NCBI GenBank assembly: GCA_025677815.1 | Contig: JAIXMP010000006.1 | Location: 186,001-250,000, forward strand | Length of the DNA stretch: 64,000 nucleotides | From: Phascolomyces articulosus | Taxonomy: Eukaryota; Mucoromycota; Mucoromycetes; Mucorales; Lichtheimiaceae | Direction: 5' to 3' | Part shown: piece by piece, positions 1-64,000 of the stretch | Position numbering within the stretch: the first letter of the stretch is position 1 | How the letters are laid out: each line of letters starts with the position of its first letter | Notes under the pieces: generated by a model | Told to the model about the DNA's origin: nothing | What the model saw: the letters and a program-made list of their open reading frames with translations, nothing else | Databases searched by the model: none | Program-made: the position numbers and the translations under genes

Positions 1-144
1 TGTGGAAAACTACTTCTTGTACTTCTGCTTCCCCTCCTCCCTTTCTTTTCTTTCTCTTCTTCTTTTTTGATATAATATAGAAAGTCATTGCCTGTCCTTG
101 GTTCCCTTGACAATTACAGTCAAAGTCATCGACTGAATCCAACC

Positions 145-1732
145 ATGACCACCGTTCCAATAGTAACAGGTTGTGTCAAACGACATGAGGTAGACCATGA
201 TCATCTTTATGTGGGTGGCAAGACCATTCCTGGCAAGCGCAAAAAAAGAACCACTCCTCCATTATCTGTGGAGCAACTACGGTTACTGAGTCGTCGTATT
301 GATCCTATTGAACCTTCCAAGCCTGCACTTCCTATTCTCTATAAGCCTTCACCAAGAAAACGGCTACGTGTTCAACCTGATAATACTGAAATACCACCTG
401 CCATTATGTCCCCACCTCCTTCTTTATCCAAAATGATGGAGGATCAAGATGGTTATTGTAGTGATACCATTACCACCCTGTCTCATTCTACTACGACAAC
501 GACTACTTTATCATCATCTTTTCCATCCCCATTGTTGTACCAAACTTGTTTTGATATTTGGCCTGGTGAACCTTCGTTGGGTGATTTAGCGCATGACAAA
601 GTGAAAAACTTGAGTCAGTTATTAAAGGTACGATTGTCTCAAGCCAAGTTTCGAGTGATTGCAGCATTAGAAGCACAAGGCCAAGGTGGTACGGATAATA
701 CATTGTATAGACAACTCAAGAGTTCGGAAGATGAATGTTCGATCTGGCCTGCTGGATTTATTGGTAAGAAGCACAAGATCAGATTATCCAATAAATGTCA
801 TCAAGCACCTTGGGGTGTTACCGTGGGTAATGGTCGTCATTTGAATATCAAAAAGGAAGGACGTGTTCGTACCAAAAAAACAGCTTTAGTACCATTACAT
901 TCTTTGACATCACCATCAACATCCAAAACATCCATGGCTTCTCCTTTATCATCATCGTCTAATCAACAACAACAAACAAGAGATGCATCACGTAAATCCA
1001 AATGCGCAAAATGGATAGATCCTGATTTAGTAGCAGTGACATTACAAGATGGTAATATTTGTTTTCATTTTTTTTTAGGAAAAGCGGGTTGATTGATTGG
1101 TTTGGGAGGAGACTAGGCATCCAAAAATTTATATTTATACTTTCATATATGCAGGTTCTCGCGCATTTATTTGCAAAGATTGTAAAAAGAAATACAAGAA
1201 TCGAAATGGACTTGTTTATCATCGTGATCGATGCAAGCAACGTAAACCTATCAAACCCATCAATTGTGCTTGCGGTGAAAAACATGCCCATGATCCACTG
1301 GTGCAATGCGAGACATGTCATTTATATTCTCATTTAGAGTGTATTGGATTGGATGAAAATGAACTAAACAATGAAGGTGCTTTCCATTGTCCGACATGTA
1401 TCTTGGTCCCAACGGACAAACCTTATACCGATTTAAGTAGCACAACAGTGATGCAGGGACAATCACATCAAATTTGGGAAGATTTTTCAATGTCACCTTC
1501 TTCTTCCATGAGTAATAACACTTGGACATCATCCACAACACCTTCTTTGACATCTTCTTCTTCTTCACTTGGTTATCACGATGTAGGTTTAATGACACCT
1601 TCTAGTAATCATACAATGATGATGATGAATACACCTTCTCCATCTATTTCTTCTCAACAATCTGATTCACAATGGTTTGAATTTGCCAACTTTGATACTG
1701 ATTTCACCTTTCAAGATTCCCAAAATGAATAA
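145..1732 (+). CDS. C2HC + PHD zinc-finger nuclear protein (possible Whi5-like motif)
   Basis: Two exons (145-1051, 1155-1732) join in frame across a GT-AG intron and give about 494 aa. The junction places a C2HC finger (CKDC...H...C) just after the splice. Next comes a C4HC3 PHD finger (CAC, CETC, HLEC, CPTC), then a Ser/Thr/Met-rich acidic tail. PHD fingers usually read histone H3 tails, so a chromatin or transcription role is inferred. The N-terminal half is basic and low-complexity, except for a helical stretch near 590-670 (RLSQAKFRV) that faintly resembles the Whi5/Nrm1 repressor motif; this is weak. The first ATG in the frame is at 145, but the frame stays open back to about 76, just past a TATAG that could be an acceptor. 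An upstream exon outside or at the window edge is therefore possible. Confidence 0.75.
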
Positions 1733-2405
1733 TAAACCCTTCCAAAAAAAAAACCTATTTTTTTTTACCTATCTATTTGCATTCTCTCTCACTTTTTTAT
1801 TATTGGTTTTTTTTTTTACTCACACACACATATATATTCACATTCACATACATTTACATTCCTCACCATCTACGCACACCTTCTTATATAGCCCTTCTTA
1901 ATCATTTATTTGTTTGATAATAATTGATTTCAATTTTCTCACCCAACCTCCTTTTATTAATTTGCATTACATTGAACAAACAACAACAAAACATGATATT
2001 TTGTTTTCATCTTTTTTTTTCTTCAATTAAAATATAGTTGATAACTCATGTCAAATCACCACCACTTTTTTTTTACATAATAATGACAGAAAATATTATC
2101 CATAAAAAGAACGTTTCTAAGTCGGAAGAAAGGCAATAAAAAGAAAACTCATGTGGTCTGTGTTACACGCGAAAGGTTCCGAACGACTGACACATAAGCA
2201 GTAATGATATTATATAGAATTTTAGCCATCATAGATCATCATTATTAGTCCTCCGCTTCCTCGGAGAGGAGAAGGAGAAAGGCGGGTGAAATGGGAAGAA
2301 AGAACTTTTTGATCTCACGCTTTTAAGCTTATTTCACACTTCTTTTTTTCTCTCTATCTCTTTTCATTCTTCTTTTCACATCAGTTCTTTCTTTTTTTTT
2401 CTGTC
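1733..2405. other. Intergenic: 3' flank of PHD gene and promoter of RCH1-like gene
   Basis: No credible ORF. It contains T-rich and CA-rich tracts (around 1740-1880) and then a more GC-rich stretch (about 2140-2300) with a short palindrome, CTCCG-CTTCCT-CGGAG, near 2251. A long pyrimidine run leads straight into the ATG at 2406, which is typical of promoters in this window. Confidence 0.5.
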
Positions 2406-4274
2406 ATGGCCACCACAACATCCACTGTAGTGGCAACGACTGCAAATACGAGTCGAAATGATAATGATTCATCGATCCAATCAGAGACTGTAATTTCACT
2501 TCAGGGACAGCATGATACACCATCCATCCCCGACGATAAAGAAAATAAAGAACCAACCACCACTATCTTACAGCCTCAACATGAACAACCCAAGAAATTA
2601 TGGAGACGCATTCTCGATCGAGTGATTCATTATTTAAAACAATATTGGTTCTTATTAGGTCTTGGTACCGTCATTGGACTTGCATGGGCATTCCCTCAAG
2701 TCGGTAAAACGAATGGTGTCATTGAAGCTCAATATACCGTCAAATGGGGTGCTGTCATTGTTATCTTTTTACTGTCCGGTCTTGGATTAGAAGTCAAAGT
2801 CATGTTACAAACAATCCTTCGATGGCGATTGCATCTTGTCGTTCAAATCATCAATTTTGTATTTATGCCATTTTTCGCTTTTGGTGTCGTTCATTTCTTG
2901 ATTAAAGTCGGTGCTAAACTCGATATGGCCGTTTATCAAGGTTTTATGATTGCTTTTTCGACAAGTACCACTGTTTCTTCCAATGCTGTCATGACTCGTA
3001 ATGCACATGGTAACGATAGTGGTGCATTGGTCAATGCTGCACTGGGAAATATTCTTGGTATTTTCGTATCCCCCGCACTTATGCAATGTAATTATTATCT
3101 TTTTTTTATCGTAATCATAGTTGTATAATTATACTACCGAAAAAATCACAAAAAGAAAAGGCAGATTTCAACCCAAAAATGGGAAAAAAAAGAAACATTT
3201 GATTCTAAAAATTAATATGATTACATCATTCTCTTTTTCTCTTATGGATTCATATATACCTTTATGGATGCATTATAAATTATAGTATTTGGAGACGATA
3301 ATCGTATTTTCACACCGGGTACACGAGGTACCGTTGATTTCCTTTCTGTACTCAAGACCTTGGGTTTAACTGTACTTTTGCCACTCGTCGTGGGTCAAGT
3401 GATCCGTTACTTTTTTACTCGCAAAGTTAAATATTTGGCTGCCAAACTTCATTTTTCCATCATCAATAGTTTGGCTTTACTTTGTATGGTGTGGTCTGTC
3501 TTTTGTGATGGTGTGGCAAGTGATGCTTTCCATCGTATGAGTGGTGTCGATATCATTGCAATTATTGGCGTCGACATTTTCATGTACTTATTGGGTTGTT
3601 CTTTTTGTATTTTTGTTGCTCGAGTCCCATGGCCTAGTAAACTTTTATCAACACCTACACCTGCACTTGTCAAAAAATGGCGATTTTCTAGACAAGATGC
3701 AGTGGCTATCATGGTAAGTTTTGCAAAAAGTAAAAAATCAACGTGCACTTTTGTTTATGCATCCTAACATTTACACACATTTACACACTGCATACGCGTG
3801 TGTGTTCTAACTCTATCTTCTTATTATAGTATTGTGGAGCCACAAAGACAGTGAGTTTGGGTATTCCATTAATCAACGTACTTTATTCTGATAAAAGTCT
3901 TGGTATGATGGGTGTCCTCTCTTTACCATTACTCATGTATCATATTATCCAGTAAGTTTTCCCTTTTGGGTTTTTCTAGTTCTATTTATAATATAAATAT
4001 AGAAGAAAAACGTGGCTGTAGATAGGCGTTTGCTGTTCCCAAGAATTTTTTTTATTAACCTCACAAGAAAATATATAGATTGTTTATTGGTAATTTTCAA
4101 GTACCGTTTTTAAAACGATGGATCGAAAAAACCCTTGAAGATGTGGATGAAGATGAACAAATACCGATGTCAAATACTAGTTCTAATATTAGTACGACCG
4201 ATCATACCCATCGTGAAGGAGAAGATAATATCTCATTACCCACTACAACGCGTAGACGTACCGCTCAAGCATAG
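2406..4274 (+). CDS. RCH1: SLC10A7/RCH1-like bile-acid:sodium symporter family membrane protein
   Basis: Four exons (2406-3087, 3286-3713, 3830-3951, 4079-4274) join in frame to give 475 aa. About 75 residues of hydrophilic N-terminus precede roughly ten membrane segments with the SBF-like signatures GLGLEVKVM, AFSTSTTVSSNAVMTRNAHGN and YCGATKTVSLGIPLI, the last two corresponding to the discontinuous helices of this fold. In yeast and Candida the RCH1 proteins are plasma-membrane negative regulators of cytosolic calcium influx; the vertebrate homologue SLC10A7 affects calcium handling and glycosylation. That role is family knowledge, not visible here. The tail is acidic and Ser/Thr-rich. The ATG at 2406 is the first in the frame after a pyrimidine tract. 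The gene is convergent with the bZIP gene. Confidence 0.88.
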
Positions 4275-4602
4275 AATTTTAAAGATAAAACTACTCCATT
4301 TTATTATATGTGTTATATACAATTGTGTTATATTAAAATGAAAGAAAGAAAATGAAAAACAAAATAAAAAACAAATATTAATAAGAATAATCCTAGTCCC
4401 CTTCTATCTTATATGGAATGGATGAAGAGAATAGGTGTGTAAAATCATAATAAGAACGTGGAGGGAAAAATAAAAAGAGAAACATGACATTTGGGCATAT
4501 GTGTTTTTGTGTATATATTTATAAATTCGATCAACCTATATAAATATAAAAAGAAACAAAAAACTTACTTTCTAGGATCGGAAAGTTCTTTTCATTTTTT
4601 TA

Positions 4603-4694
4603 AGTATCCCGATTCCTCTTTTTATTTTCTTATTTACTTCACCCATTGACGATAAGTAGAGCAAAAAGAAAAAGAAAAGAGGAATTGGGATACT
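4603..4694. repeat. Imperfect inverted repeat (hairpin) between convergent genes
   Basis: The left arm at about 4603-4628 begins AGTATCCCGATTCCTCTTTT. The right arm at about 4668-4694 is its near-perfect reverse complement ending GGGATACT. The arms match over about 25 bp with a few mismatches, separated by about 40 bases. It lies downstream of the RCH1-like stop and at or beyond the 3' end of the bZIP coding exons, so it would be transcribed in either 3' region. Confidence 0.75.
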
Positions 4695-4741
4695 CTATAT
4701 GTAGCCAAGAAGAAAAAGAAAAAGGAATGAAAAACACTTGC

Positions 4742-5693
4742 CTAGATATTGGTATGGATTGGCAATAACATCTTGAACATCAGTCCATTGATTAAACAAA
4801 TCTTGCTCAATATCTAGAAGAAAGAAAGATAGAAAGAGGGGTATCCGCCTAGGATCATGATTCCTTTTTTTAACAGAGATAGAGATCATAAATGAAAGAA
4901 AGAACACTCGCCTGTTAATGGTTTACAAATATCTTGTTGTTGATGTTGTTGTTGATATCGTAATGAGGAAGGAGATGATAATGTAGATATAATTGGCGTT
5001 TTGTTCATTTCTTCTTCTGTGATTGAACTGGATTCTGATTCAAAAGATGCTGGAACTACCAAATTAGATATATATATTTTTTGTGAGTATAAAAAATATC
5101 AAATTGAAACATCAGATGGGGCGGGGATAATGAGAAAGATGGCTCTTATTTTTTTTCTTCGTTTCATTTACCCGAAATAAATGGTGGTGGTGGTTGTAAT
5201 AATGATTGTTGAGGTGAAGAGGAAGTGGAAGAAGAAGAAGGGTTTTGTTCAAGTAATCGTTGGTTTTCTGCAGAAACAGTAGATATTAACTGTTGTAATA
5301 AATTGTTTTGTTTTTCTAAATCGACACATCGTTGTTCAGCAATTTCTGCACGTACACTTGTATTACGGTTGCTCTCCTAGGAACAAACAATATATATTAG
5401 TATATCATTTGTGTATGAAGATAAATTCATTTTTCTTTTACCTGAAGTTCTTGGATGATTTTTTCTAAATCAAGGACTGTTTGTTGTAATGTTTGTGTAT
5501 ATTGAGATCGTCGTTCACGGAAAGCTGCTTGTGCTAAACGATTACGTACTTTACGTTGTTCTTCTGTAAAAATACGGTGTCGACCACCATGTGATTTTTT
5601 TGTATTTGCGGTGAAATCGTCATTATGATCTTCTTTTGAAAGGGAGATGCTAGTCATAGTAGATGGTATACTTGTCATTGTCATTTTTGTCAT
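4742..5693 (-). CDS. Pap1/AP-1-like bZIP transcription factor (3' end uncertain)
   Basis: Four exons can be followed: 5693-5442, 5376-5172, 5055-4912 and 4813-4742, all in frame, about 224 aa so far. Exon 1 carries the basic region NRLAQAAFRERR, which fits the fungal AP-1 signature N-x2-A-Q-x2-F-R, followed by a leucine-zipper helix that continues into exon 2. The rest is Ser/Gln/Pro-rich and then acidic. Yap1/Pap1 proteins activate oxidative-stress and detoxification genes, but I find no cysteine-rich C-terminal domain, so redox regulation cannot be claimed. Introns 3 and 4 seem to use GC donors (CAG|GCGAGT, TAG|GCAAGT). The last exon is unclear: an acceptor at about 4695 would give a stop near 4639. 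ATG 5693 is in good context. Confidence 0.78.
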
Positions 5694-6452
5694 TTGGGTA
5701 CTTTTTTCTTTGGAGGAGCAAAAACAGGAAAAAGAGTAAAAAAGAAGTGTGGGTGAGAAAGAAAGCGAAAAAGAAATATTTAGAGGTTTTTTTCAATCTC
5801 CATCTTTAAAAATTATACCCAAATCTAACCTTTTTGGAAAGTTGTACGAAAACTTTTTATATTTCATTAGTCTGGTTTAAAAAAGATAACAAATTCAACC
5901 TATTTCTTACTGTTCAAAAGCTTCTTATCAGTAAAACATATTTCAATATATTGCTAACTTTCGCACGGTGTTATACATTGAGCAAATTATGTAACTTAAG
6001 CGATAATATGAAATCATATTGAGTGTTTTTGTTCATGTGTCCCTTATTACCCTTTTAAATCTTTGCTGTGTGAATATCGATCATCATCCAACAACCAAAA
6101 AATGCTATCCTCATGAGCATGAAACATACGTAAATTATTTTATTAATATTTCAACAAAAACATGAATGATATTTCTTCATATTCTTTTTGATTACTTTGA
6201 TTTGCTACTATATACAAAGAAAGGGAAAAAAAATCTGGTTATTATGGTGCCATGAAGTGTAGTAGGAGGAGAACAGAAGATGAGGGGGGGAAAGAATTAG
6301 TTTACGTATTCTTCTTTCAAGGAGAAAAATAAAAAAGAAGTAGAGTAAAAAAGATAATAATTGGTGAATATTAAATGAAGAAGAACAACAGGTTTTATAA
6401 AAAAAAAAAAGAAAAGAGTAACTAATAACTAGAATAATTTAAAATGCATATT
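5694..6452. other. Intergenic: promoter of bZIP gene and 3' flank of membrane-protein gene
   Basis: No supported gene. A 62-codon open frame at 5834-6022 starts with TTG and has AT-driven composition, so I do not call it. The stretch next to 5693 is purine-rich on the plus strand (pyrimidine-rich for the bZIP transcript), as expected of the bZIP promoter. Confidence 0.5.
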
Positions 6453-8163
6453 TTAAACTGCAAGATGATCTGTAGAAGAAGCTCCTAATGTAATATGAGA
6501 AGCAAGACTACTTTCCACCAATGTTTGGGAATAATAACGTTTTTCATCTTGATGAGGATGAGGACTTTGTCCTAAATGACTATCGTCATCGCTTCCTTTA
6601 AGTTTATCAATACCATAGGCTTTTTCTTCTTCGCTAGGTGTAGGCATGATCGTCTCATCGTCATCCACGACATGGCATTTAGCCCCGATCTTTTCCCGTA
6701 ATGCATGAATACCTAACTGCAGGAAAAAGCATAGAATCACAGAGACTGCAACTGCAATATACCAAATCGAACAAGAAGCTCCTTGACTCCAATCCAGGAA
6801 CGAATACACCCACCATTTTTCACTATAGAGTGTAGTAGTAAATTTACAATTTGAAATAATAAGTTTTTTTTCTATATATACACATTCTTTTCTTTTATCG
6901 TCTTTAAAATATAATATATATACTTACGATGCGTAAATGATAAATGTTAATACCATATAAGTGAGTACAGTACAAAACACAACGACAACCATTCGTTTAT
7001 AAATAATCATACGCGACATGATGACTTCGGTTATCATCATTAAAAAGGTGCTACCATGAAGTGATACAGCAACCCACCAATCAACTGAAGTTGCTTGCTC
7101 GTCTATAAATATATAATAAAAGTGTGGCCATTGACGAAGGAGGGGTTATAAGGAGAGAAAGAAACAAAGAAGGGAGGGGGAGTAAGTTACTATCATGATA
7201 ATTACACAATCTTTTTGACATAATGAAAAAGAAAAACTTTATATGTAGTATTTACCGTTCAAGATGACACCAGATAAAAGCGCCCAATATACAGTGGGTG
7301 TCAAGATACTAATTGAATATTAGTTATTATTAGTTATAGGATATATATATGGGAAGGATCATGTTGAAAAGTAATAATAAAACTTACTTGTAGGTAACGA
7401 TAGTATGATAGAGAAAAACATAAAGATAATTGAGAATAGAACTTTGGTTTAGAAAGGATGCAGGATGTTTGGGCTGACATCTTAAATAACGGTAATGGTG
7501 ACAAAAAGTGGTCTATAGAAACAAACGAAAAATTATGTATAATAGAGAAAAAAAACTTGATGTGGTTAAGGAACTTTTTTTGTATGATCTTTCATGGAGT
7601 ATAATAATAATAACAATAGTAGGAGAACACATAAGGGCAAGGAGAATTTCTATACAGGGTGAGGGGGACGAAGGAGAAGAGAGGGGTAGTAGTGACAAAA
7701 TAGATCATTACAAAAAAAATATTTGTAAATGATGATATATAATAATAAATGAACAACAACTCAAAAAAAAAGAGGAGTGGTATTGACGAGTTGTTCAAAA
7801 TATGATCAAAGAAAAAAAAAAGGAGGAAGAATAGAGATATATACGTAATAAGTTTGTATTATATAATAATAAGAATAATGAAATGGGTGAGCTTACCACA
7901 AGATATGCATGAAGACCGATAAATGTAAATCGAGTAAAATAAGCAAAATAATGATCGATTTCATTCCTTTGAATACTGTAAATAATATCCGCCCACATCA
8001 CAATGGCTGAATATAGCACTAATGGAATTCGAATCATGAATAATGTTTTCGAAGATACAAAATACGAGCTGACTGCTCGTTCTGGTTCAAACTGATCCAA
8101 TTTTAACCATCGTATTATTTTTGAATCCGATGAATCGACTCGTTCGTCTCGATATGGAGGCAT
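6453..8163 (-). CDS. Six- to seven-span membrane protein, FAR-17a/AIG1- or rolling-stone-like
   Basis: Five exons (8163-7897, 7512-7388, 7308-7256, 7102-6928, 6822-6453) join with consistent phases to give 329 aa. Hydrophobic segments are spread through the protein. The membrane part ends with WWVYSFLDWSQG and a final helix (IWYIAVAVSVILCFFLQLGI), followed by an acidic cytosolic-looking tail of about 85 residues. The conserved-looking HG in VSLHGSTFLMMITEVIMSR and the FLDW motif recall the FAR-17a/AIG1 (androgen-induced) and rolling-stone membrane families, but the resemblance is loose, so no enzymatic role is claimed. ATG 8163 begins the first exon. TMEM62-like is the next gene upstream on the same strand. 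Confidence 0.7.
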
Positions 8164-8500
8164 GATGTTTTTAGATGTGGATCAAAAAAGTGTTTATATA
8201 TTTAATAATAATAATAATAAAAAAGAAGATGGATCAAAGAAACAAAACAATGAAGAAAGAAGAAGTAAAAAAAAATGCAAGGAAAAGAAGATTCTGATGA
8301 TGAAGAACAAAAGGTGGATGTGGTTAGGCTGATGATGATAATCCTGAAGTTTTTTTTTTTTTTTTCAAGTTGTAAATAATAAATTAAGGAGGTACAGGAG
8401 AGTCAGTGAGAGAAAGGTAAAAAAAAAAAAAAAGGAAGGTAAAAAAAAAAGTAACGATGTCGTTGTAATAGCAAAAAATGAAATAAAATAAAAATCAATT
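8164..8500. other. Short intergenic region between two minus-strand genes
   Basis: It holds the promoter of the membrane-protein gene and the 3' flank of the TMEM62-like gene. Only A/T homopolymer runs and an (AAT)n microsatellite near 8204 are visible; no gene. Confidence 0.5.
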
Positions 8501-11500
8501 CTAATCAAGCTTGCTATCACTACCATTGTCATGATGATTGGGATACTGTCGATTATTACTAGTTCCAGTACCACGACTATGCATCATTAATGGTCTTGTA
8601 GCTGAAGAAGAAGCACCACTACTATGAGATGAGGTAGAACTATTTTCTTCCATATCATTTTCATCTAATCTGTCTATTAAAACGTGTTCATCTCTCTCCC
8701 TGCTATTGAACCGTTGCTCCTCCAGTGCATGGTGTTCCACTCCAGGTTCGTGATAAGGGTGCTCCTGATGGCTAATTGTAGTTCGTTGTTGATAGTTGTT
8801 GCTAGATGGTTGTACATTGGCAGCACGTTGACACGCACGACATCCATTGGCAACTACAGCCACTCGTTGTCGATGTCTTTCACGGAACGTAGGCAACAAT
8901 CCATTCTTGCCAATCACCAACATGACACCCATAAACACCAACCACACAGTCAATATATTGACAATCAGTGTAGGCCATACGCCACCATAACAATTAGCCA
9001 ATCGAATAATCACAGAGAAACGCCACATCCAAAAAATAACCTCCAAGGCCTTAAACCAAAGATGCTCATTTATTTGGCGGACTTGACGTTGTCCTTTGCT
9101 TGAACCAAGACAATGCAATTCAGTCGATTGAGTACAACGCCATGCAAAAAATCGATACAAAAATCCAACATCCAAATTGACCGCCATAATGGCAAATTTC
9201 CAAGTATCAGCCAGGGGAACCCACTCCTTGGACAAAACAAGCCCCCATAAATAAAAGGTACCATAGCGGTTCGCATCAGTCGACGCAGATGGAATAAATT
9301 CACCTTGGAACCATGGTAATGCTAGTAACCATAATTGAACAGTAAAGGTGGTGTACCAGATCAAGGGTTGGTCTTGAGGGAGCCTTAAAAATCGAAGTGT
9401 CCATAATAATAATTGGCGTTGAATAAATTGGAAAGGGCCATAGGAAGAGAATTGATCAATGCGGTGGATCTTGAGTAGTAGACGGTTTTGCAAGGAGGCA
9501 GTTGATACTGGATAAGATTGATCATCAATACTTTTACGAGCGAGATCGTTGTATATTTTAGGTATCATTAATGTCATTAATGTAAAAAATATCGATAGGA
9601 TCGTAAAAACGCTTATCTATAAATAAAAAAAATCAATCCAATAAATAAAATGGACAAACAGAAACATTATCAACTATGTTCTCTCCAAAATAATATATAA
9701 GAACAGTAAGGAGATCAAAATTTGCAAAATTAAACTTACAAGAGTGGCAACATGTGATCCTATTAACCATTCTCCAACACCTCCGCCAATAGCCAATCGA
9801 AAACCATCTACACGAAATTCCACTGATGCTTCTCCTATCAACATGGTGCTCTTATCAGTGACTTCAATATGAATGGTGTGTGAATTCATGTCATTAAAAT
9901 CGTTGGGCTCCCAAGACGAAACCCATAATGGCATGTTGCTGGTACCAACAAATTCTGCAGGGAATGGGTGATTATGTCCATCCACAGTGATATGTACTTG
10001 TAATTGAGATGGATCGCTTTTGGAAAATACAAGGAATCGAAGGTGAGTACTAGTACGTGTTCGATAAAAAGGTTCTTTACGTCCTAATACATAGCGAGAA
10101 TCTTTGGGGTTGGTGATCAAGATGGTAGGTTTGACAGTTAATTTTTCGGGCCATTGCACTTGACCTTCCTTTGATAAGGTAGGAATGCCAATATCAATAT
10201 CTGCGAGTGGTAATTCTTGATCAACAAATGAAATCATATCGTTATCAATGGCAATAATTCGAAATACACCATGGTCTTTCATATCGGCAAGTTCTAGTTC
10301 AAGTGAGTCTGTCCATGGATTATAGGATTGTAAAATATCTCCTAAGCCTAGTAAACAGTGCAATATATTAATATCAATGAATGTCAATGTAAGATTGAGA
10401 GATATCACTCGTAATATCATTCCAAAAAAGATTAGTTACCAGCATATAATCGATGCAAATGACCACAGAAATATATACTCATATGTTGCGCTAAATCCTT
10501 AAATTTGTATCCTTGATTGGATTTACCGAATACCATGGTTGTTGTTGGATAATGGGAGAACTAAAGTATTTCGTACAAATATATTACTATTATCCACTTG
10601 AAGAATAAGAATACCTTCATTTATCCAACCAAGTAACAAAGAATAATGACTTACCACAAAAGTATGGTTATACTGTGTTGGCGTCATAATGGCTGAAGCA
10701 AGATGATCCATTGCAGTTGAAGTCAAATAACCAAAAAAGTTAATTGGGCGAGATGGGCCTTTTTTGGGGCTAAATGAGGCAAAATAAATATATATAATTA
10801 ATTCATTTTAGCTCCCAATATTCATATATGACGCACAGCCTCCTCCTGCCCATGATGACCATTCTCTTCTATATATGAGGAAGATGAAATCCTTTTTTTT
10901 TTTTTTTTTACTTTTACTTTACCTTGCATCCATCGCAACAAATTGATATTTACCAAATGGTTTTTCCACTTGCCAACTATACACACCTTCACCAGCTTCA
11001 AGTAACTCAGCGCTTTTACCATAAGCCCGATAGAGATTGTGTTCGGATTGCCAAGACTCGAGATTAAATGCATCATGATTGCCTCTCGTATCATACCATG
11101 GAATTCCGCCAGATCCTTGTTCTACAATGGCTTTGTACATTTCCCACTCTTCTGGATATTGTTGTGTTTTTATTCTATCCGAATCCTTGGCATCTGTTAA
11201 ATCACCCGTAACGACTACTAATTCAGGTCTATTTTTGGAGGAGTAGGATATAGGTGAAGCATTGAGACACTTGCATTTTTTTTTCAACGATTTCCATCCA
11301 ATCCAGTCCAATATCCCAATCCGTAGATAGAAAGATATATTTCCAACTCTCTGTCTATAGAGGATGAATGATGGGATTTTTCGATCGACTTACTTGATCA
11401 TAGGTAGAAATGAATTCATAAACTGAATAAAATGATTGGTATGGCCTTGATTTTTAAATTTGGATATATGTAGGTCAGATATCTATTCAATCATCAATTA

Positions 11501-11861
11501 GATAATACGTTTAAATTTTTACTGTTATATTTTTTTTTTTTACAATCCGTTTTCAACTTGTTGATTGCCTCGCGAGGATGGTCATGATCAATGGGCTCTG
11601 ATTTTTATATAAGATACAAACCTGAACAAAATAAAAGATATCAGAATTCTTATCGTCTAGCATAGTTTGGTCATTTTCTTCGTCCTGGAATCGATATCGT
11701 GATTGTCGAGAGGAAACTGATTCAGGAACGGCGAGTGTTTTATCCAACTGTGTCGATTGACTCGATAGCTCGGCTATCGATAACCAATGCAATTGGCCCG
11801 CTCGAAACAGACTCACTAACAAAAGTAAAAGACATGCCCAGGTGGATTTGGACAAATTCAT
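8501..11861 (-). CDS. TMEM62: TMEM62-like transmembrane metallophosphoesterase
   Basis: Seven exons (11861-11622, 11482-11394, 11228-10923, 10769-10655, 10560-10440, 10347-9740, 9616-8501) keep phase throughout and give about 864 aa. The N-terminus is a signal anchor (STWACLLLLLVSLF). The metallophosphoesterase core has the full metal-ligand set in order: SDLH, GDLTD, RGNHD, SHYP and GHLH. An Ig-like lumenal domain follows, then several membrane helices in the last exon and a low-complexity tail. This is the TMEM62 architecture; its substrate is not established, and a secretory-pathway membrane location is inferred. I start at ATG 11861 because the sequence just upstream (poly-pyrimidine ending CTGCAG) looks like a 5' UTR intron acceptor; an ATG at 11951 would add about 30 T-rich-coded residues. 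Confidence 0.85.
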
Positions 11862-12395
11862 TGAATGGAAGGATTGTACTGCAGGAATTAAAAAAAAAGA
11901 GAAAAGAAAAAAAAAGGGTACAAAGTCTATTTTGGGAAATTGACTGTACATGTTGAAACGTGGAAGTCCGACTACCAAAGAATCTTTCTGCCTTGTCAAT
12001 GTATAATATAGGATAGAATCAATCTGATGGTTTTTTTATCCATGTGATGATTCTCATCCCAATTTGCATTATACAGAATATAACTAACATCATCACCATC
12101 AGATGAAAAAGTTAAAAATACCCATCTTTAGAGAAAAACACTCTCTCTTCCAACGATCCTCATTCAAAATAAGGTAACGCACTGATACATTCTACACACT
12201 AACAAGCATCAATAAAATTAATTTGGTATATATATAGAATGAATTTCATTTCGTACTGAAATATACAATAACAAAGGTGTTGTTAAGAAATAGTGTGGGA
12301 TAAGCAAATCGACAAATTGAATTATGAGAATGAAGAGACGGTTTTTAAAATCGAGTAATGAAAGGAACGCGTTTATATCAATCCAGTTTACTTTT
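11862..12395. other. Intergenic: upstream region of TMEM62-like gene
   Basis: No gene seen. It includes the likely 5' UTR intron end just upstream of 11861 and the 3' flank of the COPS9-like gene. Confidence 0.45.
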
Positions 12396-12917
12396 TTATG
12401 CAAGATCTTCATCATCAAAGTCGTCAGCAAAGTCTATTTTTTTTAAATAAAAAATTAGACCAATGTATTCATAGGTATATATCATCATAATAACATGATG
12501 AAATTCGATAGAGTTATTCAAGATGATCTTACCATTAAAGAACTTTTGATGAACCACTTTTTCAGGTGGTGCTGCGGCCATTGGATCACCCTTTTCATCA
12601 AGAACGTCAGAATATGGGTATCTATAAGAATCATGTCGTCCAGAACGCATCATTCTCATATGTCGTTGATTATCACCAAAACCAAATCGTTCTGCTGCAA
12701 TGCGTTCTGCTGCTTCGTAATCGTCGTCGTCTTCTTCTGTATTATCTTCTACCATGGGATCGTCCTCATCCATCATGTCTGTAATATAAACATATATTTT
12801 TTTTTCCTATTGTGAGTGCATTTGTATATAATATAAATCACTTGTATTATAAAAGAAAGGAAGTAAAAACATACCGTCATGAGTGGGTTCCCATTTTGAT
12901 TTATCACTGCTACTCAT
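12396..12917 (-). CDS. COPS9: Small acidic protein, COPS9 (CSN acidic protein)-like
   Basis: Three exons (12917-12875, 12778-12533, 12433-12396) join in phase to give 108 aa; the last exon is only 12 codons plus stop. The C-terminus, KVVHQKFFNDFADDFDDEDLA without its last residue counted, closely parallels the conserved end of animal COPS9/CSNAP (AVH..FFNDF...DDDD). COPS9 is the ninth, non-catalytic COP9-signalosome subunit and binds through this acidic-aromatic tail. The animal protein is about 57 aa; this one has roughly 85 extra N-terminal residues, including an acidic run and an Arg/Met segment. The identification rests on the tail alone. The tail is split by the last intron, so an unspliced reading would miss it. 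Confidence 0.65.
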
Positions 12918-13083
12918 GGTTTATTACGTATTTGAAGAAATAAGAGAAAAGGAACCCGAAAAGCTCAGCAAATCTTTTTTTTAAATCCTCTTCAATTTCG
13001 GTACCAACCATGAATTGTTTATATGTTTGTATTTTTTTTCTTTTTACTTAATCTGTGTTATATGTGCGTAATAATCTTATGGC

Positions 13084-14352
13084 TAGCTTGAATATATACC
13101 TCAATAAATGAGATAAAGATCTGGTACGGATTTTTGTTGCACATTACGAGGCCATTTTACTGCGATAAACAGAAATTTGATCAAATCAGTGTTGCAGGTA
13201 CAAGGTGCCAATCCCAATAAATGTTGCATTAACGTAGAACATTTTCACAGCAGGAGTGGAACAGGCAAGAGTTGATTGAAATAATATAGTAACATATGGT
13301 CCACTTTTTAGTTACAGCGATAATATTATTACTTGAAATGTTATGGAAGCAAAAAAAAAAAAAAAATAAGAACGACTTGTCAACACGCGATAATGGTTCA
13401 AAACCATCAAATAACAAGCACCACCACAAATATTCGTCCTGTACCGAATTTCAATTTGGAATTCTACAACAACAATAATTACTTTCCCACATTTCAGTAA
13501 TGCGAACGTAGGTTCATCAGCTTGTTATCTGGGTAGCAGACATAGAGTATTAGTATTATACTTTGTTACTACTGGATTCAAGATCCTTTATTCGATCCAA
13601 TTTCAACGGCACACCTTAAATAACTTTTTATTGTTCACAGCTTGGTTTCTTTTCTCGCGCCAGCTTACAAGTAAAGATCATCGCCATAGTGGTAACATCA
13701 TATTGCTTGGATACTAGTGGCCATATTATTATTATTGGTGAATTATTATTGGGAGGTTCAGAATTTGAAATATGTGAGAAAAATAGGAGGAAATAATGTC
13801 TTTATCGTTCTAATAATAATAATTCAGTCTTGATACTGTTCTCAGTAGTGCGTAGTAGCACTTATAAAAGCTCAAGGCTTAAGCGTACTGCTGCTGGGGT
13901 AGTTTAGATTACATGATTGTGAAACACCACTATGTTATTTGTAATCATTAGATTTTTAATTATCTTCTTTCTTTAATTTAATACGTCTAAAATGATGACA
14001 ATGATGAACAAGCCTTAGAAAATTCTTGATATTGGCTGCGACATTGTGTTAGCTAAATGTGTTGCAAAATTGACTCTTTGACATTGCTTGAATCAGCCCA
14101 TCTGTGTTTCAAAGAAAAAATAATACCACATATTTGCAGTGTCTTTCAAAACTCGACTATTCCTAACGTGTAGTTGTTGACTTCACCTGGATGTACATCA
14201 AAAGCCCTCCAGATATTGACAAACAATATTATTTATAAAACGTATTAGACTCATTATCGATTTATTCAACAATCAAAGTATTTATTTTGCTGTACTCTGA
14301 GTTGTGATATTTAAAAATGAACATAATAATTATTTATATATATTGTTAATTT
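13084..14352. other. Non-coding part of left arm, downstream of HET gene A
   Basis: No ORF is supported. The sequence is shared with 30766-32055 in inverted orientation, so its conservation reflects the duplication and not function. A short degenerate inverted motif (AGTAGTGCGTAGTAGCACT) sits near 13845. Confidence 0.5.
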
Positions 14353-16008
14353 TTATTGTATCAAAAATGTTTGTTTGGGTAAATTACAATTAGAGGAAAG
14401 CTCTTCATTAATATCTATTCTACAATATCCAATAGCTTTATAGAATTCTTCTCCTTGTTCCTTTTTTATCATGGGATAGTAGCACCCATAAATACTTTTA
14501 AACGAAATTTCAGAAAGGATGACATATTGTGCAGAAGGGTCATCCAAACTGTCTGTTAAATCATAAAAATTAATCATTGCAACACCAGCTTTTGTGTTAC
14601 GCCAGCACAAGTTTTCCTTTTTTATCTCCATGAATCTTGATAATTGTTGAAGGTTTTTAGAGATTTTATCGAAAAATGAATTTCCAACAAAACCCCAAAA
14701 GTCACCAAAACAATCCAAATATATTCTTTTCGTTTTTTTTGCTTTAGATAGTTGAACAATTATGCACAAACGATATTCTCGTTTATCATCACCATCATTG
14801 ATATCGTCAGGGATTGTTGGTATATCTTCTTTCCGTATGGTTAAATTGTCATCGTCGATGGATTGGTTGTTTGTAACATAAGTAGTTGTAACATGCATGG
14901 TTTTTCCAATTATACCGTAATTTTGAAATGACGTCGTTACATCAAGTGTATAGTGTTCACCATTAACACCAGTCCATGATGGCAAAAACTTATATTTTTT
15001 GATTGTCGATTTATAACCAGGATTATACCCAAAAAGCAAAATACTGATGTCTTTTTTTGCTAAGAGACCATAAAATTGGATCATCAAGTCTTCTAATTTT
15101 TGATCGTAATCAATGTTTATTTTGTCGATAAATTCCGGAAAAAGTTGAATGAGAGCAAAAACACGGTCGTGATCTTTGGTGCTTGTTCGTTGATGTGCAT
15201 GGTATAGAATTTGCGAAACATTTAGTTCAGAAGATGATTTTGTTAAATCAGCCATTTTACCCAATATACTATCTCTATACTGATGCCTATCTCTTCCGAC
15301 GAATAACAACCTTTTCGATTTTATTGCTTCTTCTAAAGTCCATGAACGTTTGAAATATTGTTGTTTTCTATCATCTAAATCTTCACCATAAGAGAAATCA
15401 GGTACAAGTGCAACAGTGCAAAAAGCATTTTCGTATATTTGATGCATGTTGCGTATTTCATGGTACTTTTCTTCTTTATTGTCTTGATTGATGCACATTT
15501 GGTCGTACCATATATATTTGATGTTGAATTGTTGACATATATGCTGAATGATGCCTTCAAATTTGACTTGTTTGGTTGTTTTTGTAAAGTAATAGTTATT
15601 ATGCTCCATGATCTCCAAAACGCGATATATTTTTGTCAGTTTACTCCATATTCTAGTAGGAAGATATTTATAGTCACCAGATATTTTGTAATAAGGAATA
15701 ATCATATCAGGAAATATATCGTCATACGGAATAATCTCATGTCTGCCTTCATCAATTCGTTTGTATTTTCCAGTGGTTTCATTGATTAAAATATCTCCAG
15801 ATTGATTCCATGAATACGATAATGCACAGTAACATTCGTTGACTTGAGATCCATCGACTACTTTCATGTCAGAAATACGAACAAGTTTGGTAGGCATAAA
15901 GTCTGTTTTGGGTAATCCATTGGGAATTGATATGGGTGGTTGGGAACGTCTTCTGTATTTCCTTCCGTGAATCGAAGAATATTGCGCCGTCTCATAGGTT
16001 ATATACAT
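14353..16008 (-). CDS. HET-domain protein, copy A (intact)
   Basis: Single open exon, 551 aa from ATG 16008. The open frame extends to 16077 only through a TTG codon, and copy B has its ATG at the equivalent place. HET (heterokaryon incompatibility) signatures are visible: YCALSYSW (60-67), IWYDQMCINQ (166-175) and WTLEEAIKSKRLLFVG (223-238). The HDRVFALIQLFP segment that commonly follows in this family comes after them. The C-terminal half has no family I recognise. In ascomycetes HET domains trigger allorecognition cell death; whether this protein does so is unknown. A conserved GTGAGT...TTAG pair (16096 to 16014) suggests an 83-nt intron just before the ATG, present in copy B as well. Codon use is more AT-rich than in neighbouring housekeeping genes. 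Confidence 0.85.
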   Translation of the reverse strand: MYITYETAQYSSIHGRKYRRRSQPPISIPNGLPKTDFMPTKLVRISDMKVVDGSQVNECYCALSYSWNQSGDILINETTGKYKRIDEGRHEIIPYDDIFPDMIIPYYKISGDYKYLPTRIWSKLTKIYRVLEIMEHNNYYFTKTTKQVKFEGIIQHICQQFNIKYIWYDQMCINQDNKEEKYHEIRNMHQIYENAFCTVALVPDFSYGEDLDDRKQQYFKRSWTLEEAIKSKRLLFVGRDRHQYRDSILGKMADLTKSSSELNVSQILYHAHQRTSTKDHDRVFALIQLFPEFIDKINIDYDQKLEDLMIQFYGLLAKKDISILLFGYNPGYKSTIKKYKFLPSWTGVNGEHYTLDVTTSFQNYGIIGKTMHVTTTYVTNNQSIDDDNLTIRKEDIPTIPDDINDGDDKREYRLCIIVQLSKAKKTKRIYLDCFGDFWGFVGNSFFDKISKNLQQLSRFMEIKKENLCWRNTKAGVAMINFYDLTDSLDDPSAQYVILSEISFKSIYGCYYPMIKKEQGEEFYKAIGYCRIDINEELSSNCNLPKQTFLIQ

Positions 16009-16784
16009 TATTTCTAAGATTACATTAAATAAGTTTGACAAGATAGTTTCAATATAATCGTAGATAATAGAAATCAAAAGACAGGTGTTTACTCACAGAT
16101 AAAAAAGAAACGAATATCCAAAAAATTGCAAGAGAGTATATAGTGATGATGAATTTTAATGGTAGTAAATACGCTTTCTTTTAAGGATTTTCTGTCAAAT
16201 GAGGGGTAGTGATGGAAGTGATAAATAGAAAACGAAAAACGAAAATGCCGTGTTTTTTAGTACGTAGTAAAGAAGAACTGAAAAAAATAATGCTTGATAA
16301 ATATACCTTTTTCTCACTAAAGCTTGTGTGACATATTTCAAGTCGCTAAGCCAAAACTTTAAATATCATCGTCAGCCCATATCATAAATTATATTTGCAT
16401 TTATGTAGACGATTAAGAAAAGAAGGGTTTTTACTACCTGTTACTTTTTTTTCATCGAATCAATTGGAATAATATGAATTCTTCTAATCATACCGTTGAA
16501 TGTTTGATTCACTGCTGCTGAACGACTAGGAAGCAATATGACAAGGACGTAAAAGGTTGTTAGAATAAATGAAAGGAAAAGCCCAGTTCCACGACTTTGC
16601 ACAAAACAGAAACATGGTTACGCAAAGCAATAATATTCTTAACCCAAACTCTAAAATAGACCAAATGAAGACATAACCACTCTAGATATGATACTTAAGA
16701 GTTTATATCATAATTCATCCAGTAAACTTCTGTGGGTGTTAATATAAAGACAACAGCTTGTGCTTGGTATTTGTATTATTTTTT

Positions 16785-16979
16785 TTAAATATGAATACGC
16801 ACGGGAAAAAGAGAAGGATCAGTAAAGTGGAAAACATTTGGTGTAATAGTAGTTATGCAACAGACAAAAGATATTCTTATTAGCGAGTAACCCACTCCAG
16901 GATTTATATACTTTTTAAATGCAGTGTTGTCAAAACACTTAAATGGACCATTATAATCCTGCCCATTGTTTAAACCCAA
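16785..16979 (-). pseudogene. ORF remnant (membrane-protein-like), left-arm copy
   Basis: A 64-codon frame opens with ATT, not ATG. It contains NGPFKCFDNTAFKKY and a hydrophobic stretch ISFVCCITTITPNVF. The right arm has the same protein-like sequence at 28090-28383, but shifted one base within it. Similarity preserved at amino-acid level with broken frames in both copies suggests the decayed remains of a gene upstream of each HET gene. I do not recognise the family. Further hydrophobic coding-like sequence (QAVVFIL) lies beyond the stop. Confidence 0.45.
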
Positions 16980-18099
16980 TAACGAAACGGTCCAGTAAAG
17001 AGCATAATGAGAATATGGCCTTTGTTGTAAGAGTCTTTGCTATTCTATGTTAGACTTAGATATAAACAATGGATATCTATGTTCATTCAGCTATTAGAAA
17101 GCAAAATGAAAAGAAACCTTTGTATTATGACGTAATATGAATAAAAAAAGAATACATTGATACTTGGGGAATATGTATCGCCCACGGTGACAATGGATAA
17201 ACATGTAAGTTTTACTACTACATGTCAAAAAATCTATTTTTCCGGTAGTTATTATATGTAATCAACTTTGCTGCAATGTTTTTTTCTGGTAAAAAGGGAG
17301 GTCACACACACGCTACTCCTTTAGAATATAATAAATGTCATTAATTATAAAATGACCGTTACATCCGACAATAAACCACATTGTTGTTGCTATTGTCAAA
17401 ATGTAAATGATTCAATATCATTGTTCATCGGCGCGTTTTTCTTCAGAAAATTTATATCATGTCACAAGTTCAAAGGGGTTTCCATATTGTCTAGAGTCTA
17501 GAATAAGCGATGACTTACTACGCATATATATTTTTCTTCTCTTTATAATAAAAAAATATCTATAAGCTTAGGTTTTAAGGTAGGCACTGATCTTTACCCA
17601 ATGGCGCATTGCCTCTTTAAGTAATTAAGTATTATTAGAATCGTTTGATGTGGTGATGATGGCCTGTTTATTCAGATGAGGATAAATTTTTTTATGGCCA
17701 ATGATGATGAAACATGAATTTTACCAGACAACATGATTACTGGTATAGAACCGATAACAGACTGATGAATTTTCAGAAAGATTCAGGTAAGTGCTCTTTA
17801 TTTTTCTTTTCCTCTGTCACTTACCATAATCGATGACAATGGTTTATTAACTTTGATGTCATCCCATATGATGCTGATACATATTTCATAGCTTAAAAAA
17901 AGTAGAATAACAACAATGATGAGTAAAAAACTGAAAAATGATAAATTGGTTTATTTTATATTTGTAAAATAGAAGAGTAATTATTTCTATACAACGGAAA
18001 TAATAAGCCTTGGTAGTAGTGGAGTTGTTGTAGTTTACTCATTTTCTACATAATTTGAAAGAAAAAATATAAACATAGTAGTACACTCACAAAAAATCC

Positions 18100-18339
18100 G
18101 ATACCCGAAATCAACTCTGGATACCCATATTCTTCTCGATACCCAAAGCGATCTATTGGACCCCTGATACCCGTTTTCTTTTTTTTTTATCCTCGTTAGC
18201 CAAAGGACACTTTTCATTAATAAATGTATAAAATACACCATGACATATAATATACTGCTATCAAACAATATTATAATTCATTTTGAAACTTTTGTCTTGT
18301 AATTCTGTTTCGATTCAGCATATCACCTACCTGATACCC
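18100..18339. repeat. Cluster of five GATACCC motifs
   Basis: GATACCC starts at 18100, 18120, 18138, 18166 and 18333 on the plus strand, with spacings of 20, 18, 28 and 167. The intervening bases are not clearly conserved. It may be a decayed short tandem repeat or a binding-site cluster. Confidence 0.6.
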
Positions 18340-18902
18340 ATATTTTTTTCCACCCTAGATATGTCATATGGGCCTCTGTTTTTAGTTATACTCCTTTTGT
18401 ATTCAAATATGCTCTATATAAATAGGCAGTGTAATTTTGGATATAAGAGTGATACAAAGGATGAACCAAACTTTCTTTTTATTCCTCAGAAATTATTATC
18501 ACGTAAAATCGAAAGGATAGAATTTATCAGTGGAACGTAAGAATTAATAATGATATATGTACTGTCATCACACCAGACATGTTTGATGTGTATGAAATTG
18601 GGTATGAAGGTATACAGATATATGAAGTTGTAAAACAGATGGATCATCAAGAACTTTAAGAGTGATCGTACAGCTAATATTTCGTTACCAAGCAACCCAG
18701 CCAGCCTTGTGTTTATGACATTTTTTATGATTTATAAACCAATAAACGTAAAAACTGGTACAATTCATAGATGTATTGAAAACAAGAAGTGTGAGTCATT
18801 GTAAGTACATGCAACAAACCGATAAAACCCGCGTTTTCCCGTCGACTATGAAGATGAAGGGATAGCAGAAACAACATAAAAAAAATTCATGCATTCTTGT
18901 TT

Positions 18903-18928
18903 AAATAAACAAATAAACAAATAAACAA
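18903..18928. repeat. AAATAAAC short tandem repeat
   Basis: About three consecutive 8-base units of AAATAAAC in otherwise featureless DNA; a microsatellite. Confidence 0.8.
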
Positions 18929-20339
18929 AACTGTATAACTGTATAAAAGGAACTAAAATTCACCCATTCTCTAAAAGAGGGGTTATATGTTGCATCATTG
19001 TTTACTCTTTGGCAAAGCATTGAAAAATAAAACATGTAAATAGAAATTCTGTTTTACTCTACGATAGTATCTAACTATTCAATAATCCTCCTGGAAATCC
19101 GTAGGAACATAAAAAAAACGAAAATAGTAAATAATCCGTTCCAAGTAAAGAATAATGAATATAATCAGATGCTTTTGTAGCAAATATCATCCATCCCCTT
19201 GTATTTTCACCCATTATTTTATTCCTGGGTGTTTTTATGGTAAATGGAACGGGTTCATTTTCAGTGCATTAAAATTTAAAAAAAAACTCCGTTTTTATTT
19301 TTATTTTATCAAATGTGCCTTCCGAAATAAAATAAAATAAAAAATGACTCTTAAGTTGTTTTTCATTGATGGTTGTGCAAAGCAATCATAAGGGATTGCG
19401 CCATTATTTCATGTTTTCGTCGTACGATGAAAATGAACCCCGGAACAATACAATGACGAATGACTTTATCAGTGGGTTTAAGGGTAGATGATAGATAATA
19501 GATGAAGTACTTTCTATGTATATTCCAATAAAAGGTGTGCGACTTGAATTTAGGAAGTAGTGGTTATATATTAAAACAATAATAATAAATAACTAAATAA
19601 GTTTAAAGTATATCAATTCTAACTGATAATCTCATCGACCTAATGATTATATTATGTTTAGATTCTACAACAATAATCCCAAATGGTAAAAAGACTTGGA
19701 AGTAGATTTTAGGATGATGAACGTAGATCTCCCCTATTTTTTATTAGACTTTTTACTTTAAAAAAACATGATTGGTTCGGAGGCTTACTAATTCGGGAAA
19801 CAATGTATAATTGCGGAGAAAAGAAATGTGCATTAACTGGATGGGATTTCTCTCTCTCTGTTCTCGCACGCGGCACTTTTGAAAGGTTTCACGAGATTAG
19901 GTGAGAATTTTTCACTTTTGGAGTAAGAGAAAAGAAAATAAGGGACTGTTGTAAAAAGAAGTTGTTGTTGTTCCTAGTAGTTTAAAAAGGTAGAAAGTAG
20001 AATGGATAACCTACAAAGTAAATCCTATTTCTATATAATGCATTATCACGTTTTCATTACTATATATAAAAAAATAAAATAAAATTCAATATCATTCCGT
20101 TTTTCTGTAAATAATAATAATAAAAAATGGAGGGGGAGGAGAGGAAAGGGGAAATTGCAATTTTTCCTACTTTAATAATAAGAATTAGTCAATAGTTTAT
20201 TTCACGTAAATAAGCAACAGCGTCATATATTAGTGAATAGGTCTATTAATGAACGAAAATGAATAACGGAAGAAGAGGGTATAATATAAATAGGTTTTAA
20301 ATATCCGGTTTTCGTGTGCAAGTTGGAATTGAGGAACTG

Positions 20340-20698
20340 ACGGTTAACTTTGCCACAAATCATTGATCAGATAATCCAGCTCAAATGGCAAATGACTGGG
20401 CTCCGCGGGAACTTTACCGGACTGACACCTGATTTTCAATAGCGGCTTGAGTAAGAAAAAATCCCAGTTTAACAAAGCGCAAAAATTATTGGCCGGTCGG
20501 GACACCTTCAAACCTTTTTTGGGATGATTTTTTTTAATGTGTGTGTGTGAAGTGAGTTATGTTAGTCCATATCAATACACATTAAAAAAAAAAAAAAACT
20601 TGCCAACCATTTTTTTTTCTTTTCCTCTCTCTCTTTCTTTTCTCACACTAAATCCTTCTTAACCCACCCTTTTCTACTTCTTCCCAATTTATTCAATC
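20340..20698 (+). promoter_or_regulatory. Promoter region of AAT1
   Basis: A comparatively GC-rich block (about 20390-20520: CTCCGCGGGAACTTTACCGG; ATTGGCCGGTCGGGAC, which contains an inverted CCAAT box) is followed by a long pyrimidine tract ending at the ATG at 20699. A T(n)AATGTGTG...ACACATTA(n) inverted repeat lies at about 20527-20595. Function is inferred from position. Confidence 0.5.
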
Positions 20699-22953
20699 AT
20701 GTTGTCCGCTGCTACCCGTGTTGCTGTCAATCCTAGCCGTATGGCTTCGCGTGCTTTCGTCTCCACCTGGAGCAATGTCCCTCAAGGTAAAATTACATAT
20801 ATCAACTTTTTCTCTTTCAATGTTCATGGATATTACGATCCAAAAAAAAAAGATAAAAAAAAACTCTAAATAAAACCGTTTTAAATTTTCCCAGGTCCTC
20901 CCGACGCTATTTTGGGTGTCACCGAAGCCTTCAAGAAGGACACTGACTCAAAGAAAATGAACTTGGGTGTTGGTGCTTACCGTGATGATAATGGCAAGCC
21001 CTATGTCTTGTCCAGTGTCAAGAAGGTAATTATTTTTTTTCAAAATCGTTGGAAATGGAAGAGAGGAGGGGTGATTATATGTGGGGTTGAAAAATCATAC
21101 GAAGCCATTGTAAATACAAGTACCGTTGATTTGATGAATTGGGACGCGTTATTCATATCATCATTATATAATATATAGGCCGAACAAATCCTTTTGGACA
21201 AGGGCCTTGACAAGGAATACGCTGGTATTACTGGTTTGCCCGATTTCACCAAGTCTGCTGGTGAACTCGCTTTCGGTGAAGATAGTGCTTTGCTCAAGGA
21301 CAAGCGTGTATGTTTATTATTATTCCAGATTGGATTAAGATTTTTTTTTATTGTTTCAAATAATTTTTTTTTTTACCAATGCGGCTAACAAAATGAATGT
21401 GGGATAACGTGTTGATAATATAGCTTGCCATTACTCAAAGTATCTCTGGTACTGGTGCTCTTCGTATTGGTGCTGCTTTCTTGAGCAGCTTCTATCCTCA
21501 TGCCAAGAAGGTCTACGTCCCTAACCCTACTTGGGGTAACCATATCCCAATCATGAAGCACTCTGGTCTTGACTTGGAAAAATATACTTACTTTGACAAG
21601 GAAACTAATGGTCTTAACATTAGCGGTATGTTGGAAGATATCAAGGTAACGTATATATTCTTTACTATTACTATTATGATTTATGAAAAAGTGTTTTTTT
21701 TTGGTTTACTAAATGGTTTTTTTTTTACAATTATTATTATAGGGTGCTCCCAAGAACTCCATCTTCCTTCTCCACGCTTGTGCTCACAACCCTACTGGTA
21801 ATGATCTAATTTCTTATATTATTTTGGAAAGAATGAACGAAAGAGTATTTATTAACATAAAAAAATGATTATTTGAAAAATATATAGGTGTTGACCCTAC
21901 TCAACAACAATGGGACGAAATCTCTCAAGTTGTCAAGGTATGGAAATAGATCGGGAATAGGGAAAGATGAGGAGAGATAGATGAGTCCATTGTTAGAGGG
22001 GACAAAAAGGAGGGAGATAGAAAAAAGAAAACAACAACAAAAAAAAAAAGCGAAAGTATATTTTGGAGAATTAACGCGGGGTATAATGATTTATATTTTG
22101 ATCGTTTCAGGAACGTGGTCACTTTGTCTTCTTTGACATGGCCTACCAAGGTTTCGCTTCCGGTGATTGCACTCGCGATGCCTATGCTTTACGCAAGTTT
22201 GTTGATGAAGGTCATAACCTTGTCCTTTCTCAATCCTTTGCAAAGAATATGGGTCTTTATGGTGAACGTGTCGGTGCTTTCTCTGTCGCTTGTGCTGATG
22301 AATCTGAAAAGGCACGTGTCGAATCTCAACTCAAGATTCTTATCCGTCCCATGTACTCTAACCCTCCCATTCACGGTGCTCGTCTCGTAAGCACTGTTCT
22401 TAACACACCTGAACTCAAGAATGAATGGCTTGAAGAAGTCAAGTTCATGGCTGATCGTATCATCAACATGAGGTTTGTATATAATAATAAAAAAATTTTT
22501 TTTTTTGAAAGGTTTCAGTGTCATAGAGACTCACATGTTATTTTTTTTTATTCTTCAGAAACAAACTCCGCGGCCATTTGGAAAATGACTTTGGCTCCAA
22601 GCAAAACTGGGAACATATCACTAACCAGGTGAGTTTAAGCTGACACATAGAATAGCTTATTATTTCTCTTAGTATTTTTATGATGGAGAGTAATAGTTAT
22701 TGATAATGTTACCTACATATACCATAATGGGTTGATTCATGATCGCTAAACTATTTTACTTCCCACCCCACATTTTTTTTTCTTTTAGATTGGTATGTTC
22801 TGTTACTCTGGTTTGACTCCTGAACAAGTCGATCAACTTAAGGATGACTGGCACGTCTACTTGACCCGTGATGGTCGTATCTCCATGGCTGGTATCTCTT
22901 CTCACAACGTCAAGTACCTTGCTGAAGCCATTCACAATGTCACCAAGAACTAA
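20699..22953 (+). CDS. AAT1: Aspartate aminotransferase, mitochondrial
   Basis: Nine exons (20699-20786, 20895-21025, 21179-21307, 21424-21645, 21743-21797, 21888-21937, 22111-22472, 22559-22628, 22789-22953) join in phase to give 423 aa, the usual size. The enzyme interconverts aspartate/2-oxoglutarate and oxaloacetate/glutamate with PLP, and serves the malate-aspartate shuttle. The first 25 or so residues ([20 protein letters not shown]) look like a mitochondrial presequence. Class I aminotransferase motifs are [43 protein letters not shown] and the PLP-lysine site [16 protein letters not shown] (Lys about 270). Codon use is strongly biased toward C-ending codons, as in a highly expressed gene and unlike the HET genes on either side. 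It lies between the two inverted arms. Confidence 0.97.
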
Positions 22954-23492
22954 ATTCTTTAATTCATATTCTTGTTAATTAATTTTCCTTTCAATTTTCT
23001 CGTTATTTTTTTTTAATCTTTTTTTTTTCTCCTTCTGTTTCCATCGTTTTTCTTCTTCCAAACACACTACTTGTATTATATTTTTATTAGAAAACAAAAA
23101 AAAAAAAAAAAGATGCCGCTTTGAATAAAATACCGTTCCTCTACTCTTTATGTCATCATCATCCATCCAAATTTATATATTTTCTTATGGTTGCTCAAAA
23201 GTTTCTTTTTTTATATCTTGTACCTGGATGTACAAGCGTACGATAAGTGAAATGTGGAGAAAGATGTGAACTATGTTTTTTTTCACGTGGCAAAAATAGA
23301 ATAGAATAAAGGATTTCTATATGAATTTTGACTGTATTACCAAATACAAGTCAGTCTGAGATCATTGACATTTTTTCATGTGATATACTTTCTATGCTAA
23401 TTTTTTTTAAAAAAAATAAAAGAGACATGTCTTTTTTTTCACATCCTCTTTTAGAAAACATCATCTCTTTTTAGTTTTTCTATCAAAAAAAA

Positions 23493-25780
23493 ATGTCCAA
23501 GAAGTTTACTGTTGAAGAAGTTGCAAAGCACAACACTGCTGGCGATTGGTAAGAATTCTTCTACATGATGATAACAACACATTATGCACACACTTATCAG
23601 CAAATAATAAATTCTTCCTTCAACTCACTTTCTTTTTTTTTTCTATATGTAAAATAGCTGGGTCATTATTCACGACAAAGTTTACGATGTTACTAATTTC
23701 TTGAACGACCATCCAGGTAACGTATAACAACAACAAAACGACAAACGAATGATGATGAAAATTATAACTGTTTGGTACAACAACAGTATACGATTCAGAA
23801 TGACTAGAAATGAACAAATATGGAAAACTGATTTTATTTATTTATTCATTATCTATCTATTGGAAAATAATTGAATAGGTGGTAAAAAGGTTTTGTTGAA
23901 ACAATCTGGTAAAGATGCTACCAAAAAGTTTGATTCTTTCCACAACCCTTCTGTATTGGAAAAGATTGCTGTAAAGTACCTTATCGGCGAAGTGGGTACT
24001 GGTGAAGAAGAAGCCCAAGAAGATGAAGAACCTGATAGACCTCCTTTCACTGTTGGTGAAACCTTTGGTGAAATGGTTCCCTTTGGTGATCCCATGTGGT
24101 AAAGTTATTAATCTTATGAAAATTTTAAATGCGACGCGGGGAATGGATTTATTTTTTTTTCCTTCACCATGACGCGCACCTCCTCTTCTATCATCTTCTC
24201 CACACACACACACATGTGAAAAGAGATCTTCGGCTAATTTTCGGATCCACGGATATACCTCAATTATAATAGGTACCAAGATTGGTATAGCCCTTACTAC
24301 AACGACTCCCATCGTGCCGTTCGTAAGGCCGTTCGTGAATTCGTTGATAAGGAAATCACACCTTTCTGTCACGAATGGGATGAAGCCAAGAGCATTCCTC
24401 GTGAAGTATTCATCAAGGCCGCCAAGGCTGGTATCCTTGGTGCCATTGGTCACAATATGCCAGATCATTATTATCCTTATGATCTTCCTGCTGGTGTTAA
24501 GCCAAAGGACTTTGATGCCTTCCACCGTATCATTGTCTTTGATGAACTTTCTCGATGTGGTTCCGGTGGTGTCACTTGGGCTCTTTGCGGTGGTTTAGGT
24601 ATTGGTTTGCCTCCCGTCGTCAACTTTGGTTCTGATTATTTGAAGGATAAGGTCGTCAAGGATTGTTTGGCTGGTACCAAGAACATCTGTTTGTGTGTCA
24701 CTGAACCTTCTGGTGGTTCCGATGTTGCTGGTTTGCAAACAGAAGCCAAGGATATGGGCGATCACTTTATCTTGAATGGTGAAAAGAAGGTAAAAGAATA
24801 TATAAACATTCATTTTAAAGCGTTAATGATATGGAAAGGAACTTCATACTAAAAAAAATACTTTGTAATATATAGTGGATTACAAACGGTGTTTACGCTG
24901 ATTACTTCACTGTTGCTTGCCGTACCGGTGAACCTGGTTTCAACGGTATTTCTTTCTTGTTGGTCGAACGTTCCATGCCTGGTGTCACTACCCGTCAAAT
25001 GAACTGCTCTGGTGTTTGGCCATCTGGTACCGCTTATATCACCTTTGAAGATGTCAAGGTTCCCAAGGAAAACTTGATTGGTAAACAAGACCGTGGTTTC
25101 AAGTATATCATGCAGTAAGTATCAGTTATAATCATAAGTAAAAAAAGCGTTAGTAGGATAAATTAATTACATGATAATAACTCGATTTCTTTTTATTTTC
25201 TGTCAATAGCAACTTTAACAGTGAACGTATGGGTATTATTATTCAAGCCAACCGTTTCGCTCGTGTCTGTATCGAAGAATCTCTCAAGGTAAAATTATAA
25301 CTCAATCATACCATCAAAAGGAAAAAATATGTATCTGTTGATAAACTCATCATTTTATTTAAATAAATATCATAGTATGCTCACAAGCGTAAGACCTTTG
25401 GTAAGCGTCTTATCGATCATCCTGTCATCCGTAACAAGCTTGCTCACATGATCCGAAAGTGTGAAGCTACACATGCTTGGTTAGAAACCTTGGCTTATCA
25501 AACCGAAAAGATGCCTGAAGATTTACAACCTATCCGTTTGGGTGGTCCCATTGCTCTTTGCAAAGCCCAAGCTACACGTACCTTTGAATTCTGTGCTCGT
25601 GAAGCCGCTCAAATCTTTGGTGGTTTAGCGTACACTCGTGGTGGTCAAGGTGAAAAGATTGAACGTCTTTACCGTGAAGTCCGTGCTTATGCTATCCCTG
25701 GTGGTTCAGAAGAAATCATGCTTGATTTAGGTGTTCGTATGTCCACCAAGGTGGGTTCCTTCATGGGTGCCAAGTACTAA
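23493..25780 (+). CDS. Cytochrome b5 / acyl-CoA dehydrogenase fusion
   Basis: Seven exons (23493-23548, 23658-23716, 23879-24098, 24273-24789, 24876-25114, 25210-25288, 25376-25780) give 524 aa. Residues 1-80 form a cytochrome b5 domain with the haem ligands in HPGG (37-40) and SFHNP (His about 60). A linker rich in Glu and Pro leads to an acyl-CoA dehydrogenase domain with TEPSGGSD, KKWITNG, the RKTFGKRLIDHP helix and the C-terminal IPGGSEEIM. The position of the usual C-terminal catalytic Glu of MCAD-type enzymes is occupied by Pro/Gly. A Glu-Glu pair (386-387, CIEESLKYAHKRKTFG) lies where long-chain ACADs carry their base, so an LCAD-like arrangement is inferred. It presumably desaturates acyl-CoAs via FAD. 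No clear targeting signal or C-terminal SKL is present. Confidence 0.93.
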
Positions 25781-27451
25781 AAAAAAAAATCTCCCCGTCT
25801 TCCCCTTTTTTTTTCTTCCCTTCCTCCCCGAAATAAAATGTATACATATATCACCCCATCCATCCCATCCGTCATTTTATAAAAACAACAGGAATTTTTG
25901 TCTATAGAAATGTAATTCTTTTTAATGATCATTTATCGCCCCCCTCCATACCAATTTTAAAAAACTCGTATATAATAAACTGTGTTTTGTTTGATTAACT
26001 AATCAATCTGTCTCGAATTGATTCGTCGGCTGGATGGTAAATGAGTAATAAAAGAACTAGCATTATAATAGCTGGATATACAAATGTCACCATCAATGCT
26101 CCATATTAGGTTGGTACAACTATAAAATTTTTGACATTCCGGGTTTTCAGTTAGCATGTGTCACATTTTTATTATTTAACAATGTTGGCTCTCAATAGAA
26201 TATTTAATCCCCTAATTCACGTAGCATTGAATAGGACATGTTTTTTTTTATAAAAGATTACAAAAAGTGGGGTGTTCCATGATAACAAATTGAATTTGTA
26301 AAAAAAAATAGCAATCCAATGTAAACGAGGTTGGTGTTATCATGGGGAGGAGCTGTTTAATTTGAATCTTTCTGCCTTTTGTAAGATATATATAACAAAT
26401 TGCATACTTTGTTACAAAGTAGGTTTTAACAACATGATAAGCTTTTTTTTTGTTTTAAAAATAGAGGTTTAACCATGTCATTTTTTTGACTACCAATATA
26501 AATGTTGCGAGGACTGTGGTTGTAAAAAGTTATGAAGGAAGTTGGGTCTTATAATGCTGCTATATAAACTGAACCTTCAGTGTATGCTGGGGCAAAGAAT
26601 TTGTGGAAGTGGTGAAATCAACGCATCTTGTACTGTTTCATTCTTTTTCTCTGAAGACAGCAATACCTCTGATTTTTTTCTCTTTGGTCTGTGATCAAAT
26701 TTACCAACGTAGCAAGCGTAGTGACTACTCAACACTCGGAGCGCCCACTACGTGTGCAAATTTATCGCTCTCTTAGCGTTGCAGAGACATCAATCTAGTT
26801 GCCCCCTATAGTTTCTTAATTTTGTAATTTATAAAAAAAACGTGGAAAACAAGAAAAAGCTGTTTGTTTTATACATGTTATTGTAATAAAGGGACTCATG
26901 AGTCTTGCTCTATAAAAAAAAAGAGCGTACAAAAAAAGAGATAAGAAAAATATAGCAGGAGTGATGAAGTGAGGAAAAGGATGGAAGAATTAGGTTAAGA
27001 TGAAAAAGAAAAGGTTACCTTAATCCGAGCTCTTGGTTTTACGTAGTAGTTCTAGAGTGTTGATAATATATCAGGTGCTGGACAGTGCTGAGGATAATGC
27101 TCGCACGAAAAGATTATTAATCCTATATAAAATGCCAGTGATTGCACAGGACAGAGTGAATGGTGATGTCTATTAGTATGTTGAGTGTAGGGATAGTTGT
27201 TATCGTTGTGGTGGAAGGTGACAGATTAAATTGTTCTAATTTTCATCCATGATCCAATTGCTTTCATATTTCCGAGATACAGTTTTTCCATACTGCTTGT
27301 TTTGGGACACTGAAAAACAAAACCACGTTGTAGGGATTCTGTACCAGAATAGTATCATTAGAATAAAAGCAAAAGAAAAAACTGTTATTAGATATTGATA
27401 ATTAAGAAAAAAGCCAGTGGGAATAGCCCGACTGGCTTGCAGATGCCCCTG
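25781..27451. other. Gene-poor unique DNA between ACAD gene and right arm
   Basis: About 1.7 kb with no ORF of note and no RNA gene recognised. The left end is the 3' flank of the b5-ACAD gene; the right end carries the hairpin at the inner edge of the right arm. Confidence 0.5.
27411..27438. other. Perfect short hairpin at inner edge of right arm
   Basis: AAGCCAGT (27411-27418) is the exact complement of ACTGGCTT (27431-27438). Inside, GGG (27419-27421) can pair with CCC (27427-27429), giving an 11-bp stem with one bulge. It lies just where similarity to the left arm is lost; the left arm lacks it. Confidence 0.7.
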
Positions 27452-28089
27452 TGCCCCACTGGGTAAAGGTCAGTGTCTACCTCAAAACCTAAGCTTATAG
27501 ATATTTTTTATTATAAAGTAAAGAAGAGAAATATATATGCGTAGTAAGTACAAAGACATCACTTATTCTAGACTCTAGACAATATGAAAACCCTTTTGAA
27601 CTTGTGGCGTTTGTAGATTTTCTGAAGAAAAACGCGCCGATGAAAAATGATATTGTATCATTTACATTTTGACAGTAGCAGCAACCATGCGGTTCTACTG
27701 CCGAATGTAATGGTCATTTTATAATTAATGACATTTATCATATTCTAAAGGAGTAGCATGTGTGTGGTCTCCCTTTTTACCGGAAAAAGACATTGCAGCA
27801 AAGTTGATTACTTATAAGAACTACCAGAAAAATAGATTTTTTGACATATAGTAATAAAACTTACATATTTATCTATTGTCACTATAAACGACACATATTT
27901 TTTAAGTATCATTGTATTGATTTTTTTTATTCATATTACGTCATAATACAAAGGTCCCTTTCTAATAACTGATTGAACATACTCATTGTTTGAATCTAAG
28001 TTTAACATAGAATAACAAAGGTTCTTACAATAAAGGTCATATTCTCATTATGCTCTTTATTGAATTGGTTTCGTTATTGGATTTAAACA

Positions 28090-28383
28090 ATGGACAGGGT
28101 TATAATGGTCCATTTTCAGTGTTTTGACAACAGTGCATTTAAAAAGTATAAAAATCCTAGAGTAAGATACCCAAAAATAACAATATCTTTTGTCTGTTGC
28201 ATAATTGCTACACCAAATGTTTATTACTTTATTGATCCTTCTCTCCCCTTATTTAAGTTAAAAAAATACGAATACCCAGCACAAGCTGTTGTCTTTATAT
28301 TAACATTCACAGAAGTTTACTGGATGAAGTATGGTATGAGAGTTGCTATGTTTTTTTATGGCGGTTTTAGAGTTTGGACTTAG
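28090..28383 (+). pseudogene. ORF remnant (membrane-protein-like), right-arm copy
   Basis: A 97-codon ATG frame contains CFDNSAFKKYKNPRVRY, ISFVCCIIATPNVYY and a second hydrophobic segment, AVVFILTFTEVYWM. It pairs with 16785-16979, but the upstream NNGQGYNGPF part is in another frame here because of a one-base difference. Either it is a small 97-aa membrane protein that survives only in this copy, or both are relics; I favour relics. Confidence 0.4.
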
Positions 28384-29006
28384 AATATTATTGCTTTGTG
28401 TAATCGAGTTTCTGTATTGCACAAAGGCGTGGAGCTGGGCTTTTCCTTTCGTATATTCAAACAACATTTTACTTTCTTATCATATTGTTTCCTAGTCGTT
28501 CAGTAGCAGTAAATCAAACAATCAACGGTATGATTAGAAGAATTTATATTATCAAAGTCGATTTGACGAAAAAAAAAGTGAAGAACAGTAAATACTCTTT
28601 TCTCTACTTAATCGTCCACATATAATCAAGTATAACTATAACTCCACATTTAAAGTTTTGGCTTAGCTACTTGGGATATGTCACACAAGTTTTAGTGAGA
28701 AAAAGGTATATCTATAAAGCGTTCTTTTTTGCTCTTCTTTACTACGTACTAAAAACACAACAGTTTTATTTTTCATTTCTATTTACTACTTCCATTACCA
28801 CCCTTCATTTAACAGAAAATTCTTAAAAGAACGCGTACTTACTACCACTAAAATCTATCACTACTGTATACTCTCTTGCAAATTTTTCAATAGTAACCAT
28901 TCGTTTCTTTTTTAACTGTGAGTAAACACCTCTCTTTATTATCTCTCTTATCTACGATTATATTGAACCTAACTCGTCAAACTTATTTAATGTAATCATA
29001 GAAAAA

Positions 29007-30765
29007 ATGTATATTACCTACGAGACCGCACAATACTCTAGTCTTAACGGCCAAAGATATACATCTGCCAAACGTGTAAAACCACTAAGAATAATCCCCA
29101 ATGATTTACCCAAAACAGACTTTATGCCTACCAAACTTGTTCGTATTTCTGACATGAAAGTAGTCGATGGATCTCAAGTGAACGAAGGTTACTGCGCATT
29201 ATCATATTCATGGAATCAATCTGGAGATATTTTACTTGATGAAAAGACTGGGAAATATAAACGAATTGATGAAGGCAAACACAATATTATTTCTTATGAT
29301 GATATTTATCCTGATATGATTATTCCTTTTTACGAAGCAGTCTACACTGATGATTCAATCAAAATATATCAAGTTCTCGAGATAATGGATGATAATAATT
29401 ACTACTTCACAAAAACAGTTCAATACGTCAAATTTGAAGATATCATTCAGCAAATATGTCAACAATTCAACATCAAATATATATGGTACGATCAATTGTG
29501 CATCAATCAAGACAATAATGAAGAGAAACAACATGAAATACGCAACATGCATCGAATATACGAAAATGCTTATTGCACCGTTGCACTTGTACCTGAATAC
29601 AGTTTTGAAGAACGTTTACGTGCAAACAAACAACAATATTTCAAACGTTTATGGACTTTAGAAGAAGTAGTAAAGTCAAAAAGACTAATATTTGTCGGAA
29701 GAGATGAACATCGATGGGGAGATACTAGCTATTGATATAAGGATAAGGTCGTACGAGAGCGAAGTAGGTCTTTTAACAAAATCATCTTCTGAACTAAAAG
29801 TTTCGCAAATTCTATACCATGCACACCAACGAACAAGTACCAATGAACACGACCGTGCCTTTGCTCTCATCCATCTTTTCCCAGAATTCATTGACCATAA
29901 TGACGAACCTCACCCATTCAAAAAGTTAATTATTCGACATTTTTGTGAACTTTTCTCGACCAAAAATAGTATCAAAAAGATTCGCATCGATTATAGCCAA
30001 CCATTTGAAGACTTGATGATTCAATTTTATGGTCTTTTAGCAAAAAAAGATATCAGCGTTTTGTTTTTTGGAAACTTTAAACATAATTTTGAATCAACAG
30101 TCAAAAAGTACAAGTTTTTGCCATCATGGACCGGTGTTAATGGTGAACACTTAACAGATGATATAACGACCTCATTTAATAATTACGATATAATTGGAAA
30201 AACCATGCATGTTACAACTACTTATGTTACAAACAACCAATCCATCGATGATGAATATTTAACTATACGAGAAGAAGATTTACCACCAATTCCTGACTAT
30301 ATCAAATATGCTCGTTATAAGCAACAATATCATTTGGTTATACTTGTTCAACTATCTAAAGCAAAAGAAATGAAAAGAATCGATTTGGATTTTGGTAGCT
30401 ATTGGCGTAGTAACAAAATATCGTTTTTCAAAAGGTTATCTGAAACGCTTCAAAATCTGTCAAGATTCATGGAGATAAAAAAAGAAAACTTGTGTTGGTG
30501 TATTATAAAAAGTCATGATTTTCGAATGGCTCCAATGATTTCTTTTTACAATTTAACAGACAGTTTGGATGATCCTTCAGCAAAATATATCATCCTTTCT
30601 GAAATTTCGTTTAAAAACATACTTCTTAAAAAATGTTTCTACCCAGTCATAAAAAAAAAGAAAGGAGAAGAATATCATAAAACTATTGGGTGTTTTTCCG
30701 TAATAGGTCCCGAAGATTTTTTCTCTGACTGTAATTTACCTAAACAAACATTTTTGATTCAATAA
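29007..30765 (+). pseudogene. HET-domain gene, copy B (frameshifted)
   Basis: From ATG 29007 an open frame of 242 codons carries the HET motifs (YCALSYSW, IWYDQLCINQ, WTLEEVVKSKRLIFVG) and stops at 29735. The rest of the protein resumes one frame over, open from before 29692 to 30765, and matches copy A to its shared end (LPKQTFLIQ). Compared with copy A the junction has 87 bases where A has 62, a net 25-nt insertion, which explains the shift. No plausible intron restores it. Downstream, copy B also has about 25 extra residues (in frame) after FPEFID. The gene may be dead, or may make only the HET domain. A GTGAGT...ATAG intron (28918-29001) precedes the ATG, as in copy A. Confidence 0.75.
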
Positions 30766-32814
30766 AAATGAACGATTTATATAAATAATAATTTACGTAA
30801 TTAATTAAACTTGTGTTCATTTTTAACATGTCACAACTCAAAATATTACAAACAATATACTTTAATTATGTATTCCATTATTAATGAGTGTGATACGTAT
30901 ATTTAGTAAATAATGTTGTTCGTCAATGACTGGAGGGAGCTCTTGATGCACATCCTAATGAATTCAACAACTACACACGTTGGGAACAGTTAAGTTTTGA
31001 GCTAGCATGCAGATGTGTGGTATGATTTTTTCTTTGAATCATGGATGAACTGATTCAAGCAACACTAAAGAGCCAAATTCACAACACATCCGGTTAACAC
31101 AATGTTGCAGCCAATATCAAGAATTTCCTAAAGCTTGTTCATCATTGCCACCATTTAGACGTATCATAATTAAACAAGGAAGATAATTAAAAATCTAATG
31201 GTTACAAATAGCATAGTGGTGTTTCTCAGTCATGTAACCTAAACTATCTCAGCAGTAGTACGTTTAAGTCTTAAGCTTTTAAAAGTACTACTACGCACTA
31301 CTGAGAACAGTATCAAAAAGGAATTATTATTAGAACGACAAAGATATTTCCCCCTTTTTTCTCACATATTTCAAATTCTGAACCTCCCAATAATAATTCA
31401 CTGGTAAGAATAATATGACCATTAGTATCCAAGCAACATGATGTTACCACTATGGCAATTATCCTCACTTGTAAGCAGGCATGAAATAAGAAACCAAGCT
31501 TTTGAACAATAAATAAGTTACTTAAGGTGTGTCGCTGGAATGGATCGAATAAAGGATCTCGAATCTACGTTGTAGAAATAAAGTATAGTAATCCTCCATG
31601 CCTTCTACCCAGATAACAAGTTGATGAACCTACGTACGTATTACTGAAATGCGGGAAAGTAACTATTGTTGCTGTAGAATTCTAAATTGAAATTCTAAAC
31701 TGAAATTCGGTACAAGACGAATATTTGTGATGATGCTTGGTACTTGATGGATTTGAGCCATTATCGCATGTCAACAAGTCGTTGTTATTTTTTCTTCCAT
31801 AACATTTCAAGTAATAATATTACCACCGTAACTAAAAAGTGGACCATATGTCACTATATCATTACAATCACCCCTGCCTGTCCCACTCCTGTTGTGAAGA
31901 TGTTCTACATTAATACAACATTTACTGGGATTGGCACTTGTAACTGAAACACTGATTTGATCAAATTTCTGTTTATCGCAGTAAAATGGTCTCGTAATGT
32001 GCAACAAAAACCGTACTAGATCTTTATCTCATTTACTGAGGTATATGTGCAAGCTGAATTTTCGATATATATGATTCTAACTAGAGTATCATTGTTATTT
32101 ATTAGTGTTTTTCGGTTTTTTACCTTAATATGGTAATTTAGATTAAATTTATATTTATTACAATGTGGAAGACTGATTTGACCTGCGCCTATAATATGGT
32201 AATTTAGTATGGGTATTGCGTAACTTCAGTTAAGATACGGAATCGTTGTACGTTACTATCTGGCTATACTCCCAAATGCCACAAAACCTTACCTAATGCA
32301 ACATATTTCGAGGAATTGTCAAAGTGCAAAAAACGGGGGTTGACTGTAATAATATGTAAAATTCAACATTGAATTAACTAGTAAGTCTGATACATCACAC
32401 CTATACTTCATTATTAATATATATTACTATGCATATAGCATAATAAAATGTATTTAATATTTGACATCTCTAAATATAGCTTTGTCTCATCAGATTTTCT
32501 CATTTATCATCATCTCTCATCTACATGTCAAAAAAAGGGGATAGGATAATATCATAGTTCAAAAAAATATCGATTTTTATAAATCTATTTATTTTTAAAA
32601 AAAGGAAGTGTCTCTCGTGTTTTTCTTTTAATGCATATAAATTGAGGAATTGGGAAAATCTTTGTTTTTTATAATATAAAAATGTGTGCGGGCGTGTGTG
32701 TAATGTGTCTATAATAGTTAAAAAAAGTACGGGAGAGTGGACAAGATAATAATAGAGAAATGAATGTGAAAAAAAAGACAATATGTTTATGTGAATTGTA
32801 ATAAAATAATATTA
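30766..32814. other. Non-coding DNA: downstream of HET-B, then 3' flank of m-AAA gene
   Basis: Up to about 32055 it is the counterpart of 13084-14352. From 32056 to 32814 the DNA is unique and AT-rich, with a 16-bp direct repeat and no gene. Confidence 0.5.
32126..32207. repeat. 16-bp direct repeat just outside the right arm
   Basis: TAATATGGTAATTTAG occurs exactly at 32126-32141 and again at 32192-32207. Confidence 0.8.
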
Positions 32815-35255
32815 TTATGAGGAAGAGTTGACATCGCTAGGGGGAGTATCTTCAGGGAATGGAGGGGGCTGTGAGGTTTGTGGTGGTCGAACATATTCAT
32901 CATACACTGTCTTTTCAACAAATGGACGTTTACCTAATAAATTCTCCATATCTTCACGGGTAATCACTTCCTTGTCTAATAACAATTTAGCCACCTTTTC
33001 GACATCTTCCTTATGTTCTGTAAGCAAGTCTACGGTACGGGTATAGGCTTCATTCACCAAAGTACGTGCTTCATTATCAATCAAGGTACCCGTTTGTTCC
33101 GAGAATGGTTTTTGGAATTGTTGTTCGCCTTGAGGATCATTGAATGAAAGAGGACCGACCTTCTTGTTCATACCATAGGTAGTGACTTGAGCATAAGCAA
33201 TCTTGGTGACCTTTTGCAAATCATCATGAGCACCCGTGGTGATGGATTCGAAAAAGATTTGTTCAGAAACACGACCACCCAATGTCATACACATACGATC
33301 CAACAATTGCTTTTCGCTAAACAAGTATTGGTCCTTGGGTAAATATTGAGCATAACCCAAGGCAGCCACACCACGTGGAATAATGGACACCTTCAACAAG
33401 GGATCAGCATATTTCAAGTACCAACCAGCAACAGCATGGCCAGCTTCGTGATAAGCAACAGTCTTCTTTTCTTCAGGCGATAAGACACGCGATTTCTTTT
33501 CAAGACCAGCAATCACACGTTCAATGGCAGCTTCGAAATCAGTTTCATCGACTTCATCCTTCATATGACGAGCAGCAATCAAAGCAGCTTCGTTACATAC
33601 GTTATGGATATCAGCACCTGAGAAACCGGGTGTCAAGGCAGCCAATTTTCGGGATAATTGTTCGATATTGGCGGTAGTCTTGATAGGTTTCAAATGGACC
33701 TTAAAGATTTGGGCACGACCACCAATATCAGGTCGATCAATGGCGATATGTCGATCGAAACGGCCAGGACGTAACAAGGCAGGATCCAAGACATCAGGAC
33801 GATTGGTACCAGCCAATACAACAACATGTTCACTGGAATCAAAACCATCCATTTCGACCAACAATTGATTCAACGTGCTTTCACGTTCATCATTACCACC
33901 CATGTGTCCTCCTTTACCACGTGCTTTACCAATAGCATCAATTTCATCAACAAAAATGATACATGGAGCATTCTTTTTAGCTGTAGCGAATAAATCTCTA
34001 TAGAAATAGATATAAAGTTTGAGTATTTTTTTTCCAATCACTTTTTTTTTTATCTTTCTTCCTTCTATCCTCCTTCATTTCCAACGATTATCACATCCAC
34101 ATACCGAACACGGGAAGGGCCCACACCAACAAACATTTCCACGAATTCTGAACCAGAAACGCTCAAGAAAGGAACACCAGCTTCACCAGCGGTAGCCTTG
34201 GCCAAAAGAGTTTTACCAGTACCAGGAGGACCTGACAAGATAGCACCCTTGGGGATAGTGGCACCTAAACGTTCATAAGCAGCAGGATTCTTCAAGAATT
34301 TAACAAATTCCATAATTTCTTCCTTGGCTTCATCTGCACCTGCCACATCCTTGAATTTGACCTTGACATCCTTTTCTTGATTAAACATTTTAGCCTTGCT
34401 TTTACCAATACCAAAGATACCTTGACCTCCACCACCAGGACCACGTTTGGTCATGTAATAAAGAACACCAATCAAAAGTAATGTGGGTGCAAAATGAAGC
34501 ATGGTATTGAGCAAACTGATTTCATCACGATAAGAGACAGGAATGCGTTCACTGGATGGAATTTGAAGTTCATTTTGTGCATCTTCCAAGTGACGTTCAA
34601 AACTATCGACCGAACCAATGCTGAAATAAAAGGTTTGTGCAGGAGATACACCTAATGACGAAGCTTCAGGACGCAAATGGACGCGTACGCGATTACGATT
34701 AAGGACCACAAGACGATCGACCATACCCTTGTCTAATAACGAAGAACGGAATGCTTGCCAAGTAATTTCACGCGAATCATCACTAGGGGAGGTCAATTTC
34801 CATAATACATAGGTACCTAATGCTGTACCCACAACGGTGTTGACATTGATTTGAATCTCTGGAGGTTTATTACCACCACTTCCACCTCCTCCACTACTAC
34901 CGCCAGTATTTCCTTCGTTCCTTGGTGGTTTAGGTACTTGGTCGGCCGATCGTTTGGCATGTTGATCAGCAGCAGCTCTATTGGCATTATTGGTATTATT
35001 GGCATTTTTACCGAAAAAGCCTTCAAAACCTTTAGGTACATTGAATGGCTTGTCGTCTTCGTGTTGTTCTTTTTTATTATTATTTTGGTGTTCGGGTTTT
35101 TCTTTCTCTGTCGAGTATTTACGATTTTGACCTACACGTCGATTCGTTAATAATGGTGTGGAAGGCGACGATCGTAAGGACCGTGCGTTTCTCAGACCGG
35201 CGTACTCTGTTGCAAGTTGGCGTCGAGCACCGATCTGAAAAAATCGTGATAGCAT
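32815..35255 (-). CDS. AFG3: Mitochondrial m-AAA protease subunit (AFG3/Yta12/AFG3L2 family)
   Basis: Two exons (35255-34105, 33997-32815) give 777 aa, close to AFG3L2 size. The order is: mitochondrial presequence ([18 protein letters not shown]), low-complexity Gly/Asn linker, first membrane helix ([14 protein letters not shown]), intermembrane-space domain, second helix ([14 protein letters not shown]), AAA+ module with Walker A GPPGTGKT, Walker B IIFVDEID and [23 protein letters not shown], and M41 protease domain with zinc site HEAGH. It degrades and processes inner-membrane proteins from the matrix side as a hexamer. Two transmembrane segments mark it as m-AAA, not i-AAA; whether it is the Afg3 or Yta12 orthologue cannot be told by eye. 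The single intron falls inside [11 protein letters not shown]. Confidence 0.95.
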
Positions 35256-35546
35256 GTCCTTTAAAAAAAAGAGAGAGAGAGCGTGTGTGAAAAGAAAGAA
35301 AGTGAGTCTGTTGCCAAAGTTCGGTCAAATTGGAAGGTTATTATTTACCGCTCGTATATGAAAGGCGTCACCCCCCAGCGCGGAGGATTCCCAATTTTTC
35401 GATCGGAGAGAAGGTTTTTCCATTGTCCTAAATGTTTTTCATGACGTTTTTTTACTTTATATATATATGCAATAAGTTTTCATGGTAAAAAAAAATGTAT
35501 TATTATTAATATATGTTTTTTATTATTATAAAAAGTAATAGATGAA
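35256..35546. promoter_or_regulatory. Promoter of m-AAA gene and 3' flank of TRS85
   Basis: A GC-rich island (about 35365-35410, CACCCCCCAGCGCGGAGG) lies 110-150 bp upstream of the m-AAA start, unusual for this AT-rich DNA; a promoter element is inferred from position. Confidence 0.4.
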
Positions 35547-38500
35547 TTAAGCTTTAGAAGTGGTAGGTGTTCCTGGTGTGGGTGCTTTTAAGGAAAGTAA
35601 AGAAGGATTGTTGGAAGAAAGATGTGATTGTTGTTGAGGGGGAGGAGTGTTGCCTGACAAATTGATACCAATAATATAATGATGACCGTGTCGTTTCATA
35701 TTGGGAATATCCCAATAAAGTGTCAGGTCCACATCACCTGCACTATATAATCCAAATTGCTCATTGTATTCTTCTGGAGATACTTGTGGATGATGTGTTT
35801 GAATATTTATATTTCGCCATTGCATCCTTGAATTCAGTGCAAATGCTTTGAGAGGGATGGTATCAAACGGTACACCAGAATCACCCTATTTTATTTTTGG
35901 CAGTGAGCGGCATTGAAATGTGTGTGATGTTTCATAAGAAAAGAAAGGAAAAGAAGAAAAAAATCAATGACTTACGAAAACCAGTTTTGTAATATTCAAT
36001 TCAATAGGTTTTGTTAATTCCTTCTCTTCTAATAACTTGGAAATCTTATAATAAGCAAATGTTGTTTGTCGTGGAGGTACGCTTGTCTTTGCTTCAATAT
36101 CTTGTCTAATTTTTTTTTTAAAAAAATAAAAATCAAATCATGAATGATTGACGGGAAAAAATATGAGTCATTTTCATTTTCGTATTTGTCGTTTGTTGAA
36201 ATTTTGAAAGAAGGTTGCTTACTTTGATTCCATTTGTATACTAAGTGGAACAATAGACCAAGTAGGACTTGCAGCATTCAATTGTGTTAACTGGAAGCCA
36301 GCAACTGTTTGTAAGTTTTCAATTTCAATACCAAGAATATATTCGTTAATGGTAGCAGCACTAGGTCGAGTAAAGGCGTTGATTTTCAAAGAAGGTAAAA
36401 CTTGAACATTTAATGTATATCGCATCGTACGATGAGCAATAGCAGCATCATCTTCCTATTATTTTTTTTGGAGTCATAAAAATAAAATAAAATTTTAAAT
36501 GAAAAAAAGAGAAAGAAATATTTATGCATAAACTCAAAAATATATAAAAAAAATTACCTCAGATTGATAAGAAAACAAGAATTTGAATGAATGTTTACCG
36601 ATCCGATCACCCCGAATCCAAAGTGGTACAAGTGTGGTCTGTCCGGAATTGACAACACCTATATCATTGCCTCCTTCTTTCTTTGGTAATGGGACAGATA
36701 CCACACTGGGATCATATAATTTGTTGTCCAATGTAAATTGTTCTTGTTTAGTGTCATTTCCTCCCGCTAATATAATAATTATAAAGTGTTATCAAATGAA
36801 CTCTTCTTTTTTCATCAAAATACATATTTTTTTTTAAAAAAAATAAAACCAAGTAACACTTTACCATAGATTTGTTTATCCATTTCTTCTGGGTTACCGA
36901 TACAAATAAAACTTGGATGACTTGATTTTAATCTTAAAGATGTTAATCCTTTATTGCCCTTGTTATTAATTTCCAACACCGTTTGAACCACTTCACCTGA
37001 TAAGATGGTTTCTGGTACATTATGGAATTGAAGATCTAATAATGGCATAGGGGAAGTGACCAAGATATCTAATGTATGATCTAATCCATAAACGACCGAT
37101 CGTTTATGTTCAGGTGTATCGTTCAATCGTTTTCCTTTTTTAATAATAGGATGGAATCGATGGACTAATCCATTTAATGTATAATGAACACCCTTAACAA
37201 GAATAGAACCTTCTTTTCGTGGAATGATGGCAAGGTTAATCTATCATTCCATTGCGTATTAGTAAAAATCCTATTTAATAGGTTTATCAACAAGGGGGCG
37301 TTTCTTTTCTTCGCTTACCAATCGTTTTTCTTTTGGATCCAATGTAATTTCATTCAATTGTTGAAGTTCATATTGATCAAAAGAATACATATCATCAGAT
37401 CCTTCTGTCAATGTTCCATGAACCATGGTATCATAAGCTTCTGCTTCAGCATCTCGTTTTTCTTTGAATGGTTTCATGGATTCACGATATTCACATCCCA
37501 AGATAATATTGTTCAATTGAATAGCAATCTGTAAAGGATTCGAGACCTCAATGTGAACAACAGTAGGTTCTAATTTTTTTTTAAAAAAATAAATGCAAAG
37601 GAGTGAACAACTGTTCTTTTTTTTTTTTTTTCGAGTGTTGAATGGTCACATTCATTCAATAAATATATTACCCCCAATAGCACACACCACTCGATTGTCA
37701 TGCTGTTGCTGTAAAGCCAATGTCTTTTTTGATCCAAAAATAAATCCTTTTGCAATATTTTGTTCCAACAATTCCCGTTCCATGGATGCCCATTCTTCTT
37801 GATTGTCAGTATTATTGATTTGAGCATTCGAAAGACTGACACTCACTTGTTGATCATTAATGACAGGAAGTCCAAGATTCGGTAACGATTCCTCTAATGG
37901 ATCAATGCCCGACATATTGGTATATTGCTATATAAAATTTAAATATAGAGTGTTCAATCCATATTATTCCTATCCCTATTTCTCCTTTCATTTCTATTTA
38001 TTTATTTATTTTAAAATACGAATGTCATTGACAACTTACTCGATAAATAAACATAAATTCGCGAACATGTGCCGCTTGTTGTTGAGGTGTTTGTTTTGAA
38101 TCCGCTAACACATTGGCAAAATAAGAGACAGCTTCTTCCAATTGACCCAAATGAAATGATTGACGTCCCAAAGCAAATTGAATATGACTTTGTGCAATAG
38201 ACCAAGTATGATCTTCAAAAATCAATGATGCCAATTGATAACATCGTAAAGCATGTTCACGTTGCAATGCTTTACCATAGCGATGGGCTGCCATGACCAC
38301 GTGAAAAGCATATTTGCGAACCATGGGTTTGGGTGTACGTAAAAAGCAATGTGCCGCTTGTTCCAAGAATAATGCAGATCGTAGATCAGAATCTTCGCCT
38401 GTCATACGAACAAGTGCGGTAGGCACTTCTTTCCACATGCGATGGGCTTTGAGTAATTCGTAATACATGATGGTTGTTCGTGTTGCTTGGAAAGGAGATC

Positions 38501-40646
38501 GACATCGTCCCAAGTATTGTTGTACAGCAAGTTCGAAATTACGGTCCACATCAGTTTTGCTTCGTAAGGGTTGGTTCATCATTAATAAACAGATACCAAT
38601 CATTTCCTATTTTTTGGGAAGGGTGATCAATATCCATCCATCCATCTGTCTATACAGTCTTTGAATTCTTTTTTATCACTGTACCTGTGTACCAGCATGG
38701 TATTTATATGCTTTATCCGTTGCATAATCTCGACGTACTGTATCGTAAATGGTATGAGCAAATTTAAAGTCACGAATCATGAACGCATAGTCTGCTAACT
38801 TTCGCATCTGAGCTTCAGGTGCACTGTATGGGTATCTATATTCATCATTGAACACACGCAAAAAAAAAAGTAGTTGCGTTGGTAACCCAATAAAATCATT
38901 TCCTTTCTCCACTTTTTTTTTTATATCCATCCCAACATTTTACATTGTTACTTGATTCACACCAGCTGGAACGTTAGGTCCTGTGGCAGGAATAGTTTGT
39001 AATGAATGTGTAGATTGAGTTCGCGTGGTAGAACCGAACAATCGACGACTCGCACCAAACAAACGACCTGTTAATCCACGTCTTGCTGATGCCACTTGTT
39101 CATTCCAATGTTGAATATTACGTTCCATAAAAGGAATCATACTTTGAATTACAAATTCACGTGTCATCCCTCGACATGCTGTCACATCTTCTTCTGTCAT
39201 ATATCGACCATATTGGGTTGTAATGGCAGCACTTTCCGTTTCATCTACAATAGGTTCATGTTTTTGTTGTAATTCTTCTTGTTGCTTTTGTTCACTTTCC
39301 AAAGATGTATTGCCAAGAGCAAGTGGGGCTGTGGTCGAGGTTGTGGTAGTGGATAAAGGTGTAGCAACACTGGTGGAATGACTACTCGTTGTGGATGAAA
39401 CTGAACTTGATCGTGTATGTCCTCCTCCTCCACTACTACTACTATGATTACTTATACCACTGGCTGTTGTAGGATTTCCACTCGTACGTGTCGCACCTAC
39501 TGCATAAGACTGCATTCGTGATTCAATAGTATACGATTCTGCTAATTGTTGTTGCCAAAGGGCTCGAATAGCTGGTTCTGCATCCAATTCAGCGGATGGA
39601 ACATCATCGTCTAATAAATGAGCTGTTTCTGGTGGTCGTGCCTTGGAATTAATGCGGAGTAAATGACAATGCAAACCCAATGTTTTACGCATTTTTTGGT
39701 ATGTCTCCTGCGCTCTAAAATGGGGGAGAGAATGAGAGAGAAAATGAGTTGTTCTATGGATATGGAATAATAAATCAAATAATAATGATAATAATAATTA
39801 CTGGGTTTCAGAAGCTCGATGAGGATCATGTAATAAAACATAATAACGTAATATATTGGGATCCACATAAGGTCGATCCACCGTAAACGATGGAATATTG
39901 GGATTATAAAGTTGATTAATGGTACCCATAGGATCTGGATTGGTGGAAGAAATCACAATCATAATAGCCACTGGATGATCAAATGTTTCATGTTCTGTCA
40001 TGCCTCGAAGAGATAACATCATACGTCTAAAATCCACATACCATGGCATACTTTTATCCAATGAAGCTAATAGATAGATATATATATATCCCCATATCCC
40101 AAGTTGGTTAATAAACGCTCCTACTTTTTTTTTTTTTGACAGGCTATCCACTTGTAAAAATAATAATAATAATAATAACGTACTATCCAAATAAGTATCA
40201 TTCACGTCCGCTTGACTTTTAATCTCGTGATAGTGTTGTGGATGCCGTGAACGTACGTAATCATCAACCACACTCATAACAGCAAGGTGATTCGGTTCAC
40301 CTAGTTTTTCCAATGGTCGAAATCGAACATTAAAGTTATCAATAGCAATAGGGATGCCTTGCCAATCGCGTGGTGATACTATTTAAAAAAATAAAAGTCA
40401 AAATAGTTAAAAAAAAAGTCAGGAGTGTAATACTAAAAAGTAGTGTGTGGCAAGGAAAAAAAGAGGAGGGAGGGGGGATAACTCACCTCGACCTTCAATA
40501 TGATCACCAAAAGGTTTCATAAAATCCGCAAATGAAGGAATATGATTGCTTTGACATAATTCTTCGGCATCTTGACTAGCAGCCACGGCAACCAAGGGGG
40601 AAAGCGACCGAGCTAGTTCATCCCGTGGTGTAAGCACTCCTTCCAT
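35547..40646 (-). CDS. TRS85: TRAPP complex subunit Trs85/TRAPPC8
   Basis: About 14 exons between ATG 40646 and stop 35547, giving an estimated 1,200-1,300 aa. Recognisable Trs85/TRAPPC8 blocks appear in order. The N-terminal half has DWQGIPIAIDNFNVRFRPLE, MPWYVDFRRMMLSLRGMTEHETFDHPVA and DPNILRYYVLLHDPH; a Ser/Thr-rich insert follows. Next are MTREFVIQSMIPFMERNIQHWNEQV, YRYPYSAPEAQMRKLADYAFM, the TPR-like PMVRKYAFHVVMAAHRYGKA and C-terminal Ig-like sheets. Trs85 is the TRAPPIII-specific subunit that directs Ypt1/Rab1 exchange at autophagosome-forming and Golgi membranes. The length is closer to human TRAPPC8 (about 1,435 aa) than to yeast Trs85 (about 700 aa). Exon edges in the 3' half were not all resolved. 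Start 40646 is the only ATG before the conserved N-terminal block. Confidence 0.88.
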
Positions 40647-41584
40647 TAAATAAAAAGGTGTTCAAAAAAAAAAGAGCGTGTGTGTGTGTGGTTGGTAACT
40701 TTTATGTAACGCGAAAGAGTTGTATATTTTAAACCTGTATAACAAAAAGCCTAAAAAAAACTCAGGGCAAAGTCCAGTCAAAAAAAAAAAAAGCTCACTG
40801 AATAACTAATCCAAATTGGGATATTTATAGGATAATTCGAATATCAACATTTAACATTTTTAACTTAATACAAAGATAAAATAGAAAAACCCATTCTATG
40901 TCATAGAGACAGAGTGACTTTAATATTTCATATATAAAGGTTTTCAGATATGAACATCATTGAGTTGGTTTTATCCATGTCAATTTACGTAGATAAGAAT
41001 TATAGTAACTCATCTACATATATCAAAAGGAATGAGATACTATTTATCTATCGCCATACATTGATAGGATGTTTCAATCTATAATCCATTGGACGTTTAG
41101 GCATTTGATTATTAGATAACAATCCATTGTGACATTCTATATAGTCTATTTCATTTCTTTATCTGATCCTTCCCTCCTCCCCCAATTACAACACACGCCA
41201 TTAATGGAGTTTCATTGTTATTGTTTTTTTCGCCACCTTAACCTTTTGTTTCAAACATAATTAAAAAAGATAATGAAATTAATGAAAACAACAAAAAAGT
41301 AGCGTATGACTTTATTAAGTATGTTTTTTTAAGCAAACAAAATAGGGGGGGGAAGGATGATGTGGTATTTGAGGGAAAAGAAGAATGGATAAGCAAAAAA
41401 AAATTACATAAGTTTTGTATATATAGATGAAAAATCCTCCCCCCCCACCAAAATAAAAAATAATAGCATATGAAAAAAAGAAAAGAATTAAAAGGTCATA
41501 AAAATAAAAGAAATTACAAAGAAAAAAGGACATAATATATATATATATATTTATATATAAAAAGAGGGGGCAAGAAAAGAAATT
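40647..41584. other. Intergenic: TRS85 promoter and 3' flank of MUB1
   Basis: No gene seen. Includes a GTGTGTGTGTG run near 40678, homopolymer tracts, G- and C-runs (GGGGGGG at 41345; CCCCCCCC at 41440) and (TA)n near 41536. Confidence 0.5.
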
Positions 41585-43873
41585 TTACAATATCGTTCTT
41601 GTAGTAGTAGCATCTACCATGGCTTGAACTGTATCATCTTCGGTTACTACACCGGAAGTTGTATTCATCATAACTGGAGATTGTTGTTGTTGCTGTTGTG
41701 TTGGTTGATCACCCATTTCAATTCCATTAATTATACCATTGTCTTGCACGGTTGTGGTAGTTGTTGTCATACCATGCGTTGTTGTGGTTGTGGTTGGCAT
41801 CATCCTATGATTCGTTGTTGCCGTTGTACCTGTACCAACATTCGTTGCCGTAGGTGTGGTTGTTGCAGTAGTAGTGTTATTATTAGTAGTAGTAGTAGGT
41901 GGTGGAGTGGTTGTTCCTGCCGTCGCATGGGTCGAAGAAACAGACGTGGCCGTATGATGACTGGTCGTACTATGACTACTTTCTGACCGTTCCACACACC
42001 ACCAACGATGACCCTCGGCCCAAGCTCGACTTTGACACGCTTTACTACAATATTTAGCTTTACGGCATCTTCGGCATTTAGCAAATTCACGTTGTTGTTT
42101 TTCCCATTTACCACAATGCATATTGGCACACCGACGAATCCCGCCCTGCGTTTCATCTTTTCGGCAAGCGTTGCGCATGATCACACCTGCCCAATATTGG
42201 ACTTGTTGTGCATGAAGCCAATGACAAAAACGTTCTACCAGTGAAAACACATTCATCTCATAAGCTGAATGAAATACATTGCGAATGTGTGGGTATTTGG
42301 AAAGATACGCTAATAATTGCAACGATAACAAAATGTCTTCTTCTCGATAAAATAAATTGTCAATGTTGGACGTTCTTGGATCGCGCCAAACGGATACAGG
42401 GTTAGTGGGTACCCTTATCAATCGATGACGTCGTCGTTGTGTTGCATCGATTTTCATATAGGGAAACGTGGATCGTCGGTGCATGGTTACCGATGAATGC
42501 CGAACCATGCGTGGCCCATTGGTACGAGAATGAATAGGTTCGTTATTATTATTATTATTTTTATATTGGTGGTGATTGTTATGAATAGAAGAGGAGGTAT
42601 CATGCAATGTATTAGTATGTTGATATGCTATGGATGTAGTTGTAGATGGTATGCGATATGAAGGGTCATTATTGTTATTATTATTATTGTTATTAGTATT
42701 GGATGCTGATGCTGAAGATGATGAAGATTGTATAGATGCTGTTGTTGTGTTTGAAGATGATGTTTTTGTTGATTTTCTTGTTGGTGGGGGCACCGACGAT
42801 TCCGATGATGGTGGCATCGATAACATGTGAGCTATAAAGAATCATAATAAAATAGAATCACAAAAAAAAACGTGAGCGGAACGGTAAAAAAAAATAAAAA
42901 TAAAGGCAGGTGATAAATGGTGGTTATGGGATTTGGGGGTAAGTCTGCAGATGTATCACTCTGTGTATGTGTATGATGTATATGTGGTAAACTGTAATTA
43001 TGTGCGCGTGTGTGTAAAAAATCGGAACACCAAAATATTATAAGAACCGCATTCACACACACGCATTATATTACAACTTAATAAACACATACTCACACCA
43101 CCACCACCACCAAACCCATTCTTTCATTCACTCTCTCCTTCCCTTTTTCTCCTTGTACACTCACGCTCTCTCCCCTTCCGTCCTAACTCCCGCGCACATC
43201 ACAACCCAACCTTTCCCCTCCCCCAAAAAAAATTATATCACAACATAGAAACAACCCAACTCCCTCTTTTTTTTTCACTCATCCATCGTCTAATGAAAAT
43301 GGATCATCAATTTTCATTATAATCATTATAATAAAAGAATGGAAAAAAAAGAAAAAAAAACATACCAATGGTATCAGCAGGAGGAGGAGGATGATGAAGT
43401 ACACTATAACCTCTTGAAGTAGCAGGCGATAAGACAATAATCGGTTGTAAATCACGTTTATGTTGACTCAAATTTTGTTGTCTTGCAAGGTCTACGGCTC
43501 GTAAAAAGTTTTCCAATACCCGTGTCACAATATGAACCGCGCCTGCTTCTACCACTCTTGTTCTGATCCTTTCTGTGCCCCTTACACCAATATTCACTAC
43601 ACATTGAAAGGCAAGGGACCATTTCCAAAGATGACGACGGTCATTGGGAAGATCAAATGTTGATAATAAACGTACCAATCGTTCTAATCCACCATCGGTT
43701 ACCAAGATTTCTCTAATACGTGGAGAAGTCGATGTCAAATAGGCAAGATGCGTCAATGAATTAATTAAGGGAACTGTGGCTGTGCAATCAAGTGCACGTC
43801 GGTCGTAAACACCCGAAGTAATGCATACAGCAGGTCGACTATGAGACATGTACGATATATTGGGTTCTCGCAT
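41585..43873 (-). CDS. MUB1: MYND-type zinc finger protein MUB1/samB
   Basis: Two exons (43873-43366, 42831-41585) give 584 aa. The N-terminal block (MREPNISYMSHSRPAV; YDRRALDCTATVPLINSL; WKWSLAFQCVVNIGVRGTER) is the armadillo-like part diagnostic of MUB1/samB. It is followed by a Ser/Asn-rich linker, a second conserved block (HIRNVFHSAYEMNVFSLVER) and a MYND zinc finger near residues 400-445 (CANMHC, CRRC, CSKAC, H-x3-C). The Thr/Gln-rich tail is disordered. In yeast Mub1 works with the E3 ligase Ubr2 in Rpn4 turnover; in Aspergillus samB affects polarity and septation. The intron is about 530 nt, long for this window. Confidence 0.93.
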
Positions 43874-45425
43874 AATAATTAATTAATTAATTAATTAGAA
43901 AATATAAAACTTGGTGACAATTGAAAAATATAAGGTTTTTTTGTCGTTGTCCGTTGTTGTATTATTCTCTTTATGTTATTTTTTTTGCTATAATAATAAT
44001 AATTAACTAAATGGGAGTTAAAAAAAATTCAATTAGAAAGGAAGAAAGAAGAAGAAAAAAAAAAAAAAAAAAAGAAAAAAGAAAAAATAAATACGGTTTT
44101 ATTTACTTGTTATGGAAAAAGGTGTATGTATAATATAATATAGAGTATGGACTGGTGGTGGATAGTGATTAGGAAGAAGGTGAAGAAGAAGTAGTAGAGG
44201 AAGAAGAGAAGGATATTTTTTTTTTTTTTTCAATAGGATAAAAAAATGTGTACAAGTCTTTTTGAAAAAAAAAAAAAAACAACAAAAGGAAAAGAAAAAG
44301 AAGAAAAAGAATTTGTGCTATTCTTTTTTTTTGTATCCGCTTACTTGTTTTTTTTTATTCTCCCCCATTCACTTCTCCCCCAAAAATATCTTATGCCCCT
44401 ACACATTATTATGATGTTATAGGATGATGGCTTGTTCAATAAGTTATATATATATATAGTCAAGCTATAGAATGATTCAAAACATAGGCAGAAATCAAAA
44501 TCAGAATATGTTTATTATTATTGTCATCGGATAACATAAATATATACATACTGGGTGACGATCTTTTGTATTAATTATACACCTATTATAAATTCATTTC
44601 ATCAAAAAGGATAAAGTCATTTTTATCACACTACTCATATGATTATTTTCATTTCTCCACCCATTTCATTTCATGATAGTAAAACAGTGTGTTGTGTACA
44701 ATGATAATAATTATCCGCGGTCATCTATAGATATTATAATTATTACAAAGAAATATAATAGATGAGAGAGGCATATATATATAGAAGAAAGAAGATTCAT
44801 TCTTTCCCCTTGTAACGAAACGCCAAAATTTGATTGCATTTATATGTAAATTATCCATAGAGATGGAAAACAACAACAACAACAACAACATTGATGGTTG
44901 GATATTGATATATTATCAAATAGATAGTCTTCTTCTACTCCTATTTTATAGAATGGAAAAAATATATAAATAAATTGCTGTATTATACTTATTCTTACCA
45001 TCCAACATGATGGAAGATCGTCCATGTATAGATACTTTTTACTTTTTTCTGCTTTACGTAGTATGTATAAACGCCATCACAAATGATTAAAAAACTTATA
45101 ATAAAAATAAAAAAGGCTATACCAACGGTATTTTTTTTTCTCCCTCCAAAAGTGTGAAAGAAAGGAGAATACTTATTTTGGAAACTATTATATACGTCCT
45201 ACTACCACTACCACTACTAGGTAGAATACGTATATATATGTATGTATAATATAATATAAAAAAAAAAGAAATGAAAATCATTATTATTTTCTAAAGGTAA
45301 AGTATGTATATATGTATATCGTTAAACTAAAAAGAAAAATATTAAAAAATAATAATAATTAAATTAAAAAAATAATAATAAGAAATTATAAGTAGTTAAA
45401 TGTATATATATATATATAAAGAAAA
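43874..45425. other. Intergenic: MUB1 promoter and 3' flank of ERF4-like gene
   Basis: About 1.55 kb without a supported gene. Contains (TTAA)n near 43880, long A runs (44050-44085), a (CAACAA)n run near 44870-44890 and several TATATA tracts. A 61-codon frame at 44840-45025 is a by-product of the CAA repeat. Confidence 0.5.
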
Positions 45426-46692
45426 TTAAGCCTTTTCATTAAGATGATATGTATTGGATGGAAATTGAAGTCGATGATCAGGTGAAGAAGATACTAATTG
45501 TTGTGATTGACGATACGTAGGTGGATCAATTAAAGAAGGTCGATAAGGTGGTAATGCATTTGGACCATGAATACGTGAAGAACTAGTTGTATTTTGTTGT
45601 CCTGGTGCTGGTGCTGCAAAGTGATGCAAAAGATTATATCTGTCATCAAATTCAATCACGATACTCTAAAAAAATAAATAAATCATAGCCCATTCCCCAA
45701 AATAAAGCATTATTATTATATAGATTCATATATGTATGAAGGGGAAGAAAGTGAGAAAAGGAGGAGAAAGAAAAGGGTTCTTCATGTTAGGGAAGGAATA
45801 ACATACACACACACACATTCTCTCACTTTTATCCATTGAAAAAGAAAGAAGAAGAAAAAAAAGGGGGAAACAGAAAAAAAATAAGTGAGGCGTTAAAAAA
45901 AAAAACTTACATAAACAGACGATGATGCTGTAGTCGTAGTAGAACGAGGAGACATCATTGTCGTAGTGGTCGTTGTTGTGGACGACGCCAAATATTGTTG
46001 TTGTTGTTCAGGAGATACTTTAGTAAGGCGAAAATTGATACCTCGAACATTTTCAGTCGCATTCATGCATGAACAAAGATGCAGGATGGCTGCTTCAAAC
46101 TATTTATATTCAATTTGAATTAAATAAGTTGGAATAATAAAACAAAAAGTATTCTTATATTCCACACTATTCAAACAGAAGATAGACTTATCCCTCTTCT
46201 TCTTCTTTTTTCCTTTATCATATTATTATGATTATAACCCCATCCTTCTTTTTTCTCCTTTTTTATATATTATTACCTGTGACTTGAGTCTCCGTCTCCA
46301 GGCAATAAGAACAATACTGAGAGCAAGGAATGAAAATGGAATAGCTAGTAACATGGCAATATGATGGGTATAATGGATGGCTAATACAATAGCACACAAG
46401 ACACTGCTTGAACAACAAAGGATAAAAAAGGCAATACGACCTGATGAAAGTGAAGGTGGCGGTGGATGTTGATGAACAACATTATTAAAACTATTCATAG
46501 TGGCTGCAAATTCTTGTCGATTCATCTAATTATAATTATACATATTAAAGATTAATACTTTATAAGTGAATACTACTCATGGGTCTACTACTTAGTAAGT
46601 AAGAAAATAGAATATCTTACAAAACCATTTAATTCCAAAGTATATTGGTCATCAAAACGACCCTGTCTATATATACAATGCATAGATTTCAT
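45426..46692 (-). CDS. ERF4: Erf4/GOLGA7-like palmitoyltransferase accessory subunit
   Basis: Four exons (46692-46621, 46525-46277, 46099-45911, 45665-45426) give 249 aa. The start reads RFDDQYTLELNGFMNRQEF, followed by ATMNSFNNVV, which parallels the GOLGA7/Erf4 pattern (F...F..EL...I.RQ.FE.T...LNN). Two hydrophobic helices (about residues 50-95) come next, then FEAAILHLCSCMNATENVRGINFRL and an IEF segment, with a low-complexity Pro/Ser tail. In fungi Erf4 is the partner of the DHHC enzyme Erf2 that palmitoylates Ras. The resemblance is strongest in the first 45 residues; the rest matches in layout only. The Thr/Gln insert in exon 3 is unusual. The conserved motif is split by intron 1. Confidence 0.62.
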
Positions 46693-47267
46693 TTTATATA
46701 TAAAAAAAGTTTAAGGTAGAAGAAGAGAGAGAATGAAAGAGAGAGAGAGATTGAAAAAAAGGTAAAAAAAAAAAAAAACAAGTTAGAAAGAATAAAATTT
46801 AGACAGATCAAAAAGAATTAAGGAGGTTTTTTTGTACCGATGCAAAAAAGTGTGTTTGCAGGTACATAAAAAAAATTATATTCATAATTCTAACTAAAAA
46901 ACTTTTTATAATTTGACTTAAAAAAAATATAATCATTTTCTTCACTTGCTAGCAAAAAAAAGTAACAAACCAAACCAGAACAACTTTTTTTTTTATTTTA
47001 ACCTTCCCCCACCCCTCAACCTCTTCTCCTTTTACTCTCTCTCTGGTTTAGTTATTCCCCTTTTCATTCTATTTCAATTCTATATTTTTTTATTCTTCTT
47101 CTTCTTCTTCACATCCTTTTCTTTTCTTTTTCTTTTTCTTTTCCCTTCTTTTTTTTCTATATATATGTTTCATCTTCTTTTATAAAACTTATAAACTCTT
47201 CTTTATCTTCTTCAATCTAATCACATATCCTATTATTATTAAATAACAATAACAAAAAAATAATAAT
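46693..47267. promoter_or_regulatory. Divergent promoter region, ERF4-like / NHA1
   Basis: The two genes start 575 bp apart on opposite strands. Strand asymmetry is clear: purine-rich toward ERF4 (46720-46800) and pyrimidine-rich toward NHA1 (46990-47200), so each transcript starts downstream of a CT-rich tract. Confidence 0.5.
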
Positions 47268-50200
47268 ATGCCTGTTAATCTTATTCCAGGTGAATTCTCA
47301 CAGTTTACTATTGCTGTAGCTGTATTAAGTGGATTTATTGTATTTTTTGGTTATGTTTCCATGTTCCTCAAGGAACGTCTTTTTTTATCTGAAGCATGTA
47401 AGAACTAAAAGATCGACCGAATTAAAAAAAAAGAAATATATATCAATGATATCCAAAGAATCGGAGAAAAAAACCTAACCTTCCCCCCCACCATCCCTTT
47501 TATCTTACAATCACTCTCTCTCAACTCACTCACAACTCAAAAATGACAATGGTATAGTTGTGGCATTACTCGTCGGGATCATTGCCGGTCCATTGGTTTC
47601 AAATGGTATAAATCCTTATGGTTGGGATAATAATGATGAAATTACAAAACAATTAACTCGTTGTATTATTGCTATTCAGGTATTAAAAAAAAGAAAACTC
47701 TTCTTGTTCATATACTCTTTTGTATAGAAATGACAATTGTAAAACTCATTGAGCTTTTTTTTTTCTATTTATAGGTGATGGCAGTTGGAATTGAATTACC
47801 AAAGTAAATAATTACCTCATATATATAATATAAATAGATATATAAACGCACTTCGTCTTAAATACAATAGACTAACAAACAATAATGAATCGAATCATAA
47901 TAGACATTATCTTAAGAAAGAGTGGCTTACCATGTTCATGTTACTATTTCCCGTCATGTTATTCATGTGGCTAGTGAGCGGTTTATTTATTTACTTGTTG
48001 GTACCACCCATTAATTATGCAAGTAGATCAAATTTTGTGATTTTTATGCATTTTTTTTTTTGCGCTATTATTTTTGACGTGTGTGTGACTACTGAATTGA
48101 GATACTAACTTGATATATATTATTATTTCAATATAGCTCGAATCGTTAGTTATCGCTGCTTGTATTTGTCCAACTGATCCTGTAAGTATATATATATCTT
48201 TCTCTTATTATATCTATTCTTTTATTTGTTATTTATCAAATTTAATCATGGTTTGTTTTTTTGAGGAAAAAACAATCAATTCTTTTTCTCCTTATTTCAT
48301 GCATCATGATGGAAAACCCAACCATTTTTTTTTCTTGGCTTTTATTATTATTATATTCTCTTTCAACATTTTACATGGATAATGATAGTGATGATGGAGA
48401 TAGATATACTTTTTTTTTTCCTTCACCACCCCTATTTTTCTTGTGATTTGTGATCGACAGGGTGAAAAGAAAAAGGGAGATCATCCTATTGAAAAGAGAG
48501 AAAGAGGGGGGGGGTTATATCTATAAGAGGTGGAACAAGACAAACAGAAAATAATAATAGTTAGCCATGAGACTCAATTACATCTTATTTAGATACATTT
48601 AACTCATCACATCTACTTGTTTATTTGACTTTTCAATATAGATCTTAGCCAATTCGGTTGTCAAAGGAAGATTTGCAGAAAAGCATGTCCCTGCACATAT
48701 TAGAAATGCACTTTCTGCAGAAAGGTAAAATTAGGAGTTGTTGGTATGAGTGTGAGAGAGGGGGGCGGAATGGAAAGATCTACTACAATAGTAAAACAAG
48801 AAGAAGAAGAACTTTATAATAATATGAATGATAATGTTGTGGGACTAAACATTTTGTTAGTGGCGCCAATGATGGCTTAGGATTCCCATTCTTATTTCTT
48901 GCCATTTTTTTACTTGGTGAAGACAATGTAGGTGTTGCTATTGGAAAATGGATTTATGAAACATGTTTATTTCAAATCGCTTTGTCCTGTATTATTGGTA
49001 TCGTGGTGGGTTATGTCGCTCGTAAAATGTTACAATGGTCTGAACGACAGTAAGTCTAATTTTTATTCTCTTTTTTTTTTTTTTAAAAAAAAAATGATGA
49101 GGTTAGAGAGAGACCTTGCATCCACGTTTTTTTTATCTTATGCACACATGGAATCATTCACTCACATACATACATACATGTATTAACTCTTTTTTTTTAA
49201 TTATATATCATAAAAGTCATTTGATTGATAAACCATCATTCTTATCTTTTGCTATTGCTCTTTCTGTAAGTACCCCCATCATCATTATCATTTATTACTT
49301 CAAGATGATGTCTTTTTTTTTATTATTTAAGGACCATAATTATAAATGACTCATTCTTTGATGAAATTGACATGACACAATTATAGTTATTTTTAATGAG
49401 TATGACCGGATTTTCAGGAAGTGATGATGTATTGGCTTGTTTTGCAGCAGGAAATGCATTTTCTTGGGATGATTGGTTTAGAAAAGAAACCGAAGAAGCC
49501 CATTTTCAAGATGTGATTGATATGATGCTTAACTTGGCTATTTTTGTCTATATTGGCGCTATTATTGTAAGGAAATAATAATTCTATTTACTAGTAGATG
49601 AAAACGTTTTATATATTAATATCGTTTTAACATGATATCCTTTCTTTATTTTAAAAAAAATAGCCTTGGTGGTCATTTCATGACCCTAACTTGGGATTAA
49701 CTCCATGGCGATTAGTCGTGATTGCTATTCTCATCTTAGTATTCCGTCGTCTTCCCGTCGTTTTATTACTTAAACCAGTCATGCCAGCCATGAAAACATA
49801 CCGTGAAGCTGTCTTTAGTGGATGGTTTGGACCCATGGGTGTTGGTGCTGTTTTTTTATCTAAGATTGCCAAAGAAGAAATGGAACAAGTCTACCCTACC
49901 GCGGAAGGTCAACCATTACCTGTTGCAACCCAAATTATCAATCCTGTGGTCTTATTTATCGTCATGTCTTCTGTATTTGTACATGGCACAACGATTCCAT
50001 TATTTAAATTGGGAAAACGAATTCGAAGTCGTACACTTTCATTTGCTAGTACCAGTAGTAATCCAATGATTATGCGTATTCCAAAACTGGCATCAGGTGG
50101 AGGAAACGGAAGATCTGGACGTCGACATCATCATCATCATCACCCTTCTTCCAGAAGTCGAACTCAAAATAGTCCTGATTCATCCATGACTGAAACAGAA

Positions 50201-51004
50201 AGAAATACAAAGATCAATACTCCTCATCCACGTCATCATCATGATTCAGAAAGTAGTGAGGAAACCACCATTATTCAACCGGATTATACTATTGATATGC
50301 AACAAGCAGATTCATCGGATATTCCAGAAGAAGAATTTTTACCACCAGATGAAAATGATCCTTATTTACATCCGCATGGACATCATCCACCTATGACGAC
50401 AACTCGACCTTCAACACCCTCTACACCTTTAGAATCACAAATTCGATTTGTGGAACCTGTCAAACCACAAACACCTCAACAAAATGAAATCACTTCTGCA
50501 AATAGTCAACATCAACCACATAAAAAAAATTGGTTAGATAGAAGCCACCATCATCGTTCACACGCTTCTGAAGACGAATCATCCCATCCTCCAAAATCAA
50601 GTAACAATAGTACGAGTAAATTTCATATTTTCCGTGGAAAACATAAAAAGGCCCTACCTCCTCAATCTGAAAAAGAACCAGAAAAGCAATCGAATACAAG
50701 AGCAGAAAAAGCGTATCATATATCATCCACTCCTGGGATTGAGGTTTGGGAAGAAGATAATAATGTTATTATTGAAGATACACAAGAAAGTACACCTCCT
50801 ATTGTGATTAATAAGACCCAACAACCCAATTGGCGTGAAATTGTCAAACGGACTGTTCAAGAAAAACAACGAATCCTTCGTGGTGAATCACCTGATGTGA
50901 CAACTCATTCGGATGAATCTTTTTCATCTTCTTCGACTGCTACAAGTGCTAACAATAGTCATATAAATAACCTCGACGACGTAGAGAATAATAATCCATC
51001 ATAA
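47268..51004 (+). CDS. NHA1: Plasma-membrane Na+(K+)/H+ antiporter, NHA1/Sod2 family
   Basis: About 11 exons from ATG 47268 to stop 51004, estimated at 750-800 aa. The membrane domain has the fungal Nha1 signatures ALLVGIIAGP, AACICPTDP-ILANSVVKGRFAEKHVP, GANDGLGFPFLFLA, GFSGSDDVLACFAAGNAFSWDDW, and a final block of helices around GWFGPMGVGAVFLS. A hydrophilic tail of about 330 residues rich in His, Ser and Pro follows. The aspartates in PTDP and in the GSDD segment are the expected cation-binding positions. It exports sodium or potassium in exchange for protons. Several exons are tiny (VMAVGIELPK, for example), as often in this window. The start is fixed by the N-terminal MPVNLIPGEFSQFTIAVAVL helix. 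Confidence 0.9.
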
Positions 51005-51614
51005 CCTTAACGACATTTTTTAGATTACTTCACCTCTGTCACTTTCCTCCTCATTCTCTCGTATCATCCTCTTCTAGCTCCCTTTTATTATTTTCATACT
51101 ATTTTGCTACTTGTTTATAGCATTTTTTTTATCCACATTCTATATACTATATTGCTACTATTACTACTATTACTCTACCCCCCTACAATACTGTACAGGA
51201 AAAAAAATATATACTGAAAAAAAAAATAAACCCTGTTTTTTAGAAAAAAAATGAAAGCTACGAACATGTGTGTGTCGTAGTTTGTACTGGATTAAGAAAC
51301 CCTTTTTATTATTTTGAAATAAGAAAAAAAAATAGTAAATCATATATATCTCTAAGCATGTCACTTGAAGGGGGAGAAGTGGGAGGTTGGGGAAAAAACG
51401 TGCGAATAATGATATATAGAGATGAGGATGATAAGTCCAAGGAGGACAACATGTAGAAGACGAAGAAAAAAAAAAGGGGGGGGGGCATAAAATTATGCGT
51501 ATTTTTATGCTTGCGTGGAAGTGTTCGTGCGTTTGCGTTTGTGAGTAGAAAATATGAGGAAATTATGTGTGTGTGTGTTTTTTTGCGAAAAATATATACA
51601 ATAAGTAGTGTGAT
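51005..51614. other. Intergenic between convergent NHA1 and NUP96
   Basis: 3' flanks of both genes; T-rich at the left, then a long G run (about 51477-51486) and GTGTGTGTG. No gene. Confidence 0.5.
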
Positions 51615-53292
51615 TTAAAGTGATTGTGCAATCGATGGGGTATCTTTTTTAAATGTTAATGACTTTTGCCATGCTTCTTCAGCTTCTTTAATCCAACTGA
51701 CAGGTATGTTATATTCGTTTGCAATGAATGGAGAACGGGAAAGAATCGATACCACCATCTCTTTGCTATATATGTATATATAATAAAATAGATGTTCTAT
51801 ATGAATACCTTAAAAATCAAAACCTCCCACTCTCCACAATGTACCATCTTCAATTTTTTTCCTTCTCTTACCTTGATGTAAATAATGATGAAAAAAGAGC
51901 CCATTCTGATAATCCAATAGCTTGTAAATCAGTACACCATCGTCTCATGATATCTGTAATCATGGTAGTTGATAATTCATCTCGAAACGAAATCACAAAC
52001 CGCCATGCTAATCGAGAAGGCCATGCTGTGATATGTACCGTATCCAATTTTTGATTATTATACGTACGTTGCCACCACCATTGAATGGCATTATACCATG
52101 GAGAAGCATCGCGTTCTTTACGTGATGTAATCGATAATGTCAACTCTTTCTCATTCTTGTTATTATCGTCATTCTTGATATATTTAGTATCTTTAATATA
52201 CCGTCCAATCAAAGTATCCAATGGATCTTCACCTGATCGCGTTTTTCCATACAAAATATAAAGCACCAATGCTTGTTTCCAATCCAATCCATGTATTAAT
52301 GTTAAATCTGTTTCTCCACAAAGAGCTTGCCAGATCTTTGCCTGATACACACTCATTTTCTTTTTTTTCCCATCTTTTGTATTTTTTGATTCGATGTTGA
52401 CGCGTTGTTTCAATGCATTGTTGGGTGATAAAGGACTAGATAAAAACAAAGCCAATGTATAATCATCTTGTTGCATGGCCATCGTTGTGGCTTCTTGAAT
52501 ACGTCCAAAAGTCATAGCAGTAAAAATAGGGGCATACGGATCCTTGGGTTCGGTCTTTTTGCAGGTTTGAATGGCTGTATCGGCATGCGTAGACACGGTT
52601 TGAATCAACCATTGTTTGAAATCCATGGCTTGTTGATGAGCCAAAGCGGATGAACTCGTTGTGGTGGATTTATTTGTAAGTGTTCGACAGGGTTCAAATA
52701 AAATAGTACATAATCGCCAACCTTGTTGTTCATAATGAGCTAGTTGTGAAAATTCAGTCAGTTTTAAATAAGGTGTCCATGACGCATGCGATGCTAAGGT
52801 CGGGTATGGAACGTGTTGAAGAACTTGAATCGTTGTATCGTTTTTAACAAGTGCCATGGTGGATTCGTAAAGAGTTCGACGCTGTTTTATTGTATTTGCA
52901 TTATGTGTGAGAGAAATTACTTTTTTTTTTCATTGGTTTTTTCTTTCGCATAAATGCGGGTCCAATTATAATAAAAATAAAAAAAGAGACCAAGAATTCT
53001 CTACCTTGTTGCGTTTTTGTTGTGTTAATGTTAATGGTTTTTCCGCTACAGGACTATATTCATTGGAAGGTTGAGGTGATGGAGACGAATCGGAATCATA
53101 CGGTAATGACGTTGGACTAAATCATTTGCATAATAATAAAAGAATTATTATTGGATGGGCGAGTTCATCTAAAAAAAAACATGAACGTTCTATATGTATA
53201 TACCTATCAAGAATCTTTGTTTTCTTTTTTATTACATCTTCTACTGCTGTTTCTTCTGAATGGTTACGTTTTTTTATGGTGGGTGAAAGCAT
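51615..53292 (-). CDS. NUP96: Nucleoporin Nup96/Nup145C-like, stand-alone and short
   Basis: Four exons (53292-53204, 53116-53005, 52881-51872, 51765-51615) give 453 aa. After about 65 disordered residues comes the Nup96 helical solenoid: APIFTAMTFGRIQEATTMAM, DDYTLALFLSSPLS, the characteristic GLDWKQALVLYILYG, and the end SKEMVVSILSRSPFIANEYN, then IPVSWIKEAEEAWQ. Nup96 is a scaffold subunit of the Y-complex of the nuclear pore. The protein is well below yeast Nup145C (about 710 aa) and human Nup96 (about 900 aa); I do not see a Sec13-binding N-terminal segment. It follows NUP98 directly on the same strand, 402 bp away. The last exon (about 50 aa) is separated by a 106-nt intron. Confidence 0.82.
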
Positions 53293-53694
53293 TTTTTTTT
53301 ATTTAAAATGGGGGAACAAGAAAGTATAATAGCAACATTCAGAGAGAAAGATTTCGAAAATCAAAAGTGTCGGTGTGACTTAATTTCAATATGATTTTTT
53401 TAATTTCTTTATTTTAAAAAGTTGCCTTTGGGTAAAAAAAAAAGAGGTTGTGTGTGTGTGCTGTCTGTTATGTGTTGCGCTTGAGGTTGGATAATAAAAA
53501 ATAGGTGGGAAAGGGATGAGGGGAAGGGAAGACTATACTAAACTAAGAGTGTGTGTGTTGATATAGAGAGAGAATAGCTGATAAATTTCTTTTTTTATAA
53601 TGAAGTTGTTGTAGTTGTGAATGTATATAAATGTGTGTAATCGTGTGGTAGTGTGTGTGGAATATAAGATAGAAAAAAAAAACTCTTGTATTAT
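53293..53694. promoter_or_regulatory. NUP98-NUP96 intergenic region
   Basis: 402 bp separate the NUP98 stop from the NUP96 start. They include GTGTGTGTG runs and an A/T-rich stretch reading CT-rich toward the NUP96 ATG. There is no open frame linking the two genes. Confidence 0.55.
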
Positions 53695-56600
53695 TTAAAA
53701 GAATTCCACTTTAAATGTCCAAGTACCGGTTTCAACAGTATAACTAACAAATTCAACACCTTGTCGATTACGCAGTTTATCAAGGAAATTCTTGAAACGA
53801 GGATGTTCAGGATCCTTGATAGGTTTTTTGGTTTCCTTGTCCACTGCATAACAATTTTCTAGTTTGACGGTAGCTGGGACATTCAATGCTGTGCCTTTAG
53901 GTGCCTTGGTATTTTCATCAGGATAAATCACCACACTCTTTTCTTCAAGAATCACAATGGTGCCCATAATATCATGCAGATCCAAATTGGATAAATCCAC
54001 AGGTTCATTGAATCGAACTTCACCGTAACCACGACGGCCTACCATGAAATTTTCAACTTGTTTGAGTTCTTCTTTAGTCATGGATTGCAACGTTTCAAGG
54101 GTGGGGGAGGAGTAATAGCCTTGACTGGTGGTGGCAGCAGTATACGCTGTGTTGGAAACAAATTTGCTTGATGAGCTACTGCTTTCAGCACGGGTCAATG
54201 GAGAAGTAGCGGAGGAGGAAGTTTCTGCTTGAGATAATGAAGAGGTCGTAGAAGCAAGTGTTGCCATGGATTCCTTCTTTTCTCGTTCAATTTCTTTCTT
54301 TCGTGCCATCATTTCTAATGTGGGATCAAACATGACAGAAGATTTTTCTCCCTTTTTGTTCAAGAGAGAAGCAATATCGGCGGTATCCACATCCTTATCA
54401 AAGACGAGTTTCTTGTTGGCTGCGCGTGAAGAAAAGGCATTGGGCCCAAGGACGGCATCGTCACTCAAACCTTCAAGTGAGCTCATACGTTTACCAGGGG
54501 AGGTTCGACCGGAAGAACCAAGAGAGAAACCACGCAACTTGATCTTGGAAACGACACGAGGTGCCATGGGTCGATGAGGAGCTGTTGGTTTTTTGCTTGA
54601 ATCCAAAGCAACAGCACTAGGGCCAGGTTTAGCTCCAGCAGCAGGAGCCGTCACCTTAGTTGTATCAAAGAGAGGGTTAGAACCATAAGGTTTGTTATCG
54701 ACTGTAGCAATCATGGGCTGTTGTTGTTGACCTGGTTGAAGACCCGTAGCACCAAAAGAGGTTAATCCACCTGTGGCTGGCAATGTAAAACTGTTAGTAC
54801 CAGCGGGTTGTTGTGCACCGAATCCACCAAATCCACCTGTGGTAGCGCCTGCTGGATTATTGAATAAACTGGTAGTACCTAATCCACCAGTAGCTGGTTT
54901 TTGATTAAAGAGACTGCTTGATCCAAAACCACCTGTGGCTCCTGCAGTACCTGTTGCACCAAATCCACCTGTAGCGCCCGCTTGTCCTCCACCAAAGAGA
55001 GGTGTGGTAGTAGCGGGTTTATTGGCACCGAAAAGATTGGTTTGTTGTGCTCCCGTTGCACCGAATCCACCGGTGGCAGGTGTACTGGAAGCGCCAAAAC
55101 CTCCTCCTCCAAAACCACCTGTGGCAGCGGGTTGAGCACCTGGTGTGTTGAATGAAAAAGAAGTTGCTGGTTTGCTTGTGGCTGTTGCTCCAAAACCACC
55201 AGCGCCAAATCCACCTGTAGTGGCACCAAATCCACCAGTGGCTGTTGTACCTGCAGGTTTAGCACCGAATCCACTAAATCCGCCTGCTGCTGGTTGTTGT
55301 TGATTTGCTTGTCCAAAACCACCTGTGGCTGCACCTGCTCCGAATGCTGGTGTTGCTGTTGTTGCTCCAAATCCACCAGTGGCGGGTTGACTTGTACCTA
55401 GAGAAATATAGAGAAAAATGACGCTTTGTTATCAAAATGTTTCTTTTTTTTGGGGAGAAGAGGGGGATTTTCATTCCAGATGATTCTTTCTATTTACCGA
55501 ACAAAGGTTTTGCAGCATTACCTGCGGCAGCACCGAACCCTCCAGTAGCACCGAAACCACCAGTAGCACCACTAGCAGCACCGAAACCACCTGTTGCACC
55601 TGCACCAAAACCGCCTGTAGCTGTCGAACCAAATCCTGTTCCACCTGCGGCAGGTTGCTGTTGTTGTTGACCAAATAAACCGGTGCCAGTATTAGCACCA
55701 AAGGCGCCTGTAGTTTGTGGTTGTTGAGGTTGACCAAATGCATTGGTTCCTGAAGATTGACCAAAAGGTGTTGAAGCCGCACCCGCAGCAGGTTGACCAA
55801 ATCCACCACCCGTAGCACCGGTACCAAATCCACCTGGAGTGGCTCCTGCTCCAAATCCTCCCGCACTTGCTCCTGCTGCACCGGAATTCTTTCGGTTTTG
55901 TGCATAATCTTGTAATCGTAATTCTTCTAACGAATAGTTTCGATATTGTGGCATGGCCGTAATAGTTTGGAAAAAGTTGTTTGTACCCGTAGCAATATCA
56001 CGATCGGTGGTGGCTGTAAAATCAGCTACGGCTGTACCTTGATTGGCACCACCGGCAGCACCTGCACCAAAAGCAGATCCTCCAGCAGCTCCCATGCCTC
56101 CACCAAATGCTGATTGTTGTTGACCTCCACCAAAGGCATTGGTGCCTGTGTTTGCTCCGCCTCCAAACACACCACCGGCTGTTGATGTAGCAGGTGCACC
56201 GAATGCACTTGTACGGCTTTGTCCAAAGAGACCACCGCCACTTGCTTGGGTATTTGCTCCAGCACCGAATCCTGTTGTTGTGGGTGTCGAGGCTAATAAA
56301 AAATATATAAAAAAAACATGAATCAGTCAATCTATTCTTCCTTTTCCTTTCTCACTTTTCCCTCTCTCTAAACGCTTATCAGTGACTTACCAGCACCAAA
56401 TCCACCTCCACCAAAACCTGTCGATTGTTGTTGTTGGGCTCCTATATAAAATGCAACGAGAAAAAAAAAGTTATCAGAATACATTCATTCAATGACATAT
56501 TTTGATAGAGTAGAGGAGGAAAAAAACATAAAAGGATCCTCCCTTTCGTTTGCCTTCCACTTTTTTTTTATATATAAAAAACAAAATCGTACCTGAACCA

Positions 56601-57131
56601 AATGCTGACGATCCGCCAAATGCAGATGGTCTAGCTTGACCAAAAGCTGATCCAGTGTTTGCTCCGAAACCTAAATTATGTCCTGTTGGCATGGATTTTC
56701 AAAAACGAATAACAAATAAAAAAAAAAAATAGAGAGACCAATGAATGGTCTATATAAGAATTCAAAAATCAAAAGAAATGAATTTTTACCAGTTGAACCT
56801 CCCGAGCCAAATGCACTTGGTTGTGCAGATTGACCAAAAGCTCCGGTTGATGTATTACCACCTGCTCCAAACGCGCCTCCAGTGGATGTCGATCCAAATC
56901 CTAATTTGTTTTTTTTTTTTTAAAAAAAAAGGTATTATTAATATCATTATTTTTGATTTGATTGAACTCAAATAATAAAAAGGAGACCATTTTTTTTCAT
57001 TTACCACCACCTCCACCAAATGGTGAAGCTTGTTGTTGTTGAGGTTGCTGTTGTCCAAAGACAGAAGACTGTTGTTGCTGTGGTTGTTGACCGAAACCAC
57101 CCGTTCCACCAAACGCACTTTTGCCAAACAT
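53695..57131 (-). CDS. NUP98: FG nucleoporin Nup98 (Nup116/Nup145N family)
   Basis: About seven exons from ATG 57131 to stop 53695, roughly 960 aa. The N-terminal two-thirds are GLFG/FG repeats rich in Gly, Ala, Thr and Gln (MFGKSAFGG; GGLFGQ; ATGGFGA units). They are interrupted by a GLEBS motif, MPQYRNYSLEELRLQDY (about 55905-55955), which binds the export factor Gle2/Rae1. A linker with RVVSKIKLRGFS follows, then the autoproteolytic-type C-terminal domain (RRGYGEVRFNEPVDL; MGTIVILEEKSVVIYP; GVEFVSYTVETGTWTFKV). In fused homologues cleavage occurs at His-Phe-Ser. Here the protein ends EFF-stop, so there is nothing to cleave and the His is replaced. It is the permeability-barrier and mRNA-export nucleoporin. 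Confidence 0.92.
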
Positions 57132-57792
57132 TATGTTTAGAGGGTTAAAGAGACAAAAAGAAAAAAAAAAAGCAACAAAAAAAAAAAAAACGCGTTGTAG
57201 CTATCTCCTATATGTTTTTTTTTCCTTGAGAAAAAAAGTCCGCAGCAAAATGTGAAGTGAACTTTCTACGCTGCGACGACATGACCACAAAAAAAAACCT
57301 GCCCACACATTGGTGTCCTTTTTGCATTGATCTTTTGGCTGCCATCTGAAAATAACAATATCTGTCGTTTATTATTATATTTGTTGCTATGGTTATTATA
57401 ATTATGAATTCTTCTTTATTAGACAATCAATATTGTATAAAGATATAAAGAAATTGATCCATTTTAAAATGGATTTAGAAACAAATAATATAGTTCAACC
57501 GTAGTCAAATTTTCTAAAAGATGTATAAATATGATAAAAAATAGATCATTATATGTAAGTTACCAAAAGGTATATTTATATTAATAAACACAACAAGATA
57601 GTTGCATTATTTTTTTTTACCTAAATATACTTGCTTGTCCTGTCTTGGTACTACGCACTAAGTAAAATTCTCGTTCTATTCAGATCTGTAATTCAAAAGG
57701 GAAATACATATATTCGTTCCTCTCCCTTCTAGAAACCTTTTTTTTATATATATTTTTTTCTTCTTTTCTCTCGTTTATTTCTTTCCATTTCA
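57132..57792. promoter_or_regulatory. Divergent promoter region, NUP98 / CEG1
   Basis: 661 bp between divergent starts. An ORF at 57208-57426 lacks motifs and is not called. The CEG1 side ends in a CT-rich tract. Confidence 0.5.
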
Positions 57793-59643
57793 ATGAACCA
57801 TAGTACCGTTCCTAATATTCCTGGAATCCCGGTCAAAGATGATCGGTTTTTACGAGAAAAAGTTACAAAGTTATTACAAATGCGTAATTACAGGTTGCCT
57901 ATCCATATACATATTTTTCTTCTTCTTCTCTAAAAAGTATAATATAAAATCTGATCAAAAAATACAATTTGTTCTCATTTGAACACTTTAGATTTCCAGG
58001 TGCACAACCTGTAAGTTTTGGTGCTGCACAATTGGATGAACTTGAAAAAGAAGAGTATGTTTTATTTTTCTGTTTTGTTATTATTACTTTTCTTGTCATG
58101 GGGGGAAATAATAAATTCATTCCAAAAACACGCGTGTATAAAAAAGTTTCTAAATTGTTGTCTCTTCAGTTACTACGTAGCTGAAAAATCAGATGGTGTA
58201 CGATGCTTAGCATTACTTCTTGTCGACGAATATAAAGATCACAAAGTTTATTTGGTATTGAAGAAACACGTTTTTATTCTATTTATATATATTCATGTCG
58301 TTGTGCCCAATGTTAACCTTGGATTGAGGGACACAATCTATTTTAGTTTGATCGGAAAAGTAACTTTCACGTCGTTGACAATATCCGATTCCCAATCCCA
58401 CAAGATCCTCATTTTAGAAAATGTCATACGGACACTATTATTGATGGTGAATTTGTTTTAGATACTGAACCTGACGGAAGGGTTAGTAATATATAAATGG
58501 GAAAAAAATCGATTTTGAGTTGGTTGGTTATTTTTATGATTCGACTTTTTTTTTGGATTTATGTCAATAAGCTTACCAAAATGAACTCTAATCTTTATAA
58601 ATGTATGAACTTTCTATAGACTCAATTACGATTCTTATTATTCGACTGTCTTGTGATTGCTCAAAAGTTATTAACAACAAGAGATTTAATGAAACGATTG
58701 GGTGTGCGTATCGATACACTTTTGTCCAATTGTTGGGTACACAAGCAAATAGGCTCATTCTATATATATTTATATTTATAGTATCTGCGCAATGATGTAA
58801 TACGTCCACATCATGCCATGTTGAAAAAGAATCCACATATGGTCAAACATCAACCATTTAGTGTAGAATTCAAAGAACAACAATTTACATACCATCTCGA
58901 CACTGTATTCAAGCAGATCATTCCTGCGTTGAAACATGGGAATGATGGTCTTATATTCACATCTGTGGATGCACCTTATGCATTAGGAACTTCTGAAAAA
59001 ATGTAAGTTATGAAACCATGGTATCCTAAAAAGACAACAAAAAAAATAGAGGAGAACACCCATTCTTAAATCATATACTTTTTTAACTATAAAACAGGAT
59101 CAAATGGAAACCTCTCAATGAAAACTCGATTGATTTCAAAGTAGATTTAAAATTTCCTGGTAGTTCAACAATTCCAGGTGTCCCTGATTTGACAGCAAAA
59201 CCTCGTGTCAATCTTTTAGTATGGCAAGGAGATGATCGGTATGAATATTTTAACGAACTTGGTATCACAGAAATGGAATGGAAACAAACCTTTGGTAATA
59301 ACCCACGTAAAATGGATGGTCGGATCATTGAATGTAATTATGATCCAGAAATTCAAGAGAAATTGAATTTACCATCACCATGGCGATTTATGCGTTACCG
59401 TGACGATAAACCGGATGGAAATCATAAAAGTACAGTTTCTAAAGTACTTGAAAGTATTCGAGATGCTGTATCACAAGAAGAGGTAAAGAATCATTGGATT
59501 GCCCTTTTTGATATATAGAAAGATGAAAGTATTTATTGATCTATATTTTTTTCACGTGCTTGCACAATTAGTTGATTGAAAGAATTCCAAGGATACGGGA
59601 TGCATGGTTTGAAAGAAAGAAACAGCAAGAGGAAAGTGACTAG
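57793..59643 (+). CDS. CEG1: mRNA capping enzyme guanylyltransferase
   Basis: Eight exons (57793-57893, 57992-58054, 58170-58254, 58347-58481, 58620-58703, 58782-59002, 59098-59482, 59572-59643) give about 381 aa, near S. pombe Pce1 (about 400). Nucleotidyltransferase motifs appear in order: I EKSDGVR (Lys forms the GMP adduct), III IDGEFV, IIIa FLLFDCLV, IV DGLIFTSVDAPY, V IKWKP, VI WRFMRYRDDKPDGNH. The OB-fold region starts near VNLLVWQGDD. The enzyme transfers GMP to the diphosphate end of nascent RNA polymerase II transcripts. No triphosphatase domain is fused, so, as in other fungi, the cap is made by separate subunits. Exon phases were checked one by one. Confidence 0.94.
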
Positions 59644-59905
59644 AATTTATTAAAAAAAAACCACAAAATGCATGATGCATATTTCTACTACTTTTGTACG
59701 ACACGCACAGACCAATCAACCTATACAATCACAACAACAAAAACACATATTACATATATATATAACACATATACACAGCACTAACCGGATTTATACACAA
59801 ATACATATTCACAACCGTCCACTTATATTCACAACACATATATAGCACAAACACATCCATTTCACTATATTTTATCATCACACAAGTTTTTTTTTTATTT
59901 TTCAT

Positions 59906-62194
<2,289 letters not shown>

Positions 62195-62378
62195 TTTGCT
62201 TTATAAAAATATATATCTGGTTGACAAGAAAAGCAAAGAAAAAAAAAATTTAAAACTTTGTATGACGGGATGTGAAATAATGTGGGTTTGCAGCATTGAG
62301 GCGAATAATGCATATTTGCATCATGTAATAAATTGGATTTCTATTATTCTACTTGTCGCAAAAATTCTTCTAAGTATC

Positions 62379-62910
62379 TTACACTAGTGCAAGTAATTTG
62401 CCATTTTTTCTTAACCTTAATATGAAAGCCAAAAGTACAGGGATACCATGAAGTCCACCACTAATCAGCTGGAACGGTAAAAAGGAAGCAGCACCAACGT
62501 TCGCATTAGTGGTTACTAAAAAGCAAGTTACTGGCACTAACAAGAAGTACAGGATCCACAATATCGAAGAGTATAGCAAAATTTATTGCGCTTGGGTATT
62601 AACCCAAGCCAACAATAACGATACTGGATGTTACGAGAGAGTCTATAATATCCCCACGAAGACAATGGTGAGTAACACAATTCTTAACTGATTCTTGGTT
62701 CCTAGTCCGTATATGTTTTTGAATATATTATTATACTGCATACAGATTCACTGCTGGATGAATCCCATAAAAGAATCCGTACATTATGGTAAAGCCTACG
62801 GGACAGACAAAGTTGTTTGAAGGCACCCAAACAACTAAAACCGATAATGATGTAGTTACCATGCTCAATATAAACATATTTCTAAGCATCTAATACGATA
62901 TACCATTATC
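62379..62910 (-). pseudogene. Truncated MFS (monocarboxylate-transporter-like) pseudogene
   Basis: Two exon-like pieces match the last two exons of the gene starting at 63429: MFILSMVTTSLSV...MYGFFYG, and a 3' exon ending LRLRKNGKLLALV where the neighbour ends KLQMNRKLFAKV. A TAG interrupts the first piece where the neighbour has Ile, and a TAA replaces the Lys of GLDKYP in the second. No earlier exons were found in 62911-63428, so it appears to be a 3' fragment of a tandem duplicate that has decayed. Confidence 0.65.
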
Positions 62911-63428
62911 CTAATAAAAGCTGTACGTAGTTATATAATAAGTATAAAAAATTATGACCACAAAAAATTATTCCTGATATAATGGAAGTAACTATGACTA
63001 CTTGATTCCCTGAAAGTTCAAGGTATAACCGATTTGCTTAGTTGATAATAACATCAAATGAATATGATCACTTCTATGTCAATATGTATTCCTTTTTATT
63101 TACAAGTCCCTTGCTTATATTGGGTTTCTTTATTTTTCTAATATACATACCAGTGTGGACGCAAGGGGAATCATCTCTATTTACGTAGTATACCACCAAT
63201 GTTCATATTATGTAACAAATAATACGTATTGTTAAAAGATAAGTATACGCATGACAGTTTATATTACCCTACACTACTTGTTGTTCTTGTTTTTTTTCTA
63301 CTACGTTCATAGCCCTGTTTTTCATTCTATAATGCTTTGCTTTATCTATAAAATATATTAATACTGCTACAACTTTTAATTTAACATTCATATTGATTAT
63401 TTGTATTATTTTTCTAACTACAATAGTT
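62911..63428. other. Non-coding DNA between the two MFS copies
   Basis: No ORF and no convincing match to further transporter exons; may contain unrecognisable decayed sequence. Confidence 0.4.
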
Positions 63429-64000
63429 TTACACTTTTGCGAACAATTTTCTATTCATTTGTAACTTTATAATTAAACACAACAATGCACAAGTGCCATT
63501 GATACATCCACCAACAATTTTATGTGGTAAAAATAGATCGCCATCATCACCGAAACGGATATTATCTGCTGCCCCTGAGCTACTAGCAATCACAGGTAGT
63601 ACTATTTCCAAGGACATAAAGAGTAGAATCAAATTGGTTGCTGATGGGTACTTGTCCAAACCTACAATAGATACAGTTACTACCGGATCTAACAGAATCA
63701 TAATATATCAAGAGTAAAAAAAAAAAAAGAAATAACAATGAGAAGTTGTTAGTTCAAAATAAATATTATAGCCCATTTCTTTATATATATATTTGTTATT
63801 GGACGAGATGAACATACTGACTACAGGCCAGGTGCCACAAAAGAACCCATAGGTTACTGCAAAGCCGACAAGTGCTGTGAAATCATGTGCAAACATCCAG
63901 ATAGTAAAAACGGATAATGTCGATAATGCCATGCTGATAAAAAACATATTTAAGCGCCCAATATAATCTGCCAATACTCTATACAGTGATATTCAATATC
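63429..64000 (-). CDS. MFS monocarboxylate-transporter-like protein (3' part, runs off window)
   Basis: The exon after an acceptor at about 63979 reads LADYIGRLNMFFISMALS, then IWMFAHDFTALVGFAVTYGFFCG. The last exon runs GLDKYPSATNLILLFMSLEIVLPVIAS, then VGGCINGTCALLCLIIKL, ending in a short basic tail. The cytoplasmic LADYIGRLN loop and the YGFF(C/S)G helix are typical of the second half of fungal monocarboxylate-transporter-family MFS proteins. Substrate cannot be told. The donor of the upstream exon (about 63815-63830) is not certain. The 5' part lies beyond position 64000. Confidence 0.65.

Follow-up and report, generated by a model that had tools for sequence, protein, structure and literature searches.

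The two inverted arms that carry HET genes in the DNA described here are decayed members of a family of MITE-HET-MITE units with at least 64 dispersed loci in the genome. We consider composite transposition of the whole unit by a pogo-type transposase to be the probable cause of this dispersal. The preliminary description had proposed an inverted segmental duplication, which does not hold, since the arms belong to a dispersed family and are not sisters within it (joined in 0/200 bootstrap trees).

The window, i.e. the whole stretch of 64,000 nucleotides that was analysed, corresponds to C67:186001-250000 in a genome of 47.4 Mb in 110 contigs. It is GC-poor (34.6%), and no tRNA genes were found in it. 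A BLAST comparison of the window with itself gave two inverted matches, 13085-15115 against 32055-29985 (80.4% identity, E=0) and 15124-17608 against 29895-27452 (80.5% identity, E=0). Along both arms the identity outside the HET frames is about that inside them; the arms thus share coding and non-coding DNA, as first described, and their similarity reaches well beyond the HET open reading frames. The length of about 4.5 kb initially given for each arm was too short when the other copies were taken into account, and the features are now placed as follows:

13084..18081, minus strand: arm A, a copy of the HET-carrying unit, delimited by self-BLAST and comparison with other copies
13085..13267, minus strand: remnant of the right MITE of arm A (92% identity with the corresponding part of arm B)
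14353..16092, minus strand: HET gene of arm A (PF06985), intronless, 579 aa from stop to stop
18082..27451, no strand: central segment between the arms, 9.4 kb, containing coding pieces for an aminotransferase and an acyl-CoA dehydrogenase
27452..32348, plus strand: arm B, a copy of the HET-carrying unit, delimited by comparison with other copies
28926..30765, plus strand: HET gene of arm B, frameshifted near 29.7 kb
31870..32348, plus strand: right MITE of arm B, 479 bp, of a family also known as solo copies
32325..32348, minus strand: right terminal inverted repeat (TIR) of arm B, identical in 24/24 bases to the TIR of a resident pogo-type transposon

Both arms have lost the left MITE, together with about 147 bp of the head in arm A and about 640 bp in arm B. 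Arm A is also without the outer portion of its right MITE. The right end of arm B is complete, and the earlier statement that no terminal repeats are visible was wrong for this arm. The central segment encodes pieces of an aminotransferase of class I/II and of an acyl-CoA dehydrogenase; the picture of an accessory block on both sides of ordinary genes was correct. Its supposed uniqueness survives in that the genome holds no second full copy of 18082-27451; short or diverged partial matches do occur, and the length is 9.4 kb rather than about 9.8 kb. A repeat of about 250 bp (18092-18347) adjoins the truncated 5' edge of arm A, and copies or pieces of it, 71-79% identical, are found on C37, C21, C17, C100, C55 and C34. 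Elsewhere in the window, 4603-4694 is a 92-bp palindromic repeat with a self-complementarity of 77%.

The HET genes of both arms face outward, in agreement with the preliminary description, and both exceed the curated Pfam cut-off of 22.5 bits, with 54.2 bits for arm A and 60.6 bits for the first piece of arm B. The latter gene is open in two pieces, 28926-29735 and 29689-30765, and the second alone has no match to the HET profile. In arm A, translation likely starts at Met29 (16008); the corresponding MYITYE start is present in the consensus of the alignment of the copies. A Foldseek search of the HET model against the PDB gave no significant matches. The arm A protein itself is absent from the protein database searched, where, among the matches listed, identity reaches 65% for a full-length record and 72% for a partial one. 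The listing covered 120 of 166 proteins; in it, those of other species with a query cover of at least 85% do not exceed 42% identity (Circinella and Zychaea, with Fennellomyces lower still), and one shorter Zychaea match reaches 47%.

The count of at least 64 dispersed loci comes from merged DNA searches with arm A (35 of 218 candidates scored), a 5' part (40 of 87 scored) and a 3' part (40 of 105 scored). The other copies match arm A in pieces that are 74-90% identical, mostly 78-82%. The HET profile had at least 150 matches in the whole genome (150 scored of 245 candidates). Two other HET loci, used as queries, had only pieces shorter than 450 bp in common with the rest of the genome, from which it follows that the arm-type HET subfamily travels with its flanks and that those two do not. 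For alignments and trees we used 31 copies, namely arms A and B and the 29 other best-scoring loci of the arm A search.

Both outer ends could be read in two copies, where the full unit measures about 5.9 kb; one lies at C67:622311 to about 628243, and the other, L011, has a degenerate left TIR. When read in the HET sense, many copies stop sharply on the right at about GGGGGTTGACTGTA, with unrelated DNA beyond. The consensus of 19 right ends, from which L031 and L038 were left out because they have no readable right end, is TACAGTCAACCCCCGCTTTTTGCA and departs from the pogo TIR at 1 of 24 positions; random 24-mers (n=5000, taken in and beside three copies) never had fewer than 9 mismatches to this TIR. 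In single right ends the ungapped mismatches range from 0, as in arm B, to 14, the high values being mostly shifts. The best preserved left ends begin with TACAGTCAACCCCCG, which is the 3' end in reverse complement; the left outer TIR was read in five copies, with degeneracy in two. Both ends of the unit consist of a direct repeat of about 480 bp that is itself bounded by TIRs. MITE sequence or a remnant of it lies directly upstream in 10 of the 11 5' heads that were read, the exception being L051. Arms A and B do not display the bracketing by two MITEs, their left MITE having been lost; both are among the 26 of 31 aligned copies that start past reference position 1 and thus miss their left end. 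The four solo MITEs that we fetched, on C80, C78, C16 and C28, were chosen from contigs without a listed HET match, and none of the four has DNA of the HET unit beside it.

Two properties of these ends bear on how the block moved. First, the inner TIR of the left MITE is altered identically in 9/9 readable junctions (GAATG for GACTG), which suggests a single founder; judged by position, several copies still have a recognisable inner TIR in their right MITE. Second, the flanks are mostly distinct. The right flanks fall into 16 groups among 19 ends and the left flanks are distinct in 5/5 cases, so that the unit sits at many independent sites; the three pairs of right ends with similar flanks imply that part of the spread was by larger duplication. 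The shared altered inner TIR and the distinct flanks support the view that the block would move as one unit, while the several types of right MITE leave room for recombination. TA, described in excerpts of the literature as the target of Tc1/mariner elements (PMC7325037), was found at 13/19 right ends and 3/5 left ends, and at both ends of the C67 copy beginning at 622311.

A transposase-bearing partner with the same TIR is present in the genome. The TIR pattern, with up to 2 mismatches allowed, occurs at 137 sites vs 4 for a reversed control. There are 15 DDE_1 matches, each of them a candidate transposase by sequence; among eight such loci that were fetched, five have the TIR at both ends (up to 3 mismatches), one at one end and two at neither. 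Four of the eight are 2.4 kb long and 98-99% alike. Pieces of one pogo element match HTH_Tnp_Tc5 and DDE_1, its several frame pieces being taken as putative exons. The TIRs are common to the HET family and to this transposase-bearing element, with the proviso that arm A has lost both its ends and arm B the left one. The mover would have been the resident pogo transposase or an older relative; since the pogo copies are 98-99% alike and the HET units only about 80%, the former are much younger and cannot be the actual movers, and we assume the older relative. At L066 a pogo-type transposon (C35:542721-545171) lies about 140 bp from a copy of the HET unit (C35:545312 on).

We propose that the unit is a non-autonomous, composite element resembling a DNA transposon, in which an intronless HET gene, with its own 5' and 3' flanking DNA, would lie between two directly oriented MITEs of the pogo family, each of about 480 bp. 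In the founder, the inner TIR of the left MITE would already have been mutated, and the block would have been mobilised whole, with the two outer TIRs as its limits and at sites ending in TA, by a pogo-type transposase acting in trans. The spread would have been a burst, mostly over a few contigs, after which the copies would have diverged and lost ends. Chance would account for the opposite orientations of the two copies in the window, which flank two metabolic genes.

Several observations weigh against this composite transposition. The left end is missing in most copies, TA is incomplete, three pairs of flanks are shared, three of the eight transposase loci lack a TIR pair, the right inner TIR is recognisable in several copies, and only two copies could be read at both outer ends, L011 with its degenerate left TIR being one of them. 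The youth of the pogo elements and the status of the DDE_1 matches as candidate transposases only would count on the same side. Moreover, the right MITEs are of several sequence types, some closer to left MITEs than to most right ones, as an exchange of ends between MITEs would give. The main rival builds on such exchange: pogo transposase scatters the MITEs, and homologous recombination between direct MITEs frees circles with the HET gene and one MITE, which reintegrate into, or convert, resident MITEs elsewhere. The existence of solo MITEs and the mixture of right-MITE types speak for it, as does a PHI-like test on 22 copies, which indicates recombination among them (p about 0.001). The altered inner TIR in all readable left junctions and the mostly distinct flanks are the points against it; both fit MITE-mediated recombination too, and the evidence is not decisive. 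As a consequence of the missing left ends (26/31), the partial TA and the mixed right MITEs, we hold that such recombination took part in the spread and was maybe its main route, even if as a full explanation we find it rather unlikely.

The placement of the copies is far from even. Six contigs (C67, C35, C47, C60, C83, C74), perhaps one chromosome, make up 6.4% of the genome and hold 50/64 loci, and C67 alone has 26 loci vs 2.3 expected. Such crowding would suit a model without transposition, in which HET blocks multiplied by segmental duplications or unequal exchange, repeatedly and mostly within a chromosome; so would the often ragged ends and the three pairs among the 19 right ends whose flanks are shared beyond the unit. 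We regard this explanation as improbable, because the 19 right ends stop at or near the TIR, with 16 kinds of flank, and because neither one C47 intergenic piece nor the central segment of the window is duplicated with the copies. On C47 the copies lie at 82.7, 105, 128.8, 150, 176.7, 198.2, 217.6 and 261.5 kb, a strikingly even spacing of 19-27 kb, the last interval excepted. A larger tandem block behind this spacing of about 22 kb was considered and dropped, as the one 4 kb intergenic piece tried was not duplicated. L029 contains, in the HET sense, a perfect 306-bp inverted repeat (1-306 and 1150-1455) adjoining its unit copy, perhaps a young foldback element.

The tree of the 31 copies is star-like, with long end branches (median 0.13) and mostly short inner ones, and the family looks like an old burst. 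Arm A groups with L034 on C35 (support 98/99) and arm B weakly with L023. A local inverted duplication, in which arm B arose from arm A or the reverse, would be suggested by the two inverted arms only 9.4 kb apart, by the 92% identity of their inner right-MITE parts (13085-13267 against about 31875-32055, where the mean of the arms is 80%), and by the fifth rank that arm B gives arm A among 30 copies. The identities contradict it, arm A being closer to L012 (0.856) than to arm B (0.829) and ranking the latter 15th of 30 (B-L012, 0.838); by ranks and tree alike, the arms are not each other's closest copies. With the sister relation found in no bootstrap tree, the simple form of this idea is refuted and we give the remainder hardly any credence. 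The high identity of the right-MITE parts may possibly reflect local gene conversion between the arms. Retroposition, considered on account of the sharp 3' end, the variable 5' end and the lack of an intron, LTR-like direct repeats and Helitron ends were all dropped in view of the inverted repeats at both ends, and no poly-A was seen at the right ends examined.

We then considered the cargo. A single open HET frame is found in 22/31 copies and is broken in nine, arm B included; since the 31 are the best-scoring loci, this share may exceed that of all 64, and in one of the open copies, L026, the match ends at residue 546 of 579. In a crude simulation of neutral frames that took its substitution level from the end branches, 0/2000 frames survived, and at 0.05 per site survival was below 1% before indels were counted. 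The dN/dS ratio of the 22 open copies is 0.57 (0.49-0.66); the HET core has 0.43 and residues 381-579 have 0.75, and windows above 1, picked post hoc, lie near 420-479 and, in one case, at 267-296. Short indels in all 31 copies are multiples of three in 88.9% of cases in the HET gene and in 22% and 32% in the flanks; a figure of 97% is conditioned on open frames, and the former was used. Taken together, frame retention, dN/dS and the indel pattern indicate that the HET genes are in use, or were until lately, and many of them have stayed under purifying selection. No second gene was apparent in the unit: outside the HET region, stop-to-stop frames in the 31 copies reach 129 aa at most. The HET protein would probably function in cell death. 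As first suggested, the paired HET genes might act in allorecognition, and recombination between the arms might invert the central segment. We speculate, as a tentative and rather doubtful extension, that the HET gene is no passenger but a payload responsible for the spread or persistence of the unit. On this view a composite pogo element would carry a TIR-domain-like protein for cell death or defence, and transposition, recombination and rapid change around residues 420-479 would have diversified it into a transposon-built immune repertoire.

Fungi differ greatly in their number of HET genes, and the driver of HET diversification has been called an open question (PMC10197012); the origin of HET genes in the Mucorales genus Lichtheimia has been called unclear (PMC4133162). 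A HET subfamily spread as a transposon-like unit, with genes under selection, offers a concrete and testable route to a HET repertoire. If the payload reading were true, this fungus would possess a transposon-built immune repertoire in dozens of copies. Gene sets may miss such families, as the arm A protein was absent from the database searched. Among the titles listed in literature searches that covered few subscription journals, none described HET genes on pogo MITEs.

The unit resembles pogo/Fot1-type Tc1/mariner elements and their MITEs in that its TIR is of the CAGTCAAC type and flanked by TA, in that solo MITEs occur, and in that the genome also contains pieces of a transposase with HTH_Tnp_Tc5 and DDE_1. 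It differs from them in its size of about 5.9 kb, without a transposase frame, and in the selected HET gene between two MITEs. In bacterial composite transposons and in Pack-TYPE elements, a host-type gene lies between transposon ends and is amplified as a block, as in the HET unit; the latter, however, is eukaryotic, has two direct MITEs and keeps its cargo frame open in 22/31 copies. Starships are giant fungal mobile elements with cargo, and the HET unit is likewise a putative mobile element with a possible immunity cargo, but it is small, has pogo-type ends and shows no long frame beside HET, although introns could conceal a Starship captain. Finally, large HET repertoires are found elsewhere in the order Mucorales: 52 HET proteins are given for Lichtheimia corymbifera (PMC4133162) and an expansion of HET-domain genes for Apophysomyces (PMC5604411), and it is discussed there whether HET genes might explain a low transposon content (PMC4133162, PMC5604411). 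Those papers relate HET expansion to a low transposon content, whereas here one HET subfamily itself spreads in the manner of a transposon.
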